Below, one piece after another: positions 1 to 64,000 of a stretch of DNA of 64,000 nucleotides. The notes beneath the pieces are model-generated. The model did not search any database and had not been told where the DNA came from. It saw only the letters and a list, made by a program, of their open reading frames with translations. Both the position numbers and the translations under genes were made by a program. The stretch's first letter is position 1, and every line of letters begins with the position of its first letter. The stretch covers positions 19,115 through 83,114 of the forward strand of contig CALXAH010000010.1 in NCBI GenBank assembly GCA_944386225.1, written 5' to 3'. The stretch comes from an uncultured Gemmiger sp. GTDB lineage: Bacteria > Bacillota > Clostridia > Oscillospirales > Ruminococcaceae.

Positions 1-164
1 TGCGCCGCGAGGACGGCAGCTACATCCGTTTCGACGAGAACGCCGCCGTTATCATCCGTGACGACAAGAATCCGCGAGGCACCCGTATCTTTGGGCCCGT
101 GGCGCGCGAGCTGCGCGAGAACGGCTACCTGAAGATCCTGAGCCTGGCTCCCGAATCGCTGTAA
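1..164 (+). CDS. rplN: 50S ribosomal protein L14 (3' end, truncated by window edge)
   Basis: The last 54 residues of L14 are visible, ending in a TAA at 162-164. The readable tail contains [10 protein letters not shown] and [13 protein letters not shown], both diagnostic of the L14 C-terminal half. L14 is a 23S rRNA-binding protein of the large subunit near the binding site of translation factors. The gene is followed after 13 bases by rplX, with an AAGGAGG ribosome site directly after the stop codon. Its start lies outside the window, so nothing can be said about the N-terminus or the upstream S10/spc promoter. Confidence 0.95.
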
Positions 165-177
165 GGAGGTTTTAAGA

Positions 178-492
178 ATGAACAATCTTCATGTTAAAAC
201 CGGCGACACCGTTATGATCATCAGCGGCAAGGACAAGGGCCAGACCGGCAAGGTGCTCGCTGTGAGCCCCAAGGAGGGCAAGGTCATCGTTGAAGGCCGC
301 AACATGGTTACCAAGCACGTCAAGCCTCGCCGTCAGGGCGAGCAGGGCGGCATCGTGAAGGCCGAGGGCGCTATGTATGCCTGCAAGGTCATGCCCGTAT
401 GCCCCAAGTGCGGCAAGGCCACCCGCGTGGCCCACTCCGTCAAGGACGGCAAGAATGTGCGCGTGTGCCGCAAGTGCGGCGCCGAGCTGTAA
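178..492 (+). CDS. rplX: 50S ribosomal protein L24
   Basis: A 104-residue protein with an N-terminal KOW motif (about residues 9-26, GDTVMIISGKDKGQTGKV), the hallmark of L24, an assembly initiator that binds the 5' domain of 23S rRNA. The C-terminal part carries two zinc-knuckle pairs, C75-x2-C78 and C97-x2-C100, so this is a zinc-binding version. The start is fixed by AAGGAGG about nine bases upstream. It sits in the conserved spc order between rplN and rplE and is presumably co-transcribed with them. Confidence 0.97.
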   Translation: MNNLHVKTGDTVMIISGKDKGQTGKVLAVSPKEGKVIVEGRNMVTKHVKPRRQGEQGGIVKAEGAMYACKVMPVCPKCGKATRVAHSVKDGKNVRVCRKCGAEL

Positions 493-508
493 GGGAGGTA
501 AGTGACAC

Positions 509-1048
509 ATGGCACGTTTGAAAGAAAAGTATGTGAATGAAGTCGCTCCCGCCCTGATGAGCAAGTTTGGGTACAAGAGCGTGATGCAGATCCCCAAGCT
601 GGATAAGGTCGTTGTCAACGTTGGCTGCGGCGACGCCAAGGACAACGTCAAGATGATGGACGCCATCCTGAGCGATCTGGCTCAGATCACCGGCCAGAAG
701 GCCGTGGTCTGCCGCGCCAAGAAGAGCGTTGCGAACTTCAAGCTGCGCGAAGGCATGCCCATCGGCGCGAAGGTCACCCTGCGCGGCGAGCGTATGTACG
801 AGTTCGTGGATCGTCTGTTCAGCGTGGCTCTGCCCCGCGTGCGTGACTTCCGCGGCATCAACGGCAACTCCTTCGACGGCCGCGGCAACTACGCCGTGGG
901 CATCAAGGAGCAGCTGATCTTCCCTGAGATCGATTACGAAAAGATCGACGCGGTGCGCGGCATGGACATCTGCTTCGTCACCACCGCCAACACCGACGAA
1001 GAGGCCAAGGAGCTGCTGAAGGCTCTGGGCGCCCCCTTCGCCAACTAA
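509..1048 (+). CDS. rplE: 50S ribosomal protein L5
   Basis: A 179-residue L5, the usual length. Recognisable family segments are [22 protein letters not shown] near the start, [23 protein letters not shown] in the middle and [18 protein letters not shown] towards the end. L5 binds 5S rRNA in the central protuberance and contacts the P-site tRNA. The ribosome site GGGAGG lies upstream of the ATG. Gene order (rplX-rplE-rpsN-rpsH) is canonical for Firmicutes. Confidence 0.97.
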
Positions 1049-1063
1049 GGGAGGAAACGCACG

Positions 1064-1249
1064 ATGGCTAAGACTTCTATGAAAATCAAGCAGCAGCGCG
1101 AGCCCAAGTTCTCTACCCGCGCCTACAACCGCTGCAAAATCTGCGGCCGTCCCCACGCCTACCTGCGCAAGTACGGCATCTGCCGTATCTGCTTCCGTGA
1201 GCTCGCTTACAAGGGCGAGATCCCCGGCGTGAAGAAAGCCAGCTGGTAA
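1064..1249 (+). CDS. rpsN: 30S ribosomal protein S14 type Z
   Basis: A 61-residue short S14 with two CxxC pairs (C24/C27 and C40/C43) that coordinate zinc. This is the zinc-containing (type Z) paralog rather than the longer zinc-free form induced in zinc starvation. S14 sits in the 30S head and contacts 16S rRNA. The sequence [20 protein letters not shown] is the diagnostic core. It follows rplE by 15 bases. The 71-base gap to rpsH holds only a weak 6-bp hairpin (1251-1256 with 1270-1275), of no clear meaning. Confidence 0.97.
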
Positions 1250-1320
1250 ATTCGGCTTTTACCAAACAGGCCGAAACAGCCTGAAATTACGAAACGAAGA
1301 ACCTTAAGGAGGTTAGTGGC

Positions 1321-1719
1321 ATGCAAATCACCGATCCTATCGCGGACCTGCTCACCCGCATCCGCAACGCCAGCACTGCCAAACACCCTTCTGTCGAAGT
1401 TCCCGCTTCCAACCTGAAAAAGGCAATTTGCCAGATCCTGGTTGACGAGGGCTACATCAAGGGTGTGCAGATGATCGAAGACAACAAGCAGGGGACCCTG
1501 CGCCTGACCCTGAAGTATCAGGAGAACGGCGCCCCCGTTATCTCCGGCCTGCGCCGCGTGTCCAAGCCTGGCCTGCGCATCTACACCAACTGCGAAGATA
1601 TGCCCCGGGTCATGAAGGGCCTGGGCACCGCGATCATCTCCACTTCTAAAGGCGTCATGACCGACAAGGCTGCCCGCGCTGCCAACGTCGGCGGTGAAGT
1701 TCTCGCCTTTGTGTGGTAA
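1321..1719 (+). CDS. rpsH: 30S ribosomal protein S8
   Basis: A 132-residue S8, complete. The N-terminal [17 protein letters not shown] and C-terminal [22 protein letters not shown] match the family closely. S8 binds the central domain of 16S rRNA and in some bacteria regulates the spc operon by translational feedback; no E. coli-type S8 mRNA target was recognised here. An AAGGAGG site lies about nine bases before the ATG. The 17-base gap to rplF suggests the same transcript. Confidence 0.97.
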
Positions 1720-1736
1720 GAAAGGGGTATAAGACA

Positions 1737-2279
1737 ATGTCGAGAATTGGAAGAAAACCCATCGTCATCCCCGCCGGCGTGGAAGTTGCCGTTGAGGGCA
1801 ACGCCATCACGGTGAAGGGCCCCAAGGGTACCCTGCATTCCAACTTCCACCCCCTCATGACCGTTAAGGTCGAGGGCAGCGAAGTTCTGGTTACCCGCCC
1901 CAATGACGAGAAGCAGGCCCGCAGCCTGCACGGCCTGACCCGCACCAACATCAGCAACATGGTGGAAGGTGTTGTGAACGGCTTCGAGAAGAAGCTGGAA
2001 GTGCAGGGCGTTGGCTACCGTGTGTCCAAGCAGGGCACCGACCTGGTGATGAACCTGGGCTACAGCCATCAGGTCATCGTCAGCGAGACCGACGACATCA
2101 AGATCGACGCTCCCGATGCCAACACCATCATCATCAAGGGCATCGACAAGCAGAAGGTCGGCCAGTTCGCGGCGGAAGTCCGCGAGAAGCGTCCGCCTGA
2201 GCCGTACAAGGGCAAGGGCATCCGCTATGCGGGCGAGCACATCATCCGCAAAGAGGGCAAAGCCGGTAAGGGCAAATAA
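1737..2279 (+). CDS. rplF: 50S ribosomal protein L6
   Basis: A 180-residue L6. An upstream in-frame GTG exists at 1713, but it would overlap rpsH and lacks a ribosome site. The ATG at 1737 gives the family N-terminus MSRIGRKPIVIPAGVEV and is preceded by AAAGGGG. The two homologous L6 folds are visible, and the C-terminal signature PPEPYKGKGIRY is intact. L6 lies near the sarcin-ricin loop of 23S rRNA and supports factor-dependent steps of translation. Confidence 0.97.
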   Translation: MSRIGRKPIVIPAGVEVAVEGNAITVKGPKGTLHSNFHPLMTVKVEGSEVLVTRPNDEKQARSLHGLTRTNISNMVEGVVNGFEKKLEVQGVGYRVSKQGTDLVMNLGYSHQVIVSETDDIKIDAPDANTIIIKGIDKQKVGQFAAEVREKRPPEPYKGKGIRYAGEHIIRKEGKAGKGK

Positions 2280-2297
2280 GGGAAGGAGTGAAAGACA

Positions 2298-2657
2298 ATG
2301 GTTAATAAACCTGATAAGAACGTTGCGCGTCTGCGCCGTCACCGCCGTGTGCGCGGTAAGATCAGCGGCACCGCTGAGCGGCCCCGTCTGGATGTATTCC
2401 GCTCCTCCAAGCACATCTACGCCCAGATCATCGACGATGTGGCCGGCGTCACCCTGTGCAGCGCGTCCACCATGGACAAGGACTTCGAGGGCTTCGGCGG
2501 CAACATCGAAGCTGCCGGCAAGATCGGCCGCAAGATCGCTGAGCGCGCTCTGGAAAAAGGCATCAAGGTCGTCGTGTTCGACCGCGGCGGCTTCGTGTAC
2601 CACGGCCGCGTGAAAGCTCTGGCTGAGGGCGCCCGCGAAGGCGGCCTGCAGCTGTAA
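2298..2657 (+). CDS. rplR: 50S ribosomal protein L18
   Basis: A 119-residue L18, which binds 5S rRNA together with L5 and L25-type proteins. Family segments [26 protein letters not shown] and the C-terminal [24 protein letters not shown] are clear. A GGAAGGAG ribosome site precedes the ATG. It is embedded in the spc operon with gaps of under 20 bases on both sides. Confidence 0.97.
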
Positions 2658-2671
2658 GGAGGAGGATACAG

Positions 2672-3175
2672 ATGGAAAGAAGAAATCGTGAAGTCGATGA
2701 CGGCATGCTGGAAAAAGTCGTCGCCATCAACCGCGTATCCAAGACCGTCAAAGGTGGCCGCGTAATGAAGTTCAGCGCCCTGGTCGTTGTGGGCGACGGC
2801 AAAGGCACCATCGGTTTTGGCATGGGCAAGGCCGGTGAGGTTCCCGAAGCGATCCGCAAGGGCCTTGAGGCTGCCAAGAAGAACATGCACAAGATTGCCA
2901 TGAAGGGCACCACCATCCCCCACGAGATCGTGGGCGAGTTCGGCGCCGGCCGCGTGCTGATGCGTCCGGCTCCCGAAGGCACCGGCGTTATCGCCGGCGG
3001 CCCGGTGCGTGCGGTTCTGGAAGCTGCCGGCATCAAGGACATCCGTACCAAGAGCCTGCGCTCCAACAACCCCTGCAACGTGGTCACCGCCACCTTCAAC
3101 GGCCTGTGCAGCCTGGTCAGCGCTGAGGAAGTGGCTGCCAAGCGCGGCAAGACCGTGAAAGAACTGTTTGAGTAA
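2672..3175 (+). CDS. rpsE: 30S ribosomal protein S5
   Basis: A 167-residue S5 with the N-terminal double-stranded-RNA-binding fold, including the segment [23 protein letters not shown], and the C-terminal helix-rich half ending [15 protein letters not shown]5 lies at the mRNA entry side of the 30S subunit and affects decoding fidelity. The ribosome site AAGGAGGAGG is very strong. No unusual substitution is visible in the region where spectinomycin resistance mutations occur, though this was judged by eye. Confidence 0.97.
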
Positions 3176-3189
3176 GGAGGCAGCTAACA

Positions 3190-3417
3190 ATGGCAGAAAC
3201 CAAGAAGCCCGCGGCGAAGAAGCCCGCTGTTAAGAAGGCTGCCAGCCTGACCATCAAGCTGACCCGCAGCCTGTCCGGCCGCAGCGAAAAGCAGATCGCC
3301 ACCGCCCAGAGCCTGGGCCTGAAGAAGATCGGCGATGTGACCGTGCAGCCCGACAACGCCCAGACCAACGGCAAGATCGCCAAGATCAGCCACCTGGTTC
3401 TGGTCACCAAAGCGTAA
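3190..3417 (+). CDS. rpmD: 50S ribosomal protein L30 with Lys/Ala-rich N-terminal extension
   Basis: A 75-residue L30. The L30 core starts near residue 20 ([25 protein letters not shown]). Before it lies an extra, low-complexity segment of about 18 residues rich in Lys, Ala and Pro, whereas most bacterial L30 proteins are about 60 residues. The extension resembles the basic tails of other ribosomal proteins and probably contacts rRNA. The ATG at 3190 has a good AAGGAGG site, and no start lies nearer the core, so the extension is probably real. Confidence 0.95.
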
Positions 3418-3437
3418 AGGCAAGGAGGTGCAAGCAC

Positions 3438-3878
3438 ATGAAGCTTCATGAATTAAAGCCCGCGCAGGGCGCGAACACCGCGGCCAAGCGCAAAGGCCGC
3501 GGCCACGGCAGCGGCAACGGCAAGACCGCCGGCTACGGCCACAAGGGCCAGAAAGCCCGCTCCGGCGTCAAGAAGGCCGGCTTCGAAGGCGGCCAGATGC
3601 CTCTGCAGCGTCGTCTGCCCAAGCGCGGTTTCAACAACATTTTCGCCACCGAGTATGCTACCGTTAAGATCAGCGATCTGGACAAGAAGTTCGCTGAGGG
3701 CAGCGTGGTGGACACCCAGGCCCTGCTGGACTGCGGCCTGATCAAGAAGAGCCTGGACGGCGTCAAGGTTCTGGGCAACGGTGAACTGACCAAGGCCCTG
3801 ACCGTAAAGGTCGCCGCCTACACTGCCTCTGCCAAGGAGAAGATCGAAAAGGCGGGCGGAAAGGCCGAGGTGATCTGA
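3438..3878 (+). CDS. rplO: 50S ribosomal protein L15
   Basis: A 146-residue L15 with the family's glycine- and lysine-rich N-terminal tail ([21 protein letters not shown]) that threads into 23S rRNA, followed by the globular domain. It is a late-assembly large-subunit protein. The stop codon at 3876-3878 lies one base before the GTG start of secY, so the two genes are very probably translationally coupled, the usual arrangement at the end of the spc operon. Confidence 0.97.
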
Positions 3879-3879
3879 G

Positions 3880-5172
3880 GTGTTTGAGACGTTCCGCAAC
3901 GCGTGGAAGGTGGAGGAGCTTCGCAAGCGCATCCTGTATACGCTGCTGATCCTGGTCATCTTCCGCCTGGGCTGTGCGGTGCCGGTGCCCTACGTGGATG
4001 CATCGGTGCTGGACGCCTGGTTCGGCACCGGCAACATGCTGGACTACCTGAACATGATGTCTGGCTCTGCTCTGTCGCAGTGCACGCTGTTCGCCCTGGG
4101 CGTTTCCCCCTACATCAACTCCTCCATCATCATTCAGCTGCTCACGGTGGCCATCCCGGCCCTGGAGCGGCTGAGCAAGGAGGGTGAAGAGGGCCGCCGC
4201 AAACTCACCCGCATCACCAAATACGTCAGCGGCGGCATCGCCCTGGGTATGTCCATCGGTTACTACTTCGTGCTGCGCAACCTGGGCGCTCTGAGCGTCA
4301 CCGGCTGGCAGGCCTGGTTCGTGGCCGTGGTCATCATCCTGTGCTTTACGGCCGGCGCGCAGCTGGCTACCTTCCTGGGCGAGCAGGTTGACAGCAAGGG
4401 CATCGGCAACGGTGTTTCCCTGCTGATCTTCACCGGCATTATCGCCAACTGGAGCACCGTGGTCACCGCTGTCAACAGCATCCTGACCAAGGCTGCCAGC
4501 CAGCCCTTGTACTACCTGGCCTTCCCGGGCGTGGTCATCCTCGCCCTGGCTGCCGTGGTGTTCGTGGTCATCCTGACCAACGCCGAACGCCGCCTGCCGG
4601 TGCAGTACGCCAAGCGTGTGGTGGGCCGCAAGATGTACGGCGGTCAGTCCAGCCACATTCCCATCAAGGTGAACATGAGCGGCGTTATGCCCGTCATCTT
4701 CGCCAGCGCCCTGTGCAGCATCCCCGGCACCATCGGCGGGTTCATCAACCTGGACGCCGCTGCCCACCCCTACTGGACCGCGTTCTTCAACTTCTTCAGT
4801 GCCCGCGGCTGGGGCTACATGGTGTTCTACCTGCTGCTGATCATCGGCTTCAACTACTTCTATGTGGCTATCCAGTACAACCCGGTTGAGATCGCCAACA
4901 ACCTGCGCCAGAACAACGGCGCGATCCCCGGCTACCGTCCCGGCAAGCCGACCAGCGATTTCATCACCAAGGTACTGGGCAAGATCACCCTGGTGGGCGC
5001 CCTGTTCCTGGGCGTGGTCGCCGTGCTGCCCATTCTGCTGGGCAACGTGACCGGCCTTCCCATCCAGCTGGGCGGTACCAGCCTGCTGATCGTGGTAGGC
5101 GTGGCCCTGGACACCTCCCGCAGCATGGAAAGCTTCATGGTGATGCGTCACCACAAGGGCTTCCTGCAGTAA
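3880..5172 (+). CDS. secY: Preprotein translocase subunit SecY
   Basis: A 430-residue polytopic membrane protein with about ten predicted transmembrane segments, forming the central channel of the Sec translocon. Family segments seen are LGVSPYINSSIIIQLL, GNGVSLLIFTGI, ERRLPVQYAKRV and the cytoplasmic loop RPGKPTSDFI. The start is a GTG one base after the rplO stop; GAGG just inside the rplO end could serve as ribosome site. It is followed by adk, the standard Firmicutes order. Confidence 0.97.
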   Translation: MFETFRNAWKVEELRKRILYTLLILVIFRLGCAVPVPYVDASVLDAWFGTGNMLDYLNMMSGSALSQCTLFALGVSPYINSSIIIQLLTVAIPALERLSKEGEEGRRKLTRITKYVSGGIALGMSIGYYFVLRNLGALSVTGWQAWFVAVVIILCFTAGAQLATFLGEQVDSKGIGNGVSLLIFTGIIANWSTVVTAVNSILTKAASQPLYYLAFPGVVILALAAVVFVVILTNAERRLPVQYAKRVVGRKMYGGQSSHIPIKVNMSGVMPVIFASALCSIPGTIGGFINLDAAAHPYWTAFFNFFSARGWGYMVFYLLLIIGFNYFYVAIQYNPVEIANNLRQNNGAIPGYRPGKPTSDFITKVLGKITLVGALFLGVVAVLPILLGNVTGLPIQLGGTSLLIVVGVALDTSRSMESFMVMRHHKGFLQ

Positions 5173-5202
5173 ACTAACTATCGAAAGGGGACGTAAAGCG
5201 CT

Positions 5203-5835
5203 ATGAATCTGATTCTGTTGGGCGCCCCGGGCGCCGGCAAAGGCACGCAGGCGGAAGTTGTCTGCGAAAAGCTGAATATTCCCGCCATCAGCACGGGTAA
5301 CATCATCCGCGCGGCAGTCAAGGAAGGCACCGAAATGGGCGTTAAGGCCAAGAGTTACATCGATTCCGGCGCCCTGGTCCCCGACGATGTGATCATCGGC
5401 ATCATCAAGGAGCGCCTGGCTGAGCCCGATTGCCAGAACGGCTTTATCCTGGACGGCGTGCCCCGCACGGTGGCCCAGGCCGAGGCTCTGGAGACCATGG
5501 GCGTGCGCATCGACAAGGTCGTGGACATCGAGGTCGCCGACGAGAAGATCATCGAGCGGCTGAGCGGCCGCCGGGTGTGCAGCGCCTGCGGCGCTTCCTA
5601 CCACACCGCCTTCAAACCCAGCAGCCAGCCGGACAAATGTGACCGGTGCGGCGGGGCCCTGATCATCCGCAAGGATGACGAGCCCGCCACGGTGCTGGAG
5701 CGGCTCAAGGTCTATCACGAGATGACCGAGCCCCTGATCGACTTCTACCGCCAGCGGGGTAAGCTGGTGGTGGTGGAAGGCCAGGAGGAGATCGCCGATA
5801 CCACCGCGCTGCTGATGAAAGCTCTGGAGGCGTAA
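5203..5835 (+). CDS. adk: Adenylate kinase, zinc-LID type
   Basis: A 210-residue adenylate kinase (ATP + AMP to 2 ADP). The P-loop GAPGAGKGTQ is at residues 7-16. The LID domain has four cysteines, C126/C129 and C146/C149, giving the structural zinc site typical of Gram-positive enzymes. The nucleotide-binding DGVPRTVAQAEAL segment is near residue 84. The ribosome site GAAAGGGG precedes the ATG. The gene is three bases from map and lies within the ribosomal operon, linking nucleotide balance to growth. Confidence 0.97.
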   Translation: MNLILLGAPGAGKGTQAEVVCEKLNIPAISTGNIIRAAVKEGTEMGVKAKSYIDSGALVPDDVIIGIIKERLAEPDCQNGFILDGVPRTVAQAEALETMGVRIDKVVDIEVADEKIIERLSGRRVCSACGASYHTAFKPSSQPDKCDRCGGALIIRKDDEPATVLERLKVYHEMTEPLIDFYRQRGKLVVVEGQEEIADTTALLMKALEA

Positions 5836-5838
5836 ACC

Positions 5839-6612
5839 GTGATCCAGATCAAAAATGCCCACGAACTGGCCGCCATGCGCCGCGCCTGCGCCATCAGCGC
5901 GGCGGCGCTGCGCCTCGCGGGCGAATCCATTGAGGCGGGCATAACCACCGCCGACCTGGATAAGATCCTGTTCGACTATATCAAGGGCAAGGGCGCCCGC
6001 CCCAACTTCAAGGGGCTGTACGGGTTCCCGGGTACCGCCTGCATCAGCATCAACGATGAGGTGATCCACGGCATCCCTTCCCACAAGCGCCAGATCCGCC
6101 CGGGCGATATCGTCAGCATTGACACCGGGGCTGCCATCGACGGCTTCAACGGCGACAACGCCTGCACCTTCGGGTGCGGCAAGATCGACCTGGAAGCCCA
6201 GCGGCTGCTGGACGTCACCCGTGAAAGCCTGCACCGCGGCATTGCCGCTGCGGTGTGCGGCAACCGGGTGGGGGACATCAGCCACGCGGTACAGTCCTAT
6301 GTGGAGCAAAACGGCTTTTCGGTCGTGCGCAGCTTTGTGGGCCACGGAGTGGGCCGCGAGCTGCATGAGGACCCGGAGGTCCCCAATTTCGGCACCGCCG
6401 GCCGGGGCCCCCGCCTTGTGGGCGGGATGACCCTGGCCATCGAGCCGATGGTCAACCAAAAGCATCACTCCGTCATCACGTTACCCGACGGTTGGACGGT
6501 AAAAACGGCGGACGGCGGCCTTTCTGCTCACTTTGAGCACACCGTGGCCATCCTGCCCGCCGGCCCCGAGATCCTGACCCTGGGCTGGGAGGAGCCGACA
6601 TGCAGTTTGTAA
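5839..6612 (+). CDS. map: Type I methionyl aminopeptidase
   Basis: A 257-residue enzyme that removes the initiator methionine from nascent proteins. All dinuclear metal ligands of the family are present in order: the two Asp (IDTGA and FNGDNAC), the His in GHGVGRELHEDP, and the Glu residues in AIEPMV and FEHTV. The start is a GTG three bases after the adk stop, with a GGAGG inside the end of adk. The C-terminus overlaps the next gene by 13 bases, indicating tight coupling. Confidence 0.97.
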   Translation: MIQIKNAHELAAMRRACAISAAALRLAGESIEAGITTADLDKILFDYIKGKGARPNFKGLYGFPGTACISINDEVIHGIPSHKRQIRPGDIVSIDTGAAIDGFNGDNACTFGCGKIDLEAQRLLDVTRESLHRGIAAAVCGNRVGDISHAVQSYVEQNGFSVVRSFVGHGVGRELHEDPEVPNFGTAGRGPRLVGGMTLAIEPMVNQKHHSVITLPDGWTVKTADGGLSAHFEHTVAILPAGPEILTLGWEEPTCSL

Positions 6613-6860
6613 AAGGACAGCTTGTCCGCTCCCTGGCCGGGCGGGATAAGGGCCATACCTTCGCGGTTCTGGCCGTGGAAGGCCAGATTCTTCTCCTGGC
6701 GGACGGCTCACGCCGCACGCTCTCGAATCCCAAGCGGAAGAAGGAGAGGCATGTGGCCCCCACCGCCACCGTCCTGCAAGGCGAGTGTCTCGCCGGCGAC
6801 AATCAGCTCAAAGCCGCCATTGAAGCCTTTGAAGGCCGGGCGGCGTGCGTGAACGCATGA
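6600..6860 (+). CDS. KOW-domain RNA-binding protein
   Basis: An 86-residue basic protein with an N-terminal KOW-type segment (FVKGQLVRSLAGRDKGHTFAVLAVE), resembling the L14e/L27e-like small proteins found between map and infA in many Clostridia and Bacilli. The exact function is not established, but its placement in the ribosomal operon and its basic patch (NPKRKKERHV) point to rRNA or ribosome binding. It overlaps the end of map by 13 bases. It could be called a ribosome-associated KOW protein; no formal gene symbol is assigned. Confidence 0.85.
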   Translation: MQFVKGQLVRSLAGRDKGHTFAVLAVEGQILLLADGSRRTLSNPKRKKERHVAPTATVLQGECLAGDNQLKAAIEAFEGRAACVNA

Positions 6861-6872
6861 GGAGGTAAGAGC

Positions 6873-7091
6873 TTGTCTAAAGAAGACGTCATCGAAGTTG
6901 AGGGTATCGTGGTCGAGGCTCTGCCCAACGCTACCTTCCGGGTGGAGCTGGAAAACGGCCACCGCCTGCTGGCACACATCTCCGGCAAACTGCGCACCAA
7001 CTTCATCCGCATTTTGCCCGGCGATAAGGTCACCCTGGAAATGTCGCCCTATGATCTGACCAAGGGCCGCATCACCTGGCGCTCCAAGTAA
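6873..7091 (+). CDS. infA: Translation initiation factor IF-1
   Basis: A 72-residue IF-1 with the S1/OB fold: [37 protein letters not shown] and the C-terminal segment [15 protein letters not shown] are close to universal. It occupies the 30S A site during initiation. The start codon is TTG at 6873, preceded by GAGGAGG; no ATG or GTG is available at the family N-terminus ([10 protein letters not shown]). A rare start may keep the level low relative to its neighbours. Confidence 0.97.
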
Positions 7092-7120
7092 GGCGCCCTG
7101 TCAAAAGGAGGTTTGTCATC

Positions 7121-7234
7121 ATGAAGGTTAAGCCTTCCGTGAAACCCATTTGCGAAAAGTGCAAGGTCATCAAGCGCAAAGGCCGCGTGATGGTCATCTG
7201 CGAAAACCCCAAGCACAAACAGCGCCAGGGCTAA
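7121..7234 (+). CDS. rpmJ: 50S ribosomal protein L36
   Basis: A 37-residue protein read directly from the sequence: it starts [20 protein letters not shown] and ends [11 protein letters not shown]. The zinc ligands C11, C14, C27 and H32 (CEKC then C-x4-H) make it the zinc-containing form of L36. AAAGGAGG lies upstream. The gene is 29 bases after infA and precedes rpsM, the expected Firmicutes order. The 85 bases between it and rpsM show no further feature apart from the rpsM ribosome site. Confidence 0.95.
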
Positions 7235-7319
7235 GCCCGGCTATGGGGCCAAGTGCGTAGAGTCCCGGCGCAGGCCCCGAGAAGGACATGGGATGGAAAC
7301 TTAGGAGGTTCTAAGAACT

Positions 7320-7691
7320 ATGGCACGTATTGCCGGCGTAGACCTGCCCCGCGAGAAGCGGGTGGAAGTGGGCCTGACCTACATTTATGGTATCGGACCC
7401 AGCACCGCGAAGAAGATCCTGGAAGGCACCCAGATCGATCCCGACACCCGGGTTAAGGATCTGACCGCCGATCAGGAAGCTCTGATCCGCGATTATATCG
7501 ACAAGAACAACCTGGTTGTGGAAGGCGATCTGCGCCGTCAGGTCGCCCTGGATATCAAGCGTCTGGTAGAAGTCCAGTGCTACCGCGGCGTCCGTCACCG
7601 CAAGGGCCTGCCCGTCCGTGGCCAGCGCACCAAGACCAATGCCCGCACCCGCAAGGGCCCGAAGCGCACGGTCGCCAACAAGAAGAAGTAA
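7320..7691 (+). CDS. rpsM: 30S ribosomal protein S13
   Basis: A 123-residue S13 with the family start [26 protein letters not shown], the helix-two-turn-helix core and the basic C-terminal tail [21 protein letters not shown] that reaches the P-site tRNA. S13 sits in the 30S head and makes intersubunit bridges to L5. TTAGGAGG precedes the ATG. It begins the alpha part of the operon (rpsM-rpsK-rpsD-rpoA-rplQ). Confidence 0.97.
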
Positions 7692-7709
7692 GCACAAGGA
7701 GGAACAGAA

Positions 7710-8117
7710 ATGGCAACGAAAGCTGCTGCTAAAAAGGGCGCTGTCCGTACCAAGCGGCGCGAGCGCAAGAACATCGAGCGCGGCGCGGCCCACATCCAGA
7801 GCACCTTCAACAATACCATCGTCACCATCACCGATACGCAGGGCAACACTGTTTCCTGGGCCAGCTCCGGCGGGCTCAACTTCCGCGGTTCCCGCAAGAG
7901 CACTCCGTTCGCCGCTCAGTCTGCTGCTGAGACCGCTGCCCGCGCTGCGATGGAGCATGGCATGAAGACCGTTGAAGTCTACGTCAAGGGCCCCGGCGCC
8001 GGCCGTGAGGCTGCGATCCGCGCCCTGCAGGCCACCGGCCTGGAGGTCAACATGATCAAGGACGTGACCCCGGTCCCCCACAACGGCTGCCGCCCCCCGA
8101 AGCGCCGCCGGATCTGA
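7710..8117 (+). CDS. rpsK: 30S ribosomal protein S11
   Basis: A 135-residue S11. Diagnostic segments are [38 protein letters not shown] and the C-terminal [19 protein letters not shown]11 forms part of the 30S platform next to the Shine-Dalgarno helix. The N-terminus has an extra Ala/Lys-rich stretch compared with E. coli. AAGGAGG is upstream. The gap to rpsD is 21 bases. Confidence 0.97.
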
Positions 8118-8138
8118 TTGAAAGGAGAACCAACACTT

Positions 8139-8741
8139 ATGGCTAAGAATATGCAGCCGATCGCCAAGCGCTGCCATGCGCTGGGCATTTCTCCTGCCGT
8201 GATGGGCTATGCCAAGAAGACCACCAAGCGTAAGCCCGGCAGCCAGATGAGAAAGAAGAAGAGCGAGTACGCTCTGCAGCTGGCCGAGAAGCAGAAGGTC
8301 AAGTTCGTGTACGGCATCATGGAGCGTCAGTTCCGTTCCTACTACGAGAAGGCCAGCCGCATGCAGGGCAAGACCGGTGAGAACCTGCTGATCCTGGTGG
8401 AACGCCGCCTGGACAACGTGGTCTACCGCCTGGGCTTTGCCAACACCCGCCGCGAGGCCCGTCAGCTGGTGAGCCATGCTCACTTCACTGTGAACGGCAA
8501 GAAGGTCAACATCCCCTCCTACCTGGTCAAGCCCGGCGACGTGGTCGAGGTTGCCGCTTCCAGCCGTTCTTCCGTCAAGTTCTCCAAGCTCACCGGTGAG
8601 GACGCCCCCCTGGTGACCCTGCCTGAGTGGCTGGAGCGCGAGAAGAACACCCTGAAGGGCACCGTTGTGAAGATGCCCGTCCGTGAGGCCATTGATCTGC
8701 CCATCGAGGAGCACCTCATCGTCGAGTTGTACTCCAAGTAA
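8139..8741 (+). CDS. rpsD: 30S ribosomal protein S4
   Basis: A 200-residue S4. The ATG at 8139 was chosen over an in-frame TTG at 8118 because it follows AAAGGAG and gives the N-terminus [17 protein letters not shown]. The S4 RNA-binding domain is clear ([40 protein letters not shown]). The N-terminal CxxC zinc knuckle seen in some S4 proteins is absent, so this is the zinc-free form. S4 nucleates 16S rRNA folding and is the autoregulator of the alpha operon in E. coli; no equivalent pseudoknot was identified here. Confidence 0.96.
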
Positions 8742-8772
8742 GCCGGTTGATCACTGCAACGCGAATACAAAC

Positions 8773-8797
8773 AGCCGGCGGTTTTCCGCCGCCGGCT
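8773..8797 (+). promoter_or_regulatory. GC-rich hairpin between rpsD and rpoA
   Basis: A 9-bp perfect stem (AGCCGGCGG with CCGCCGGCT) around a 7-base loop lies in the 75-base rpsD-rpoA gap, ending just before the rpoA ribosome site. There is no T-run after it, so it does not look like an ordinary terminator. It could be a processing site, a partial attenuator, or a structure affecting rpoA translation. Confidence 0.5.
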
Positions 8798-8816
8798 TAC
8801 CAAGGAGGGTTATTGC

Positions 8817-9773
8817 ATGATGGAGATTGAACGCCCCCGAATCGACACCGCCGCGCTCAGCCCGGACGGCCGCTACGGCAAGTTCGTTGTGGAGCCTCTG
8901 GAGCGCGGATTCGGCACGACTCTGGGCAACAGTTTACGGCGCGTCCTGCTCTCCTCTCTGCCCGGCGTAGCGGTTATCAGCGTTAAGATCGATGGTGTAG
9001 TTCACGAATTCAGCACCGTCCCCGGCGTTAAGGAAGACGTCACCGAGATCGTGCTGAACCTGAAAGGCATTGCCGCCAAGCTGTATTCCGACGGCCCCAA
9101 GACCGTCCGGATCGAGGCGGCAGGCCCCGGCGAAGTTACCGCCGGCAGCATCAAGCAGGCCGACGACATCGAGATCCTGAACCCCGAATGGCACATCGCC
9201 ACCCTGTCCGAAGACGGCAAGCTGGTGATGGAGCTGACCTTTGACAAGGGCCGGGGCTACGTTCCCGCCGAGCGCAACAAGCAGGCAGTCCAGGAGAAGA
9301 ACGACATCAACACACTCCCCATCGACAGCATCTATACCCCGGTGCTCAAGGTGAACTACACGGTGGAAAACACCCGTGTGGGCCAGATCACCGACTACGA
9401 CAAGCTGGCGATCGAAGTGTGGACCGACGGCACCATCAGCGCACAGGAAGCGGTCAGCCTGGCCGCCCGGGTGCTCACCGAGCATCTGAACCTGTTCGTG
9501 AACCTCTCGGAAGAGGGCATGGGCGCTGAGATCATGGTGGAAAAAGACGACAAGGGCAAGGAGAAGGCTCTGGAGATGACCATCGAAGAGCTGGATCTGT
9601 CCGTGCGTTCCTTCAACTGCCTCAAGCGCGCCGGCATCAATACGGTTGAGGACCTGATCAACAAGTCGGAAGACGAAATGATGAAGGTTCGCAACCTGGG
9701 CCGCAAGAGCCTGGAAGAAGTCATGGCAAAGCTGGATTCTCTGGGCTTTACCCTGACGAAAGACGACGAGTAA
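8817..9773 (+). CDS. rpoA: RNA polymerase alpha subunit
   Basis: A 318-residue alpha subunit. The N-terminal dimerisation domain contains the classic [19 protein letters not shown], and the C-terminal domain (about residues 245-315, [22 protein letters not shown] ending [15 protein letters not shown]) contacts UP elements and activators. Two ATGs are adjacent (8817 and 8820); the first follows AAGGAGGG. It lies between rpsD and rplQ as in nearly all Firmicutes. Confidence 0.97.
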
Positions 9774-9797
9774 TTACAGCAAAAGGAGTGAAACGGG

Positions 9798-10139
9798 ATG
9801 CCCGGTACCAGAAAGCTTGGCCGTACCAGCGACCACCGCAACGCGATGCTGCGCGCTATGGTGACCTACCTGTTTGAGAACGGCAAAATCGAAACCACCG
9901 TTACCCGTGCCAAGGAAGTTCGTTCCATGGCCGAAAAGATGGTCACCCTCGGCAAGCGGGAAGACCTGCACGCAAAGCGTCAGGTGTTCTCCTACATCAC
10001 CAAGGAGACCGTTGCCAAGAAGGTTATTGATGAGTACGGCCCCAAGTATGCCGACCGCAACGGCGGCTACACCCGCATCATCAAGACCGGTATGCGCCGC
10101 GGCGACGCCGCCGAGATGGCGATTATCGAGCTGGTTTGA
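9798..10139 (+). CDS. rplQ: 50S ribosomal protein L17
   Basis: A 113-residue L17, last gene of the operon. The start [29 protein letters not shown] and the ending [23 protein letters not shown] are diagnostic. L17 lies at the rim of the peptide exit tunnel. AAAAGGAG precedes the ATG. A strong terminator follows within ten bases of the stop codon, so this closes the long ribosomal transcript. Confidence 0.97.
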
Positions 10140-10146
10140 TTTTAAT

Positions 10147-10181
10147 AAAGACGGCTGCCTTTGGGCGGCCGTCTTTTCTGT
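10147..10181 (+). terminator. Rho-independent terminator of the spc-alpha operon
   Basis: A 13-bp stem (AAAGACGGC with GCCGTCTTT plus four inner pairs, loop TTTG) followed by a T-rich tract, starting eight bases after the rplQ stop. It ends the ribosomal operon. Confidence 0.9.
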
Positions 10182-10208
10182 TTTGACCAAACTTTATCAG
10201 GTTGATTT

Positions 10209-10230
10209 GTACAAAACGCGCATTTTGTAC
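10209..10230. promoter_or_regulatory. Palindrome upstream of prs
   Basis: GTACAAAA and TTTTGTAC arms flank CGCGCA, giving a 22-base near-perfect palindrome with a single mismatched pair. It lies between the rplQ terminator and prs, about 180 bases before the prs ATG. No T-run follows. It looks like an operator for a dimeric regulator, but the regulator is unknown. Downstream a weak promoter-like pair (TGTTTC at 10302, TAAACT at 10325, spacer 17) may drive prs. Confidence 0.4.
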
Positions 10231-10408
10231 GCACGCCGGCGAGAAGAAACCGACAAGGCGCGGAAAAAGTTGTCTATAGGCGGAAATCGTCGCAAAAGCA
10301 CTGTTTCTTTTGTAAAATATATGTTAAACTGAACATGAAATAGGCACCGTGTACCGCCGCGGGGGCGGCACGGAAAAACGAAGAGAAAAATAGGACGGGA
10401 GAAGATTC

Positions 10409-11560
10409 ATGATTCACGCAGTATCGGAAAAGGACTTCTTTAGCCGCGAGGACAGCGTGGCCGACCTGGGGCTGATCGTGGCCCCCGGCGCCAAGGAGCT
10501 GGGCGAAAAGATCAACGGGCATCTGGTGCGCTGGGCCCAGCGGGTGGGGATGGACAAGGAAACCTTTATCATCCCCAGCGAGTGCCCCCGGTTCTCCTCC
10601 GGCGACGGCAAGGGCGTTATCAAGAGCACGGTCCGGGGCGACGATCTGTATTTCATCGTGGATGTGGGCAACTACAGCTGCAAGTACCGGCTGTTCGGCG
10701 CGGAAAACAGCATGAGCCCGGATGACCATTATCAGGACCTGAAGCGCCTGATCCAGGCCGCCTCCGGCAAGGCCCACCGGATCACCGTCATCATGCCGCT
10801 GCTCTACGGCAGCCGCCAGCACCGCCGCACCTACCGGGAAAGCTTGGACTGCGCCTACGCCCTGCAGGAACTGCAGCAGATGGGCGTGACCAACATCGTC
10901 ACCTTTGACGCCCACGATCCCCGGGTGCAGAACGCTGCCCCGCTGATGGGCTTTGACAACGTGATGCCCACCTACCAGGTGCTCAAGGCAATGTTCAACA
11001 GCATCCCGAATTTCCAGCCCACCCGGGACAACTTCATGGTCATCAGCCCGGACGAGGGCGCCATGAACCGCAACATGTACTACGCCAGCGTGCTGGGCGT
11101 GAACCTGGGCATGTTCTACAAGCGCCGGGATTACTCCCGCATGGTCAACGGCCGCAACCCCATCGTGGCCCACGAGTACCTGGGCGAGAGCGTGGAAGGC
11201 AAGGACGTGTTCATCGCCGACGACATCATCTCCTCCGGCGAGAGCATGCTGGATATCGCCTACGAGCTGAAGAAGCGGGGCGCCGGCCATATCTACTCCT
11301 ATGCCACCTATCCCATCTTCACCGGCGGCGTGGCCGAGTTTGACAAGGCCTACGAGGACGGCATCGTGAGCGGCGTGTTCGGCACCAACCTGACCTACCG
11401 CACCCCCGAGCTGCTCAGCCGCGAGTGGTTCCATGAGGTGGACGTGTCCAAGTACATCGCCTACTTTGTGGCCGCCATCAACCACGACATGTCGGTGAGC
11501 GCCATCATCGATCCCCACGAGAAGATCAGCCACCTGCTGGAAGAGCACGGCATCCGCTGA
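10409..11560 (+). CDS. prs: Ribose-phosphate pyrophosphokinase (long clostridial form)
   Basis: A 383-residue PRPP synthetase (ribose-5-phosphate + ATP to PRPP + AMP), longer than the usual 310-320 residues. Two phosphoribosyltransferase folds are recognisable: the first has GSRQHRRTYRESLDCAYALQ and the catalytic FDAHDPRVQN loop; the second has VISPDEGAMNR and the PRPP loop VFIADDIISSGESM, a variant of the VDDMIDTGGT motif. This divergent long form is common in Clostridia beside shorter paralogs. It is monocistronic, with its own strong terminator. Confidence 0.88.
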   Translation: MIHAVSEKDFFSREDSVADLGLIVAPGAKELGEKINGHLVRWAQRVGMDKETFIIPSECPRFSSGDGKGVIKSTVRGDDLYFIVDVGNYSCKYRLFGAENSMSPDDHYQDLKRLIQAASGKAHRITVIMPLLYGSRQHRRTYRESLDCAYALQELQQMGVTNIVTFDAHDPRVQNAAPLMGFDNVMPTYQVLKAMFNSIPNFQPTRDNFMVISPDEGAMNRNMYYASVLGVNLGMFYKRRDYSRMVNGRNPIVAHEYLGESVEGKDVFIADDIISSGESMLDIAYELKKRGAGHIYSYATYPIFTGGVAEFDKAYEDGIVSGVFGTNLTYRTPELLSREWFHEVDVSKYIAYFVAAINHDMSVSAIIDPHEKISHLLEEHGIR

Positions 11561-11595
11561 TTGAACCGGGCCGCGGCCCGCACAAACCAACATCG

Positions 11596-11632
11596 AACCG
11601 GCGCACAGCCTTTGCCTGTGCGCCGGTTTTTT
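11596..11632 (+). terminator. Terminator after prs
   Basis: CCGGCGCACAG and CTGTGCGCCGG form a perfect stem around a 7-base loop, followed directly by six T. It lies 36 bases after the prs stop codon. Confidence 0.92.
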
Positions 11633-11663
11633 GGCGTAACCGCGCCACTCTACCAACAATCGG

Positions 11664-11693
11664 TTGACCAAAACCCCGCAGGCGGGGTAGGAT
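11664..11693 (+). promoter_or_regulatory. Putative promoter with internal palindrome for the XRE gene
   Basis: TTGACC at 11664 and TAGGAT at 11688 with an 18-base spacer. The spacer contains a perfect palindrome, CCCCGC-AG-GCGGGG (11674-11687). That is an ideal position for autorepression by the XRE protein encoded just downstream. The predicted start point near 11700 leaves a very short leader, so the promoter call is tentative. Confidence 0.4.
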
Positions 11694-11711
11694 GGGGGAG
11701 AGGTGAACGGC

Positions 11712-12506
11712 ATGTATCAGATCGACAAAACCAGCTGGGGCGCGTTTGTGGCCCGGCTGCGCAAGGAAAAAGGGATGACCCAGAAAGAACTGGCCCAGCG
11801 GCTGCTGGTGTCCGACAAGGCGGTGAGCAAATGGGAGACCGGCGCCAGCCTGCCGGATACCCAGCTGCTGATCCCGCTGTCGGAACAGCTGGGGGTGACG
11901 GTAACCGAACTGCTGATGGGTAAACGGATGGAACAGCCGGCCCCGATGGCGCCCGACCAGGTGGAGGACCTGCTGCAGACGGCGGTAAGGGCCACCGGCC
12001 GGGAAAAGCTGCCCCGGGCCTGGCAGGAGGGCCCGCGCTGGAAATGGCGGTATGCGGCTGCGCTGCCCGTCGGTGCGGCGGGAACAGCCGCCGCCATCTG
12101 GCTGTCCCGGCGGGCGGACTGCCTGCCCTTCGTGCTGCCCGGCTGCCTGACCATGACCTTCCTGTGCGCATTCTTCGGGGCGTATGCCTGCTTCTTTGCC
12201 CCCACCCGGCTGCCGGCCTGGTACGATGCGCACCCCATGGAGCTGTTCTGCGACGGGCCCATCCGGATGCACCTGATGGGGCTGAAGCTGCACAACGGTA
12301 ACTGGCCCCATGTTCTGCGCGCCCTCCGTTGGTGGTGCTGCGGAGCGCTGGCCCTGCTGCCGCTGCTGTGTGCCGCCGCAGTCTGGCTGCCCGCCCGATG
12401 GCGGGAAGCGGTGCCCCTGGTGCTGGCGGTGATGGCCATGGCGGGCCTGTTTGTGTTCCTGTACGGGGCCGGTCTGCGGCATAAAAATGATCCGCCTGCC
12501 CAATAA
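11712..12506 (+). CDS. XRE-family regulator with C-terminal membrane domain
   Basis: A 264-residue protein. Residues about 7-62 are a helix-turn-helix of the XRE/Cro type (RLRKEKGMTQKELAQRLLVSDKAVSKWE). After a linker come four to five hydrophobic segments (from about residue 112 to 255), so the DNA-binding domain is membrane anchored. The ATG at 11712 is preferred over GTG at 11703 because AGAGGTG lies six bases upstream of it. The ligand and targets are unknown; the palindrome in its own promoter suggests autoregulation. A shared bidirectional terminator follows. Confidence 0.8.
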   Translation: MYQIDKTSWGAFVARLRKEKGMTQKELAQRLLVSDKAVSKWETGASLPDTQLLIPLSEQLGVTVTELLMGKRMEQPAPMAPDQVEDLLQTAVRATGREKLPRAWQEGPRWKWRYAAALPVGAAGTAAAIWLSRRADCLPFVLPGCLTMTFLCAFFGAYACFFAPTRLPAWYDAHPMELFCDGPIRMHLMGLKLHNGNWPHVLRALRWWCCGALALLPLLCAAAVWLPARWREAVPLVLAVMAMAGLFVFLYGAGLRHKNDPPAQ

Positions 12507-12514
12507 AACAACAA

Positions 12515-12546
12515 GCGCCCGGGCCGTCTGGCCCGGGCGCGTTTTT
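12515..12546. terminator. Bidirectional terminator
   Basis: A 10-bp perfect GC stem (GCGCCCGGGC / GCCCGGGCGC, loop CGTCTG) with five T on the plus side and a T-rich tract on the minus side. It ends both the XRE gene and the convergent peptide-binding lipoprotein gene. Confidence 0.88.
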
Positions 12547-12569
12547 GCAGAGGGAGGCCGCCGTTCCGG

Positions 12570-14126
12570 TCAGGGCCGGGTGGCGGCGGTCAGATCCACC
12601 GTGGGGCCAAAGGGGCTGAAGCCCAGGCCCTGTACCGTGGGATCCACCAGCAGATACTGCTGCTGGCAGTAAAGCGGCGCAAAGGGGGCCGCGTTCAGGA
12701 TGGCCTTTTCCAGCGCCAGCACCGTCTGGGCGTTCACCCGTTCCGGCTCGGCCTGGAGAGAGGTGAGCATGGCGTGCACACCGCTGTCGGAGAAGCCGGC
12801 CAGCTCCCCGTCAAAGCGGGCGGGCAGGTCCAGCAGGGCCGAGGAAGAGGGCTCCAGCGAGGCCAGCGCGATCTGATAATCACCGCTGGCCAGTGCGGCC
12901 TGGTATTCCTCCTGGGGCAGCTGCCGCACCGTGAAGAAGCAGGCAAACAGCTGCTGCCAGCGGGCGTTGATCGCCCCCACCAGCTGGGTGTATTCGCTGC
13001 CCTCCGGCGCCAGAATGCTGATACTGCGCAGGGTGGTCTGGCCCAGTTCCGCCATGCCCTGCTGGTACAGCGCCACCGGATCGGAGGCGGTAAACAGCGC
13101 GCTGCCCACCGTAGCCCGGTAGCTTTCCCCCGCATAGTTCACCGAGGGCGGGATCAGCCCCTGGGCCGGCTCGCAGCCGTCGGGCAGGGTCAGTTCCGCA
13201 CTGGACGCCGCCGATGCCAGCGCCTGCCGCACCGAGACGTTGGCCAGCGGGTTATCCTCGCCGCCGCAGTTGAACAGCAGCCCCCAGGTGCGGCTGGTGT
13301 AGGCAATCTGGGCCAGATCCTCCGCCGCGGTGTCGCTCAGCTCCGCGCTGCTGGAACCGTCCCGCACCCGGTCGGCGGGGGAGGCGGTGTCCTCCGGATC
13401 CCGCAGTACCAGCCGCAGGTTGTTGATCGCGCCGCCGGAACTGCCCCGCCGCAGAAACAATCCCTCGCTGGTCCAGTTGTACAGATAAAAGGGCCCGTTG
13501 CCCATCACCGAGCTGGAGGACAGCCCGTAGGAGCCCTCGGTGCTTTCAAAGAACTCCCGGTTGCAGGGCATGGCCCCGGGCAGGCACAGTTTGGTCAGAA
13601 ATTCCGGGTCGGCGGTTTCCAGGGTGATGCGCACCGTGCGCTCGTCCACCGCCTCCACCCCCAGGGCGGACGGATCGGCCCGGCCTTCCCGCACGGCGTC
13701 GCTGCCGGCAATGCAGCTGAAATCGTCCGCGTAGGGGCTGCCGGTTTCCGGGTCAAACACCCGCCGGAACCCGTACACATAATCCTCCGCGGTCACCGCC
13801 CGCAGGTAGTCCTGGCTGCGCTGCCGGTACCAGACCCACTCCAGATCCTCTTTCAGGGTAAAGGTGTATACCTTGCCGTCCTCGCTCACCGTCCAGCTTT
13901 CCGCCGCGTCGGGCTGGGGCTCGCCGGATGCGTCCAGACGCATCAGCCCCCGGAACAGGTGCATCACCGCGGTCACGTCCTCGCTGCTGACCGCCAGCTG
14001 CGGGTCCAGGTTCACCGGCACCGCGTCCACCCGCCAGGTAAAGGTGTTCAGATCGGCGCCGCAGCCGGTCAGGCCCAGCGCCAGCAGCAGTATACAAAAA
14101 AGGCTCCAAAGCCTGGTTCGCTTCAT
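12570..14126 (-). CDS. Peptide-type ABC substrate-binding lipoprotein (SBP_bac_5), orphan
   Basis: A 518-residue lipoprotein. A signal peptide with the lipobox LGLTGC puts the lipidated Cys at residue 22. The mature part resembles OppA/DppA-type solute-binding proteins (VNLDPQLAVSSEDVTAVMHLFRGLMRLD, YGFRRVFDPETGSPYA, GNGPFYLYNW). The start at 14126 follows AAGGAGAT; upstream in-frame codons lack a ribosome site. No permease or ATPase genes adjoin it, so it either shares a transporter encoded elsewhere or acts as a sensor or chaperone-like binding protein. It has its own promoter. Confidence 0.82.
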   Translation of the reverse strand: MKRTRLWSLFCILLLALGLTGCGADLNTFTWRVDAVPVNLDPQLAVSSEDVTAVMHLFRGLMRLDASGEPQPDAAESWTVSEDGKVYTFTLKEDLEWVWYRQRSQDYLRAVTAEDYVYGFRRVFDPETGSPYADDFSCIAGSDAVREGRADPSALGVEAVDERTVRITLETADPEFLTKLCLPGAMPCNREFFESTEGSYGLSSSSVMGNGPFYLYNWTSEGLFLRRGSSGGAINNLRLVLRDPEDTASPADRVRDGSSSAELSDTAAEDLAQIAYTSRTWGLLFNCGGEDNPLANVSVRQALASAASSAELTLPDGCEPAQGLIPPSVNYAGESYRATVGSALFTASDPVALYQQGMAELGQTTLRSISILAPEGSEYTQLVGAINARWQQLFACFFTVRQLPQEEYQAALASGDYQIALASLEPSSSALLDLPARFDGELAGFSDSGVHAMLTSLQAEPERVNAQTVLALEKAILNAAPFAPLYCQQQYLLVDPTVQGLGFSPFGPTVDLTAATRP

Positions 14127-14191
14127 GGCAGATCTCCTTATCCCACAGGATCGGCACGGCCTTTGTACAGCGCTGTGCCGCATACAAATTC

Positions 14192-14220
14192 ACTATACCA
14201 AATATCACAGGCCAAAACAA
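14192..14220 (-). promoter_or_regulatory. Promoter of the peptide-binding lipoprotein gene
   Basis: On the minus strand TTGTTT (14220-14215) and TATAGT (14197-14192) are separated by 17 bases. It is placed about 70 bases before the start codon at 14126 and diverges from the murD promoter. Confidence 0.7.
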
Positions 14221-14252
14221 GGCCGAACGCCGCTTTCTGTGCGGGATTTCGT

Positions 14253-14281
14253 TTGCATCCGGCAGACAAAGCGGCTATAAT
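14253..14281 (+). promoter_or_regulatory. Promoter of the murD operon
   Basis: TTGCAT at 14253-14258 and a perfect TATAAT at 14276-14281 with a 17-base spacer, about 50 bases before the murD ATG. Confidence 0.8.
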
Positions 14282-14332
14282 GAGAATGCCCGGCCACAAC
14301 ATCCTATGCCGGGCGGTAAGGGAGGATGCGGG

Positions 14333-15724
14333 ATGCAGCAGTACTATGAACCGCTGGCTTCGCGGGTACGGGGCCGCAAGGTAGCGTTTATCGGGGCCGG
14401 TGTCAGCCATCGGGAGCTGATCGGCCAGTTTGTGGAGATGGGCGCTCAGGTGACCCTGTGCGACAAGCGCACCGCCGGCCAGATGGGCGAACTGGCGGGC
14501 CAGCTGGCCGCCAAAGGGGTGACCCTGAGCCTGGGGCCGGACTATATGCAGGGCTTTGCGGGGCAGGACATGATCATGCGCACCCCGGGCTTTGAATTCT
14601 TTACCCCGGAACTGCAGGCCGCAGGCAAGGCCGGCGCCGAGATCACCAGCGAGATGGAGCTGTTCTTTGAGCTCTGCCCCTGCGAGATCGTGGCGGTGAC
14701 CGGTTCCGACGGCAAAACCACCACCACCAGCCTGATCGCCGCCATGCTGCGGGAAGCCGGCCGTACCGTCCATCTGGGCGGCAACATCGGCCGGGCGCTG
14801 CTGCCTATTATTGGGGAGATCACCCCGGCGGATATCGCGGTGGTAGAGCTGTCCAGCTTCCAGCTGATCAGCATGCGCCGCAGCCCAAAGATCGCGGTGG
14901 TCACCAACGTGACCCCCAACCACCTGGATCATCATAAGGATATGCAGGAGTATATCGACGCCAAGCGGAACATTCTGCTGTGGCAGACCCCGCCCTGCCG
15001 GGCCGTGCTGGGCTACGAGAACGAGGTCAGCCGCTCCATGCAGGCGGACTGCAAGGGCGAGCAGGTCTGGTTCACCCGCCTGCGGGAGACCGACAACGGC
15101 GCCTTCCTGCGGGAGGACGGTATGCTCTGCATGGCCGAAAAGGGCACCGTAACCCCCATCCTGCCCAAGGACGAGGTGCGGCTGCGGGGCCTGCACAACA
15201 TCGAAAACCTGCTGGCGGCCACCGCCGCGGTGTGGGGCCTGGTGCCGGTGGCGGACATTGCCGCCGTGGGCCGGGAGTTCGCCGGGGTGGAGCACCGCAT
15301 CGAGCCGGTGCGTACCCTGGACGGGGTGCAGTGGTTCAACGACTCCATTGCCTCCAGCCCCACCCGCACCATCGCGGGGCTGCGCAGCTTTGACCAGAAA
15401 ATCATCATCATCGCCGGTGGCTATGATAAAAAGATCCCCTACGAGCCGCTGGCCCCGGAGATCCTGGCCCACGTCAAGGCGCTGGTGCTCATGGGCCAGA
15501 CCGGCCCGCTGATCGAAAAAGCGGTGCGGGAGTGCCCGGGCTTTGCCGAGAGCGGCCTGGTCATCGAGCACGCCTCTGACATGGCCGAGGCGGTGGCCGC
15601 CGCCCGCAAGCTGGCCAAACCGGGGGATATCGTAAGCCTGTCCCCGGCGTCCGCCAGCTTTGACCTGTACCCCAACTTTGAGGTGCGGGGCCGCCACTTC
15701 AAGGAACTGGTGAACGCTCTGTGA
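14333..15724 (+). CDS. murD: UDP-N-acetylmuramoyl-L-alanine--D-glutamate ligase
   Basis: A 463-residue Mur ligase adding D-glutamate to UDP-MurNAc-L-Ala in peptidoglycan synthesis. The N-terminal Rossmann-like fold (KVAFIGAGVSHRELI), the ATP loop VTGSDGKTTT at residues 122-131, and the Mur ligase segments NHLDHHKDMQEYIDAKRNIL, GVEHRIEPV and NDSIASSPTRTIAGL are present. The ATG follows GGGAGG; an earlier in-frame ATG at 14306 does not. The catalytic-domain ending SFDLYPNFEVRGRHFKELV is typical of clostridial MurD. It has its own promoter and overlaps the next gene. Confidence 0.95.
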   Translation: MQQYYEPLASRVRGRKVAFIGAGVSHRELIGQFVEMGAQVTLCDKRTAGQMGELAGQLAAKGVTLSLGPDYMQGFAGQDMIMRTPGFEFFTPELQAAGKAGAEITSEMELFFELCPCEIVAVTGSDGKTTTTSLIAAMLREAGRTVHLGGNIGRALLPIIGEITPADIAVVELSSFQLISMRRSPKIAVVTNVTPNHLDHHKDMQEYIDAKRNILLWQTPPCRAVLGYENEVSRSMQADCKGEQVWFTRLRETDNGAFLREDGMLCMAEKGTVTPILPKDEVRLRGLHNIENLLAATAAVWGLVPVADIAAVGREFAGVEHRIEPVRTLDGVQWFNDSIASSPTRTIAGLRSFDQKIIIIAGGYDKKIPYEPLAPEILAHVKALVLMGQTGPLIEKAVRECPGFAESGLVIEHASDMAEAVAAARKLAKPGDIVSLSPASASFDLYPNFEVRGRHFKELVNAL

Positions 15725-16470
15725 TCGCTCCGCTCACCGGCCCGGCGCCGCTGGGCCCGAACCCGGGGGCGCTGGCCGCTACCATTGCGGTCAATCACCG
15801 GCTGTACGCGGATTGCCCCTCTCTCTGCCGCACCTTTGCCGCCAGCGAAGGGGGTCTGGTGCAGCTGCGGGGGGACGGGGCTCTGGCCGCCGGCCCCGCC
15901 GACAGCGAGGAACTGGCGGGCTTTCTGGCCTTTGCCGGGGTGCGGGCCCTGCGCAGCGACGGGCCCATGCCGGAGGGCTGGCAGGCCGGGGAGCCGGTGT
16001 GCCAGCTGGCGCTGACCGGGCCGCTGCCCGCGCTGCCCGCCCCAAAGGGGGCGCGGCTGACCGAAGAACCCTCCCCCCGGCTGGCGGCGCTTCTGCAGCC
16101 CGGCCTGACCGGGGAGGAGCGGGACAATTTTTACGCCGACCTGTGCACCCGCCGCAACCACGGCCTGGGGGCGCTGGTCACGGCGGTGGAGGAGGGCGGC
16201 GGGCCGCTGGGCTGCGCCGCCCTGCTGCTGGAACCCGGCACCCGCACCGGGGTGCTCACGGCGGTGGCGGTGGCCCCCGCCGCCCGGGGCAGAGGCCTGG
16301 GCCGGTGGCTGGTGGCGGAACTCTGCCGCCCCTACGGGGGCTGGCGGCTGCTGCTGGAGTGTGCCCCCGCCCTGACCGCCTTTTATGGCCCGCTGGGCTT
16401 TACCCAGCCAAACGATATCCCCGCGCCCCGCTGGTGGGTGCCGGCGGATCAGGATAATTGTAAAATATAA
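15721..16470 (+). CDS. GNAT-family N-acetyltransferase
   Basis: A 249-residue protein whose C-terminal third carries the acetyl-CoA binding motif A of GNAT enzymes (VAVAPAARGRGLGRWLV) and a later FYGPLGF motif. The N-terminal half is divergent and may be a degenerate second GNAT fold. The start is a GTG overlapping the TGA stop of murD by two bases, so translation is probably coupled. The substrate is unknown. The coupling to murD could be a hint of a cell-wall or amino-acid substrate, but this is only inference. Confidence 0.75.
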   Translation: MIAPLTGPAPLGPNPGALAATIAVNHRLYADCPSLCRTFAASEGGLVQLRGDGALAAGPADSEELAGFLAFAGVRALRSDGPMPEGWQAGEPVCQLALTGPLPALPAPKGARLTEEPSPRLAALLQPGLTGEERDNFYADLCTRRNHGLGALVTAVEEGGGPLGCAALLLEPGTRTGVLTAVAVAPAARGRGLGRWLVAELCRPYGGWRLLLECAPALTAFYGPLGFTQPNDIPAPRWWVPADQDNCKI

Positions 16471-16485
16471 GGAGAATTATACGGA

Positions 16486-17745
16486 ATGTTGAAGGAATGG
16501 TTCGGCATCAGCGACGCGCTGCTGGCCGTGGATAGGCAGGCGCTGGAACTGTGCGCGCCGGAATTTGCCAAGGTGGACGCCATCCGCGACCACAACCAGC
16601 TGAAGATGCTGCACGCCTTTACCGAAAACCGGGTGGCTGCCACCCATCTGGCGGGCAGCACCGGGTACGGCTATGACGACGCGGGCCGGGATAAGCTGGA
16701 CCGGGTATTCGCGGATCTGGTGGGGGCGGAGGACGCTCTCTGCCGGCCGCATTTTCTCTCCGGTACCCATGCGCTGACGGTGGCGCTGTTCGGCTGCCTG
16801 CGGGCGGGGGATACCCTGCTGGCGGTGACCGGCCGCCCCTACGATACCCTGGAAGGGGTCATCGGCATCGACGGGGCCGGGGCAGGCTTCGGCAGCCTGG
16901 CCGAGTACGGCGTGAAGTACGACGAGGTGCCGCTGGTGAACGGCCGGGAACCAAACTGGGAACAGATCGCCCAAAAGGCCCCCGGAGCCACCGTCTGCCA
17001 CATCCAGCGCAGCCGGGGCTATGCCAACCGCCCCGCCTTTGATCTGGAGACCATCGGCCGTATTGTAAAGACGGTCAAGGCCGCCAACCCGGACGCGGTG
17101 GTGCTGGTGGACAACTGCTACGGCACCTTTACCCAGACCGAGGAGCCCACCGCTGTGGGGGCCGACCTGATCGTGGGCAGCCTGATCAAGAACGCGGGCG
17201 GCGGTATCGCCCCCACCGGCGGCTATATCGCGGGCCGGGCCGATTTGGTGGAGAAGTGCGGCCACCGGCTTACCGCCCCGGGCACCGGTCGGGAGCTGGG
17301 CTGCACCCTGGACACCCTGCGGCAGCTGTATCTGGGCCTGTACTACGCCCCGGGCGTGACTGCCGAAGCCCTCAAGAGCAGCATCTACGCCAGCTGCCTG
17401 CTGGAGCTGCTGGGCCGTACCGCCACCCCCCGGTACAACGAGCCCCGCAACGACATTATCACCAGCCTGGACACCGGCAGCGCCGAGGCGCTGGTGGCCT
17501 TCTGCCAGGGCATCCAGGCGGGCAGCCCGGTGGACAGCTTTGTGGCCCCGGAACCCTACGCCATGCCCGGCTACGAGAGCCCGGTGGTCATGGCGGCGGG
17601 GGCCTTTACCCTGGGCAGCAGCATCGAGCTGAGCTGCGACGGGCCGCTGCGTGAGCCCTACACCGCCTATCTGCAGGGCGGGCTGAACTTTACCGCCACC
17701 CGTGCCGGTATCCTGGTGGCGGTGCAGCGGGCGTTCCGGCTATAA
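16486..17745 (+). CDS. Methionine gamma-lyase-like PLP protein (YnbB family)
   Basis: A 419-residue fold-type I PLP enzyme of the Met_gamma_lyase/YnbB family, sometimes annotated as aluminium resistance protein. The Schiff-base lysine is K235 in GSLIKNAGGG; the pyridoxal Asp is D209 in VVLVDNCYG; the glycine turn GTHALT is near residue 93. The physiological reaction of this family is not established; a C-S lyase activity is expected. AAGGAG precedes the ATG, and it sits 15 bases after the GNAT gene, so it is likely in the murD operon. Confidence 0.85.
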   Translation: MLKEWFGISDALLAVDRQALELCAPEFAKVDAIRDHNQLKMLHAFTENRVAATHLAGSTGYGYDDAGRDKLDRVFADLVGAEDALCRPHFLSGTHALTVALFGCLRAGDTLLAVTGRPYDTLEGVIGIDGAGAGFGSLAEYGVKYDEVPLVNGREPNWEQIAQKAPGATVCHIQRSRGYANRPAFDLETIGRIVKTVKAANPDAVVLVDNCYGTFTQTEEPTAVGADLIVGSLIKNAGGGIAPTGGYIAGRADLVEKCGHRLTAPGTGRELGCTLDTLRQLYLGLYYAPGVTAEALKSSIYASCLLELLGRTATPRYNEPRNDIITSLDTGSAEALVAFCQGIQAGSPVDSFVAPEPYAMPGYESPVVMAAGAFTLGSSIELSCDGPLREPYTAYLQGGLNFTATRAGILVAVQRAFRL

Positions 17746-17819
17746 AATGTAATATTCTGGCGCTTTTGTCCGTATTGTGAAAAACAGAACAGCCCTTGCG
17801 GGCTAACGGAGGTACGGCG

Positions 17820-18941
17820 ATGCAGCCGAAGGAATTTATTCTCAGAAAAAAGGAACACAAACGATATCTGAATGCCCTGATGCGGATGCCCGGCACCCAG
17901 CTGCACAAACAGCTGGTGCTGACCCGCGCCATGACCGCGGTGATCTTTGTGGTGATCCTGGCGCTGGCCTTTCTGGTGCAGCTGCCCGGGGCTCTGCAGG
18001 ATCCGGGCCGCCTGCAGACGCTGGGCAGCACCACCCTGGTGGAGATCGTTCTGCTGGCGCTCCTGGCCTGGTTCATGCCGCCCTGGAGCCTGCGCCGACG
18101 CCAGATGCGGATGGAAACACTCAACGGCATCAAGGGCGACCGCTTCAAGGAGACCAGCCGCGTCTGGGTGGAGGACGGCTTCTACATCCGGCAGACCGGT
18201 CAGGCCGCCGCCAACCGGCTGCCGCTGGCCGGGCTGCAGTGGGCCCGGCTGGGGGAGGGCTGCGGCGTGGTGCTGCAGTTTGAAAACGGCATGTGCGACT
18301 ATGTGCCGGTGCAGGCTTTCCACGCCGGATGCCCCGCGCCCGCCTGGTGCCGCTGGCTTATGGAGCAGGCGGACGCCGCCCGGCAGCAGGATCTGGGCGA
18401 GCCCACCCCGCCCGCGGTGACCGACGGGGAAGGGCAGGTCTGCTTTACGCTGGACAGGGAAGAACTGGCCGCGCTGCTTGCCGAGATGAGCAGCCTGGTA
18501 ATGCGCACCGGCAGCTACTGGCGGTTCCTGGCGCCCCAGCTGGCGGCGCTGGTGCTGGTGCTGGCGATGCTGATCCCGCTGGCCTTTTCCGAGCCGCTGC
18601 TGGCGGCGGTGCTGGGGCTGATGCTGGCGCTGGTGGTGGTCATGCGGCTGCCCCCGGTGCAGCGGGCGCTGGTGCGCCGGCAGGCCAAGCGGCCGGAGCT
18701 GGCCCGGTTCCTGGGCCCCCAGAGCCTGACCCTCACCCCGCAGGGGGTGCTGGTGCGCCGGGCGGACGGGGACAGCCTGATCCGGTACGAGATGTTCCGC
18801 CGGGTGCTGGCGGGCAGGCAGGGGGTCTATCTGGTGATGCGCAGCGGGGTACAGGCCCATGTGATCCCCAACGCGGCCTTTGCGGACGAGGACGCCCGGC
18901 AGGCGTTTCTCCGTCAGGCGGAGGACATGATCCATTCCTGA
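17820..18941 (+). CDS. YcxB-like membrane protein with duplicated architecture
   Basis: A 373-residue protein with two similar halves: each has a paired hydrophobic segment (about residues 38-92 and 236-282) followed by a soluble part of the YcxB type (KETSRVWVEDGFYIRQTG... and FLGPQSLTLTPQGVLVRRADGD...). The ATG at 17820 is chosen because CGGAGG lies about eight bases upstream. Function is unknown for the family. It is followed after 21 bases by the nitroreductase. Confidence 0.7.
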   Translation: MQPKEFILRKKEHKRYLNALMRMPGTQLHKQLVLTRAMTAVIFVVILALAFLVQLPGALQDPGRLQTLGSTTLVEIVLLALLAWFMPPWSLRRRQMRMETLNGIKGDRFKETSRVWVEDGFYIRQTGQAAANRLPLAGLQWARLGEGCGVVLQFENGMCDYVPVQAFHAGCPAPAWCRWLMEQADAARQQDLGEPTPPAVTDGEGQVCFTLDREELAALLAEMSSLVMRTGSYWRFLAPQLAALVLVLAMLIPLAFSEPLLAAVLGLMLALVVVMRLPPVQRALVRRQAKRPELARFLGPQSLTLTPQGVLVRRADGDSLIRYEMFRRVLAGRQGVYLVMRSGVQAHVIPNAAFADEDARQAFLRQAEDMIHS

Positions 18942-18962
18942 ACCATAAAGGAGGCAGAAACC

Positions 18963-19469
18963 ATGAACGGAACCGAACTGATCCGGGCACGCCGCAGCGT
19001 GCGGCGTTTCAAGGCAGGGCAGCCGGTGCAGCCGGAACACCTGCATCTGATGCTGGAAGCGGCCATGATGGCCCCCAGCGCCTGCAACACCCGCCCCTGG
19101 GAGTTTGTGGTGGTGCGCAGCCGCCCGGTGCTGGATTCCATCATGGAACTGCATCCCTATACCAAAATGCTGGCCACCGCGGCGCTGGCGGTGGTGGTCT
19201 GCGGCCGGCCGGACCGGCAGCAGGGCCGCTGCGCCGAGTTCTGGCCCCAGGACTGCGGGGCCGCCATCGAAAACCTGCTGCTGCAGGCGGTGGAACTGGG
19301 CTACGGCGGCTGCTGGTGCGGCTGCTGGCCGGTGGAGGACCGGGCCCTGGCGCTGAAAGAGCGGCTGGGCACCCAGGGCATGCCGCTGGCGGTGGTGGCA
19401 CTGGGGGTGCCGGACGAGGCGCCCGCCGCCCGGGGCTTCTACGACCCGGCCCTGGTGCGGGAGATCTGA
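18963..19469 (+). CDS. Nitroreductase-family FMN protein
   Basis: A 168-residue small nitroreductase fold. Signature parts are the N-terminal IRARRSVRRFKAGQPV that grips FMN phosphate, MMAPSACNTRPWEFVVV, and the helix after DCGAAIENLLLQAVELGYGGCW. Such enzymes reduce nitro groups, quinones or flavins with NAD(P)H; here the substrate is unknown. AAAGGAGG precedes the ATG. Probably co-transcribed with the YcxB-like gene, ending at a strong bidirectional terminator. Confidence 0.85.
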   Translation: MNGTELIRARRSVRRFKAGQPVQPEHLHLMLEAAMMAPSACNTRPWEFVVVRSRPVLDSIMELHPYTKMLATAALAVVVCGRPDRQQGRCAEFWPQDCGAAIENLLLQAVELGYGGCWCGCWPVEDRALALKERLGTQGMPLAVVALGVPDEAPAARGFYDPALVREI

Positions 19470-19473
19470 CAGA

Positions 19474-19524
19474 AAAAACCGGCAGGGGGCGCGCTCCGTA
19501 TGGAACGCGCCCCCTGCCGGTTTG
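19474..19524. terminator. Bidirectional terminator between nitroreductase and DegV genes
   Basis: A 17-bp perfect stem (arms 19477-19493 and 19506-19522), with A-rich and T-rich flanks, lies between the two convergent genes and can serve both strands. Confidence 0.88.
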
Positions 19525-19551
19525 TATGTGTGCAGTGAAAATGGCGAAGGA

Positions 19552-20400
19552 TCAGCCCTCTTTGGCAAAGAAGGCGATGCCGCAGGCGCCGGGGCCCGCG
19601 TGGGTGCCCACCGCCACGCCGATATGGTACAGCGGGCAGGAGGGCAGTTTCAGGTTGGAGGTCAGGTACCGGTGCAGCGGCTCCGCCCCTTTGCGGCGGG
19701 CGGTGTAGCCCAGCACATAGGGCATGGAGCTGTCCAGCCCGCCCTGTTCGTCCATCAGCTTGAACAGGGCCACATAGGCGCCGGGCAGGCCGCGGGCCTT
19801 GCCGGCCAGCACCACCTTGCCCTCCACCACGCTTACCACCGGCTTGATGCCCAGCACCGCGCCGGCAAAGGCCGCGGCGGCGGGCAGACGGCCGCCCTTG
19901 CGGAAGTATTTCAGGTCGTCCACAATGGCCAGCAGACGCACCCGCTGCTTGGCCTTTTCCAGTTCCTCCACAATGTGGGGGGCGCTGTGGCCCTCATTCC
20001 GCAGCTTCAGCGCCAGCTCCACCAGCAGCCGCAGGCCCAGGGTGGCGTTGCGGCTGTCGATGAAGTGGACATCCTCATACTCCACCGTCTGGGCGGCGAT
20101 GCGGGCGCTCTGCAGCGTGCCGCTCAATTCGCCCGAGATCAGGATCACAATGGTGGTGTCCCCGGCGGCCATGGCCTCCTCAAAGTGGGGGATAAAGGCG
20201 TCCGGGCTGGGCTGGCTGGTGGTGGGCAGCTTGTCGCATACCGCCAGCTTGGCGTAAAACTCGTCGGGGGTCTGGTCGATGCCGTCCCGCAGTACGGTGC
20301 CGTCCTCAAAGGTCACGGTCAGGGGAACCACCTCCACCCCCAGGCGGGCGGCCTCGGCGGGCAGGATGTCGGCGGAAGAGTCGGTCAGGATGCGGATCAT
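19552..20400 (-). CDS. DegV-family fatty-acid-binding protein (FakB-like)
   Basis: A 282-residue DegV protein. Family features are the N-terminal TDSSADIL, TSQPSPDAF, ISGELSGTLQSARIAA and the C-terminal GTHAGPGACGIAFF. DegV proteins bind a fatty acid, and FakB members present it to the kinase FakA for phosphorylation and use in phospholipid synthesis. It lies 55 bases after the FabT-like MarR gene on the same strand, so both probably respond to fatty-acid status. No fakA is seen in the window. Confidence 0.9.
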   Translation of the reverse strand: MIRILTDSSADILPAEAARLGVEVVPLTVTFEDGTVLRDGIDQTPDEFYAKLAVCDKLPTTSQPSPDAFIPHFEEAMAAGDTTIVILISGELSGTLQSARIAAQTVEYEDVHFIDSRNATLGLRLLVELALKLRNEGHSAPHIVEELEKAKQRVRLLAIVDDLKYFRKGGRLPAAAAFAGAVLGIKPVVSVVEGKVVLAGKARGLPGAYVALFKLMDEQGGLDSSMPYVLGYTARRKGAEPLHRYLTSNLKLPSCPLYHIGVAVGTHAGPGACGIAFFAKEG

Positions 20401-20455
20401 AAAGCTCGTTCTCCTCTCAGATTTCTCTTGGTTCAGGCGGGCTCTCCGGCCCGGG

Positions 20456-20938
20456 TCAGGTCGTTTGTTCCGGGGTGTGCTGCCCGTTTTCTCCGGACAG
20501 CTCGGTAAAGAAGCCGTGCAGCCGGGCCAGCGCCTGGCACAGCGCGTCCAGTTCCGGGCCGGTCAGCCGGGTGCTTACCTGATGCACCAGTTCTTCGTGG
20601 AACCGGGCATGAGCCTCCAGTGCCCGCAGCGCGGGCTCGGTCAGCTGTACCACCACCCGGCGCTTGTCCGGCAGCGGGCGCAGCCGCACCAGGTATCCCT
20701 TGCGCTCCAGCGTCTTGACCGCGATGGTCAGGGTGCTGGCGGTAACCCCCAGCCCGGCGGCCAGCTGCCGCATGGTCACGTCGGCTTCGCCCTGCTGGCG
20801 CACCGCTTCCAGCACGTGCATCTCGCTCACGCTCAGCCGCTTGCCCTCCAGGCAGCGCAGGTTTTCCTCCTCCAGGCGCAGCACGTCGTTGAATACATTC
20901 ACCAGAAAGGCGTTGATCTGTTCCTCCTGCCGGGTCAT
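20456..20938 (-). CDS. MarR-family regulator, FabT-like
   Basis: A 160-residue winged-helix regulator. The N-terminal helix INAFLVNVFNDVLRLEEENL followed by LSVSEMHVLEAV, the recognition segment TASTLTIAVKTLERKGYLVR and the wing PDKRRVVVQLTEPA closely follow FabT, the repressor of fatty-acid synthesis in streptococci. The ATG at 20938 follows GGAGGGAG, whereas the longer in-frame start would overlap the operator. Two TTTGA-N3-TCAAA palindromes lie upstream, consistent with autoregulation. The downstream DegV gene makes a fatty-acid uptake role likely. Confidence 0.85.
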   Translation of the reverse strand: MTRQEEQINAFLVNVFNDVLRLEEENLRCLEGKRLSVSEMHVLEAVRQQGEADVTMRQLAAGLGVTASTLTIAVKTLERKGYLVRLRPLPDKRRVVVQLTEPALRALEAHARFHEELVHQVSTRLTGPELDALCQALARLHGFFTELSGENGQHTPEQTT

Positions 20939-20957
20939 GGCAGTCTCCCTCCAATCT

Positions 20958-20972
20958 GTTTGAAGTTCAAAC
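20958..20972. promoter_or_regulatory. Palindromic operator 1 for the FabT-like MarR
   Basis: GTTTGAA-G-TTCAAAC is a perfect 15-base palindrome containing TTTGA-N3-TCAAA, 20 bases before the MarR start codon. The half-sites and spacing resemble the published FabT operator TTTGATTATCAAA. Confidence 0.7.
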
Positions 20973-21014
20973 AATTCCGATTGTAGCGGCTGTCAGGGCA
21001 AAAGTCAAGGCAAT

Positions 21015-21027
21015 TTTGATATTCAAA
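21015..21027. promoter_or_regulatory. Palindromic operator 2 for the FabT-like MarR
   Basis: TTTGA-TAT-TCAAA, the same half-sites and 3-base spacer as operator 1, lies 57 bases further upstream between the MarR gene and the divergent DUF3810 gene. It could repress either direction. Confidence 0.65.
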
Positions 21028-21123
21028 CTATTATTCGCGCATTTTTCACATTCCCGCCGCTTGCGCCCGGGTGCCGGGCGCGTCTATACTGGAAGAAACG
21101 GACGAAAAAGGGGAGAAAATCGG

Positions 21124-22224
21124 ATGAACCGATACAAACGGGTTCTGGGCCGTCTGGCCGGGCCGCTGGCCGTGCTGGCAGCAGGGGCGGCGGCGCTGGC
21201 GCTCTTTTGGGGCTTCAGCGGCCATCGGGCGGTGATGAACGCCCTGGTGCAGAAGATAAGCCGCCCGGTGCGCGGCGCGGTAAGCGCCGTGCTGGATCCG
21301 CTGCCCTTCAGCGGCGCGGAACTGCTGATCACCCTGGCGGTGCTGGCCGGGCTGTGGATGCTGGCGGGGGCGGTGCGCCGCGCCGTGCGCCGTCAGTGGC
21401 TGGCGGCGGGGCGCCGGCTGGCGATCCTGGCGGCCGCCGGGGTATGGATCTGGGTGGGGGTCTGCCTGTTCTGGGGGGCGGAGTATTACGCCGACACCTT
21501 TGCCGAAACCGAGGGCATCCAGGTGAAGCCGGTTTCGGTGGAGCAGCTGGCGGCCACCGCCGAATGGTTTGCCCAGCAGGTAAACGCCACCGCCTCCGGG
21601 GTGCCCCGGGATGAAAGCGGGGACTTTTCGGTAAGTGTGGAGGAGATCTTTGACCGCTGCGAAGGGCTGTACGACGGGGTCAGCCAGCGGTATCCCAGCC
21701 TGGCCGGGCCCCAGCGCAGCCCCAAACCGGCGGTGTATTCCTATATTATGAGCCTGACCGGATTTACCGGGTATATCTTCCCCTTTACCGGCGAGTCCAC
21801 CCTGAACGTGCACTGCCCGGCTGTGTTCCTGCCGGTGACGGTGGCCCACGAGTTTGCCCACCAGCGGGGGGTGGCCCCGGAACAGGAGGCCAACTACGTG
21901 GCGGTGGCCGCCTGTGCCGACAGCGGCGACCCGGTATATGAATATTCCGGCTGGCTGTTCGGATTCCAGCACCTGTCCAACGCGCTCTGGTCTGCCGATC
22001 CGGAGCGCTGGGCCCAGGTGTACGGAACCCTGTGCCCCCAGGCGCTGCAGGATCTGGCGGTGAACAACGACTACTGGGCCTCCATGGAGGGCCCGGTGCA
22101 GGCGGTGGCGGAAAGCACCTATACCGGCTTTCTGCAAAGCTACGGTCAGGAGATGGGCATGCGCAGCTACGGCGCCTGTGTGGATCTGCTGGTGGCCCGG
22201 TGGTGCCCTGCCAGCGCCCGGTAA
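21124..22224 (+). CDS. DUF3810 membrane protein with HEFAH metallopeptidase-like motif
   Basis: A 366-residue protein with three hydrophobic segments in the first 130 residues, then an extracytoplasmic domain of the DUF3810 family. It contains VTVAHEFAHQRGVAPEQEANY, where HEFAH plus a downstream Glu resembles a gluzincin zinc site (HExxH...E). The ATG at 21124 follows GGGGAGA; an earlier start at 21016 has no ribosome site. Function is unproven; a membrane-bound zinc protease is the obvious guess. The MarR operator 2 lies about 100 bases upstream. Confidence 0.78.
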   Translation: MNRYKRVLGRLAGPLAVLAAGAAALALFWGFSGHRAVMNALVQKISRPVRGAVSAVLDPLPFSGAELLITLAVLAGLWMLAGAVRRAVRRQWLAAGRRLAILAAAGVWIWVGVCLFWGAEYYADTFAETEGIQVKPVSVEQLAATAEWFAQQVNATASGVPRDESGDFSVSVEEIFDRCEGLYDGVSQRYPSLAGPQRSPKPAVYSYIMSLTGFTGYIFPFTGESTLNVHCPAVFLPVTVAHEFAHQRGVAPEQEANYVAVAACADSGDPVYEYSGWLFGFQHLSNALWSADPERWAQVYGTLCPQALQDLAVNNDYWASMEGPVQAVAESTYTGFLQSYGQEMGMRSYGACVDLLVARWCPASAR

Positions 22225-22247
22225 AAGGTGAAATATGTGGAAACTCC

Positions 22248-22275
22248 TTGTTTTTTATCAGGGGTATGATATAGT
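22248..22275 (+). promoter_or_regulatory. Extended -10 promoter of the lysozyme gene
   Basis: TTGTTT at 22248-22253 and TATAGT at 22270-22275, spacer 16, with TG one base before the -10 box. It lies about 50 bases before the ATG. Confidence 0.65.
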
Positions 22276-22322
22276 ATAGTTATCTGTGAGATTTTACGCG
22301 TTTTACATAAGGAGCACCCACT

Positions 22323-24359
22323 ATGCGACATGATTTTTCCCGATACTTTTCCGGCAGCCGGCTGGCCCGTCTGCCCCTGTACAAGGCGGCGATGGCCGTT
22401 TGCTGCGCAGGGCTTCTGGTGGTGAGTACCGGCACCGGCATCGCCTACGCGGCAGCCACGGCCCTTTCACCGGAACCGGTGGTCGTGCCGGTGGCCACCC
22501 CGTCGCCCACGGCCACGGCGGAGCCCACCGCCGATCCGTCTCCCACCCCCAGCCCGGATGTGCCGCTGACCCTGGTGGCCACCGTGGTACAGCAGGATCT
22601 GGGCCTGGAGGTGCTGATGCCCGCCCCCCAGACCGACGGGGAGGAACAGGACCCGGCTGCCAGCCCCGAAACGGAAGCCGACAAGGGCGACAAGGAAGAT
22701 ATGGTACCCGCCCTGGGCGTTGAGTTTGTGGCGGTAGTGGCCGATGAGGACGGAAAAGAGACCGAGTATCCGGTTGACCCGGACACCGCTACCGTGCTGA
22801 TCGAGGAACTGGATCCGGGCGACTACACCGTATCCCTGGCCCCTGCCGAGGGCTACCAGGTGCCCGAAGCCCAGACCGTGACGGTGGAAAAGAAAAAGGT
22901 CTACAAGGTAGATATTGAGAAGGTTGAGGAAGAGATCGTCCAGGCGGATGAGATCAACGAGGCGGAGGAAGACAACAGCTATGGCAGCAGCGGCAGCGCC
23001 GGCGCCGGCGGCGGTACGCTGACCGATACGGTTTCCTATGCCGAACCCTCTTCCACCACGGTGCCGGTGATGGCCCAGGCCTATGCCAAGAACGGCAACG
23101 TGAACAGCGAAGGCTATGTGTACTACAGCGACGGCTCCGTCAGTCCCTACAAGGCGGTGCTGGACAGCAGCAATACATACATCGTAAGCCTGAGCCTGGA
23201 TAAGAATAAGGTTGCAGCGGCTTCCAGCCAGGCCGCGGGCGTGTCCGCCCAGGCGCTGGGCCACTGGTACGCGCCGCTGAGCGGCATCCTGCGGGAGGAC
23301 GATTCCTCTGTGGTGGTGGAGCCCACGCCCGATGGAAGCACCGCACCGGAAGCCACTGTGAGCCCGGATCCCACCGTCACTCCGACGGCGGAGCCGACCG
23401 CAGAGCCGACCGCTGAACCTACGGCCACCCCGACCCCGGCGCCCACGGCGACCCCGGAGGTGACCCCCACCCCGACCGCAACCCCGACCCCCACCCCGAC
23501 CCCCACCCCGGCGCCTACCCCGACCCCGGTTCTGGACGAGAGCATCGTGGTATTTGACACCGCCAGCAATACGCTGGTTCCCAACAGCAACTTCAAGCTG
23601 ACCGCCAGCCAGGTGCAGGTGGGCACCACCACCCAGTATACCGGCTGGCAGACCATCGGCGGCAAGCAGTACTACTACGATCCCGCCACCCATCAGCCGG
23701 TGACCGGCGTACAGGTGATTGCGGGCGAGATGTACACCTTTGGCGCGGACGGCGCCATGGGCGTCAACCGCAAGGGCATCGACGTGTCCAAGTACCAGGG
23801 CGTGATTGACTGGAACAAGGTCAAGGCGGACGGTGTGGAATTTGCCATCATCCGCGTGGGTTACCGCGGCTACGGCACCGGCGCCCTGGTAGAGGACAGC
23901 CAGTTCAAGAACAACATCAAGGGCGCTACCGCCGCCGGCATCAAGGTGGGCCTGTACTTCTACAGCCAGGCTATCAACGAGCAGGAAGCGGTGGACGAGG
24001 CTGCCATGGTGCTGGCTTTGTGCAAGGGCTATCCCATCACCTACCCCATCTTCTTTGATACCGAGAAGGTGGCGGGCGCCACCGGCCGCGCCGACAACAT
24101 CAGCGCCGCCCAGCGCACCGCCAACGCAGTGGCCTTCTGCAACGCCATCCAGAGCGCGGGTTACTCCGCGGGCGTGTACTCCTACCGCGACTGGTTCTAC
24201 TACTACCTGAACTTTGCCAACATCCAGAAGTACAAGATCTGGATCGCCCAGTACCGCACCACCCTGGACTTCAAGTACCGCTACGATATCTGGCAGTACT
24301 CCTCCAGCGGCACGGTCAACGGCATCAACGGCCGCGTGGATATGAACATCGGCTACTGA
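22323..24359 (+). CDS. Secreted GH25 lysozyme with Pro/Thr-rich linker
   Basis: A 678-residue exported protein. An N-terminal hydrophobic signal (about residues 22-42) is followed by a PT-rich segment, a Cna-B/transthyretin-like stretch (EYPVDPDTATVLIEELDPGDYTVSLAPAEGY), a long PT repeat (about residues 355-402), one cell-wall-binding-type repeat (GWQTIGGKQYYYDPATHQPVTG) and the GH25 muramidase domain (about 483-678). The catalytic acids are in KGIDVSKYQG and IFFDTE. It should cleave peptidoglycan at MurNAc-GlcNAc bonds, in wall turnover or against competitors. No sortase motif is seen. Confidence 0.92.
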   Translation: MRHDFSRYFSGSRLARLPLYKAAMAVCCAGLLVVSTGTGIAYAAATALSPEPVVVPVATPSPTATAEPTADPSPTPSPDVPLTLVATVVQQDLGLEVLMPAPQTDGEEQDPAASPETEADKGDKEDMVPALGVEFVAVVADEDGKETEYPVDPDTATVLIEELDPGDYTVSLAPAEGYQVPEAQTVTVEKKKVYKVDIEKVEEEIVQADEINEAEEDNSYGSSGSAGAGGGTLTDTVSYAEPSSTTVPVMAQAYAKNGNVNSEGYVYYSDGSVSPYKAVLDSSNTYIVSLSLDKNKVAAASSQAAGVSAQALGHWYAPLSGILREDDSSVVVEPTPDGSTAPEATVSPDPTVTPTAEPTAEPTAEPTATPTPAPTATPEVTPTPTATPTPTPTPTPAPTPTPVLDESIVVFDTASNTLVPNSNFKLTASQVQVGTTTQYTGWQTIGGKQYYYDPATHQPVTGVQVIAGEMYTFGADGAMGVNRKGIDVSKYQGVIDWNKVKADGVEFAIIRVGYRGYGTGALVEDSQFKNNIKGATAAGIKVGLYFYSQAINEQEAVDEAAMVLALCKGYPITYPIFFDTEKVAGATGRADNISAAQRTANAVAFCNAIQSAGYSAGVYSYRDWFYYYLNFANIQKYKIWIAQYRTTLDFKYRYDIWQYSSSGTVNGINGRVDMNIGY

Positions 24360-24375
24360 TTTTCCGGCACACACA

Positions 24376-24427
24376 AACAAACGGCGGGCCCGTTCTCGGC
24401 TAGAGAACGGGCCCGCCGTTTTTGTTT
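24376..24427. terminator. Bidirectional terminator after the lysozyme gene
   Basis: An 18-bp perfect stem (24380-24397 with 24403-24420, loop GGCTA) with T-run on the plus side and A-rich flank on the other. It serves the lysozyme gene and the convergent serine dehydratase operon. Confidence 0.9.
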
Positions 24428-24430
24428 TAT

Positions 24431-25315
24431 TCAGTTCTGTTTGCCGAACAGCCGTTCCCGGATGCGCTGGCCGGTGGGGGTGGCCGCCAGGCCGCCCTGA
24501 GCGGTCTCCCGCAAGGCGCAGGGCAGGCTTTCGCCCACCTCCCGCATGGCGCCGACCACCTCATCCACCGGGATCACGCTCACGATCCCGGCCAGGGCCA
24601 TGTCCGCGGCGGTCAAGGCGTTGGTCACGCCGCCCGCGTTCCGCTTGATGCAGGGCACCTCCACCAGACCCGCCACCGGGTCACACACCAGCCCCAGCTG
24701 GTTCTTGATGGCAATGGCCGCCGCCTGCTCCGCCATGGCCGGGCTGCCGCCCCGCATCTGCACCAGCGCCGCCGCCGCCATGGCGCTGGCGCTGCCGCAC
24801 TCGGCCTGGCAGCCGCCCTCCGCGCCCGCAATGCTGGCCTGGTTCGCAATCACCATGCCGATGGCCCCGGCACAGAACAGCCCGTCCACCGCCGCGTCCT
24901 CGTCGGCCAGACCCTGCTCCAGCAGAGCCAGCACCGCGCCGGGCAGAATGCCGCAGCTGCCCGCCGTGGGGGCCGCCACGATCCGGCCCATGGCCGCGTT
25001 GTATTCCGCCACCGCCAGGGCAATGGCGATCGCCCGTGCGCCCACCGGGCCGCAGAGTGCCCCACCCCGGGCCAGGTACTCCCGCATCTTCCAGGCGTCG
25101 CCGCCGGTCAGCCCGCTGGTGGAGCGCAGGTCTTTGGCCGCCCCGTCCCGGGCAGCCGCCTGCATGACCTCCAGATTGCGGCGCATCCGGCGCACCAGGA
25201 TGTCCGGGGCGGTCTCGGTCTGGGCCGCCTGATCGGCCAGGGCCAGTTGCCCGATGGTCATGCCTTTGGCGGCAGCCTGTACCGCCAGTTCGTGAATGGA
25301 CGTATAATCCAGCAT
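24431..25315 (-). CDS. sdaAA: L-serine dehydratase alpha subunit (Fe-S)
   Basis: A 294-residue alpha subunit of the oxygen-sensitive [4Fe-4S] L-serine dehydratase (serine to pyruvate + ammonia). Conserved parts are RIVAAPTAGSCGILPGAV, GAEGGCQAECGSASAMAAAA and GLVCDPVAGLVEVPCIKRNA; the cysteines within these supply the cluster ligands. It lies 13 bases downstream of sdaAB with a GGAGG site between. Pyruvate made from serine can feed fermentation, and ammonia nitrogen supply. Confidence 0.95.
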   Translation of the reverse strand: MLDYTSIHELAVQAAAKGMTIGQLALADQAAQTETAPDILVRRMRRNLEVMQAAARDGAAKDLRSTSGLTGGDAWKMREYLARGGALCGPVGARAIAIALAVAEYNAAMGRIVAAPTAGSCGILPGAVLALLEQGLADEDAAVDGLFCAGAIGMVIANQASIAGAEGGCQAECGSASAMAAAALVQMRGGSPAMAEQAAAIAIKNQLGLVCDPVAGLVEVPCIKRNAGGVTNALTAADMALAGIVSVIPVDEVVGAMREVGESLPCALRETAQGGLAATPTGQRIRERLFGKQN

Positions 25316-25328
25316 CCCGTGCCCCTCC

Positions 25329-25997
25329 TCAGTTTGTGTTGTTGGCGGGGATGGGCACGATCCGCAGAATGCCCGGCACAGCCCGCAGCTCGTCCAGCAG
25401 CGCCGGCGCCACCGCCCCGTCGGTCTCGATGGTCATTACCGCTTCCGCCCCCTTGTGGGGACGGCTCAGGCGGAAGTTGCCGATGTTCACGCCGGAATCC
25501 GCCACCCGGCCGGTCACCGCCGCGATCATGCCCGGTACATCCCGGTGCAGCACGATCAGGGTATCCCGCTGGCCGGTGACGCAGGTTTCCATCTCGTTGA
25601 TGCGGCTGATCAGGATATTGCCGCCGCCCACCGAAGCCCCCTGCACCTGGCAGGACGCGCCGCTTTTGCCCCACAGTTCCAGAATGGCGGTGTTGGGATG
25701 GGCGCCCGCCAGGCTGCGGGTCTCAAAGGAAAAATCCAGCCCCGCCTGCCGGGCCAGGGTCAGGCTGTCCCGGATGCGGGCGTCGTCCGGTGCAAAGCCC
25801 AGAATGCCCGCCACCAGCGCCTTGTCGGTGCCGTGGCCCCGGTAGGTCTGGGCAAAGCTGCCGCACAGGCCGATCCGGGCGGTGCGCACCGGCTCACCCA
25901 GGATCTCGGTGGCCACCCGGCCGATCCGCACCGCCCCCGCGGTATGGCTGCTGGAAGGGCCGATCATCACCGGCCCGATGATATCAAAAATGTCCAT
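25329..25997 (-). CDS. sdaAB: L-serine dehydratase beta subunit with ACT domain
   Basis: A 222-residue beta subunit. The N-terminus MDIFDIIGPVMIGPSSSHTAGAVR is diagnostic (serine-binding SSSHTAG), and residues about 148-222 form an ACT domain (TLIVLHRDVPGMIAAVTGRVADSGVNIGNFRLSR) that usually binds an amino acid. The ATG at 25997 was chosen for homology and the AAAGGGG site upstream; a much longer in-frame extension exists but has no ribosome site. Its promoter contains an inverted repeat that could sense nutrients. Confidence 0.95.
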   Translation of the reverse strand: MDIFDIIGPVMIGPSSSHTAGAVRIGRVATEILGEPVRTARIGLCGSFAQTYRGHGTDKALVAGILGFAPDDARIRDSLTLARQAGLDFSFETRSLAGAHPNTAILELWGKSGASCQVQGASVGGGNILISRINEMETCVTGQRDTLIVLHRDVPGMIAAVTGRVADSGVNIGNFRLSRPHKGAEAVMTIETDGAVAPALLDELRAVPGILRIVPIPANNTN

Positions 25998-26035
25998 GAA
26001 ATGCCCCTTTGCCGCAGACTTGTCCGTATTATTGC

Positions 26036-26112
26036 GTACACAGGCGGAACAAAATGCCCTGCCTTTTCGCCCGGACAGGTTTTTCCTGCTATATTGTACC
26101 CCGCCTGCGTAC
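26036..26112. promoter_or_regulatory. Separated inverted repeat in the sdaAB promoter/leader
   Basis: GTACACAGGCGG (26036-26047) and CCGCCTGCGTAC (26101-26112) are inverted copies with one mismatch, 53 bases apart. One copy lies in the -35/-10 spacer, the other about 40 bases into the leader, suggesting a looping operator or an mRNA structure. Confidence 0.45.
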
Positions 26113-26121
26113 AAAAGTAAA
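26093..26121 (-). promoter_or_regulatory. Putative promoter of sdaAB-sdaAA
   Basis: On the minus strand TTTACT (26121-26116) and TACAAT (26098-26093) are 17 bases apart, about 95 bases before the sdaAB start. Confidence 0.5.
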
Positions 26122-26146
26122 TGCCGGGCCCTGTTTTTGCAAAAGG

Positions 26147-26178
26147 AAACCGGGCCCGCGCAGCAGGCCCGGTTTTTC
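26147..26178. terminator. Terminator next to the small acetyltransferase gene
   Basis: AAACCGGGCC and GGCCCGGTTT pair perfectly around a 9-base loop, with T-rich tracts on both sides, directly after the stop of the minus-strand gene that ends at 26179. Confidence 0.75.
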
Positions 26179-26448
26179 TCATACCAGCAGATCGGCGTAT
26201 TCCGGATGGGTTTCAAACCAGCGCACCGCGTAGGAGCAGGTGGGCCGCGCCTTGCGGCCCTGGGCCCGCAGGGTGTCGGCGGCGGCCTGCAGCAGCTGCC
26301 CGGCCACCCCCTGCCCGCGCAGGGAAGGATCCACAAAGGTATGGTCAATCTCGGCCGCGCCCTCCCGTTCGGGGAAGGTCACCTCGGCCAGCAGGCGGCC
26401 GTCCTCGCCGGTGGCGAAGATGCGGCCCGGTTCCTGACGGAATTCCAT
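26179..26448 (-). CDS. Small GNAT-like N-acetyltransferase (acetyltransf_CG type)
   Basis: An 89-residue protein of the short YjdJ/acetyltransf_CG group: EFRQEPGRIFATGEDGRLLAEVTF, then DHTFVDPSLRGQGVAGQLLQAAADTLRAQGRKARPTCSYAVRWFE. The LRGQGVA segment is the acetyl-CoA loop. The ATG at 26448 follows GAGGTGA; an upstream in-frame start has no ribosome site. Substrate unknown. It appears to be monocistronic between the sdaA operon and the ABC/Gldg operon. Confidence 0.85.
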   Translation of the reverse strand: MEFRQEPGRIFATGEDGRLLAEVTFPEREGAAEIDHTFVDPSLRGQGVAGQLLQAAADTLRAQGRKARPTCSYAVRWFETHPEYADLLV

Positions 26449-26522
26449 AGCTATCACCTCACCCCCAGTGTACCAGACCCGCCCCATGCCCGCAAGGGGA
26501 AATCTGCCGGCGGCCCAAAACA

Positions 26523-26564
26523 GAGGCAGCCGCCCATGGAACTGCGTCCACAGGCGGCTGCCTC
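26523..26564 (-). terminator. Terminator of the ABC/Gldg operon
   Basis: GAGGCAGCCGCC and GGCGGCTGCCTC form a 12-bp perfect stem 34 bases past the DUF4340 stop, followed on the minus strand by TGTTTTGG. A moderate T-run makes it a fair rather than strong terminator. Confidence 0.65.
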
Positions 26565-26597
26565 CAGAAAAGAAAAGAAGAAAAGAGGATAGCGTTG

Positions 26598-27932
26598 TTA
26601 TTCCAGCCCCAGGGTGATGGCGTTGACCGCTTCGGTCAGGTCCACCGCCAGAGAGCGGTCCACCAGGCCCAACGTCGCGCCGTCCAGGGTGGCCAGACAG
26701 CTTTCGCCGTCGTACTGGTAAAGCACCACCGTCAGGCTGGGCCAGGTCTCGTTGTCCAGGTGTACGGTAAAGGCGATCTCCTGCTTCTTGGCGGGTTCCT
26801 CGCTGTTGAATTCGCTTACCGTCAGCGCGTCCACCGCGCTGCTCACCTCGTCAAATTCCACCTCGGTGTCGTTGATGGTCCAGGTATCGCCGGAGTGGGT
26901 CAGGGTATATACGGTGTCATCCAGGGTAAAGCCCACGCTGGTCACCGCGTCCCAATCCAGGGCCAGCACCTCGTCCGGGCGCAAAGCGTCATAGTCGGTG
27001 GCGGTGATCTCCTCGTAGGACGTCTCGTCCACCTCATACACGATGGGGGAGTCATCCATCCGCATATAGCCGTTGCCGTCCTCGTCCTGCCCGAAGGCCA
27101 GCACAAAGCTGCTCTGGGCCTCGTCGGCGGTGCAGGTCACGGTAAACTGAAGGGCGGGCGCATCCAGCCCCCACTGGGCCAGATCCTCGTCGGTGGCGGT
27201 GTAGCTTACGTAATTGGCCCGGTCCAGTCCGTCAAAGGTGCTGATCAGGCCGGTCACCTTACCGGTGTCCAGCGCCTGGAAGCTGCCGTCCTGGTTCAGG
27301 TAGTAGTCGTAGGCATCGGTGTAGGTCAGTTCCTCGTCCGGGCGGTATTCCACCGTCAGGCTGGCCTCGCCCTCCACCGTGATGCTGTCCATGGTGGAGT
27401 AGTCGGGAATGGTATCCTGGGCCATCAGCTCATCCCGGTCCTCGGCCAGATATTCCGCCGGGTCGTCCTCGATCAGGTAGACCGTGCCGGTGCCCAGGGT
27501 CACATACCGCTTGCTGTCCATGGTGGAGTAGTCGCCCAGCTCCAGCACCGTCTCCCCGTCGGCGGTGGTCAGGGTCACCGTGCCGGTGGGGCTGGCCAGG
27601 CCGTACTGGGTAAAGTCCTCCACATCCTCGATGATAAAGCTGGCGGTCACGCTTTCAAAGTGTGCCAGCAGATCGGCCATCTTCTCCTGGTCGATCGGAA
27701 AGTCCGCGTCCGAGGCATCCTGCCAGACCCCGTCGGTCTGGGTAAAGCTCAGGCTGGTTTCGCCGTTTGTCCAGGAGATGCCGGTCAGATCATCGGAGGA
27801 GAGGGCCAGGATCTCCTCGCTGGTGGCGGAGATGCTGTCCATGTGGCGCTCCACCCCGGTGGCGATCACGATCGCCAGGCAGAGCACCGCCAGAATCAGC
27901 AGCAGAATGGTCAGCTGTTTTGTCCGCTTCAT
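26598..27932 (-). CDS. DUF4340 protein of an ABC/Gldg exporter operon
   Basis: A 444-residue protein with one N-terminal membrane anchor (about residues 7-27) and a long extracytoplasmic part of the DUF4340 type: repeated blocks GISWTNGETSLSFTQTDGVW and VTSVGFTLDDTVYTLTHSGDTW, with FTQYGLASPTGTVTLT and LAQWGLDAPALQFTVT between. It is acidic and looks like repeated beta-rich domains. Its start overlaps the Gldg stop (ATGA). Family function is unknown, but it travels with ATPase-permease-Gldg modules. Confidence 0.82.
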   Translation of the reverse strand: MKRTKQLTILLLILAVLCLAIVIATGVERHMDSISATSEEILALSSDDLTGISWTNGETSLSFTQTDGVWQDASDADFPIDQEKMADLLAHFESVTASFIIEDVEDFTQYGLASPTGTVTLTTADGETVLELGDYSTMDSKRYVTLGTGTVYLIEDDPAEYLAEDRDELMAQDTIPDYSTMDSITVEGEASLTVEYRPDEELTYTDAYDYYLNQDGSFQALDTGKVTGLISTFDGLDRANYVSYTATDEDLAQWGLDAPALQFTVTCTADEAQSSFVLAFGQDEDGNGYMRMDDSPIVYEVDETSYEEITATDYDALRPDEVLALDWDAVTSVGFTLDDTVYTLTHSGDTWTINDTEVEFDEVSSAVDALTVSEFNSEEPAKKQEIAFTVHLDNETWPSLTVVLYQYDGESCLATLDGATLGLVDRSLAVDLTEAVNAITLGLE

Positions 27933-28777
27933 AGTTTCTTCCTCCTGCGCAGAATTTCGTCAATACCCAGCAGCAGGAAGCCCACCGGGATCACGCCGAT
28001 CATCACGATCTTCAGCCAGGTGGCGGCCGAGGAGGAGATGGTCAGGTAGTTGTAGTCCAGGGATTTGGCGCGGATGGACACCGCGTCGATGTTCAGCAGC
28101 GAGAAATCGCTCGCCGTCTCGTAGTTGCTGCGGGCCAGCTCGTCGGTAAAGGTCTCGGACAGGGCCTGTTCCCCGTGGCCGCTGAGCAGGTAGACCTGGG
28201 GCAGATCCTCCCGCACCACATAGTCGATGGCCGAGGTGATCTGACCCTCGCCGTCAAAGGACTGGGACACCGATCCGGTGGTGTAGTAGCTGCTGGTATC
28301 GTATTCGTAGATGTCCTCGTAGGCGATGTACCGGCTCTTTTCACCGGATTCCACCACCAGCGAGTTGTTGGTCACCGTCTGGTCGGTGTACTGCTGGGCA
28401 AAGGTGGGGTAGACGTCCGGGTCCTTCTTGACCACGGTGATGTGCTCGGACAGGTCACCGTACCGGTCCAGCAGTTTTTCGATGACGGTGTCCTCTTTGC
28501 CGGCCTGCACGATCCAGTAGATGGTCACATCCTGTTCCAGGTTGGTGGCCACCACCTTGGTGTCGGCGGTCAGGGAATAGAGCTGTGCCGCCGAGATATC
28601 CAGCTGGGTAAAGCGGGAGGGCAGCAGCCCTGCCAGCACGTTCACCGCGATCAGGATGGCCAGCACCACCAGGCACAGCACAAAGCTGTATCCGCCCACC
28701 TTGGCGGTGCGGGTGCCCAGCGCCTGCCGGTTTCTGGCCAGGGCGCTGTGCAGCTTGTTTTTATAACTGTTCTTCAT
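27929..28777 (-). CDS. Gldg-family ABC auxiliary protein, apparently internally shortened
   Basis: A 282-residue membrane protein with one N-terminal (about 31-52) and one C-terminal (about 258-274) hydrophobic segment. Between lies the Gldg/ABC-auxiliary domain (QLDISAAQLYSLTADTKVVATNLEQDVTIYWI... REDLPQVYLLSGHGEQAL). Family members I recall are well over 400 residues; here SDFSLLNIDAV is joined directly to the membrane-proximal IRAKSLDYNYLTISSS, so the middle domain appears to be missing in frame. The gene overlaps both neighbours by four bases. Confidence 0.75.
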   Translation of the reverse strand: MKNSYKNKLHSALARNRQALGTRTAKVGGYSFVLCLVVLAILIAVNVLAGLLPSRFTQLDISAAQLYSLTADTKVVATNLEQDVTIYWIVQAGKEDTVIEKLLDRYGDLSEHITVVKKDPDVYPTFAQQYTDQTVTNNSLVVESGEKSRYIAYEDIYEYDTSSYYTTGSVSQSFDGEGQITSAIDYVVREDLPQVYLLSGHGEQALSETFTDELARSNYETASDFSLLNIDAVSIRAKSLDYNYLTISSSAATWLKIVMIGVIPVGFLLLGIDEILRRRKKL

Positions 28778-29637
28778 CCGTTATACCTCTTTTTCTCCCA
28801 GGACTGTACGCACAGGAACAGGAAGAACGCGGCCACGCTCAGGTAGTATACGATGGCGGTCACGTCAAAGACCCCGTTCACAAAGGTGTAGAACCGCTCA
28901 AACAGAGACAGACGGCTCATCAGGTCGGGCAGCAGGGTGGCCAGAGAATCCGGGTTTACCAGCCAGACAACCCCCACCGCCGCCAGGCAGAGCACCAGCA
29001 CCAGGATGCCCGCCGCGTCGGAGCAGGTCAGCCGCCGTACCAGCAGCGCCAGCAGGGCAGCGATCACCACCAGCGCCACCAGGTTGAAGGCGGTGGAGGC
29101 GATGTAGTCGGCCAGGGAGGCGCTGTAGCAGCAGAAGAGCATGACCACCACGCAGAGCCCTGCCGCCATGCCCTGGGATTCGGTCAGGGAGGAGATGAAC
29201 ATGCCGATGGCGATCAGCGCCAGACCCAGGAACACAAAGGCGATGAGCGCGCCGTAGGAGGTGGGCAGGTAGACTTCGCCGTACAGGGAGAAGATCAGCG
29301 GGTAGACACAGGCTACCAGCATGGGAATCACAAACACCAGCGCCATGGCAAAATACTTGCCCAGGATGATGTCGGTGGAAGAAAGGGGCAGCAGGGAGAG
29401 CAGCTGGTCGGTTTTCTGCTTTTTCTCCTCCGCCAGCACCCGCATGGTCAGGATGGGCACCAGGGCCACAAACCCGATGCAGAAGGTGCCCAGGGCATAC
29501 TCAAAGTTGGCCACCGCCGCGTTGATGTTGTAGAGCATCGCGCCGATGCCGATGAATTCCAGCAGGAATGCCCCGAATACATAGGCCAGCAGCCCGTGGC
29601 TGTACAGGCCGGCCTCGTGCTTAAATACCGCTTTCAT
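28774..29637 (-). CDS. ABC-2 type permease of the Gldg operon
   Basis: A 287-residue permease with about six transmembrane segments. RVLAEEKKQKTDQLLSLLPLSSTDIILGKYFAM is typical of GldF/NosY-like ABC-2 subunits that form the membrane channel with the ATPase encoded upstream. It overlaps the ATPase gene by 17 bases and Gldg by four, so all four genes are one transcript. The exported substrate is unknown. Confidence 0.88.
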   Translation of the reverse strand: MKAVFKHEAGLYSHGLLAYVFGAFLLEFIGIGAMLYNINAAVANFEYALGTFCIGFVALVPILTMRVLAEEKKQKTDQLLSLLPLSSTDIILGKYFAMALVFVIPMLVACVYPLIFSLYGEVYLPTSYGALIAFVFLGLALIAIGMFISSLTESQGMAAGLCVVVMLFCCYSASLADYIASTAFNLVALVVIAALLALLVRRLTCSDAAGILVLVLCLAAVGVVWLVNPDSLATLLPDLMSRLSLFERFYTFVNGVFDVTAIVYYLSVAAFFLFLCVQSWEKKRYNG

Positions 29638-30598
29638 GGATGGGCTCCTTCTTTCCGGACGGTTCGTCCTCGGTCAGTTCGATAAAGATGTTCTCCAGAT
29701 CCGCCCGCACCGGGGTCATCTGCAGAATGGGCCGTCCGGCTTTGGCAAAGGCCAGGAAGATGGCCCGGGCGGCGGCGTTCGCGTCGCCCTGCAGGGTCAG
29801 CTCGGCCCGGCAGCCGCCGGCCGCCTCGTCCGCCTGAACTTCGCAGCCGGTCACCTCCCGCACGCCGGCCAGCAGCCCCTGCACCTGGTCGGGGGTGGCC
29901 TCGGCGCACAGGGTCATCCGCCCGGCGGCGGTGAGCATCTTTTCCAGGTTCTGGGGGGTATCAAAGGCCACCAGTCTGCCGTGGGCGATGATCAGCACGC
30001 TCTCGCAGATGGCCTGCACCTCGCTCAGGATATGGCTGCTCAGGATTACGGTGTGCTTTTCGCCCAGCTGGCGGATCAGGTCGCGGATCTCGATGATCTG
30101 CAGCGGATCCAGGCCCACGGTGGGCTCGTCCAGAATGATGTAGGGCGGGCTGCCCAGCAGCGCCTGGGCGATGCCCACCCGCTGCCGGTACCCCTTGGAC
30201 AGGTTGCGGATCAGCCGCCCGGCCATCTCGTCCAGCCGGGTCTCGGCCACCACCCGGGCTACCTCGTCCGGGATCTGTTTGGCCGGGATGCCCTTGGCCT
30301 GGGCCACAAAGCTCAGGTACTCCCAGGGCGTTTCGTCGGTGTACAGGGGCGGGATCTCGGGCAGATACCCGATCAGCCGCTTGGCCTGCCGCGCGTCCTC
30401 AAAGATGTCGTGACCGTCGATGGTCACTTCCCCCGCGCTGGCGGCCAGACACCCGGTCATGATGTTCATGGTGGTGGATTTGCCCGCGCCGTTCGGCCCG
30501 AGGAACCCATAGATATGGCCCGTTTCCAGGGTGAACGAGATGTCGTCCACCGCGGTGACGCTGCCGTATCGTTTGGTCAAGTGTTCAACCGTTATCAT
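29621..30598 (-). CDS. ABC transporter ATPase of the Gldg operon
   Basis: A 325-residue ATPase. Walker A FLGPNGAGKST (about residues 33-43), signature LSKGYRQRVGIAQAL (about 133-147), Walker B YIILDEPTVGLDP and the switch His in ILSSHIL are all present. Beyond residue 215 a C-terminal extension (TLCAEATPDQVQGLLAGVREV...) is as in GldA/CcmA-type ATPases. The start ATG follows ACGGAGG. Its promoter shares a repeat architecture with the adjacent two-component regulator gene. Confidence 0.93.
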   Translation of the reverse strand: MITVEHLTKRYGSVTAVDDISFTLETGHIYGFLGPNGAGKSTTMNIMTGCLAASAGEVTIDGHDIFEDARQAKRLIGYLPEIPPLYTDETPWEYLSFVAQAKGIPAKQIPDEVARVVAETRLDEMAGRLIRNLSKGYRQRVGIAQALLGSPPYIILDEPTVGLDPLQIIEIRDLIRQLGEKHTVILSSHILSEVQAICESVLIIAHGRLVAFDTPQNLEKMLTAAGRMTLCAEATPDQVQGLLAGVREVTGCEVQADEAAGGCRAELTLQGDANAAARAIFLAFAKAGRPILQMTPVRADLENIFIELTEDEPSGKKEPIHESGI

Positions 30599-30627
30599 GG
30601 CAGATACCTCCGTAGTTCTTGGACTTT

Positions 30628-30660
30628 ACTGTATCACGCCGGGCTGAAACCAAACTGAAA
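30628..30660 (-). promoter_or_regulatory. Response-regulator-type promoter of the ABC/Gldg operon
   Basis: Reading the minus strand: TTTCAG (30660-30655), five bases, TTTCAG (30649-30644), ten bases, TACAGT (-10, 30633-30628). The two hexamers are 11 bases apart, one helical turn, as in OmpR/PhoB-type sites that replace a -35 box. The same layout occurs before the response regulator gene. Confidence 0.7.
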
Positions 30661-30716
30661 AAACCGCCCCCCGTCTGTGAAAGTTCCGCGAAACTGCCCG
30701 TAAGCGGGAACGAAAA

Positions 30717-30742
30717 ACCGGACACACCGCGGTGTGTCCGGT
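30717..30742 (-). terminator. Terminator after the histidine kinase gene
   Basis: A 26-base perfect palindrome (ACCGGACACACC, GC, GGTGTGTCCGGT) begins eight bases past the kinase stop and is followed on the minus strand by five T. Confidence 0.88.
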
Positions 30743-30749
30743 CAGAGTT

Positions 30750-31961
30750 TCAATGGCGCAGGGCGGGCAGCGATACGTAAAAGGTGTTGACACCCCTCTC
30801 GCTGGCAGCCCAGATGCGGCCCCGGTGGGCGGTCACGATCCGGTGGGCGATGGCCAGCCCCAGCCCGCAGCCCTCCCCGTGCCGGTGCTCCGGGTCGGCC
30901 CGGTAGAACCGCTTGAACAGCTTGGGCAGTTCCTGCGGGGGGATGGTGTCGCCCCGGCTGGTCACCGCCAGCACCGCCCGCCGCCCCTCCCGGTGCAGGG
31001 AGATGTGCACCACACTGGCGGGCGCGGCGTATTTCTGCCCGTTGTCCAGCAGGATGGCGGTCACCCGGCGCAGCTGGTCGGCGTTGCCCCGCACCCGGAT
31101 GCCGGGCGCAAGGCTGGTGTCCAGCCCCAGCCCCTTTTCAAAATACAGCGGCTCAAAGGGCAGCAGGGCTTCCTCCACGGCGGCGCTCCAGTCCACCGGG
31201 CAGCGGGCCGCCCGCTCCGGCTCCCGGTCGGCCCGGGCCAGTTCCAGCAGCCGTTCCACCAGATCCTTCATCTGGCGGGACACGGTGCGGATATCCCCGG
31301 CCAGCCGGTCTTTCTCCGGCCCGGCGCTCTCCGGTGCGCAGAGCAGCTCCGCGTCGGTGAGAATCACGGTCAGCGGGGTTTTCAGCTCGTGGCTGGCGTC
31401 CGCCACAAATTGTTTCTGCTGCACCCAGGCCCGCTCCACCGGGCCCACCGCCCAGCGAGCCAGCAGGATACTCAGCACCAGAAAAGCCAGGAACGCCCCG
31501 CCGCAGATCAGAAGGCAGCTTTCCAGCAGACCGTTCAGGGTGCGGGTTTCGCCGGATATATCGGCGAACACGATGTAGCCGGTCTGGGGCATGTCCACCC
31601 GCAGAAACCGCAGCCCATAGGCCTCCAGCATGCCGCTGGCCGCCTCCTGCTGCAGCACCTCGTTCACGGCCTGCTGCAGAAATTCCGAATCGGACAGGTC
31701 GTAGTAGCCGCCGCCGGTGCCCTGCACCTGGCCGCCCTTGTCCACCTCCAGCACAAAATAGGGCAGCCGCATGCCGGAAAATTCCTCGTCCGGCGCCTGG
31801 GGCCGGGCCGGGTTCAGGGCGATCTGCCACATGGTGCGCAGGCTTTCCCGCTCCAGGCTTGCCCGGGTCAGCCCCAGCACCGCTGCCAGCACACAGAGCA
31901 GGATCACCGTCACGATGCTCATGGTGATGCAGACAAACTTGATCTTGAGCCGCCGGATCAT
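30750..31961 (-). CDS. Sensor histidine kinase (OmpR-partner type)
   Basis: A 403-residue kinase. Two membrane segments (about 9-31 and 147-168) enclose a roughly 115-residue extracytoplasmic sensor. The dimerisation H-box DASHELKTPLT holds the phospho-His near residue 190. The catalytic domain has the N-box ILLDNGQKYA, the lid LPKLFKRFYRAD and the G2 box GEGCGLGLAIAHRIV; the usual DxGxG box is altered to SRGDTIP. The start overlaps the regulator stop by four bases. The sensed signal is unknown; linkage suggests a stress handled by the neighbouring ABC system. Confidence 0.9.
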   Translation of the reverse strand: MIRRLKIKFVCITMSIVTVILLCVLAAVLGLTRASLERESLRTMWQIALNPARPQAPDEEFSGMRLPYFVLEVDKGGQVQGTGGGYYDLSDSEFLQQAVNEVLQQEAASGMLEAYGLRFLRVDMPQTGYIVFADISGETRTLNGLLESCLLICGGAFLAFLVLSILLARWAVGPVERAWVQQKQFVADASHELKTPLTVILTDAELLCAPESAGPEKDRLAGDIRTVSRQMKDLVERLLELARADREPERAARCPVDWSAAVEEALLPFEPLYFEKGLGLDTSLAPGIRVRGNADQLRRVTAILLDNGQKYAAPASVVHISLHREGRRAVLAVTSRGDTIPPQELPKLFKRFYRADPEHRHGEGCGLGLAIAHRIVTAHRGRIWAASERGVNTFYVSLPALRH

Positions 31962-32632
31962 CCCTGCGCCACCTCCAGATGATAGCCCACCCGGCGCACC
32001 GCCGCGATGTTCACGTCGGACCCCAGGCTTTTCAGCTTCTTGCGCAGAAAGCCCACATAGACCTCCACGCTGTTTTCCCCCGCGCCGGATTCAAAGCCCC
32101 ACACCCGCGTCAGGATGACCTCTTTCGGGATATTGCCGCCCCCCGCCTGCATCAGCAGCCGCATCACGTCAAACTCCCGGGCGGACAGGCGCAGGCTTTT
32201 TTCTCCGCAGCACAGGGTGGCCGCGTCCAGATCCAGGGCGGTGTTGCCGAACCGCAGCTGATCCACCTGGCCGCCCTGCCGCCGCAGCAGAGCCCGCACG
32301 CAGGCCAGCAGTTCGCCGATCTCGAAAGGTTTGGTCAGGTAGTAGTCCGCCCCGGCGTTCAGCCCCTCGATCCGATCGGAAAGATCCGAGCGGGCGGTGA
32401 GCATCAGAATCGGCACGGCGCTGTGCTTTCGGCGCAGATGCCGCGCCAGCTCAAAGCCGTTCAGCCCCGGCATCATCACATCCAGGATCAGCAGGTCGTA
32501 GATGCCGGTGTCGGCGTATTCGGCGCCGGTGGCGCCGTCATAGGCAAGCTCCACCGCAAAGCCCTTGCGCTCCAGCAGGGTTTTCAGCGACTGGGCCAGC
32601 CGCTTTTCGTCCTCCACAATCAGAATCCGCAC
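31958..32632 (-). CDS. OmpR-family response regulator
   Basis: A 224-residue regulator. The receiver has acidic pocket VEDE, phospho-acceptor Asp in LLILDVMMPG (about residue 51) and Lys in LTKPFEIGELLA; the C-terminal winged helix (LRLSAREFDVMRLLM ... VYVGFLRKKLKSLG ... AAVRRVGYHLE) is OmpR type. The GTG start at 32632 follows GAGGTG and gives a standard N-terminus (VRILIVEDEKRL); a TTG at 32671 is an alternative. Tandem TTTCAG repeats lie in its promoter, so it is likely autoregulated. Confidence 0.9.
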   Translation of the reverse strand: MRILIVEDEKRLAQSLKTLLERKGFAVELAYDGATGAEYADTGIYDLLILDVMMPGLNGFELARHLRRKHSAVPILMLTARSDLSDRIEGLNAGADYYLTKPFEIGELLACVRALLRRQGGQVDQLRFGNTALDLDAATLCCGEKSLRLSAREFDVMRLLMQAGGGNIPKEVILTRVWGFESGAGENSVEVYVGFLRKKLKSLGSDVNIAAVRRVGYHLEVAQG

Positions 32633-32658
32633 ACAACGCACCTCATTTCTTCCCTTAT

Positions 32659-32691
32659 ATTGTAAAGACAAAAGCTGAAAAGAAGCTGAAA
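32659..32691 (-). promoter_or_regulatory. Response-regulator-type promoter of the two-component operon
   Basis: On the minus strand: TTTCAG (32691-32686), CTTCT, TTTCAG (32680-32675), ten bases, TACAAT (-10, 32664-32659). The repeat extends to TTTCAGCTT in both copies. Spacing is identical, base for base, to the promoter of the ABC/Gldg operon. Confidence 0.72.
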
Positions 32692-32710
32692 GTCTTGTGT
32701 AGATTTGGTG

Positions 32711-32740
32711 GAAAAAAGCCGCACCCCGAAAGGTGCGGCT
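32711..32740 (-). terminator. Terminator after the oxidoreductase gene
   Basis: AGCCGCACC and GGTGCGGCT pair perfectly around a 6-base loop, followed on the minus strand by six T, about ten bases past the stop at 32749. Confidence 0.88.
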
Positions 32741-32748
32741 GTGCGGAT

Positions 32749-33966
32749 TTATTCCACTGTCTGCAGATACTCGTCCATGGCGCGGGCCACGTCCTTGGAA
32801 TGGCGTACCGCCTCCACCACGGTGCGGGCGCCGCTTACCACGTCGCCGCTGCCGAAGATCCCCGGGCGGCTGGTGCGGCCCTCCTCGTCCGCGGCCAGCA
32901 GGCCCCGGTCGGTCACGGCCAGGCCGGTGGTGGTATTCACGATCTTGTCCTTGGGGCCCTGGCTGGCGGCGATCACCACGCTGTCCGCCCGGAACAGCTT
33001 CGGCTCGCTCAGCCCGGTTACCTCGTTGTTTTCGTCAAAGGTGGCCTGCTGGTAGAGCACCCCTTCGTCGGTGATCTCCACCGGGCGGGCGCCGTAGTGC
33101 ATCTCCACCCCGTCGGCCACCGCGTATTCCAGTTCCCGCACGCTGGCGGCAGCCTGGTTGCGGCGGCAGAACACATGCACCTGCCGCACCCCCTTGCGGA
33201 TGGCGGTGCGGGCCACGTCCATGGCCGAGTTGCCCGCCCCGATCACCACCAGGCTGCGGCCCAGATCGTATACGTCCGGGTTTACCAGGTAGTCGATGGC
33301 AAAGTGCACATGGCCCAGGCTCTCGCCGGGGATGCCCAGCTTTTTGGGCCGCCATACGCCGGTGCCGATAAAGATGGCCTTGTAGCCGTCCCGCTGCAGG
33401 TCGTCCACCGTCAGCGCCCCGCCGATCACCGTGTTGGGCCGGATCTTGATGCCCAGCTGCACCAGCTGGGCCTGGTACCGGTCCAGCACGCTCTTGGGCA
33501 GGCGGAACTCCGGGATGCCGTACCGCAGCACGCCGCCGATCTTGTCCCGGCTTTCAAACAGGGTCACGTCGTAGCCCTTCTGGGCCAGCAGCACCGCGAT
33601 GGTGATGCCCGCCGGGCCGGAGCCGATGATGGCCACCCGTTTGCCCCTGGCGGCCTGCCGCTGCAGCTGCAGCCGGTCCAGATGGGCGTCGGAAATGTAG
33701 TTTTCAATACTGGAAATGTGCACCGGCGCGCCCTTGCGGCCCAGTACACAGTGCCCCTCGCACTGCTTTTCGTGGTCGCACACCAGCGAGCAGATCACGC
33801 TCAGCGGGTTGTTTTCAAACAGCATCTGACCCGCCTCTTCGGTGCGGTGCTCCAGAAACATCCGGATCATGTCCGGGATCGGGGTATTGATGGGGCAGCC
33901 CTTGCGGCACTGGGGAACCTTGCAGTTCAGGCAGCGCCGGGCTTCGTTTACCACATGGATGGCCAT
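32749..33966 (-). CDS. NAD(P)-dependent Fe-S oxidoreductase, GltD-like
   Basis: A 405-residue protein of the glutamate-synthase small-subunit/dihydropyrimidine-dehydrogenase-like family. The N-terminal cysteine pattern CLNCKVPQCRKGCP ... CSLVCDHEKQCEGHCVLG binds two [4Fe-4S] clusters. The FAD Rossmann motif GKRVAIIGSGPAGI starts near residue 108 and the NAD(P) motif LVVIGAGNSAMDVARTA near 243; GIFGSGDVVSGARTVVEAV is the conserved FAD ending. No partner large subunit adjoins, so it may feed electrons to proteins encoded elsewhere. GGAGGGA precedes the ATG. Confidence 0.88.
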   Translation of the reverse strand: MAIHVVNEARRCLNCKVPQCRKGCPINTPIPDMIRMFLEHRTEEAGQMLFENNPLSVICSLVCDHEKQCEGHCVLGRKGAPVHISSIENYISDAHLDRLQLQRQAARGKRVAIIGSGPAGITIAVLLAQKGYDVTLFESRDKIGGVLRYGIPEFRLPKSVLDRYQAQLVQLGIKIRPNTVIGGALTVDDLQRDGYKAIFIGTGVWRPKKLGIPGESLGHVHFAIDYLVNPDVYDLGRSLVVIGAGNSAMDVARTAIRKGVRQVHVFCRRNQAAASVRELEYAVADGVEMHYGARPVEITDEGVLYQQATFDENNEVTGLSEPKLFRADSVVIAASQGPKDKIVNTTTGLAVTDRGLLAADEEGRTSRPGIFGSGDVVSGARTVVEAVRHSKDVARAMDEYLQTVE

Positions 33967-33992
33967 GCGTACTCCCTCCTGACTGTAAAGAT

Positions 33993-34019
33993 AAAGCGGA
34001 CGGCCCGGCCGTCCGCTTT
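33993..34019 (-). terminator. Terminator after the GH2 gene
   Basis: AAAGCGGACGG and CCGTCCGCTTT form an 11-bp stem with a 5-base loop, six bases past the GH2 stop. It lies in the short gap before the oxidoreductase gene, so that gene probably needs its own start or read-through. Confidence 0.75.
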
Positions 34020-34024
34020 TATAG

Positions 34025-35773
34025 TTATACCAGATTCGGCTGCTTCATGCAAGAAACGGTGTTCTCCTCCAGGGCTGCCTGCAGCCGGCGGGCCAGTTCC
34101 CGCATGGGGGCTTCGTCCAGCTTGACGGTGCGGCGGTCGTAGGTCACCAGACCGTTGATCTCGTCCTCCACGTCGGACAGCTGGGTATAGATGGCGGCGC
34201 ACAGCCCCCTGGAAACCACCGGCAGCACCCGCCGCTCGTACAACTCCCGGATGGCCCGGCCGAACTCCTCCCGGGTCTTGCAGGCGCTGTAGCCGTAGGT
34301 CTTGTCCGGGTGGAACATATGCCCCTCCACCGGCAGGCAGCAGCCGCCGAATTCGCTCAGCACCAGCGGCTTTTCGCCCGCGTCCAGCTTCCAGGGGCCA
34401 AAGTAGATATGGCGGCTGTCCACATCGGTCTCGCCGCCCCGGAACCAGCCGGAGGTGCTGTCGATAAACCGGCTGCCGTCCAGCCGGCGCAGCCGCCGGA
34501 ATGCCCGGGAGGATTCAAACTGGCCCCAGCCCTCGTTGAAGATGGTCCAGTACAGGATGCAGGGGTGGTTTTTCAGCTGGGCCACCGTGGCCTCCATCCC
34601 GGCCAGGAACGCCGTCCGGGCCGCCGGGTCCCGGTGCATGCCCGCGTCGCGCCGCCGGTGCTGGAACCCCACGGTGGGCAGCACCGTGTCCCGCAGATAG
34701 CGGTAATCCCCGTTGTTCACCATGTCCTGGAACACCACCATCCCCAGCCGGTCGCAGAGGGTATAGAAGATGTCCGGCTCCACCTTGATGTGCTTGCGCA
34801 GGGTATTGAAGCCCAGCGCCTGCATGGTGCGGATGTCCTGCTCATAGCAGGCGGGGCTGGCGGGGGTGAACAGCCCGTCGCTGTAATAGCCCTGATCCAG
34901 TACGCCGTGGAAGAAATACGGCTTTCCGTTCAGGCACAGCCGGGCATAGCCGCCCACCCGGCGGATCTCCAGGGTACGCAGGGCAAAATAGCTCTCCACC
35001 CGGTCGGCCCCGGCCTCGATCACGCAGCCATACAGGTAGGGATCCTCCGGGCTCCACAGCCGGGGGGAGGGCGGCGAAACTTCCGCCCGGCCGTTTTCCA
35101 GCGGAACCGTCAGCGGCCCCTCCGGGGTATGTACCGTCACGGTGCCGGTCAGCGCCGGGTCGCCGGTGTCCAGAATGGCCCGGGTGCTGTCCGCCTGCAC
35201 ATCCAGCCGTTGGATATATCGGTCGGGCACGCTCTCCAGCCAGACGGTCTGCCAGATGCCGGACACCGGGGTGTACCACATGCCGCCCCGGTTCATCGTC
35301 TGCTTGCCGTAGGGCAGCACCGGGCTGCGCAGATCGTCCCGCACCCGCAGCACCAGTTCGTTTTCCGCCGCCAGCGCCCGGGTGATGTCAAAGGTCATTT
35401 GCTCATAGCCGCCGGTGTGGCTGCCCACCGGAACCCCGTTCAGCCAGGCGTCCAGCACCTGATCCGCCGCGCCGATCTGCAGCAGCACCCGCCCCTTTAC
35501 AAAACCGTCGGGCAGGGTGAACCGCCGCCGGTAAAACAGGTGCCAGCCCTCCGGAAAATGGGTGTGCACACCGGACAGCAGGCTCTCCGGGCAGAAGGGC
35601 ACAAGGATCGTCCGGTCGTAGGCGGCGGGCGGGTCGGCTTCTTCCCGGGCGGTGAACTCCCACCGGCCGTTCAGGTTGAAAAAGCTGTTCCGCCGCAGCC
35701 GGGGCCGGGGATAGTCCGGCCAGGGGGTGCCGGTCAGGGCCTCGCCCTCGGGGGTGTAAAGGTCATAAAACAT
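34025..35773 (-). CDS. Glycoside hydrolase family 2 enzyme (beta-glycosidase)
   Basis: A 582-residue GH2 enzyme. The sugar-binding jelly-roll (NSFFNLNGRWEFTAREEADPP ... FYRRRF ... GGYEQMTFDITRALAAENELVLRV), an immunoglobulin-like middle domain and a TIM barrel are recognisable. The acid/base is E414 in FNEGW and the nucleophile E474 in SEFGG. No asparagine-lysine NxK motif of true beta-glucuronidases is visible, so a galactoside or another glycoside is likelier. The ATG at 35773 follows AGGAGGAG and lies ten bases after the LysR stop, so the two are one operon. Confidence 0.85.
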   Translation of the reverse strand: MFYDLYTPEGEALTGTPWPDYPRPRLRRNSFFNLNGRWEFTAREEADPPAAYDRTILVPFCPESLLSGVHTHFPEGWHLFYRRRFTLPDGFVKGRVLLQIGAADQVLDAWLNGVPVGSHTGGYEQMTFDITRALAAENELVLRVRDDLRSPVLPYGKQTMNRGGMWYTPVSGIWQTVWLESVPDRYIQRLDVQADSTRAILDTGDPALTGTVTVHTPEGPLTVPLENGRAEVSPPSPRLWSPEDPYLYGCVIEAGADRVESYFALRTLEIRRVGGYARLCLNGKPYFFHGVLDQGYYSDGLFTPASPACYEQDIRTMQALGFNTLRKHIKVEPDIFYTLCDRLGMVVFQDMVNNGDYRYLRDTVLPTVGFQHRRRDAGMHRDPAARTAFLAGMEATVAQLKNHPCILYWTIFNEGWGQFESSRAFRRLRRLDGSRFIDSTSGWFRGGETDVDSRHIYFGPWKLDAGEKPLVLSEFGGCCLPVEGHMFHPDKTYGYSACKTREEFGRAIRELYERRVLPVVSRGLCAAIYTQLSDVEDEINGLVTYDRRTVKLDEAPMRELARRLQAALEENTVSCMKQPNLV

Positions 35774-35783
35774 AGGGCTCCTC

Positions 35784-36701
35784 CTATTCCGATTGGGGAT
35801 AGCAGCGGTGCAGATACCGCCAGAACAGCCCGGCTGCCCGGGAGTGCTCCGCCTGGTGCAGCCGCACAAAACACAGATAGCTGCGCCAGTCCGACAGCAG
35901 GGGAACCACCGCCAGGCCGGGGGTGCGCTGGCGCCGTACCGCCTGTTCCATCAGGATCGAGATGCCCATGCCCTTGGCCACCAGATCCAGAATGTTGTCG
36001 ATGTGGTCGCCGGTGAACAGCACCCGGGGCTCAAATCCGGCCCGGGCGCAGAGCTGCCGCACCACCCCGAACAGCCGGGTTTTCTCGTTCAGCTGCAGAA
36101 AGGCTTCCTCCCGCAGTTCCGCCGGGTCGATCTGCGGCCGGCCGCTCAGCGGGTGGCCCGCCGGCAGCACCACCGCAAACCGGTCCTCCATCACCGTGAG
36201 CAGGTCAAACCGGTTCGGATCGGCCCGGTTCAGCCGCATATAGGCCACGTCGCACCGGCCGCTTTCCAGCTCCTGCAACAGGTCGATGCTTTCGCTCTCC
36301 GACACCTGCAGCTGGATAAGCGGGTGTTCCCGGTGAAAGCCTGCGATCACGTCGGTCACCCCGTGCATCCCCATCACCGGGATGGCGCACAGCCGCAGCG
36401 GCGTCTGTTCCCCGTTGTAGGGGGCCATGGCCCGGCACAGCTGTTCCTGCGCCGCCACCACCGCCTGGGCCCGGGGCAGCAGTGCCTGGCCCGCCGCCGT
36501 CAGGTTGGCCCGGCGGGCCGTGCGTTCAAACAGCTGCACCCGCAGCTCCTTTTCCAGTGCCAGAATCTGCTTGGATACGTTGCTCTGGGTGGTGAACATC
36601 AGCTCCGCCGCTTCGGTGTAATTGCCGGTGGCCGCCACCTGCAGAAAGTATTCCAGCCGTTTGGTTTCCGTGCCGTCCGCCTCCTTTTTTGTGTATTCCA
36701 T
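35784..36701 (-). CDS. LysR-family regulator divergent from the UbiX/UbiD operon
   Basis: A LysR protein of 305 residues from the ATG at 36701, or 295 from an ACG at 36671. The winged helix KRLEYFLQVAATGNYTEAAELMFTTQSNVSKQILALE is clear, followed by the effector domain. The ATG lies only two bases after the predicted transcript start. By contrast a perfect GGAGG at 36684-36680 sits eight bases before ACG, exactly where family alignment expects Met (METKRLEYF). So ACG initiation, or a recent ATG-to-ACG change, is suspected. It probably controls both the GH2 gene and the UbiD operon. Confidence 0.82.
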   Translation of the reverse strand: MEYTKKEADGTETKRLEYFLQVAATGNYTEAAELMFTTQSNVSKQILALEKELRVQLFERTARRANLTAAGQALLPRAQAVVAAQEQLCRAMAPYNGEQTPLRLCAIPVMGMHGVTDVIAGFHREHPLIQLQVSESESIDLLQELESGRCDVAYMRLNRADPNRFDLLTVMEDRFAVVLPAGHPLSGRPQIDPAELREEAFLQLNEKTRLFGVVRQLCARAGFEPRVLFTGDHIDNILDLVAKGMGISILMEQAVRRQRTPGLAVVPLLSDWRSYLCFVRLHQAEHSRAAGLFWRYLHRCYPQSE

Positions 36702-36709
36702 TTTGGAAT
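36695..36709. promoter_or_regulatory. LysR-type palindrome over the LysR gene start
   Basis: ATTCCA-TTT-TGGAAT, a perfect palindrome with the T-N11-A character of LysR boxes, just downstream of the LysR -10 box. Binding here would block the LysR-GH2 promoter. Confidence 0.6.
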
Positions 36710-36738
36710 AGTATACCACGAAAGTTGAATTGCTCCAA
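36710..36738 (-). promoter_or_regulatory. Promoter of the LysR-GH2 operon
   Basis: On the minus strand TTGGAG (36738-36733), 17 bases, TATACT (36715-36710), with TG one base before the -10 box. Its -35 box overlaps that of the divergent promoter by three bases. Confidence 0.7.
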
Positions 36739-36758
36739 GCCCCGGCCGGGACTACAAT
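36730..36758 (+). promoter_or_regulatory. Promoter of the UbiX-LpdD-UbiD operon
   Basis: TTGCTC (36730-36735), 17-base spacer, TACAAT (36753-36758), predicted start about 30 bases before the UbiX ATG. Confidence 0.65.
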
Positions 36759-36794
36759 ACAAATGCTGACAAAATTCTATCAGGAGGTGCGCCC

Positions 36795-37370
36795 ATGAAA
36801 CAGCGAATTGTGGTGGGGGTCAGCGGGGCCTCCGGCATGCCGCTGGCGGTGGAGGTGCTGAGCCAGCTGCGCCGGCAGCCGGATGTGGAGACCCATCTGG
36901 TGCTGTCCCGGGCGGCGGAGATCACCCTGCGGGAGGAGAGCAGCCTTACGGCGCAGCAGCTGCGCGAGCTGGCGGACGTCTGCTACGACAACGGGGATAT
37001 CGGCGCGGCGCCGGCCAGCGGCAGTTTCCGCACGGCGGGGATGATCGTGGTGCCCTGCAGCATGAAAACCGTGGCGGGCATCGCCACCGGATACAGCGAC
37101 AGCCTGCTGCTGCGGGCCGCCGACGTAACCCTGAAGGAACGCCGCAAGCTGGTGCTGGCGGTGCGGGAGTGCCCCTTCTCCACCATCCACCTGCGCAACA
37201 TGCAGGAACTGAGCAGTATGGGGGCGGTGATCCTGCCCATGGTGCTCAGCTTTTACAACCGCCCGGACGGTCTGGAGGACTGTGTGCGCCATCTGGCCGG
37301 CAAGATCCTGGATCAGTTCGGGATCGAGGGCGAGCGGTTCGCCCGCTGGGAAGGGAGGCGGCAGACGTGA
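36795..37370 (+). CDS. UbiX-type flavin prenyltransferase (LpdB-like)
   Basis: A 191-residue UbiX protein that prenylates FMN to make prenyl-FMN for UbiD decarboxylases. The start KQRIVVGVSGASGMPLAVEVL, the FMN segment VPCSMKTVAGIATGYSDSLLLRAADVTLKERRKLVLAVRECPFSTIHLRNM and the ending are diagnostic. AGGAGGTG precedes the ATG. The GTG of the next gene overlaps its TGA. Position next to LpdD and UbiD identifies the gallate-decarboxylase-type (lpdB) role rather than ubiquinone synthesis, which is absent in this group. Confidence 0.93.
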   Translation: MKQRIVVGVSGASGMPLAVEVLSQLRRQPDVETHLVLSRAAEITLREESSLTAQQLRELADVCYDNGDIGAAPASGSFRTAGMIVVPCSMKTVAGIATGYSDSLLLRAADVTLKERRKLVLAVRECPFSTIHLRNMQELSSMGAVILPMVLSFYNRPDGLEDCVRHLAGKILDQFGIEGERFARWEGRRQT

Positions 37371-37744
37371 TCCGGATTCGCCGAAGTCTGTTCGGGCGGC
37401 CGGTCACGGCCCGCATCACCCTGCTGACCCGGGACCTGCATGTGCTGCTCACCGGCGGCAGCCTGCCCCATATCGGGGCGGTGTCGGTATACAGCGGCGG
37501 AATGCCCGAGGGGGCGATCCAGCCCGACGGCCACCGGGAACAACTGCTTACCGACCGGTGGGCGGAGGCCCTGTCCCGGCAGTTTGACTGCCGGGTGGCG
37601 GTGGTGGGAGGCGTGCATTACGACGCGCTGCGCCCGGATCAGATCGGGATGGTGGTAACCGCCGCCGATGAAATGCTGAACGAGGCGATCCGGGTGATCG
37701 CCGCTATGAAAAAGGAGGAAGTAGAAAATGAACAGGGTAAATGA
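37367..37744 (+). CDS. LpdD-like prenylated-flavin chaperone
   Basis: A 125-residue protein starting at a GTG overlapping the UbiX stop by two bases, with GGGAGG upstream; a longer reading frame extends back into ubiX but lacks support. It contains ARITLLTRDLHVLLTGGSLPHIGAVSV and VGGVHYDALRPDQIGMVVTAADEMLNEA, features of the small proteins encoded between UbiX and UbiD in phenolic-acid decarboxylase loci (LpdD), thought to pass prenyl-FMN to UbiD. Its end overlaps the UbiD gene by 17 bases. Confidence 0.8.
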   Translation: MIRIRRSLFGRPVTARITLLTRDLHVLLTGGSLPHIGAVSVYSGGMPEGAIQPDGHREQLLTDRWAEALSRQFDCRVAVVGGVHYDALRPDQIGMVVTAADEMLNEAIRVIAAMKKEEVENEQGK

Positions 37745-39200
37745 CCTGCGTTCGGCGCTGGCGCTGCTGGAAAGCCTGCCCGGCCAGCTGGTGCAGACCG
37801 ATGTGGAAGTAGATCCGATGGCGGAACTGTCCGGTGTATACCGGCATGTGGGCGCGGGCGGCACGGTGCAGCGTCCCACCCGGGAAGGCCCGGCCATGGT
37901 ATTCAACAAGGTCAAGGGGCATCCCGATGCCCGTGTGGCCATCGGCCTGCTGGCCAGCCGCACCCGTGTGGGTCATCTGCTGGGCTGCGACCCCAAGCGT
38001 CTGGGCTTTCTGCTCAAGGAGTCTGTGGCCAATCCGGTGCCCCCGGTGACCATTCCCGGCGAGCAGGCCAAGTGCCGCGAGGTGGTGCATCTGGCCACCG
38101 ATCCGGATTTCGATGTGCGCAAGCTGGTGCCCGCCCCCACCAATACCCCCGAGGACGCGGGCCCCTACATCACCCTGGGCATGTGCTATGCCTCCAACCC
38201 GGAAACCGGTGAGTCGGACGTGACCATCCACCGGATGTGCCTGCAGGCCAAGGACGAGATCTCCATCTTCCTGCAGCCGGGCGCGCGGCATATCGGCTAT
38301 TTCCGTGAGCTGGCGGAGGCCAAGGGCCAGCCGCTGCCCATCTCGATCAGCATTGGTGTGGATCCGGCCATCGAGATCGCGGCCTGCTTTGAGCCCCCCA
38401 CGACCCCGCTGGGCTACGACGAGCTGCAGGCCGCCGGCGCCATCCGCAACCAGCCGGTAGAGCTGGTGCAGTGCCTGACCATCAACGAAAAGGCCATCGC
38501 CAACGCGGAATACGTGATCGAGGGCGAGATTCTGCCCGGCGTGCGTGTGCGGGAGGATCAGAACTCCAACACCGGCAAGGCCATGCCGGAGTTCCCCGGC
38601 TACTGCGGCCCGGCCAATCCGGAACTGCCCATCATCAAGGTCAAGGCGGTCACCCATCGACGCAACCCCATCCTGCAGACCTGCATCGGGCCCAGCGAGG
38701 AGCATGTGTCCATGGCGGGCATCCCCACCGAGGCCAGCATCCTGGCCATGGTGGAAAAGGCCATGCCCGGCAAGCTGCAGAACGTGTACTGCGCTTCCAG
38801 CGGCGGCGGCAAGTATATTGCGGTGCTGCAGTTCAAGAAATCGGTTCCCTCGGATGAGGGGCGTCAGCGCCAGGCTGCTCTGCTGGCCTTCAGCGCCTTT
38901 GCGGAACTCAAGCATGTGTTCCTGGTGGACGAGGACGTGGACTGCTTCGACATGAAGGATGTATTGTGGGCCATGACCACCCGTTTCCAGGCGGACAAGG
39001 ATCTGATCTGCATTCCGGGCGTTCAGTGCCACCCGCTGGATCCTTCCAACCAGCCGGAGTACGCCGCCGGTATCCGGGCCCGGGGCGTGGCCTGCAAGGC
39101 CATCTTCGACTGCACCGTGCCCTTTGACCAGAAGCGCCGGTTTGAGCGGGCCAAGTTTATGGACGTGGATCCCGCCCGCTGGGTACCGGAACTGTTTTGA
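37728..39200 (+). CDS. UbiD-family prenyl-FMN decarboxylase (LpdC-like)
   Basis: A 490-residue UbiD decarboxylase. Conserved parts include TNTPEDAGPYITLGMCYASNPETG, the prenyl-FMN and substrate region MCLQAKDEISIFLQPGARHIG, and AEYVIEGEILPGVRVRED, where the E-x-E Glu residues lie beside the cofactor. Family members decarboxylate or carboxylate aromatic acids such as gallate, protocatechuate or hydroxybenzoate; the substrate here cannot be told. Expression should be LysR-dependent. AAGGAGG precedes the ATG within the LpdD gene. Confidence 0.93.
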   Translation: MNRVNDLRSALALLESLPGQLVQTDVEVDPMAELSGVYRHVGAGGTVQRPTREGPAMVFNKVKGHPDARVAIGLLASRTRVGHLLGCDPKRLGFLLKESVANPVPPVTIPGEQAKCREVVHLATDPDFDVRKLVPAPTNTPEDAGPYITLGMCYASNPETGESDVTIHRMCLQAKDEISIFLQPGARHIGYFRELAEAKGQPLPISISIGVDPAIEIAACFEPPTTPLGYDELQAAGAIRNQPVELVQCLTINEKAIANAEYVIEGEILPGVRVREDQNSNTGKAMPEFPGYCGPANPELPIIKVKAVTHRRNPILQTCIGPSEEHVSMAGIPTEASILAMVEKAMPGKLQNVYCASSGGGKYIAVLQFKKSVPSDEGRQRQAALLAFSAFAELKHVFLVDEDVDCFDMKDVLWAMTTRFQADKDLICIPGVQCHPLDPSNQPEYAAGIRARGVACKAIFDCTVPFDQKRRFERAKFMDVDPARWVPELF

Positions 39201-39228
39201 AAATACGGAAAGTGAGTGAGGAGATCGT

Positions 39229-39960
39229 ATGCCGATCGGAGTGATCATCGATGCCGCCTCGGTAGCCCTGGGCGGTATTCTGGGCGCGCTGGCGGGCCAT
39301 AAACTGCCGGAAAACCTGAAGGTTCAGCTGAACATCGTGCTGGGTCTGTGCTCTGTGGGCATGGGCATCAGCGCCGTGGGGCTGATGAAAAATATGCCCG
39401 CCGTAATCTTTGCCATCGTGCTGGGTTCCGGCATCGGCCTGGCCGTGGGTCTGGGCGGCTGGATCAACAGGGGCGCCGAGGCCATGCAGCGGCCGGTTGC
39501 CCGGCTGCTGCACAGCCAGAACAGCAGCATGAGCCAGGAGGAGTTCACCGCTACCCTGGTTACCGTTATCGTGCTGTTCTGCGCCAGCGGCACCGGTATC
39601 TACGGTTCGCTGGACGCGGGCATGACCGGTGACAGCACCATCCTGATTTCCAAGTCCATCCTGGATCTGTTCACCGCGGCGGTGTTCGCCTGCAACCTGG
39701 GCTATGTGGTTTCGCTGGTGGCGCTGCCCCGGCTGGTGATCTTCCTGGCTCTGTTCTTCGGGGCCAAGGGCATCCTGCCCATGATCACCCCCGATATGAT
39801 CGCCGATTTCAAGGCCTGCGGTGGTTTCCTGATGGTGGCCACCGGCCTGCGGATGACCAAGATCAAAGCCTTCCCCATTGCGGACATGATCCCGGCCATG
39901 GTGCTGGCCATGCCGTTCAGCTGGCTGTGGAGCAGCTGCATCGTACCCCTGCTGGGCTGA
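39229..39960 (+). CDS. DUF554 membrane protein
   Basis: A 243-residue DUF554 protein with about seven hydrophobic segments (IIDAASVALGGILGALAG, NIVLGLCSVGMGISAVGLM, ATLVTVIVLFCASGTGIYGSLDAGMTGDS, and others). The family has no proven function; transport is suspected. It lies 28 bases after UbiD and before a strong terminator, so it is probably in the decarboxylase operon, where it might move the aromatic acid or its product. That role is inference. Confidence 0.85.
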   Translation: MPIGVIIDAASVALGGILGALAGHKLPENLKVQLNIVLGLCSVGMGISAVGLMKNMPAVIFAIVLGSGIGLAVGLGGWINRGAEAMQRPVARLLHSQNSSMSQEEFTATLVTVIVLFCASGTGIYGSLDAGMTGDSTILISKSILDLFTAAVFACNLGYVVSLVALPRLVIFLALFFGAKGILPMITPDMIADFKACGGFLMVATGLRMTKIKAFPIADMIPAMVLAMPFSWLWSSCIVPLLG

Positions 39961-39990
39961 TGCGACATCCCCGTACACCGTAACCATACA

Positions 39991-40028
39991 GCAAAGCACC
40001 CCGGAACAACGGTTCCGGGGTGCTTTGC
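39991..40028. terminator. Bidirectional terminator after the UbiD operon
   Basis: A 17-bp perfect stem (39991-40007 with 40012-40028, loop AACG) between the convergent DUF554 and MBL-fold genes. Confidence 0.85.
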
Positions 40029-40835
40029 TTATTGCAGGGAGATGGTTTCCAGATCGTAGGGAACCTGCAGATCACCGGTATAATACCGGCTTCCTTCCGC
40101 CATGTACAGTTCCTTACGCCGGTCGTAGTGCTTGTCCTCGGTGTGCCAGAGCACCAGATGGGGCACCCCCAGGCTTTGGGCCAGCTCGCAGGCGTCCTTG
40201 ACGGTGCTGTGATGCTTTTCGTAGGGCTTGAACCGGTCCCGGTCGCCGTACAGGCAGAACGCCTCGCTCAGCAGCCAGTCGCTGCCAGTCACGTAGGGCT
40301 CGCACAGCGGATTGTAAGGCTCGTCCCCCAGGCAGGTGAGCTTCTTGCCGGGCCACCGGGCGGTGAAGCCGTATTGGGGCGCCTTGGTGGAGTGAATGTC
40401 GAAAAAGGTAAAGGCGCTGCCCAGCAGGCTGGCGGTTTCCCCGTCGGCCACCGGATGCAGGGCGATGCGATCGCCCTGCAGATCGCTGAACTTTTTCTGC
40501 AGGGTCAGCCGGCAGAGGGTGCGGATGGTTTCGATCAGCCCGGCGTGGCACCACAGGTGCAGGGTGCCCTCGTATCCACCATTCAGCATCAGGGTGCCGA
40601 TCTTGCGCACGATCCACACCACACCCAGCAGGTGGTCGCAGTGTTCATGGGTCACGATCAGGTGCCGGATGGCCGCCGGGTCGATGCCCGCCTTTTCCAG
40701 CTGCACCAGAATGCCGTTGCCGCCGCCCGCGTCCACCAGAATGTATTGCGCGCCGCACTGCAGCGCAAAGCAGGTGTTGTAACAGTGGGTCGCCAGCGCA
40801 TTGCCGGTGCCCAGAACGATCAGCTTTTCCATCAT
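40029..40835 (-). CDS. MBL-fold metallo-hydrolase (RNase Z-like)
   Basis: A 268-residue metallo-beta-lactamase-fold protein. The metal motif THEHCDHLLG (HxHxDH) is near residue 64, with further His and Asp towards the C-terminus (LGDEPYN, HSTVKD, LVLWHTEDKHYD). The N-terminus MEKLIVLGTGNALATHCYNTCF resembles RNase Z/phosphodiesterase relatives. Two adjacent ATGs exist; the first (40835) follows AAAGGG. It could be a cyclic-nucleotide phosphodiesterase or tRNA processing relative; the substrate is unknown. Confidence 0.85.
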   Translation of the reverse strand: MMEKLIVLGTGNALATHCYNTCFALQCGAQYILVDAGGGNGILVQLEKAGIDPAAIRHLIVTHEHCDHLLGVVWIVRKIGTLMLNGGYEGTLHLWCHAGLIETIRTLCRLTLQKKFSDLQGDRIALHPVADGETASLLGSAFTFFDIHSTKAPQYGFTARWPGKKLTCLGDEPYNPLCEPYVTGSDWLLSEAFCLYGDRDRFKPYEKHHSTVKDACELAQSLGVPHLVLWHTEDKHYDRRKELYMAEGSRYYTGDLQVPYDLETISLQ

Positions 40836-40937
40836 TCGATCCCTTTCCTTCCGCCTTGTATGCCGCGGCTTGCAATGCCCGGCAACAACAGTATAGGCCC
40901 GGAGAACGGCTGGTGTCAATCAACAGGGGCAGCTGGT

Positions 40938-40966
40938 TTGTACTTTGCGGCAAATTGCCGTATACT
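40938..40966 (+). promoter_or_regulatory. Promoter of the SGNH hydrolase gene
   Basis: TTGTAC (40938-40943), 17 bases, TATACT (40961-40966), about 48 bases before the ATG at 41015. Confidence 0.7.
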
Positions 40967-41014
40967 GATGAAAAGCTCTTTTGCAAGGGCTGCAGATCCG
41001 GAAGGAGGATACCG

Positions 41015-41695
41015 ATGACACAGGTTACCGGCGGCAACGACTCCGCCTATGCTTTTTCCTGTATGGAACCGCTGGCCGGCAGCCCGCTGCGGGGCGGGCA
41101 CATCGCGGTGCTGGGCTCCTCGGTGGCCCGGGGCGAGGCCTCGGAGGGCTGGGCCGTGGGGGAGTATCTGGCGGCCCGGCTGGGCACGCAGCTGACCAAA
41201 GAAGCGGTCAGCGGCACTACGCTGGCGGATACCGGGCCGCAAAGCTATGTGCGGCGGCTGCGCCGGCTCGACCCGGATGCCCGGTATGATCTGTTCCTCT
41301 GCCAGCTGTCCACCAACGATGCCACGCTGCGGCTGCCGCGGGGCGGAATCGCACCGGGGCGGGATCCGGCAGAATTTGATGCGTCTACCACCCTGGGCGC
41401 GCTGGAGACCATTCTGGAATACGCCCTGCGTACCTGGCATTGCCCGGCGGCGGTATTCACCGGCAGCCGGTACGACAGCGGAGAGTACGCCGCCCTGGTG
41501 GCCTGCCTGCCCGCGCTGCGGCGCAAATGGGGGATCGGTGTGCTGGATCTGTGGAACGGGGAAGGCTTCAACGATATTCCGGATGCGTCCCGCCGGCTGT
41601 ATATGCGGGATCCAATCCATCCCACCAAAGCCGGATACCGGGACTGGTGGGGCCCGGAGCTGGAACGGCAGCTGCTGGCATTTTTGAAGAGATAA
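41015..41695 (+). CDS. SGNH/GDSL-type esterase
   Basis: A 226-residue SGNH hydrolase. The Ser block is GHIAVLGSSVARGE (GSS in place of GDS), the Asn block LCQLSTND and the catalytic Asp/His block DPIHPTKAGY are in order. No signal peptide is seen, so it is probably cytoplasmic. The ATG follows AAGGAGG; an earlier in-frame start at 40856 lacks a ribosome site and would include the promoter. Such enzymes deacetylate or de-esterify sugars and lipids. It is monocistronic. Confidence 0.83.
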   Translation: MTQVTGGNDSAYAFSCMEPLAGSPLRGGHIAVLGSSVARGEASEGWAVGEYLAARLGTQLTKEAVSGTTLADTGPQSYVRRLRRLDPDARYDLFLCQLSTNDATLRLPRGGIAPGRDPAEFDASTTLGALETILEYALRTWHCPAAVFTGSRYDSGEYAALVACLPALRRKWGIGVLDLWNGEGFNDIPDASRRLYMRDPIHPTKAGYRDWWGPELERQLLAFLKR

Positions 41696-41780
41696 GAAAG
41701 ATTTTGCATCTACCTGGCTAACCTGGACAGCGAGGGCTTCAATCCCATTGCCTGACCGCACAACCCTATACGTTCCGCCA

Positions 41781-41826
41781 AATGGCGGGAGAATGCCTGA
41801 AATGCGCATTCTCCCGCCATTTTTTT
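41781..41826 (+). terminator. Terminator after the SGNH hydrolase gene
   Basis: A 16-bp perfect stem (41781-41796 with 41806-41821) followed by a run of seven T, about 85 bases past the stop codon and before the fab promoter. Confidence 0.9.
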
Positions 41827-41846
41827 GTTCTGCCGAAAAAATATGC

Positions 41847-41876
41847 TTGACAAACCGGGGCGGGCGGGTGTAAGAT
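41847..41876 (+). promoter_or_regulatory. Promoter of the fatty-acid synthesis operon
   Basis: A perfect TTGACA (41847-41852), an 18-base GC-rich spacer and TAAGAT (41871-41876). The predicted start near 41883 is covered by the AT-rich palindrome downstream. Confidence 0.75.
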
Positions 41877-41884
41877 ACTTAAAA

Positions 41885-41914
41885 CAATTTAGTTAAATTA
41901 TTTTAATTAAATTG
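41885..41914. promoter_or_regulatory. AT-rich palindromic operator of the fab operon
   Basis: A 30-base imperfect palindrome with perfect outer arms CAATTTA / TAAATTG and 26 of 30 positions symmetric, placed over the predicted start point of the fab operon. It stands out sharply from the GC-rich surroundings. The likeliest ligand is the MarR protein encoded at the end of this cluster. Just after it lies TTTGA-A-TCAAA (41915-41925), which has FabT half-sites at an unusual spacing. Confidence 0.65.
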
Positions 41915-41949
41915 TTTGAATCAAAAATACGGGAAAGAAGGATTTACTT

Positions 41950-42174
41950 ATGTTTGAGAAGGTCAAGAAGATCGTTGTGGATACCCTGAACTGCGAGATG
42001 GAGGACGTGACCATGGAGGCCCGTCTGGCGGAGGATCTGGAGGCGGACAGCCTGGACGCGGTGGAGCTGAACATGGCCCTGGAAGACGAGCTGGGCGCCG
42101 GCGTGCCGGACGAGGAGCTGGCCAACATGAAGACCGTGGGCGACATCGTGAACTATCTGGAGGCCCACGCCTGA
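41950..42174 (+). CDS. acpP: Acyl carrier protein
   Basis: A 74-residue acidic acyl carrier protein. The phosphopantetheine attachment serine is S34 in EADSLDAVEL. It carries growing acyl chains between the fab enzymes. AGAAGGA precedes the ATG. It is the first gene of the cluster, following a strong promoter with an operator-like palindrome, so the whole fab series is probably controlled here. Confidence 0.96.
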   Translation: MFEKVKKIVVDTLNCEMEDVTMEARLAEDLEADSLDAVELNMALEDELGAGVPDEELANMKTVGDIVNYLEAHA

Positions 42175-42202
42175 TCGGGCGGCGGCGAGAGGAGGGCTTT
42201 GC

Positions 42203-42631
42203 ATGACACAGCCGGAGCTGTTCGCGCTGATGGATAAATTTGCGGCGGGCGGGCTGACCCGCCTGGAATACGAGGCGGGCGGGGCCCGTCTGGTGCTGGA
42301 AAAATCGGCGCCCGGGCAGGCAGTGCCGGCTCCGGTTCCGGCGGCGGTTCCCGCTGCGGCGGCCGCGCCGGAACCCCCGGCCGGTGAGGAAGGCGCCTGC
42401 ATCAAGGCCCCGCTGGTAGGCACCTTCTATGTGGCGCCCCAGCCGGGGGCCGCCCCCTTTGCCGCTCCGGGCGCCCGGCTGAAAAAAGGCGAGCCGGTCT
42501 GTGTGCTGGAGGCCATGAAGATGATCAATCAGGTGCCCGCCCCCTGCGACTGCGAGGTGCTGGCGGTGCTGGCAAAAGACGGGGAACTGGTGGGCTTTGA
42601 TGCGCCGCTGTTCCGCATCCGGGAGCTGTAA
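42203..42631 (+). CDS. accB: Biotin carboxyl carrier protein of acetyl-CoA carboxylase
   Basis: A 142-residue BCCP. The N-terminal helical domain (LFALMDKFAAGGLTRLEYE) is followed by an Ala/Pro linker (residues 38-60) and the biotinyl domain with K106 in EAMKM as biotin site. It shuttles the carboxyl group between AccC and AccDA to form malonyl-CoA. GAGGAGG is upstream, and accC begins three bases after its stop. Confidence 0.96.
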   Translation: MTQPELFALMDKFAAGGLTRLEYEAGGARLVLEKSAPGQAVPAPVPAAVPAAAAAPEPPAGEEGACIKAPLVGTFYVAPQPGAAPFAAPGARLKKGEPVCVLEAMKMINQVPAPCDCEVLAVLAKDGELVGFDAPLFRIREL

Positions 42632-42634
42632 ACC

Positions 42635-44014
42635 ATGCTGAAACGAGTGCTGATCGCCAACCGGGGCGAAATCGCGGTGCGGATCATCCGCGCCTGCCGG
42701 GAACTGGATATTGAAACGGTGGCGGTGTACTCCACCGCCGACGCGCAGTCGCTGCCGGTGCAGCTGGCCACCCGGGCGGTCTGCATCGGGCCGCCCCGCG
42801 CCGCCGACAGCTATCTGAACCAGACGGCGGTGCTTGCCGCCGCGGTGGAAAGCGGCTGTGACGGGGTGCACCCGGGATACGGCTTTCTGTCGGAAAACGC
42901 CGACTTTGCCGACCTGTGTGCCCGCTGTGGGCTGAAATTCATCGGCCCTTCCGGGGATGTCATCCGCCGCATGGGCAACAAGGCCGCGGCCCGGGCGCTG
43001 ATGCAAAGCGCCGGGGTGCCGGTGGTGCCCGGCTCGGACGGCCCGGTGCCCGACGCGCAGACGGCGGCCCGGGTAGCCGAAACGATCGGCTATCCGGTGC
43101 TGCTCAAAGCCAGCGCCGGGGGCGGCGGACGGGGGATGCGCCGGGTGTATGATCCCGAAAACCTGATTTCCGCCTTTGAAGAAGCCCGGGCCGAGGCGGT
43201 TGCCTGCTTCGGCGACGGGGAGATGTATCTGGAAAAACTGATCCTGAATCCGCGCCATATCGAGTTTCAGATCCTGGCCGACAGCCAGGGCAACGTGGTG
43301 CATTTAGGGGAACGGGACTGCTCCATCCAGCGGCGCAACCAGAAACTGATGGAGGAATCCCCCAGCCGGGCCCTCACCGACCAGCTGCGTGCCCGGATGG
43401 GCCGGGACGCGGTGCAGGCGGCCCGGGCCTGCGGCTACGAGGGCGCGGGCACGGTGGAGTTCGTGCTGGACAGCGCGGGCAACTACTATTTCATCGAGAT
43501 GAACACCCGCATCCAGGTGGAGCATCCCATTACCGAGATGGTCACCGGCCTGGATCTGGTGCGGGAACAACTGCGGATCGCCGCCGGGCTGGAACTGCCG
43601 GTGCGGCAGGAACAGGTGACCCTCACCGGCCACGCCATCGAAGTGCGGGTCAACGCCGAGGATCCGGCTCATGATTTCCGTCCCGCGCCGGGGATTACCC
43701 GGTTTCTGCATCTGCCCGGCGGCTGCGGGGTGCGGGTGGACACCGCTTTGTACAACGGCTGTGAACTGAGCCCCTGGTACGATTCGCTGGCGGCCAAGGT
43801 CATTGTCCACGCCCCCACCCGCCTGCAGGCCATCCGCCGGATGCGCCGGGCGCTGGAAGAACTGGTGGTGGAGGGCTACCCCACCGGGGCCGACCTGGCC
43901 CACATGATCCTGTATCACCCGGATTATCTCAAGGGCGAGTACGATACCGGCTTTCTGGAACAGAATCTGGAAAGCCTGCTGCGGCTGAGCCGCGTGGAGG
44001 AGGCGAGCGAATGA
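42635..44014 (+). CDS. accC: Biotin carboxylase
   Basis: A 459-residue ATP-grasp enzyme that carboxylates the biotin of AccB using bicarbonate. The N-terminal KRVLIANRGEIAVRIIRACRELDI, the glycine-rich ATP loop KASAGGGGRGMR, EKLILNPRHIEFQIL and the active-site segment FIEMNTRIQVEHPITEMVTGLDLV are all intact. It ends in a four-base overlap (ATGA) with accD, showing translational coupling. Confidence 0.97.
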   Translation: MLKRVLIANRGEIAVRIIRACRELDIETVAVYSTADAQSLPVQLATRAVCIGPPRAADSYLNQTAVLAAAVESGCDGVHPGYGFLSENADFADLCARCGLKFIGPSGDVIRRMGNKAAARALMQSAGVPVVPGSDGPVPDAQTAARVAETIGYPVLLKASAGGGGRGMRRVYDPENLISAFEEARAEAVACFGDGEMYLEKLILNPRHIEFQILADSQGNVVHLGERDCSIQRRNQKLMEESPSRALTDQLRARMGRDAVQAARACGYEGAGTVEFVLDSAGNYYFIEMNTRIQVEHPITEMVTGLDLVREQLRIAAGLELPVRQEQVTLTGHAIEVRVNAEDPAHDFRPAPGITRFLHLPGGCGVRVDTALYNGCELSPWYDSLAAKVIVHAPTRLQAIRRMRRALEELVVEGYPTGADLAHMILYHPDYLKGEYDTGFLEQNLESLLRLSRVEEASE

Positions 44015-44901
44015 ACGACTGGTTTGCCGCCCGGCGGCAGCGGATGCTGCGGCTCAAGGTGCGGCGGGAGGGCGAGCGCCCCTTTACGCCCCGCCTCTCG
44101 GCCGCCGCGCCGGTGTTTGAACAGTGCCCCCGCTGCCGTGCGGCTGTGACCCGGGCCCGCTGGGAGAAAAACCGGCTGGTCTGCCCGGAATGCGGATTCC
44201 ACCGTCCGGTGGGGGCCTACCGGCGGCTGTCCATGGTGCTGGATCCGGGCACCTTTCAGGAACTGGATCCGGAACTGGCCGCCGGCGACCCGCTGGATTT
44301 CCCCGGCTACGGGGAAAAGCTGGCGGGGCTGCGCCGCCGCACCGGCCTGCGGGAAGCCGCCGTGGCCGCCAGAGGGCGGATCGGCGGGCTGCCTGTGGTG
44401 GTGGCGGTGCTGGACAGCCGGTTTCTGATGGGCAGCATGGGGGTGGCCGTGGGGGAGAAGATCGCCTGCGCCGCCGAGACCGCCGAAAAAGCCCGGCTGC
44501 CGCTGGTGATCTTCTGCGCCTCCGGCGGGGCCCGGATGCAGGAGGGAATCCTCTCCCTGATGCAGATGGGCAAAACCGCCGCCGCCGTGACCCGCTTCCG
44601 GGAAAAGGGCGGGCTGTACATTGCGTACCTGACCCATCCCACCACCGGCGGGGTCACCGCCAGCTTTGCCATGCTGGGGGACATCACCCTGGCCGAACCG
44701 GAAGCCCTGATCGGGTTTGCCGGGCCCCGGGTGATCGAACAGACCATTGGCGAAAAGCTGCCCGCGGGATTCCAGCGGGCGGAATATCTGCAGGAGCACG
44801 GTTTTGTGGACGCGGTGGTGCCCCGGGACGAAATGCGGGACACCCTGGCAAAGCTGCTGCGCCTGCATCAAAAAGGAGGTGCGCGCCGTGACGCAGAATG
44901 A
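44011..44901 (+). CDS. accD: Acetyl-CoA carboxylase carboxyltransferase beta subunit
   Basis: A 296-residue beta subunit. An N-terminal zinc ribbon (C39/C42 and C58/C61) precedes the crotonase-like carboxyltransferase fold, with FCASGGARMQEGILSLMQM, THPTTGGVTASFAMLGD and GFAGPRVIEQTIGEKLPAGFQ. With AccA it transfers the carboxyl group from biotin to acetyl-CoA. The accA start lies 14 bases inside its end. Confidence 0.97.
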   Translation: MNDWFAARRQRMLRLKVRREGERPFTPRLSAAAPVFEQCPRCRAAVTRARWEKNRLVCPECGFHRPVGAYRRLSMVLDPGTFQELDPELAAGDPLDFPGYGEKLAGLRRRTGLREAAVAARGRIGGLPVVVAVLDSRFLMGSMGVAVGEKIACAAETAEKARLPLVIFCASGGARMQEGILSLMQMGKTAAAVTRFREKGGLYIAYLTHPTTGGVTASFAMLGDITLAEPEALIGFAGPRVIEQTIGEKLPAGFQRAEYLQEHGFVDAVVPRDEMRDTLAKLLRLHQKGGARRDAE

Positions 44902-45715
44902 CGCCATTCCCGCCGCCCGGCGGGTGGCCCTGGCCCGGGAGCCGGGCCGGCCCGGCGTAAGCGGGGCGGTGCAGGCCCTGATCACCGACTTCTTTGAACA
45001 GCGGGGCGACCGGCTTTGCGCCGACGACCCGGCGGTGCTGGCCGGGGTGGGTCTGTTTCACGGCCGCCCGGTCACGGTGCTGGGCACCCGCAAAGGAACC
45101 GACCTGGAACAGAACCTGGCCTGCCATTTCGGCATGCCCACCCCGGAAGGCTACCGCAAGGCGCTGCGGGCCATGGAACAGGCGGAGAAATTCGGCCGCC
45201 CCATCCTGACCTTTGTGGATACGCCGGGGGCCTATCCGGGCCTGGAAGCCGAGGCCCGGGGCCAGGGCGCGGCCATTGCCGCCTGCCTGGCCCGGATGAG
45301 CACCCTCACGGTGCCGCTGATCGCGGTGATCCTGGGAGAAGGCGGCAGCGGCGGGGCGCTGGCCCTGGCCATGGGCAACCGGGTGCTGATGGCGGAAAAC
45401 GCCGTGTATTCGGTGCTCTCGCCGGAGGGGTTCGCCTCCATTCTCTGGAAGGACAGCGCCCGGGCTCAGGAAGCCTGCGAACTGATGAAGCTTACCGCCG
45501 CCGATCTGCTGGAACTGCAGGTCGTTGACCGGATCCTGCCCGAACCGCCCGGCGGCGCGCACACCGATCCGGCGGCTTTCTGGCGCACCGTGGATACGGC
45601 GCTCCGGGATGAGCTGCGCCGGGCGGAAAAGCTGGCCGACCCGGCCCGCCACCGGCAGCGCCGGTTCCGGGCCATGGGCAATGACTGGCTCAGCGCCGGA
45701 AAGGAAACGATATGA
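44888..45715 (+). CDS. accA: Acetyl-CoA carboxylase carboxyltransferase alpha subunit
   Basis: A 275-residue alpha subunit, shorter than the E. coli protein because the N-terminal part is reduced. Family segments are HFGMPTPEGYRKALRAMEQAEKFGRPILTFVDTPGAYPG, GQGAAIAACLARMS, GEGGSGGALALAMGN and YSVLSPEGFASILWKD. The GTG start at 44888 follows AAAGGAGG and overlaps accD. It ends with ATGA overlap to fabH. Confidence 0.96.
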   Translation: MTQNDAIPAARRVALAREPGRPGVSGAVQALITDFFEQRGDRLCADDPAVLAGVGLFHGRPVTVLGTRKGTDLEQNLACHFGMPTPEGYRKALRAMEQAEKFGRPILTFVDTPGAYPGLEAEARGQGAAIAACLARMSTLTVPLIAVILGEGGSGGALALAMGNRVLMAENAVYSVLSPEGFASILWKDSARAQEACELMKLTAADLLELQVVDRILPEPPGGAHTDPAAFWRTVDTALRDELRRAEKLADPARHRQRRFRAMGNDWLSAGKETI

Positions 45716-46653
45716 ACGGATTGCAACTGTTGGGAACCGGGCGCTGCCTGCCGGGCCGCCGGGTGACCAACGAGGATTTTGCCCGCACCCTGGATACCAG
45801 CGACGAATGGATCACCGAGCGTACCGGCATCCGGCAGCGGTATTTCTGTGTCGAGGGGGAAACCGCCGTCTCGCTGGCGGTGGGCGCCGCCCGGCAGGCG
45901 CTGGAGGATGCGGGCGTACAGCCCGGGCAGGTGGGCCTGTGTATTGCAGCCACCTTTACCGCCGACCGGCGCACCCCCGCCCTGGCCTGCGAGGTGCAGG
46001 CCGCGCTGGGGCTGCCCCAGACCGCCCTGTGCCTGGACATAAACGCCGCCTGCACCGGTTTTGTGGCCGCGCTGGAAACCGCCCGCTGCCTGCTGCTGGG
46101 CGGCCAGCTGGCTGGCCCCTTTGCCCTGGTGCTGGGGGCGGAAAAGATCAGCAGCCTGCTGGATTTCTCCGACCGCAGCACCTGCGTGCTGTTCGGGGAC
46201 GGGGCGGGCGCGGCCGTGGTGCGGCTGGAACCGCAGGCCCCCTGGGCGGCAGTATTCGGCACCCGGGGCGACGGGCAGGTGCTGCACGGCGGCGGCCCGG
46301 AGGATCCCTATCTGGCCATGGACGGCCGGGCGGTGTTCCGGTTTGCGGTGGAAACGGTGCCGGTGTGTATCCGGGCGGTGCTGGACAAAGCGGGGCTGAC
46401 CCTGGACGCGGTGGATCATCTGGTGCTGCACCAGGCAAACAGCCGCATCATCCACAGCATCGCCAAAAAGCTGGAACAGGCCCCGGCCCGGTTTTACGAG
46501 AATATGCAGCGGTACGGCAACACCTCGGCGGCCAGCATCCCCATCGCACTGGACGAAATGCGCCGGGCGGGGCAGCTGTGCCCGGGCCAGACGGTGCTCT
46601 GCGCGGGATTCGGCGCGGGGCTTACCTGGGGCGGCGTGCTGCTGCGGGTATAA
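45712..46653 (+). CDS. fabH: Beta-ketoacyl-ACP synthase III
   Basis: A 313-residue KAS III that condenses acetyl- or branched acyl-CoA with malonyl-ACP to start chains. The catalytic triad is C114 (INAACTGF), H240 (VLHQAN) and N270 (YGNTSAASIP). The ATG overlaps the accA stop (ATGA), and AAAGGAA serves as ribosome site. Starter-unit choice, and so straight or branched fatty acids, cannot be read from the sequence. Confidence 0.97.
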   Translation: MNGLQLLGTGRCLPGRRVTNEDFARTLDTSDEWITERTGIRQRYFCVEGETAVSLAVGAARQALEDAGVQPGQVGLCIAATFTADRRTPALACEVQAALGLPQTALCLDINAACTGFVAALETARCLLLGGQLAGPFALVLGAEKISSLLDFSDRSTCVLFGDGAGAAVVRLEPQAPWAAVFGTRGDGQVLHGGGPEDPYLAMDGRAVFRFAVETVPVCIRAVLDKAGLTLDAVDHLVLHQANSRIIHSIAKKLEQAPARFYENMQRYGNTSAASIPIALDEMRRAGQLCPGQTVLCAGFGAGLTWGGVLLRV

Positions 46654-46665
46654 CAAGGAGGAACT

Positions 46666-47613
46666 ATGCGTTTGGATACAATCCTGGGAATCAAATATCC
46701 CTTTATTCAGGGCGGTATGGCCAACATCGCCACCGGCGAATTTGCCGCCGCCGTTTCCAATGCGGGGGCGCTGGGCCTGATCGGGGCGGGCGGTATGGAC
46801 GCCGAGACCCTGCGCAGCCACATCCGCCGCTGCCGGCAGCTGACCGATAAGCCCTTCGGCGTGAACATCATGCTCATGAACCCCGCCGCCCCCGAGATGG
46901 CCAGGATCGTGGTGGAGGAACAGGTGGCGGTGGTCACCACCGGCGCGGGCAACCCGGGCGCCTATGTGCCCATGTGGAAAGAAGCGGGCATCAAGGTGTT
47001 CCCGGTGGTGGCCGCCACCGTGCTGGCCCGCCGTCTGGCCGGGCTGGGGGTGGACGGCGTGATCGCCGAGGGCACCGAAAGCGGCGGCCATGTGGGCGAG
47101 ATGACCACCATGGCCCTGGTGCCCCAGGTGGTGGACGCCATGAAGGAGTTCGGCATTCCGGTGATCGCCGCGGGCGGCATTGCGGACGGCCGCCAGCTGG
47201 CGGCTGCCTTTGCCCTGGGGGCGGTGGGCGTACAGCTGGGCACCTGCCTGCTGGCCAGCACCGAGTGCCCCATCCACGAAAACTACAAACAGGCGCTGCT
47301 GGCGGCCAAGGATTCCGATACCGTGGTCACCGGCCGCAACGGCGGCACACCGGTGCGGGTGCTGAAAAACAAGATGACCCGCGCCTACCTGAGCCGGGAA
47401 AAGGCCGGGGCCGACAAGATGGAACTGGAACAGTTCACCCTGGGTTCCCTGCGGCGGGCCGTGTTTGAAGGCGACACCGAAACCGGCAGCCTGATGGCCG
47501 GGCAGGTGGCGGGCATGCTGCGCGAGGTGCGCCCGCTGGCCGATATCTTGGAAGACCTGTGGCGCGGCTGTGGCGATACGGTTGCCCGTCTGGACAGCCA
47601 GGTGCAGAAGTAA
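46666..47613 (+). CDS. fabK: Enoyl-ACP reductase II (FMN-dependent FabK)
   Basis: A 315-residue FabK, a TIM-barrel FMN enzyme for the last reduction step of elongation. Landmarks are YPFIQGGMANIATGEFAAAVSNAGALGLIGAG, EGTESGGHVGEMTTMALVPQVVDA, the FMN phosphate site IPVIAAGGIADGRQLAAAFALGAVGVQLGTCLLAS. No FabI is visible in the window, so this enzyme probably carries the step, and triclosan would be a poor inhibitor. AAGGAGG precedes the ATG. Confidence 0.96.
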   Translation: MRLDTILGIKYPFIQGGMANIATGEFAAAVSNAGALGLIGAGGMDAETLRSHIRRCRQLTDKPFGVNIMLMNPAAPEMARIVVEEQVAVVTTGAGNPGAYVPMWKEAGIKVFPVVAATVLARRLAGLGVDGVIAEGTESGGHVGEMTTMALVPQVVDAMKEFGIPVIAAGGIADGRQLAAAFALGAVGVQLGTCLLASTECPIHENYKQALLAAKDSDTVVTGRNGGTPVRVLKNKMTRAYLSREKAGADKMELEQFTLGSLRRAVFEGDTETGSLMAGQVAGMLREVRPLADILEDLWRGCGDTVARLDSQVQK

Positions 47614-47626
47614 GGAGGAAAACGGC

Positions 47627-48571
47627 ATGAAACTGGCGCTGTTGTTTGCGGGCCAGGGGGCCCAGCACGCCGGGATGGGGGCGGATCTGTACGAGCAGTT
47701 CCCGGCCTTCCGGCAGGTATTGGACGAATGCGCCGCCGGGGTGGAGTTCGACCTGAAATCCCTCTGCTTTGCGGGCCCCGACGAAACCCTGAACCAGACC
47801 CGGTACACCCAGCCCTGCATGGTGGCGTTTGCCGCCGGGGTCACCCGGGTGCTGCAGGAGGCCGGCGCGCAGCCGGCAGCGGCAGCGGGCCTGAGCCTGG
47901 GCGAGTATTCCGCCCTCTGTGCCGCGGGGGTGTTCAGCCCCCGGCAGGCGGTGGAGCTGGCGGCGTTCCGGGGCGCGGCGATGGAACAGGCGGTGCAGGG
48001 CCGTGCCAGCGGCATGGCCGCCGTGCTGGGCCTGGACCGCAAGACCCTGGCGGACGCCTGCGCCGGGGCCTCGGCTTTGGGTGTGGTGGAGATCGCCAAC
48101 TACAACTGCCCCGGCCAGATGGCCATTGCCGGGGACGCCGCTGCCGTGGAGCGGGCCTGCGAACTGGCCAAACAGGCGGGGGCGCGGCGCTGTGTGCCGC
48201 TCAAGGTATCCGGGCCGTTCCATACCTCCCTGATGGCCCCCGCGGCCAGCGCGCTGGCGGAGCGGTTCACCCGGGAGCCTTTCGGAGAAATGAACTTCCC
48301 GGTGTATTTCAACTGCCTGGGCGGGCCCATGGGGGCCGGGGACACCGTTCCCGCCCTGCTGGAAAAGCAGGTGCGCTCCAGCGTGTACATGGAGGATACC
48401 CTGCGCCGTCTGGCGGATGAGGGGTTCGACCGGGTGATCGAGATCGGCCCGGGCCGGGTACTGTCCGGCCTGTGGAAAAAAACGGTGACCGAGCGCAAGG
48501 TGCCGGTGCTGGGGGTGGAGACCGCCCAGGAACTGGCCGAGGCGGTGCGGATGCTGCAGGAGGAAAACTGA
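47627..48571 (+). CDS. fabD: Malonyl-CoA:ACP transacylase
   Basis: A 314-residue transacylase moving malonyl from CoA to ACP. The active-site Ser is S90 in GLSLGEYSAL, the His is in SGPFHTSLM and the oxyanion Gln in FAGQGAQ at the start. The ATG at 47627 follows AAGGAGGAA; an earlier in-frame ATG in fabK is discounted. It ends directly against fabG with no gap. Confidence 0.97.
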   Translation: MKLALLFAGQGAQHAGMGADLYEQFPAFRQVLDECAAGVEFDLKSLCFAGPDETLNQTRYTQPCMVAFAAGVTRVLQEAGAQPAAAAGLSLGEYSALCAAGVFSPRQAVELAAFRGAAMEQAVQGRASGMAAVLGLDRKTLADACAGASALGVVEIANYNCPGQMAIAGDAAAVERACELAKQAGARRCVPLKVSGPFHTSLMAPAASALAERFTREPFGEMNFPVYFNCLGGPMGAGDTVPALLEKQVRSSVYMEDTLRRLADEGFDRVIEIGPGRVLSGLWKKTVTERKVPVLGVETAQELAEAVRMLQEEN

Positions 48572-49318
48572 ATGGAACAGATGGCAAAACGGGCGCTGGT
48601 CACCGGCGGCAGCCGGGGTATCGGCCGGGCGGTCTGCCTGGCGCTGGCAGCCCGGGGTATGCGGGTGGCGGTGAACTACGCGGGCAACGCGGCCGCCGCC
48701 GAAGAGGTGGTGCAGGAATGCCTGCGCCGGGGCGCGCCGGATGCCTTTGCGGTGCAGGCGGATGTGTCCGACATCGAACAGGCCCGGGCGCTGGTAGCTG
48801 CCGTGAGTGAACGGTGGGGCGGCGTGGACGTGCTGGTGAACAACGCGGGCATCACCCGGGACGGGCTGCTGATGCGGATGAGCGAGCAGGATTTCGACGC
48901 GGTGCTGGCCACCAATCTGAAAGGGGCCTTTGCCTGTATGCAGGCGGTCATGCGGCCGATGATGAAGCAGCGCTGGGGCCGGATCGTGAACCTGTCCAGC
49001 GTGGTGGGGCTGCGGGGCAACCTGGGCCAGGCCAACTACGCCGCCAGCAAGGCGGGGCTGATCGGCATGTCCAAGAGTGCCGCCAAGGAGCTGGCAAGCC
49101 GCGGCATCACGGTGAACTGCGTGGCCCCCGGCTTTATTGAAACGGATATGACCGCCGTGCTGCCGGAATCGGTGCGCACCGCGCTGCTGGGGCAGATCCC
49201 CCTGGCGCGACTGGGCGCGGCGGAGGAGGTGGCCGCGGCGGTGGCGTTCCTCGCTTCGCCGGAGGCGGCGTACATCACCGGCCAGGTGCTCTGTGTGGAC
49301 GGCGGCATGGCCATGTGA
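48572..49318 (+). CDS. fabG: 3-oxoacyl-ACP reductase
   Basis: A 248-residue short-chain dehydrogenase. The NADPH loop is TGGSRGIG (residues 11-18), NNAG follows near residue 90, and the catalytic residues are S143, Y156 and K160 (NYAASK). It reduces beta-ketoacyl-ACP. The ATG at 48572 follows AGGAGGA inside the end of fabD; a second ATG at 48584 is possible and would give a shorter N-terminus. Confidence 0.97.
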   Translation: MEQMAKRALVTGGSRGIGRAVCLALAARGMRVAVNYAGNAAAAEEVVQECLRRGAPDAFAVQADVSDIEQARALVAAVSERWGGVDVLVNNAGITRDGLLMRMSEQDFDAVLATNLKGAFACMQAVMRPMMKQRWGRIVNLSSVVGLRGNLGQANYAASKAGLIGMSKSAAKELASRGITVNCVAPGFIETDMTAVLPESVRTALLGQIPLARLGAAEEVAAAVAFLASPEAAYITGQVLCVDGGMAM

Positions 49319-49332
49319 ACAGGAGGCGCAAG

Positions 49333-50574
49333 ATGGAAAAACGACGGGTAGTAATCACCGGCATGGGCGCGGTGACCCCGCTGGGGCTGACCCTGGCGGA
49401 CAGCTGGGCGGCGGTCAAACGGGGGAAATGCGGCATCGGCCCCATTACCCTCTATGATCCGGCCGGCCAGAAGGTAAGCCTGGCGGCGGAGGTCAAGAAC
49501 TTTGACCCCACCGCGTTTCTGGATAAAAAGGAAGCCCGCAAGCTGGACCGGTGCGTGCAGTTTGCCCTCTCCGCCGCCGACCAGGCGGTGGCGTCGGCAG
49601 GGCTTCGGATGGAGCAGGAGGACGCCGGGCGCTGCGCGGTGTTCTTTGCCAGCGGTATCGGCGGTTTCACCACCATCCAGGCCGAGTGCCTGAAAGGGGC
49701 CGAAAAGGGCTACGACCGGGTGTCCCCCTTCTTTATCCCCATGGTGATCGCCAACATGGCCGCGGGCAACATTGCCATCCGGCACGGGTTCGGGGGCATG
49801 TGCACCTGCCCGGTAACCGCCTGCGCCTCCGGCACCAACGCGGTGGGGGACGCCTTCCGCCATATCCGGGACGGCTACGCCGAAGTGGCGCTGGCGGGCG
49901 GCACCGAAGCCTCCATCACCCCGCTGGCCATGGGCGGTTTTACCTCCCTGCACGCGCTGCATACCGGCGATGACCCGGCCTGTGCGTCGGTTCCCTTTGA
50001 CGCGCGCCGTTCCGGCTTTGTGATGGGGGAGGGCGCGGGTGCGCTGCTGCTGGAGGAATACGGGCACGCGGTGCGCCGGGGCGCCACCATTCTGGCGGAG
50101 GTGGCGGGCTACGGCGTCTCCTGCGACGCCCACCACATCACCGCCCCCCTGCCGGACGGTTCCGGCGCGGCCCGGGCCATGACCCTGGCGCTGGCCGACG
50201 GCGGCATATCGCCGGAGCAGGTGGGCTATATCAACGCCCACGGCACCTCCACCCAGCTGAACGACGCGGGGGAGACCGCGGCGGTCAGGCTGGCGTTCGG
50301 CGCCCACGCGGCAAAGCTGGCGGTCAGCTCCACCAAGTCCATGACCGGCCACCTGCTGGGGGCCGCCGGGGCGGTGGAGGCGGCGTTCACCGCGCTGGCG
50401 CTGCGGGAAGATTTCCTGCCCGCCACCATCCACTACGAGCAGCCCGACCCGGCCTGCGACCTGGACGTGGTGCCCAACACCGGCCGCGCGGCCCGGGTAG
50501 AGTACGCCATGTCCAACTCGCTGGGCTTTGGCGGGCATAACGCCAGCATTCTGCTGAAAAAATGGGAGGACTGA
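49333..50574 (+). CDS. fabF: Beta-ketoacyl-ACP synthase II
   Basis: A 413-residue elongating condensing enzyme with catalytic C164 (VTACASGTNA), H303 (NAHGTST) and H340 (MTGHLLGA). The ATG at 49333 is chosen because AGGAGG lies six bases upstream; the in-frame GTG at 49315 overlaps fabG and places that ribosome site inside the gene. No separate fabB is in the cluster, so FabF may also serve unsaturated-chain elongation. Confidence 0.97.
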   Translation: MEKRRVVITGMGAVTPLGLTLADSWAAVKRGKCGIGPITLYDPAGQKVSLAAEVKNFDPTAFLDKKEARKLDRCVQFALSAADQAVASAGLRMEQEDAGRCAVFFASGIGGFTTIQAECLKGAEKGYDRVSPFFIPMVIANMAAGNIAIRHGFGGMCTCPVTACASGTNAVGDAFRHIRDGYAEVALAGGTEASITPLAMGGFTSLHALHTGDDPACASVPFDARRSGFVMGEGAGALLLEEYGHAVRRGATILAEVAGYGVSCDAHHITAPLPDGSGAARAMTLALADGGISPEQVGYINAHGTSTQLNDAGETAAVRLAFGAHAAKLAVSSTKSMTGHLLGAAGAVEAAFTALALREDFLPATIHYEQPDPACDLDVVPNTGRAARVEYAMSNSLGFGGHNASILLKKWED

Positions 50575-50576
50575 GC

Positions 50577-51002
50577 ATGACACTGGATTCCAACGAGATT
50601 ATGCAGGTGCTGCCCCACCGGTTCCCTTTCCAGCTGGTGGACCGCATCACCGCCTGTGAGCCGGGCGTGCGGGCCGAGGGCCGCAAGTGCGTGTCGGTGG
50701 GCGAGCCTTTTTTCTGCGGGCATTTTCCCCAGCTGCATGTGATGCCCGGGGTGCTGATCCTGGAGGCCATGGCCCAGGTGGGGGCGGTGGCGCTTCTCAC
50801 CGAGGAAGAAAACAAGGGCAAGATCGTGCTGTTCGGCGGGGTAAAAAACGCCCGGTTCAAACGGCCGGTCACCCCCGGGGACGTGCTGGAGATGGAGTGC
50901 ACCCTCACTGCCCGCCGCGGCCCGGTGGGGGTGGGCAAGGCGGTGGCCCGGGTGGACGGGCAGCTGGCCGCCACCGCGGAGCTGACCTTTGCCGTCCGTT
51001 GA
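50577..51002 (+). CDS. fabZ: 3-hydroxyacyl-ACP dehydratase
   Basis: A 141-residue hot-dog-fold dehydratase. The catalytic His is in LPHRFPFQLVDRI and the Glu in MPGVLILEAMAQVGAV. It removes water from 3-hydroxyacyl-ACP. The ATG at 50577 follows GGGAGGA two bases after the fabF stop. The -35 box of the next gene's promoter overlaps its last codons. Confidence 0.97.
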   Translation: MTLDSNEIMQVLPHRFPFQLVDRITACEPGVRAEGRKCVSVGEPFFCGHFPQLHVMPGVLILEAMAQVGAVALLTEEENKGKIVLFGGVKNARFKRPVTPGDVLEMECTLTARRGPVGVGKAVARVDGQLAATAELTFAVR

Positions 51003-51027
51003 TTTGTGCGCCCGGAGCAGGTATAAT
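50999..51027 (+). promoter_or_regulatory. Promoter of the fab-cluster marR gene
   Basis: TTGATT (50999-51004), 17-base spacer, perfect TATAAT (51022-51027). It overlaps the end of fabZ, so the regulator can be expressed apart from the operon. Confidence 0.72.
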
Positions 51028-51063
51028 AATGGAAAACGGTGTTTGGGAAAGGATGTCGTTTCC

Positions 51064-51519
51064 ATGCTGGACGAGGCGTTTGCCCGGGTGTATACAAAAT
51101 TCAAGCTGCATTTCTACCGCAAGGTGTTCGAGCGGATCCATGACCGGGAGGCCAGCCTGACCACGGTGGAAAGCTTCTGCATGGAGATCATCCAGGCGCT
51201 GGATAATCCCACCGTCAACGAGTTTGCCAGCTTTGTGCAGATTTCGCCCCCCAACGCGGCTTACAAGGTGAACAGCCTGATCCAGAAAGGGTACCTGCGC
51301 AAGGTGCAGTCTGCGGACGACCGGCGGGAATACCATCTGGAACCCACCCAGAAATACCTGGACTACTACAACATCAGCTACAGTTACCTGTCCACCGTGA
51401 TGGACCGGATCAAGGCCCGCTTTGCCAAGGAGGACGCCGAAAAGATCGAGCAGATGCTGGATGTGATTTCGGAAGAACTGATGCCGGAGATCCGGCTGCC
51501 CTCCCAGCGGGAGAAATAA
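51064..51519 (+). CDS. MarR-family regulator of the fab cluster
   Basis: A 151-residue winged-helix protein: FYRKVFERIHDREASLTTVESFCMEIIQALDNPTVNEFASFVQISPPNAAYKVNSLIQKGYLRKVQSADDRREYHLEPT is the MarR core with recognition helix and wing. The ATG at 51064 follows AAAGGA. It is located at the end of the fab cluster, as in many Clostridia, and probably represses acpP expression through the palindrome at 41885-41914. It differs clearly from the FabT-like MarR near 20.5 kb. Confidence 0.85.
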   Translation: MLDEAFARVYTKFKLHFYRKVFERIHDREASLTTVESFCMEIIQALDNPTVNEFASFVQISPPNAAYKVNSLIQKGYLRKVQSADDRREYHLEPTQKYLDYYNISYSYLSTVMDRIKARFAKEDAEKIEQMLDVISEELMPEIRLPSQREK

Positions 51520-51528
51520 AACCGAAAA

Positions 51529-51556
51529 CCGGCCGGGGAGCACGCTCCCCGGCCGG
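51529..51556. terminator. Terminator between marR and the alsT-linked lysR
   Basis: A 12-bp perfect stem (CCGGCCGGGGAG / CTCCCCGGCCGG, loop CACG). The T-rich tract is on the minus-strand side, so it mainly ends the minus-strand LysR gene, and perhaps weakly the marR transcript. Confidence 0.72.
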
Positions 51557-51564
51557 CTGCCGTT

Positions 51565-52452
51565 TCAGGGGGACACCGCCTGCTGCAGCAGCCCGATAAA
51601 GGTGCGCATCTGCGGGGTGACCCATTTGTTTTTATGGTAGACCAGCTGGCTCCACATCTGCACCTTGGGGCAGTCCACATCCAGGCAGACCAGGCTGCCC
51701 GCCTCCAGGCGGGGCTGCACCACATACCGGGGCAGGAAGGACACCCCGCCCCGGCGGCAGAGCAGTTCGGCAATCACATCGGTGTTGCCGGTTTCCAGAA
51801 AGGGATGAAGCGCCAGCCCGCGGGCGGCCAGGATCTGTTCCAGGTCGTACCGGTAGCTGACCCCCCTTTCGGTCAGAAGAAAGGGTTCGGCCAGTACCCG
51901 CTTGAGCGGGATGCGCCGCCGCCTGGCCAGCGGATGATCCGCCGGGGCCGCAAACACGATGGGCTCGGGCCGCTGCAGCACCTTGATCCACTCGGGGAAA
52001 TCGGTCTTTTTGTCCAGAAAGAAAAGCAGATCCACGTCGTTCTGGCGCACCATGTCAAACAACTCGGCAATCCGCCCGGTGTGGATGCTGGCCTCCACCA
52101 GCGGGCACAGGCGATGGAATTCCGGCAGCAGGGGCACCAGCGTGCTCATGAACAGGGATTCCGCCGTGCCGATCCGCAGGCTGCCTGCCGTCTGGCCCGG
52201 CTCCTGTAAAAAATTCTCCGCTTTGCGGGCGGCCTTCACCAGTTCCATGGCGCGGGGCACAAACTGCGCCCCGTGCTCGGTCAGCTTGGTGCGCCGTCCG
52301 ATCCGCTCGAACAGCTGGGTGCCCAGCTCCTGTTCCAGCTGCTTGATCTGCACCGTGACCGCCGCCTGGGAATAGCCCAGCTGCTGCGCGGCCCGGGAAA
52401 AGCTCTGCAGTTCCGCCACCCGCAGAAAGGTGACCGCCGTGCGAACCTCCAT
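51565..52452 (-). CDS. LysR-family regulator divergent from the alanine symporter
   Basis: A 295-residue LysR. The N-terminal helix-turn-helix (TFLRVAELQSFSRAAQQLGYSQAAVTVQIKQLEQELGTQLFERIGRRTKLT) and the two-lobed effector domain are clear. The ATG at 52452 follows AGAGG; a longer in-frame start at 52524 would run into the operator region. It is divergent from alsT with several nested palindromes between, so it is the likely regulator of the symporter. Confidence 0.9.
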   Translation of the reverse strand: MEVRTAVTFLRVAELQSFSRAAQQLGYSQAAVTVQIKQLEQELGTQLFERIGRRTKLTEHGAQFVPRAMELVKAARKAENFLQEPGQTAGSLRIGTAESLFMSTLVPLLPEFHRLCPLVEASIHTGRIAELFDMVRQNDVDLLFFLDKKTDFPEWIKVLQRPEPIVFAAPADHPLARRRRIPLKRVLAEPFLLTERGVSYRYDLEQILAARGLALHPFLETGNTDVIAELLCRRGGVSFLPRYVVQPRLEAGSLVCLDVDCPKVQMWSQLVYHKNKWVTPQMRTFIGLLQQAVSP

Positions 52453-52484
52453 AGTATGCCTCTTTCTTATTAAAAAAGTAAACG

Positions 52485-52525
52485 ATTGAATAAAAAGCTT
52501 TCGTTTTACAAAACGATAATTCAAT
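52485..52525. promoter_or_regulatory. Nested palindromes between lysR and alsT
   Basis: ATTGAAT (52485-52491) and ATTCAAT (52519-52525) are perfect inverted repeats 27 bases apart, and inside lies CGTTTT-AC-AAAACG (52502-52515), another perfect palindrome. They cover the -35 box and spacer of the alsT promoter, as expected for a LysR operator. Confidence 0.6.
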
Positions 52526-52533
52526 GGTACACT
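52505..52533 (+). promoter_or_regulatory. Promoter of the alanine symporter gene
   Basis: TTTACA (52505-52510), 17 bases, TACACT (52528-52533), with TG one base before the -10 box. Confidence 0.68.
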
Positions 52534-52578
52534 GTTTCGAAGTGAAAGGCAACTACGAATTCGGGAGGATGCGGGTCA

Positions 52579-53967
52579 ATGGCGGTGTTCGGGGCGATCT
52601 ACAATCTGCTGTGGGGGGATCTGGTGCAGATCCCGCTGCCGGGGGGCAGCCGCCTGGGGCTCAGTCTGCTGGTGCTGATCCTGATTCCGGCGGGGCTGTA
52701 CTTCACGGTACGCACCCGGTTTTTGCCGTTCCGCCTTTTCCCCGAGATGGTGCGGGTCACCCGGGACAAGGGCGGCGACCGGGAACAGCAGGGCATTTCC
52801 GGCCTGCAGGCGCTGATCGTGTCCACCGCCTGCCGGGTGGGCATGGGCAACCTGGTGGGGGTGGTGGCCGCCATCTCCGCCGGCGGCGCGGGGGCGGTGT
52901 TCTGGATGTGGCTCATCGCGCTGGTGGGTTCCTCCACCGCCTTCATCGAAGCCACCCTGGCCCAGCTGTACAAAGAGAAAGACCCGCTGTACGGCGGCTG
53001 GCGGGGCGGCCCCGCCTACTACCTGCACCGGCTGTTCACGGGCGGCAGAAAACGGCGGTACTCGTTGTTTGCGGTGCTGTTTGCGCTGTCGGGTCTTGTG
53101 TGCTGGTGTGGTATCAGTCAAGTGATCGGCAACTCCATCTCCTCCTCGTTTGAAAACGCGTTCCATATCCCGCCGCTCTGGTCCACCGTTGCGCTGGTGG
53201 CCATGGCCGCGGTGGTGGTGCTGCGAAAAAACGCCACCGTGCGGGTGCTGGATGTTGTGGTGCCGGTGATGGCCGCCTGCTACTTCTTTCTGACCCTTGT
53301 ACTGATTATAATGAACGCCGGCCAGCTGCCCGGCGTATTCGCCCGCATCTTCTCCGAGGCCTTCGGGCTGCGGCAGGCGGTGGGCGGCGGCCTGGGCGCG
53401 GTGATCATGAACGGCGCCAAGCGGGGCTTGTTCTCCAACGAGGCGGGATCCGGCTCGGCCCCCTGCGCGGCGGCCGCGGCCGACGTGAGCCATCCCGCCA
53501 AGGCGGGCCTGCTGCAGGCGCTGGGGGTGTTCATCGACACGGTGGTGATCTGCAGCTGCTCCGCCATGATCATGCTGCTCACCCCCGAGAGCCTGACCGC
53601 CGGGCTGGAGGGCATGGATCTGCTGCAGGCGGCCATGCGCTACCACCTGGGGGGATTCGGCGTGATATTCATTGCGGTGATCCTGTGGCTGTTCAGCTTC
53701 TCCACCTTTCTGGGGGTGCTGTTCTACGCCCGCTCCAACGTGGCCTACCTGTTCGGGGACAACTGGCTGTCCCAGACGCTGTACAAGCTGGTGGCGCTGG
53801 CGATGCTGTTCATCGGCGGGCTGGCGGCCTACCAGTTCGTGTGGGATCTGGGGGATGTGGGCATCGGCCTGATGACCATTTTTAATATGATCGCCCTGAT
53901 CCCGCTGGCGCCCCGGGCGCTGGCAGCCCTGCGGGACTATGAGGACAACCATCTGAACAAAAACTGA
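52579..53967 (+). CDS. Alanine/glycine:cation symporter (AGCS family)
   Basis: A 462-residue AGCS transporter with about ten to eleven hydrophobic segments. The family signature region is GISGLQALIVSTACRVGMGNLVGVVAAISAGGAGAVFWMWLIALVGSSTAFIEATLAQLYKEK, and NGAKRGLFSNEAGSGSAPCAAAAA is the second conserved block. It imports alanine or glycine with sodium. GGGAGG lies about 12 bases before the ATG. Amino-acid uptake fits the LysR control and the serine dehydratase elsewhere. Confidence 0.93.
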   Translation: MAVFGAIYNLLWGDLVQIPLPGGSRLGLSLLVLILIPAGLYFTVRTRFLPFRLFPEMVRVTRDKGGDREQQGISGLQALIVSTACRVGMGNLVGVVAAISAGGAGAVFWMWLIALVGSSTAFIEATLAQLYKEKDPLYGGWRGGPAYYLHRLFTGGRKRRYSLFAVLFALSGLVCWCGISQVIGNSISSSFENAFHIPPLWSTVALVAMAAVVVLRKNATVRVLDVVVPVMAACYFFLTLVLIIMNAGQLPGVFARIFSEAFGLRQAVGGGLGAVIMNGAKRGLFSNEAGSGSAPCAAAAADVSHPAKAGLLQALGVFIDTVVICSCSAMIMLLTPESLTAGLEGMDLLQAAMRYHLGGFGVIFIAVILWLFSFSTFLGVLFYARSNVAYLFGDNWLSQTLYKLVALAMLFIGGLAAYQFVWDLGDVGIGLMTIFNMIALIPLAPRALAALRDYEDNHLNKN

Positions 53968-53968
53968 A

Positions 53969-54014
53969 CACAGCGGGGCCGCTCTGTCGGGCGGCCCCGC
54001 TGTGCTGTTTGTTT
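53969..54014. terminator. Terminator after the alanine symporter gene
   Basis: A 14-bp perfect stem (53969-53982 with 53991-54004) followed by CTGTTTGTTT; convergent with the sigma-like gene, whose stop is at 54013. Confidence 0.85.
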
Positions 54015-54489
54015 ATGTGCGGCCGTACCGGTGGCCGTTGCCCTGCCCGCTGCCCTGGCCGTTGCCCGACCCGGCGGCGGGGCTGTCCTCCGCCTGCAGC
54101 TGTGCCAGCAGATCCCGGATCTGGCGCATGGTCATGGCGCCGATTTCCTGGGCAGAGTAGGCGTCGGTGCAGGCCAGCACCTCCTGATAGGCCCGGTATT
54201 TTCCGCAGGAAAGCCCCAGCGCATGGGCTTCGTCCGCCTGCAGCGGGATGGTGCGGCTGCGGAAAAAGCTGCGCAGCAGATCCCGGCAGGCGTTCAGGGT
54301 CACCCGGATCAGCCAGGCCTTTTCATGCTCCGGACCCCGAAAGGGCGCCGTATGAAGGGCATACCGCAAAAACACCGTCTGGAAAATATCCTCGGTGTCC
54401 GCGTCGTTCTTCAGATGCAGCACACAGATCCGTTTGACCATGTCCGCATATTCTTCAATGGCCCGGTTTACCTCTTGCTCACTCCGCAT
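54013..54489 (-). CDS. Sigma-70-family factor (ECF type) with unrecognisable region 4
   Basis: A 158-residue protein. Region 2 is clear: INRAIEEYADMVKRICVLHLKNDADTEDIFQTVFLRY ... EKAWLIRVTLNACRDLLRS. The usual region 4 helix-turn-helix is not recognisable; in its place is YRAYQEVLACTDAYSAQEIGAMTMRQIRDLLAQLQ and a Gly-rich tail (GSGNGQGSGQGNGHRYGRT). It may be a divergent or decayed sigma factor. It is 18 bases downstream of the DGDG-repeat protein on the same strand, so the pair is probably co-transcribed. Confidence 0.7.
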   Translation of the reverse strand: MRSEQEVNRAIEEYADMVKRICVLHLKNDADTEDIFQTVFLRYALHTAPFRGPEHEKAWLIRVTLNACRDLLRSFFRSRTIPLQADEAHALGLSCGKYRAYQEVLACTDAYSAQEIGAMTMRQIRDLLAQLQAEDSPAAGSGNGQGSGQGNGHRYGRT

Positions 54490-54507
54490 GAAACACCCCG
54501 CCTGTCG

Positions 54508-54822
54508 TCAGCTGTTTCTTCCCCTCCGCCCGGCCTGCCGGCCGCATCCGGTGGCGTAGTTGTCGCACACGCCGTCGCCGTCCTCGTCCACAAAGCCCGC
54601 GCCGCGCCCGGCGGCGTAGTTGTCGCACACGCCGTCGCCGTCCTCGTCCACGAAGCACGCGCCGCGCCCGGCGGCGTAGTAGTCACATACACCGTCGCGG
54701 TTTTCGTCCGTAAAGCCCGGGCCGGCCAGGCGGCCCGCGGGTGTTTCGGCGGCAAAGGCGCTGGCGGCGGCCACACCGGCCAGCAGAACGGCGGCTGCAA
54801 TACTCACGGCAATTTTCTTCAT
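54508..54822 (-). CDS. Secreted Cys/Asp-rich DGDG-repeat protein
   Basis: A 104-residue protein with an N-terminal signal peptide (KIAVSIAAAVLLAGVAAASAFAA) and three tandem repeats of about 20 residues with the form FVDEDGDGVCDNYAAGRG. DxDxDG is a calcium-binding loop as in EF-hand-like, excalibur and thrombospondin type 3 repeats; each repeat has one Cys. The family is common in gut Clostridia but unnamed. Downstream of it is a sigma-like factor gene. Repeats are about 60 bases each and nearly identical, suggesting recent duplication. Confidence 0.75.
   Translation of the reverse strand: MKKIAVSIAAAVLLAGVAAASAFAAETPAGRLAGPGFTDENRDGVCDYYAAGRGACFVDEDGDGVCDNYAAGRGAGFVDEDGDGVCDNYATGCGRQAGRRGRNS
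54550..54720 (-). repeat. Three 60-base tandem repeats inside the DGDG-repeat gene
   Basis: Three nearly identical blocks of about 60 bases encode the DGDG repeats; the first and second copies differ at only a few positions and the third has more changes. They are coding repeats, not a CRISPR array. Confidence 0.75.
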
Positions 54823-55155
54823 CTTCCTATACCTCCCGGCTGCTCATTTGAGCGATTTTACCCCTAACACGTCCGGGAAAGGCAAATCCATTCACACAAT
54901 ACAAAATTTTTTCAGTATAGCAGAAAATCCCCGCCGCGGCCAGCGAAAACCGCCTTTTTACAGGGGTTGCCGGCGCAACAGACGGGCGCCGCCGCGCCCC
55001 GTATAATGAAACCCGAAAAACGCCCGGCACTCCGACAGGATTCCCCCGTTGACGGCCTGCGGCCCGTAGGGTATACTCGAAGAAACGAGGCCTTTGGAAC
55101 CGCATCTTTCCGGGGGCCGCCCAGCCTGTCATGTGCTCAAAAAAGGAGAATGACC
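54823..55155. other. Intergenic region between the DGDG-repeat gene and the flavodiiron gene
   Basis: 333 bases without a supported gene. On the minus strand TATACT at 54920-54915 with a weak TGGCCG 17 bases upstream may start the DGDG-repeat/sigma operon. An isolated TATAAT occurs at 55002. The clear promoter is that of the flavodiiron gene at 55049-55077. A long open frame extending from 54967 into the flavodiiron gene is not supported as coding. Confidence 0.6.
55049..55077 (+). promoter_or_regulatory. Promoter of the flavodiiron fusion gene
   Basis: TTGACG (55049-55054), 17-base spacer, TATACT (55072-55077), about 78 bases before the ATG at 55156. Confidence 0.75.
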
Positions 55156-57945
55156 ATGGAACTTCTGCAGCTTAAACCCGGCTTTTATTTCACCGGCGCA
55201 CTGGACCCGGATCTGCGTGTCTTTGACGTGATCATGTACACCGAGTTCGGCACTACCTACAATTCCTATGTGCTCAAAACGGCGAACCACACCGTGCTGT
55301 TCGAGACCGCCAAGGTCAAATGCCTGGACAGCTGGCTGGAAAAGGTACAGGCCATCACCCCCATTGAGCAGGTGGACTATCTGGTGGTCAGCCACACCGA
55401 GCCGGACCACAGCGGCAGCGTGGAAAAGCTGCTGGAGTTGAACCCCCGCATCAAGATCGTGGCCACCGGCTGCGCCATCAACTTTTTAAAAGAGATCGTC
55501 AACCGGGATTTCTACTCCATCGCCATCCGGGATGGCCAGACCCTGACCCTGGACGACAAGACCCTGGAGTTCATGGTGGTGCCCAACCTGCACTGGCCCG
55601 ACACCATGTACACCTATATCCGGGAGGACAAGGTGCTGGTGACCTGCGACTCCTTCGGCTCCCACTATGCCTGCCCGGACATCCTGGCCAGCAAGGTCAC
55701 CGACCGGGACGGCTACCTGCGGGCCACCAAATACTATTTTGACTGCATCATCGGGCCTTTCAAGTCCTTCATGCGGGACGCGCTGCGCCGGGTGCGCACC
55801 CTGGATGTGGCGATGATCTGCCCCGGCCACGGCCCGGTGCTGGACACCGGCATCGACTGGATGCTGGACACCTATGAGGAATGGTCCACCGTGATCAATC
55901 CCAACCCCCGGCCCACCGTGATTATTCCGTACGTGAGTGCCTACGGCTACACCGGCCGCCTGGCCGAAGCCATCGCCGAGGGCATCCGCAGCGCCGGGGA
56001 GATCGACGTGCGCTGCTACGACATGGTTACCGCCGACGCCGGAAAGGTGGCCGAGGAACTGCTCTACGCGGACGGCTTCCTGCTGGGTACCCCCACCATC
56101 GTGGGCGAGGCGCTGAAACCCATCTGGGACCTGACCACCGGCATGTTTGCGGCTACCCATGGCGGCAAGCTGGCCGGCGCCTTCGGCAGCTACGGCTGGA
56201 GCGGCGAGGGCGTGCCCCATATCATGGAGCGCCTGGGTCAGCTGAAACTGCGGCTGGTGGACCCGCTGCGGGTGCGGTTCAAACCCAACGAGGACCAGCT
56301 GGCCGAAGCCCGGGAATACGGCGCGGCCTTTGGCCGGGCTTTGTTGGCGGACCTGCGCCCGGTTCAGCGCGCCCCCAAGGAGAAGGTGCGCTGCACCATC
56401 TGCGGCGCGGTGTTTGACAAAGGGGTGGAGATCTGCCCGGTCTGCAAGATGGACGCCAGCCACTTTGTGCCCGCCACCGAGGCTGCCCCGGAACCGGAAC
56501 CCAAGGAGCCCGAGCAGGTGCGCTGCACCGTCTGCGGGGCCATCTTTGACGGCGACAAGCCCCGCTGCCCGGTGTGCGGCGTAGGCCCCAACTACTACGA
56601 GCCGGTAAAACCGGTGGAAAAGCCCGCCGCTTCCTCCGGCGGCCCCCGCAAGCTGGTCAAGTGCCTGGTCTGCGGCGAGATCTTTGACTCCTCGCTGGAC
56701 ACCTGCCCGGTGTGCGGCGTGGGCCGGGACAAGTTCGTGGAGGTGGAGCAGGAGACCGTCTCCTACCGGCACGACAGCCAGAACACCTATGTGATCCTGG
56801 GCAACGGCTGCGCCGGTGTGAACGCCGCCGAGGCCATCCGGGAACGGGATACCACCGGTAAGATTATCCTGATCTCCAACGAGGGGCCTGCCTACCAGCG
56901 GCCCATGCTGACCAAGGCCATGTTCTCCGGGCTGGACGAGGACCAGATGGCCCTGCATCCCCAGGGCTGGTACGACAGCCGGAACATCGCCCAGATGCTG
57001 CACCGGCAGGTGGAGCGCGTGGATGCCGGGAACCGCACTGTGGTGCTGGACGGCGGCGAGACGGTGGGCTATACCAAGCTGATCTTTGCGCTGGGCAGCG
57101 AGTGCTTTGTGCCGCCCATCCCCGGCCATGAGCGGGAGGGCGTGATCGCCATCCGCCGCCTGGCCGATGTGCGCCGGGTGCAGGCCATCTCCCCGCTGAA
57201 ACAGGCGGTGGTGATTGGCGGCGGCGTGCTGGGCCTGGAGGCTGCCTCCGAGCTGCGCCGCAACGGCTGCGAGGTCACGGTGCTGGAACTGGCCCCCACC
57301 CTGATGGGCCGTCAGCTGGATGACGCCTCCGCCAAGCTGCTGCTGGCCAGGTGCGCCGACTTTGGCGTGCGGGTGGAACTGGGCGTGCAGATCACCGCCC
57401 TGGAGGGCGATACCCGGGTCACCGGCGTGCGGCTGGGCAGCGGGGAAGTGATCCCGGCCCAGCTGGTGGTGGTGTCCTGCGGCGTGCGGGCCAATACCGC
57501 CATTGCCCAGGCCGCCGGTGTGACGGTGGACCGTGCCATCGTGGTGAACGAGGGCATGGAAACCAACCTGCCCGGCGTGTTTGCCTGCGGCGACTGCGCC
57601 CAGCTGAACGGCGTCAACTACGCGCTGTGGCCCGAGGCCCAGGCCCAGGGCAAGGTGGCGGGCGCCCGCGCGGCGGGCGACGCGGTCACCTACACCGCCG
57701 AACAGCCCATCCTGTCCTTCCACGGTATGGGCACCGAGCTGTTCTCCCTGGGCGATCCGGGCAAGCGGCCGGATACCCATTACCGCACCCTGGAACTGCG
57801 GGACGACGCCCGCGGTCACCTGGCCCGCTACTACTTTGCCGAGGGCAAGCTGTGCGGCGTGAACCTGGTGGGGGATGTGTCCGGCATGGCCGACGCCATC
57901 GCCGCCATGGCGGAACACCGCGCCTTGAAGGACTTCCTGGCCTGA
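55156..57945 (+). CDS. Flavodiiron protein fused to three rubredoxin modules and an NADH:rubredoxin oxidoreductase
   Basis: A 929-residue fusion. Residues 1-250 are the metallo-beta-lactamase diiron domain with ligands H80, E82, D84, H146, D165 and H225 all present; about 254-400 is the FMN flavodoxin domain. Then come three short rubredoxin modules (C413/C416/C427/C430; C457/C460/C471/C474; C503/C506/C517/C520) and an FAD/NAD oxidoreductase from about 545 (ILGNGCAGVNAAEAI; VVIGGGVLGLEAASEL; GVFACGDCAQL). It should carry electrons from NADH to O2 or NO within a single chain. The ATG at 55156 has AAGGAG at seven bases. Confidence 0.93.
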   Translation: MELLQLKPGFYFTGALDPDLRVFDVIMYTEFGTTYNSYVLKTANHTVLFETAKVKCLDSWLEKVQAITPIEQVDYLVVSHTEPDHSGSVEKLLELNPRIKIVATGCAINFLKEIVNRDFYSIAIRDGQTLTLDDKTLEFMVVPNLHWPDTMYTYIREDKVLVTCDSFGSHYACPDILASKVTDRDGYLRATKYYFDCIIGPFKSFMRDALRRVRTLDVAMICPGHGPVLDTGIDWMLDTYEEWSTVINPNPRPTVIIPYVSAYGYTGRLAEAIAEGIRSAGEIDVRCYDMVTADAGKVAEELLYADGFLLGTPTIVGEALKPIWDLTTGMFAATHGGKLAGAFGSYGWSGEGVPHIMERLGQLKLRLVDPLRVRFKPNEDQLAEAREYGAAFGRALLADLRPVQRAPKEKVRCTICGAVFDKGVEICPVCKMDASHFVPATEAAPEPEPKEPEQVRCTVCGAIFDGDKPRCPVCGVGPNYYEPVKPVEKPAASSGGPRKLVKCLVCGEIFDSSLDTCPVCGVGRDKFVEVEQETVSYRHDSQNTYVILGNGCAGVNAAEAIRERDTTGKIILISNEGPAYQRPMLTKAMFSGLDEDQMALHPQGWYDSRNIAQMLHRQVERVDAGNRTVVLDGGETVGYTKLIFALGSECFVPPIPGHEREGVIAIRRLADVRRVQAISPLKQAVVIGGGVLGLEAASELRRNGCEVTVLELAPTLMGRQLDDASAKLLLARCADFGVRVELGVQITALEGDTRVTGVRLGSGEVIPAQLVVVSCGVRANTAIAQAAGVTVDRAIVVNEGMETNLPGVFACGDCAQLNGVNYALWPEAQAQGKVAGARAAGDAVTYTAEQPILSFHGMGTELFSLGDPGKRPDTHYRTLELRDDARGHLARYYFAEGKLCGVNLVGDVSGMADAIAAMAEHRALKDFLA

Positions 57946-57963
57946 TCCTTTTCAAGTAAGCCA

Positions 57964-57998
57964 AAACCGCCCGCGCTCAGCTGAGCGCGGGCGGTTTT
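57964..57998. terminator. Bidirectional terminator after the flavodiiron gene
   Basis: A long perfect palindrome centred on CAGCTG (AAACCGCCCGCGCTCAG with its complement) with T-run on the plus side, between the convergent flavodiiron and ABC genes. Confidence 0.88.
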
Positions 57999-58001
57999 TC
58001 G

Positions 58002-59879
58002 TCATTCGGCGGGCTGGGTGTAATACTGGGCCTGGGCCTGCCACAGCCGGTGGTACAGGCCGCTTGTGTCCGCCACCAGATCGGTGTGGCTGCCGGTCTG
58101 CACGATGGCCCCCTGGTCGAATACTGCGATGGTGTCGCAGAATTTGCAGCTGGACAGCCGGTGGCTGATATACACGGCCGTGTGATCCCCGGCGATGGCG
58201 TCGAACTTTTCATAGATCTCCGCCTCCGCAATCGGGTCCAGGGCGGCGGTGGGTTCATCCAGGATCAGGAAAGGTGCGTCCTTGTACAGGGCCCGGGCGA
58301 TGGCCACCTTCTGGGCCTCGCCGCCGGACAGGTTCACCCCTTCCTCCATATCCTTGTACAGCCAGGTATCCAGCTCCTGGGGCAGCTTGTCCGAGGGCAG
58401 ATTAAGGCCCGCATCAGCCAGGCAGCGGGCGGCCTTTTCCCGGTCGTAGTCCGTGGCCCCGGCCACGTTTTCGCCCAGCGGCAGGGAGGGCAGCTGAAAA
58501 TCCTGGAATACCACCGAGAACAGGGCGATATAATCGTCGTACCGGTACTTGCGGATGTCGATGCCGTTCAGCAGGATGGTGCCCTCGGTGGGGTCGTACA
58601 GGCGGCAGAGCAGCTTGATAAAGGTGGTCTTGCCGCTGCCGTTGGGGCCCACCACCGCCAGGCGGCTGCCCACCCGGAAGGCCACGTTCACATGCCGCAG
58701 CGCCCAGGCATCGCTGCCCGGATACCGGAAGGACACATCCCGGAACTCCACCTGATACTGCCGGTCAGACCGTTTTTCGGTGGTCAGGCTGCCCTGGTAC
58801 ATGGGGTTGGGCAGGTCCAGAAGCTCGAAGGTCAGCCGCAGGAATACCCCGTTGGCCCGGATGTAGCTCAGCGTCTGCAGCGCCAGCGAAATGCCGCCGA
58901 ACAGCTGGGTGGCGGCCCCCACATACTGGGTCACCGCCCCCACATCGAAGGCCCCGGCCCAGGCTTTCAGGCAGACATACAGATACACCACCCCGGTAAG
59001 CAACGCCGAAAGCGCCTGGGACAGCCCCTGCAACAGCCCCATCCTACCCCGGGACAGCCGGGCGATGGGGGAGCGGGGGGTGAAGCCGTGCTCCCGCATA
59101 TAGCGGCGGCAGACATTTTCCTGCTGGCGGTAGATACGCAGATCGGCGGCGCGGGGCAGTTCGATGGCCATGAAGCCAAAGAAGCTGAAATACCGGTTGC
59201 CCTCCCGCATGGTGGCGGCCTGCTGGCTCAGCAGCAGGTCGGCCCGGCTGCCAAAGGCGCCGGATGCCAGAACGGTGGCCACCATGGCGGCCAGCACCCC
59301 CGCCATGCACAGCGGGCTGTTCAGCACGGCCAGCGGGCTGTGCGCCGGCACGTTGGTAAAGAACAAAGTCAGGGTAAAGCCTACCCCGGCCAGTACCTGC
59401 ACCGCCGCCTGGCAGAACTCGATATAACATTGCACCGCGCGGTGTATACCATAGCCGCTCCAGTTGTCGTTCTGCTTTATCTGGCTGTACAGGTCCTGCA
59501 CCTCCTGCCGGTCGCAGTCGGCATAGTCCAGCGCGGCCATCTTGTCCATCAGCAGCTTGTGCTTCTGTACGGTCAGCGCGTTTTCCTCATACTGGGCCCA
59601 GCGTTTCAGCAGCCCGTTGGCCAGCGCCATCACCGCCGTCAGCCCTACCGTCAGCGCTGCCCAGAAGGCCAGCCGCTGCGGATCCCGTCCGCCGGCCAGC
59701 TCCGCGATGACCCGGGCGGACAGCCAGATGGTCACATAGGGGGCCAGCGCCTGCCCGGCCGCGCTCAGCGCCGCGGAAACAAAATACCCCGGCCTCCCGT
59801 GCATACAAATCCGCCAGATCCGCCAGTTCAGCCGCCAGGCCTCCCGGTATCCGCAGGCGTTTTCGGTATTACTCGCCAT
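58002..59879 (-). CDS. ABC exporter half-transporter, second of a pair
   Basis: A 625-residue protein with five to six N-terminal membrane helices and a C-terminal ATPase domain. Walker A is GPNGSGKTT, the signature LSGGEAQKVAIARAL, Walker B FLILDEPTAALDP and the switch His in YISHRLSS. The first membrane helices are unusually Trp/Arg-rich near the start (YREAWRLNWRIWRICMHGRPG). The ATG at 59879 follows GGGAGG and overlaps the upstream ABC gene by 11 bases, so the two probably form a heterodimer. Substrate unknown. Confidence 0.9.
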   Translation of the reverse strand: MASNTENACGYREAWRLNWRIWRICMHGRPGYFVSAALSAAGQALAPYVTIWLSARVIAELAGGRDPQRLAFWAALTVGLTAVMALANGLLKRWAQYEENALTVQKHKLLMDKMAALDYADCDRQEVQDLYSQIKQNDNWSGYGIHRAVQCYIEFCQAAVQVLAGVGFTLTLFFTNVPAHSPLAVLNSPLCMAGVLAAMVATVLASGAFGSRADLLLSQQAATMREGNRYFSFFGFMAIELPRAADLRIYRQQENVCRRYMREHGFTPRSPIARLSRGRMGLLQGLSQALSALLTGVVYLYVCLKAWAGAFDVGAVTQYVGAATQLFGGISLALQTLSYIRANGVFLRLTFELLDLPNPMYQGSLTTEKRSDRQYQVEFRDVSFRYPGSDAWALRHVNVAFRVGSRLAVVGPNGSGKTTFIKLLCRLYDPTEGTILLNGIDIRKYRYDDYIALFSVVFQDFQLPSLPLGENVAGATDYDREKAARCLADAGLNLPSDKLPQELDTWLYKDMEEGVNLSGGEAQKVAIARALYKDAPFLILDEPTAALDPIAEAEIYEKFDAIAGDHTAVYISHRLSSCKFCDTIAVFDQGAIVQTGSHTDLVADTSGLYHRLWQAQAQYYTQPAE

Positions 59880-61692
59880 CTGCCTCGCCTCCCTCCTGAT
59901 AATAGCGGCTCTGCACCTGGAACAGGCTGGCATAGCCGCCGCCCCGGGCCAGCAGTTCTTCATGGGTGCCCTGCTCGGCAATGCGGCCGCCCTCCAAAAA
60001 CAGGATCCGGTCACAGAACCGGGTGGATGCCAGCCGGTGGCTGATAAACAGCGAGGTGCGATGGGCGGTCATCTCGTTGTATTTGCGGTAGATATCGTCC
60101 TCCGCCAGCGGGTCCAGCGCGGCGGTGGGCTCGTCCAGGGCCAGGATGGGGCCGTCCTTGTACAGGGCCCGGGCCAGCATCAGCCGCTGAACCTGCCCGC
60201 CGGACAGTTCCACCCCGTCCTCGTACACCCGCCGCCCCAGCTTGGTGTCCAGCCCGCCGGGCAGCGCCCGGACGGCTTCGGTCAGTCCCGCCTGGGCCAG
60301 GCACTGCCATACCCGATCGGTGTCGATGCCCTCAGTGCGCTGGGCCACGTTCTCCGCCACACTGGCCTCCAGCAGGGAAAAGTCCTGGAATACCGCCGAA
60401 AACAGGGCGTAGTAGTCCTGCCGGTTCAGCTGGCGTACATCCTGCCCGTTAAACAGCACCCGCCCCTCGGTGGGATCCAGAAAGCCGCAGACCAGCCGCA
60501 CCAGGGTGGTCTTGCCCGCGCCGTTCAGCCCCACGATGGCCAGCTTTTCCCCGGCATGGATGGTAAGATCAATACGGTGCAGGGTGTCTTTTTCCGCCCC
60601 GGGATACCGGTAGCTTACCTGTTCCAGCTTGATTTCGCAGGCCATCCCCGGGGTGCGCCGCACCGGGGTGCCGCCGGTCAGCCGGAAGGGTTCCGGCCAG
60701 TCCAGTACCTCCCGCAGCTGGGACAGCTCCAGCGACTGCCGGTGCAGTTCGGCGCTTTTTTCCAGGATGCCGCCCACCCACTGAGTAAAACCGCTCACCG
60801 CGGTGAAGTACAGCAGAAACTGGGAGGCAGGCAGCCCCTGGCGCAGCGCCAGCGCGATCAGGTAGGCATAGGCGATGCCGTCCCGGGCAAAGGTCAGCGC
60901 CAGGTCAGCCACATCGTTCCACAGCAGGTGCCGCTCCAGCCGGTTCAGATAATCCCGGTACAGCCGCATCAGCCGTTCCCACACCTCGTCCATCCAGGCC
61001 CGCAGCCCGAAGATGCGCAGATCCTTGGCAAAGGGCCGGCCGGTGACGGTGGTGCGCAGATAGTGCATCTGGCCCAGGTAGCGCTCCTGTTCGTCCCGGT
61101 GGTCGTAGACCCACCGGGCGGTGCGCCGCCGTACCCAGTAGCCCGCCGCTGTGGTGGCGATCACCACTGCCAGCAGCGCCGGGTGCAGCCCGGACAGCAG
61201 CGCCAGATATACGGCAAACCCCAGCAGGCTGGCCAGCAGATCGGTCAGGGTGGTCCAGATCGCTTCGGCGGTTTCGGAATTACCGGTGCAGGAGTTGGCC
61301 GCCCGCTCCAGCCGTTTGAGAAAGGTGGAGTCCAGCGTGTTCACAAAGGAGGTGCCGGCGATCTTGTCCATGGTCATCCGCAGCAGCTGCATCCGCACGG
61401 TGATCCGACCGTACATGGCGTTAAAAGACAGATAGGATCGCAGCCCGTACAGCACAAACAGCACCGCGCTGAACAGCAGGATGGTGCCGGCCAGAGTGGT
61501 CAGGGGGGCGCGGTTCTCCACCTTTTGCAGTACCAGCGGGGCCAGCAGCAGCTGGGCGACGGTGCCGCCCGCCGTGGCCACGGCGATGCCGATGCAGTAG
61601 AAGGGGATGCTTTTGGCCTCCTGCCAGGCAAGCCCCAGCATGAAGCCCAGGTTCTGCCGGGTGGAATACCGCGGCTTTTTGGTTTGTTCCAT
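59869..61692 (-). CDS. ABC exporter half-transporter, first of a pair
   Basis: A 607-residue half-transporter with six membrane segments in the first 320 residues and an ATPase domain: Walker A GLNGAGKTT, signature LSGGQVQRLMLARAL, Walker B LALDEPTAALDP, switch SHRLASTR. The ATG at 61692 follows AGAGGTG; a GTG at 61701 is an alternative. Both ATPase sites of the pair look intact by eye, unlike many heterodimeric exporters with one degenerate site. It is preceded by a terminator, so it may need its own promoter. Confidence 0.9.
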   Translation of the reverse strand: MEQTKKPRYSTRQNLGFMLGLAWQEAKSIPFYCIGIAVATAGGTVAQLLLAPLVLQKVENRAPLTTLAGTILLFSAVLFVLYGLRSYLSFNAMYGRITVRMQLLRMTMDKIAGTSFVNTLDSTFLKRLERAANSCTGNSETAEAIWTTLTDLLASLLGFAVYLALLSGLHPALLAVVIATTAAGYWVRRRTARWVYDHRDEQERYLGQMHYLRTTVTGRPFAKDLRIFGLRAWMDEVWERLMRLYRDYLNRLERHLLWNDVADLALTFARDGIAYAYLIALALRQGLPASQFLLYFTAVSGFTQWVGGILEKSAELHRQSLELSQLREVLDWPEPFRLTGGTPVRRTPGMACEIKLEQVSYRYPGAEKDTLHRIDLTIHAGEKLAIVGLNGAGKTTLVRLVCGFLDPTEGRVLFNGQDVRQLNRQDYYALFSAVFQDFSLLEASVAENVAQRTEGIDTDRVWQCLAQAGLTEAVRALPGGLDTKLGRRVYEDGVELSGGQVQRLMLARALYKDGPILALDEPTAALDPLAEDDIYRKYNEMTAHRTSLFISHRLASTRFCDRILFLEGGRIAEQGTHEELLARGGGYASLFQVQSRYYQEGGEADGE

Positions 61693-61723
61693 TGCGTTCA
61701 CCTCTTGCCCCTACTCTAGCACA

Positions 61724-61752
61724 AGAAAAAATCCCCGGCGGTTTCCGGGGAT
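61724..61752 (-). terminator. Terminator between the GHKL kinase and ABC genes
   Basis: ATCCCCGG and CCGGGGAT pair around a 6-base loop, followed on the minus strand by six T, about 30 bases past the kinase stop. It could act as a partial terminator within a RR-HK-ABC-ABC transcript. Confidence 0.8.
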
Positions 61753-61781
61753 GAATGGCGGTCTGCGGGGGACGAACTGCA

Positions 61782-62444
61782 TTATACCTGCGGGATCAGG
61801 ATTTCGGTGGTAAAGGCGCCGTCCTCGCTGTTGCGGCTCAGGTACCCGTCCAGACGGTCGATGATCTGGTCGATGCGCACCAGCCCGAAGCCGTGGCCCT
61901 CCCCCTTGGTGGTGGGAAACAGCCGCCCGATCCGGGCCTGCTTGCGGCTGGCGGTAAAGTTGGTGAAGCTGATGTACAGCTGGGTGCCCTTCATGTCCAT
62001 GTACACGCGGATCATCCGCTGCCCCTCCGGCAGCGCCAGGCTGGCCTCGATGGCGTTGTCGAACAGGTTGCCCAGAATCACGCACAGGTCCAGTTCCGAC
62101 ATCCGCAGCTGCACCGGGATGTGGGCGTCCGCCTGCACCGGGATGTTCCGGGACCGGGCCAGACTGATCTTGCTGTTCAGGATCGCGTCCGCCATGGCGT
62201 TGCCGGTCTTGATCACCGTGTCCACCGTGTTCAGGTCGGTGTCCAGTTCATCCAGATAGGCTTTCAGCCCGTCCAGGTCACCGTTTGCGGCCAGCGCCTT
62301 CATCACCTGGATGTGGTTGCGGTAGTCGTGCCGCCAGCCCCGGATCTGCCGATACATGTTTTCCACTTCCCGGTAGTGGGTGTCGATCAGTTCCCGCTGG
62401 TAGGCGGCCAGCTGCCGGTCAATGCGCCGGGAAAACCATCCCAT
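61782..62444 (-). CDS. Soluble GHKL sensor kinase (AgrC-like, no membrane domain)
   Basis: A 220-residue kinase. The phospho-acceptor is the His in WRHDYRNHIQVM (about residue 39), the N-box is NLFDNAIEA and the ATP lid GEGHGFGLVRIDQII. AgrC-type kinases normally have a multi-helix sensor of 200 residues in front; here it starts with a short coiled segment (RRIDRQLAAYQRELIDTHYREVENMYRQI) and only five bases separate it from the regulator gene. So it must sense in the cytoplasm or through a partner. Confidence 0.85.
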   Translation of the reverse strand: MGWFSRRIDRQLAAYQRELIDTHYREVENMYRQIRGWRHDYRNHIQVMKALAANGDLDGLKAYLDELDTDLNTVDTVIKTGNAMADAILNSKISLARSRNIPVQADAHIPVQLRMSELDLCVILGNLFDNAIEASLALPEGQRMIRVYMDMKGTQLYISFTNFTASRKQARIGRLFPTTKGEGHGFGLVRIDQIIDRLDGYLSRNSEDGAFTTEILIPQV

Positions 62445-62449
62445 ACCCG

Positions 62450-63148
62450 TTACCCCCTCTGTATGATCGCCCGGTTGATCCGCTCATAGGCGCCCCGGGG
62501 CAGCGGCAGGGTGCTGCCGTCGGCCAGGGTCACCGCCGTGCGGGTCACCCGGGCCACGCTGCCCAGGTTCACCAGCGCCGACCGCCCCAGCCGGAAAAAG
62601 TTCTCGTCCAGCTGGCTTTCCAGTTCGCTCAGGGTCATCTTGACGGTGTAGTCTGCCCGGGCGTGGATGGTCACATAGTTGCCCTGCACCTCGGCGCAGC
62701 GGATCTGGTACACCGGCAGCCGCACCATCTCCCCGGCCAGCTCCAGGGTCAGCACCTTTTCGTTGCGGCGCAGCTTTTCCGCCGCCCGGTCCAGTGCGGC
62801 GAACAGCTTGCCCTCGTCCACCGGCTTCATCAGGTAGTGCAGCGCCTCCACCTCGTAGCCGTCGGCAATGTAGTCGGAGTACCCGGTGATGAACACGATC
62901 TGCACCCCGTCGTTGTCCCGCCGCAGGGTGCGGGCCATGGTCACCCCGTCCATTTTGCCCATCTCGATGTCCAGCAGCAAAATCTGCACCCGCTTATCCT
63001 CCGCGTACTGGAACAGAAAGCTCTCCGCCGAGGGGTACAGCGCCAGCTGCACCCCATGGCCCCGGCCGGCGGCCCAGCGGCGCACCAGTCCGGCCAGGTA
63101 GTCCCGGTCGGCGGCGCAGTCGTCACAGATGGCAAGACAAAGATTCAC
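62450..63148 (-). CDS. LytTR-type response regulator
   Basis: A 232-residue regulator: receiver with CDD pocket, phospho-Asp in LLLDIEMGKMDG (about residue 60) and a Lys in YLMKPVDEGKL, then a LytTR DNA-binding domain (ELAGEMVRLPVYQIRCAEVQGNYVTIHARADYTVKMTLSELESQLDENFFRLGRSALVNL). The start is a GTG with AAAGGAGG about seven bases upstream. It is first in the operon, driven by a good promoter. Targets probably include the adjacent ABC exporters. Confidence 0.9.
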   Translation of the reverse strand: MNLCLAICDDCAADRDYLAGLVRRWAAGRGHGVQLALYPSAESFLFQYAEDKRVQILLLDIEMGKMDGVTMARTLRRDNDGVQIVFITGYSDYIADGYEVEALHYLMKPVDEGKLFAALDRAAEKLRRNEKVLTLELAGEMVRLPVYQIRCAEVQGNYVTIHARADYTVKMTLSELESQLDENFFRLGRSALVNLGSVARVTRTAVTLADGSTLPLPRGAYERINRAIIQRG

Positions 63149-63195
63149 GGTGGGCCTCCTTTGTGCCGGCGGGCGGCGTACATACTCTGTTTGCT

Positions 63196-63224
63196 AGTAT
63201 ACACCGCCCGGCAAACCGCGGCAA
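63196..63224 (-). promoter_or_regulatory. Promoter of the LytTR two-component operon
   Basis: On the minus strand TTGCCG (63224-63219), 17 bases, TATACT (63201-63196), 48 bases before the GTG start. Confidence 0.68.
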
Positions 63225-63234
63225 GCGGAAAACT

Positions 63235-63247
63235 CAACCGGCGGTTG
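63235..63247. promoter_or_regulatory. Palindrome between the LytTR operon and the truncated xre gene
   Basis: CAACCG-G-CGGTTG, a perfect 13-base palindrome, lies between the two divergent promoters, 11 bases upstream of the LytTR -35 box and 25 bases before a TATACT (63272-63277) that may start the xre gene. It could be the xre operator. Confidence 0.45.
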
Positions 63248-63311
63248 GGTGCTTTTTGGGCCGGGTTGGGGTATACTGGAAGCACCGAAACCAGGAAAGG
63301 ATGAACCCAGG

Positions 63312-63449
63312 ATGGACAACCAGAAAACCGGCGCCCTGATCCGGGAACGCCGCAAACAAAAACAGCTGACCCAGCAGCAGCTGGCCCAGCGCCTGCACGT
63401 GACCGACCGGGCGGTCAGCAAATGGGAACGGGGAGTTTCCCAAAGTTAA
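63312..63449 (+). pseudogene. XRE-family regulator gene truncated by a mobile element
   Basis: The gene starts MDNQKTGALIRERRKQKQLT and reads an intact XRE helix-turn-helix up to RAVSKWERGVS, then runs into a stop after two more codons. Relatives (for example the XRE gene near 11.7 kb in this window) continue past this point with SLPDT and a long C-terminal part. The break coincides with the start of a mobile-element-like region, so the gene is a 5' remnant of 45 residues. Residual DNA binding cannot be excluded. Confidence 0.75.
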
Positions 63450-63509
63450 AGATACCACATCAATCCCACGCGGACTTTTGCTCAACCGATACAGCCGGAG
63501 GGCTGGATA

Positions 63510-63563
63510 ACAAGAAAAGGCGGTATGCGCCCCGTGGAGGGGTAGCGTACCGCCTTTTCTTGT
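63510..63563. repeat. Long inverted repeat near the element end
   Basis: Arms ACAAGAAAAGGCGGTA and TACCGCCTTTTCTTGT are perfect complements 22 bases apart, giving a stable hairpin with a T-rich ascending arm. It could be a terminator shielding the element's end or a recombination-related structure. Confidence 0.8.
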
Positions 63564-63596
63564 GGGGGTTTCCAAAGGGGGCAACGCCCCCATTTG

Positions 63597-63640
63597 GCAC
63601 ACGACTTTGCGAAGCAAAGTGTAGTGTGTTATACGCTCTG
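63597..63640 (+). other. oriT: Origin of transfer, MOBV (pMV158) type
   Basis: GCACACG, then the inverted repeat ACTTTGC-GAA-GCAAAGT (63604-63620), then GTAGTGTG/TTATAC. The core TAGTGTG/TTA matches the nick site known for the pMV158 relaxase MobM, including the stem placed directly before it, so the nick would fall between 63628 and 63629. No mob gene is within the window; one is expected beyond the right edge. Confidence 0.8.
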
Positions 63641-64000
63641 TCGGCGTTGCCGTGAAAATGCCGTTGCCGCCGGGGAGGGCAAGGGCATTTGAAGCGGCAG
63701 GAAAACAGGGCTGTGCTTGCGTGGCGTGGAGCCGCAAGCGCAGGTCTGGACTCATCAGCAGACAGGGCGTATATGAAAGCCCCAGTTCCTCGTCCTACGC
63801 TCCAACTTGTGGACAAAGTGTCCCGAAGTTGTGGCCACACTCCCGGAAAAGTAGCAGGACAACGGGCAACCGTCAAGGCTGAAATGAACGGGTTTACACC
63901 CGGCCTTGACCTCCGCCCGCTGTCCCGCTGGATGGGTGGACAAGGCGGCCAATCCCTCAAAGTGCTTGGCCGCTCTCTTTCTGATTTTGAGGTATTCAGT

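Follow-up and report, generated by a model that had tools for sequence, protein, structure and literature searches.

The locus occupies positions 32691-26598 of the window (the whole stretch of DNA that was analysed, 64,000 nucleotides) and comprises six genes, encoding a response regulator (RR), a sensor histidine kinase (HK), an ABC ATPase, a permease, a GldG-like protein and a DUF4340 protein. All six lie on the minus strand, so that the RR-HK and ABC operons are co-directional and not divergently organised, as an earlier note on this DNA had described them. The features are listed here from the upstream end of the locus.

32717..32740, minus strand: terminator-like hairpin upstream of the RR promoter (terminator pattern scan)
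32659..32691, minus strand: promoter of the RR-HK operon, with TTTCAG at 32691-32686, TTTCAG at 32680-32675 and the -10 box TACAAT at 32664-32659
31958..32632, minus strand: OmpR/PhoB-type response regulator (RR), GTG start at 32632, alternative in-frame GTG at 32641
30750..31961, minus strand: sensor histidine kinase, 403 aa, PF00512 and PF02518, extracytoplasmic region at about residues 33-145
30716..30743, minus strand: terminator-like hairpin between the kinase gene and the ABC promoter, -27.7 kcal/mol, z -4.4
30628..30660, minus strand: promoter of the ABC operon, with TTTCAG at 30660-30655, TTTCAG at 30649-30644 and the -10 box TACAGT at 30633-30628
29621..30598, minus strand: ABC ATPase, GldA-like, PF00005; 271.4 bits with TIGR03522 (GldA), cut-off 402.6
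28774..29637, minus strand: ABC-2 permease, GldF-like, PF12698; 66.5 bits with TIGR03518, cut-off 288.5
27929..28777, minus strand: GldG-like protein, 282 aa, PF23357 only; 18.3 bits with the GldG NCBIfam, cut-off 389.85
26598..27932, minus strand: DUF4340 protein, PF14238, last gene of the ABC operon

The regulator combines a receiver domain (PF00072, 107.7 bits) with a Trans_reg_C winged helix (PF00486, 58.5 bits), and its recognition helix reads ENSVEVYVGFLRKK. The downstream operon resembles the GldA-GldF-GldG system in that ATPase, permease and a GldG-like partner are joined in one operon, with GldA and GldF as the best NCBIfam matches of the ATPase and the permease. It differs from this system in that all three proteins score far below their NCBIfam cut-offs, the operon also encodes a DUF4340 protein and the GldG-like protein is about 205 residues short. 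A terminator-like hairpin precedes each promoter (five such patterns are listed in the region versus 1.9 expected), and therefore each operon should start at its own promoter.

The short GldG-like gene (282 aa versus 487 aa in G008, a genome of the same genus) lacks about 205 internal residues in frame. The DNA of same-genus G127 also has the stretch that is absent from the window, and in L290 this stretch holds PF09822. Near the junction at 28076-28087, about 10 bp align with both ends of the absent part, and the gene may have arisen by a deletion between short repeats or by assembly collapse. In another genome of the genus (G197, 75% complete; L321, 4097-4639), no more than about 540 bases lie between the ABC ATPase and DUF4340 genes, and no match to the permease and GldG-like genes was found in that stretch.

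Both promoters carry the pattern TTTCAG-N5-TTTCAG-N10-TACANT, each time on the minus strand. The 33-mer at the RR-HK promoter is TTTCAGCTTCTTTTCAGCTTTTGTCTTTACAAT (32691-32659, minus strand), and the one at the ABC promoter is TTTCAGTTTGGTTTCAGCCCGGCGTGATACAGT (30660-30628, minus strand). The hexamer pairs, their 11-base period and the ten-base distance to TACANT had been placed exactly by the earlier note at both promoters. Its statement that a -35 box is missing agrees with a consensus scan of 30550-32760, in which no sigma-70-type -35/-10 pair was found. A direct hexamer repeat with a period of 11 bp, ten bases from a -10 box and without a -35 box, represents an operator geometry of the OmpR/PhoB type. 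Shine-Dalgarno-like stretches follow within about 30 bases downstream of each promoter. Between the two promoters, the spacers are identical at only 2/5 (N5) and 1/10 (N10) bases; because they differ, one promoter is not a recent copy of the other, and a promoter duplication was ruled out on this ground.

The 17-mer TTTCAG-N5-TTTCAG occurs twice in the window, compared with 0.01 occurrences expected from shuffles. In the whole 3.38-Mb genome it is likewise found twice, both times at these promoters, and the reversed pattern does not occur. The genome search for the box that had been suggested earlier thus returned two full boxes only, and the regulon therefore looks local. A second test was blind to the hexamer, in order to remove its after-the-fact choice, and counted on both strands of the 64-kb window every perfect repeat of any hexamer that has an 11-bp period and is followed by TAnnnT after ten bases. 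Three such arrangements were obtained, namely the two boxes and one overlapping the first on the other strand, against a mean of 0.19 in 200 dinucleotide shuffles. Not one of the 200 shuffles contained any hexamer twice in this arrangement, which bears out the view that coincidence is unlikely.

Allowing one mismatch added 20 sites in the same genome versus three for the reversed control, which indicates that this control understates the background of the bare repeat. When these 20 sites were inspected at gaps of 9-11 bases, TAnnnT was found at ten bases in none and at eleven bases in one, which lies under a 242-aa open frame. A larger regulon at one-mismatch stringency was rejected, as the 20 sites include no further credible target.

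Next, the 33-base pattern (with TANNNT as the -10 box) was searched in related genomes. The scan of 197 genomes of the family yielded 29 sites in 21 genomes and no match for the reversed control, and that of 394 genomes of the order yielded 50 sites in 36 genomes with one control match. Five sites, including the window's two, are common to both scans, leaving 74 distinct sites. A looser scan of 396 family genomes (TTTCAG-N1-10-TTTCAG-N4-20-TANNAT) was discarded; at least 220 genomes matched, chance matches dominate and no count was drawn.

Lack of conservation at orthologous loci had been named beforehand as the outcome that would speak against a shared operator; the hexamers are in fact kept in other genera and families. 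Within the genus, G008, G127 and G197 retain both the RR-HK and the ABC promoter box, and the latter is also present in L284, L285, L287, L290 and L291, which belong to other genera or families. The arrangement of the window, in which the RR-HK box is followed after about 2 kb by a box at the ABC operon, recurs in L284, L285 and L290, and similarly in L287, where the RR box has one mismatch. In L282 and L283, the second box about 2 kb past the RR-HK box fronts an HlyD-like and an HtrA-like gene, respectively.

The genes behind the box were tallied for 71 distinct sites, with the window and its genus included and some sites of the order scan left out (e.g. those of G737 and G653). This tally comprises 26 RR genes, one kinase gene and 11 ABC ATPase genes, of which the window and its own genus supply 4/26 and 4/11, followed by six VTC genes (four by Pfam, two by resemblance), four HtrA-like trypsin-PDZ genes, two HlyD-like genes and one subtilase gene. 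The remaining 20/71 sites have other genes or no clear gene downstream and show no evident target. Besides that, partial boxes were seen in L315 (G038) near 4260, with TTTCAG-N5-ATTCAG-N10-TATTTT upstream of a GldG-like gene, and ahead of the ABC gene of L319 (G307), where TGTAAG-N5-TTTCAG-N10-TACAAT was read by eye.

Exporter operons were also fetched via their DUF4340 gene, blind to the box. In L305, L306, L310, L311 and L314, the exporter has another RR as its neighbour, which shares 38-42% identity over its length with that of the window, and nTTTAG-like repeats are found at both promoters; L316, whose RR aligns with the window RR in two pieces (33 and 44%), belongs to this group too. In five of the six loci, both promoters combine nTTTAG (CTTTAG-like) repeats of period 11 with TAnnnT at ten bases, with CTCTAG as one of the hexamers in L305. 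L306 is the weaker case, labelled nTTTAG by hand, with an RR box read by eye and without TAnnnT at ten bases. Within a locus, the RR and ABC boxes are alike at 11-12/12 positions in 11/11 paired loci, from which same-genus G008 and G127 were left out; boxes compared across the two regulator types are alike at 7-9/12 positions. Three of the 11 pairs (L284, L285, L287) and many TTTCAG loci were fetched through the motif, so that their having a box is circular; that their regulators share one clade is not.

The change of box is accompanied by a change of the recognition helix, which reads [NA][NHST]VE[VA][YH][VIM][GS]F in TTTCAG regulators and SV[VI]WV[HL][IL]SN in nTTTAG regulators. For this comparison and for the tree, one exact hexamer of the two sufficed for the TTTCAG label, and RR rows were dropped if the match was not near both ends or the reading lay outside 200-270 aa, and neither L316 nor the broken L284 RR is part of the helix comparison. 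In the tree of 97/163 regulators, 33/33 TTTCAG rows fall into one clade of 40 (support 100/97) and 6/6 nTTTAG rows into another clade of size 8, with five label changes versus 27.6 in shuffles; the comparison of TTTCAG with nTTTAG regulators rests in essence on a single switch. By the rule used, 7/40 rows of the TTTCAG clade have no box. The 66/163 regulators outside the tree bear none of the four box labels, and some of them have other repeats. Of the 26 RRs behind counted boxes, 25 were placed on the tree, all in the TTTCAG clade, and the broken L284 RR was unplaced. Altogether, these sequence comparisons support control of its own promoter and of the ABC promoter by the regulator.

The exporter also occurs apart from an orthologous regulator. 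The RR was sought in eight genomes that possess the exporter operon; seven of the eight ABC promoters are without a full box, and no RR above 44% identity was found in those seven genomes. For example, G341 and G244 (single contig) have a close exporter operon (ABC ATPase 68-79% in pieces, permease 84-85%) with a best RR of 39%, and their ABC promoter, read by eye as TTTCAG-N5-TGTTAC-N10-TACAAT, departs from the full pattern in the second hexamer only. G073 (L291 / L322) has a full box on its ABC operon, and its nearest RR, 55% identical and on another contig, has a helix of the same type as the TTTCAG regulators and TTTCAT/TTTAAG at its own promoter, as read by eye. The regulator of this genome is either relaxed or missing, and the case fits the link between box and regulator less well.

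As for the spacing, repeat period was plotted against distance to TAnnnT for 128 RR upstream regions that had not been chosen by the motif, the window's own being present twice. The 12 fullest of the 120 grid cells all have period 11, and the highest lie at distances 9, 8, 10 and 11, with 29, 24, 24 and 21 of 128 regions, respectively (grid mean 3.7). Related words at like spacing, e.g. TTTCAA or TTTAAG, are found at other regulators of the group. In the genome of the window itself, the RR has 33 additional matches, of which 17 extend over nearly the full length; promoters were inspected for 18/34 matches including the window's own, the other 16 being partial, and apart from the window RR no regulator of nearly full length has a TTTCAG box at its own promoter. 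The uniform period and the absence of TTTCAG from these 17 regulators indicate that the spacing is a common property and the word is private. A profile search of a collection of genome contigs with the regulator alignment proved too broad, with distant regulators at most of its 80 loci, which were used as background only; its nearest named regulators, e.g. those of Ruminococcus and Oscillospiraceae records, suggest a clostridium-type bacterium. At the promoter of one regulator of the window's genome (L126, contig C8, RR at 87577-88230), the sequence reads ATTAAC-N5-ATTAAC-N10-TATTCT, which may be a pho-type box.

With 33 further RR matches in the genome, 17 of them near full length, cross-talk has to be considered, in which another OmpR-type regulator reads the box and the neighbouring RR is merely one of its targets. 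The ABC box of G073, which has no close RR orthologue, would fit such a scheme. However, the hexamer is absent at the own promoters of all 17 regulators inspected, the genome offers no third full repeat, and the box tracks the orthologous RR across families and differs beside a different RR, all of which makes cross-talk improbable.

We favour, at a probability of roughly 0.87, the reading that the neighbouring RR operates via TTTCAG-N5-TTTCAG, activating its own operon and the ABC operon as part of an envelope system. The phosphorylated RR (31958-32632) would bind TTTCAG-N5-TTTCAG as a head-to-tail dimer, with one subunit per hexamer on a single face of the helix. In place of a -35 box, it would retain RNA polymerase at the -10 box, at a distance of ten bases, in a PhoB-like manner, and could thereby switch on its own RR-HK operon together with the ABC-permease-GldG-DUF4340 operon beyond the terminator-like hairpin. 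We infer binding, phosphorylation and a positive sign at both promoters by analogy with PhoB and CiaR. Of the earlier proposal that the regulator activates both itself and the exporter, control of both promoters was thus upheld by comparison, whereas activation is suggested by the position of the box only. At activated pho-box and CiaR promoters, too, the box lies ten bases from the -10 box.

Alternatively, the RR might bind but repress, which would mean negative autoregulation and an exporter that is kept silent. Polymerase could be obstructed by a dimer seated on the -35 region, and one operon repressed by CiaR is described in PMC8317062. Yet a -35/-10 pair was found at neither promoter, and a box replacing the -35 box is the usual layout of PhoB-activated promoters (PMC4971064), so that repression appears quite improbable. 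Chance likeness, or a recent promoter copy without regulatory meaning, is hardly tenable: the genome has just two sites, but 0/200 shuffles repeat a hexamer in this way twice, the spacers are unlike, 74 distinct sites (the window's two included) face one control match, and both the boxes at orthologous loci and the box change beside a different RR contradict it.

By domain and operator geometry, the window system is of the OmpR/PhoB family and combines a familiar design with a new recognition word. PMC4971064 describes a PhoB dimer on a 22-bp box, with one subunit per direct repeat, and a pho box whose 7-bp repeats and additional 4 bp give a period of 11 and which in E. coli usually lies near the -10 box and replaces the -35 box. 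The window system shares with PhoB the family and the two direct repeats of period 11 near the -10 box; it differs in the recognition word, and a separate regulator of the genome bears the ATTAAC repeat.

A second comparison is offered by CiaRH of streptococci. According to PMC3091779 and PMC8317062, CiaR needs TTTAAG-N5-TTTAAG, activates most of the genes that it controls directly and exerts feedback on its own operon, and htrA is among the most strongly CiaR-regulated genes. Similarly, the target promoters here contain two directly repeated T-rich hexamers that end in AG and are separated by N5, and HtrA-like genes lie behind the TTTCAG box at 4/71 sites in relatives. A box also stands at the RR-HK promoter, where it may serve a feedback like that of CiaR on its own operon. 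The systems differ in the fourth base of the hexamer, which is C here and A in CiaR, so that the operator departs from NTTAAG-N5-TTTAAG. Furthermore, the window RR is about 38% identical to the Streptococcus regulators, which we take to be CiaR and which fall outside the TTTCAG clade. As the window genome has no third full box, none stands at an htrA gene. Identity with CiaRH was ruled out by the different word and by the position of the Streptococcus regulators outside the clade.

In the open-access literature searched (titles and abstracts as listed), neither a TTTCAG operator nor any regulator of a GldG/DUF4340 exporter was found to be described. The box provides a rule, based on sequence alone, that assigns targets to a two-component clade of the Clostridia without a description in that literature, and it names a candidate regulator for a GldG/DUF4340 exporter. 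Moreover, TTTCAG and nTTTAG regulators, each with its own helix and with the exporter as a common target, represent a natural exchange experiment on site discrimination by OmpR-type regulators.

Further, we looked into the sensor kinase. Its extracytoplasmic part of about 113 residues (33-145) was modelled as strand-strand-helix-three strands (mean pLDDT 78.5, pTM 0.51), a predicted fold that we read as PAS-like. A Foldseek search with the sensor-kinase model returned kinases or kinase-like proteins as a whole among the best 50 of 942 matches, giving no ligand clue. Sensor identity is 41-48% to the kinases of TTTCAG loci with an ABC operon outside the genus (L284, L285, L287, L290; the L284 kinase aligned over residues 1-244 only). 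It amounts to 38% for the HtrA-linked L283, 39% and 33% for the HlyD-linked L282 and L289, and 29% for the VTC-linked L288; the L296 kinase was left out of the alignment. For the six kinases tied to the same exporter via nTTTAG boxes it is 17-22%, and the exporter, being wired to such unlike sensors, is thus not tied to one sensor. The suggestion of the earlier note that the exporter relieves the very signal read by the sensor gains no support here, with these six exporter loci and with the protease, VTC and HlyD-like genes that the box fronts elsewhere.

The envelope genes behind the box in relatives (HtrA-like, HlyD-type, VTC, ABC exporter) point to an envelope theme, and the RR system most likely serves cell-envelope stress or homeostasis. 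A broader reading, which we hold tentatively and would doubt slightly more readily than endorse, is that of an envelope-homeostasis regulon spread across a clade of the Clostridia, with TTTCAG as its word and a CiaRH-like role. The GldA-GldF-GldG-DUF4340 exporter would have been passed between two systems with unlike sensors, and the boxes and the recognition helix would have changed together.

HtrA-like serine proteases, the best-known target type of CiaR, are encoded behind a TTTCAG box in L283, L292, L263 and L265. VTC-domain genes, assigned in L050 and L029 by resemblance only, follow such a box in L288, L044, L050, L035, L296 and L029. Three of these loci (L288, L044, L050) also have, in divergent orientation to the VTC box, an RR gene with a box of its own, which indicates that the regulator clade has a second standing partner.
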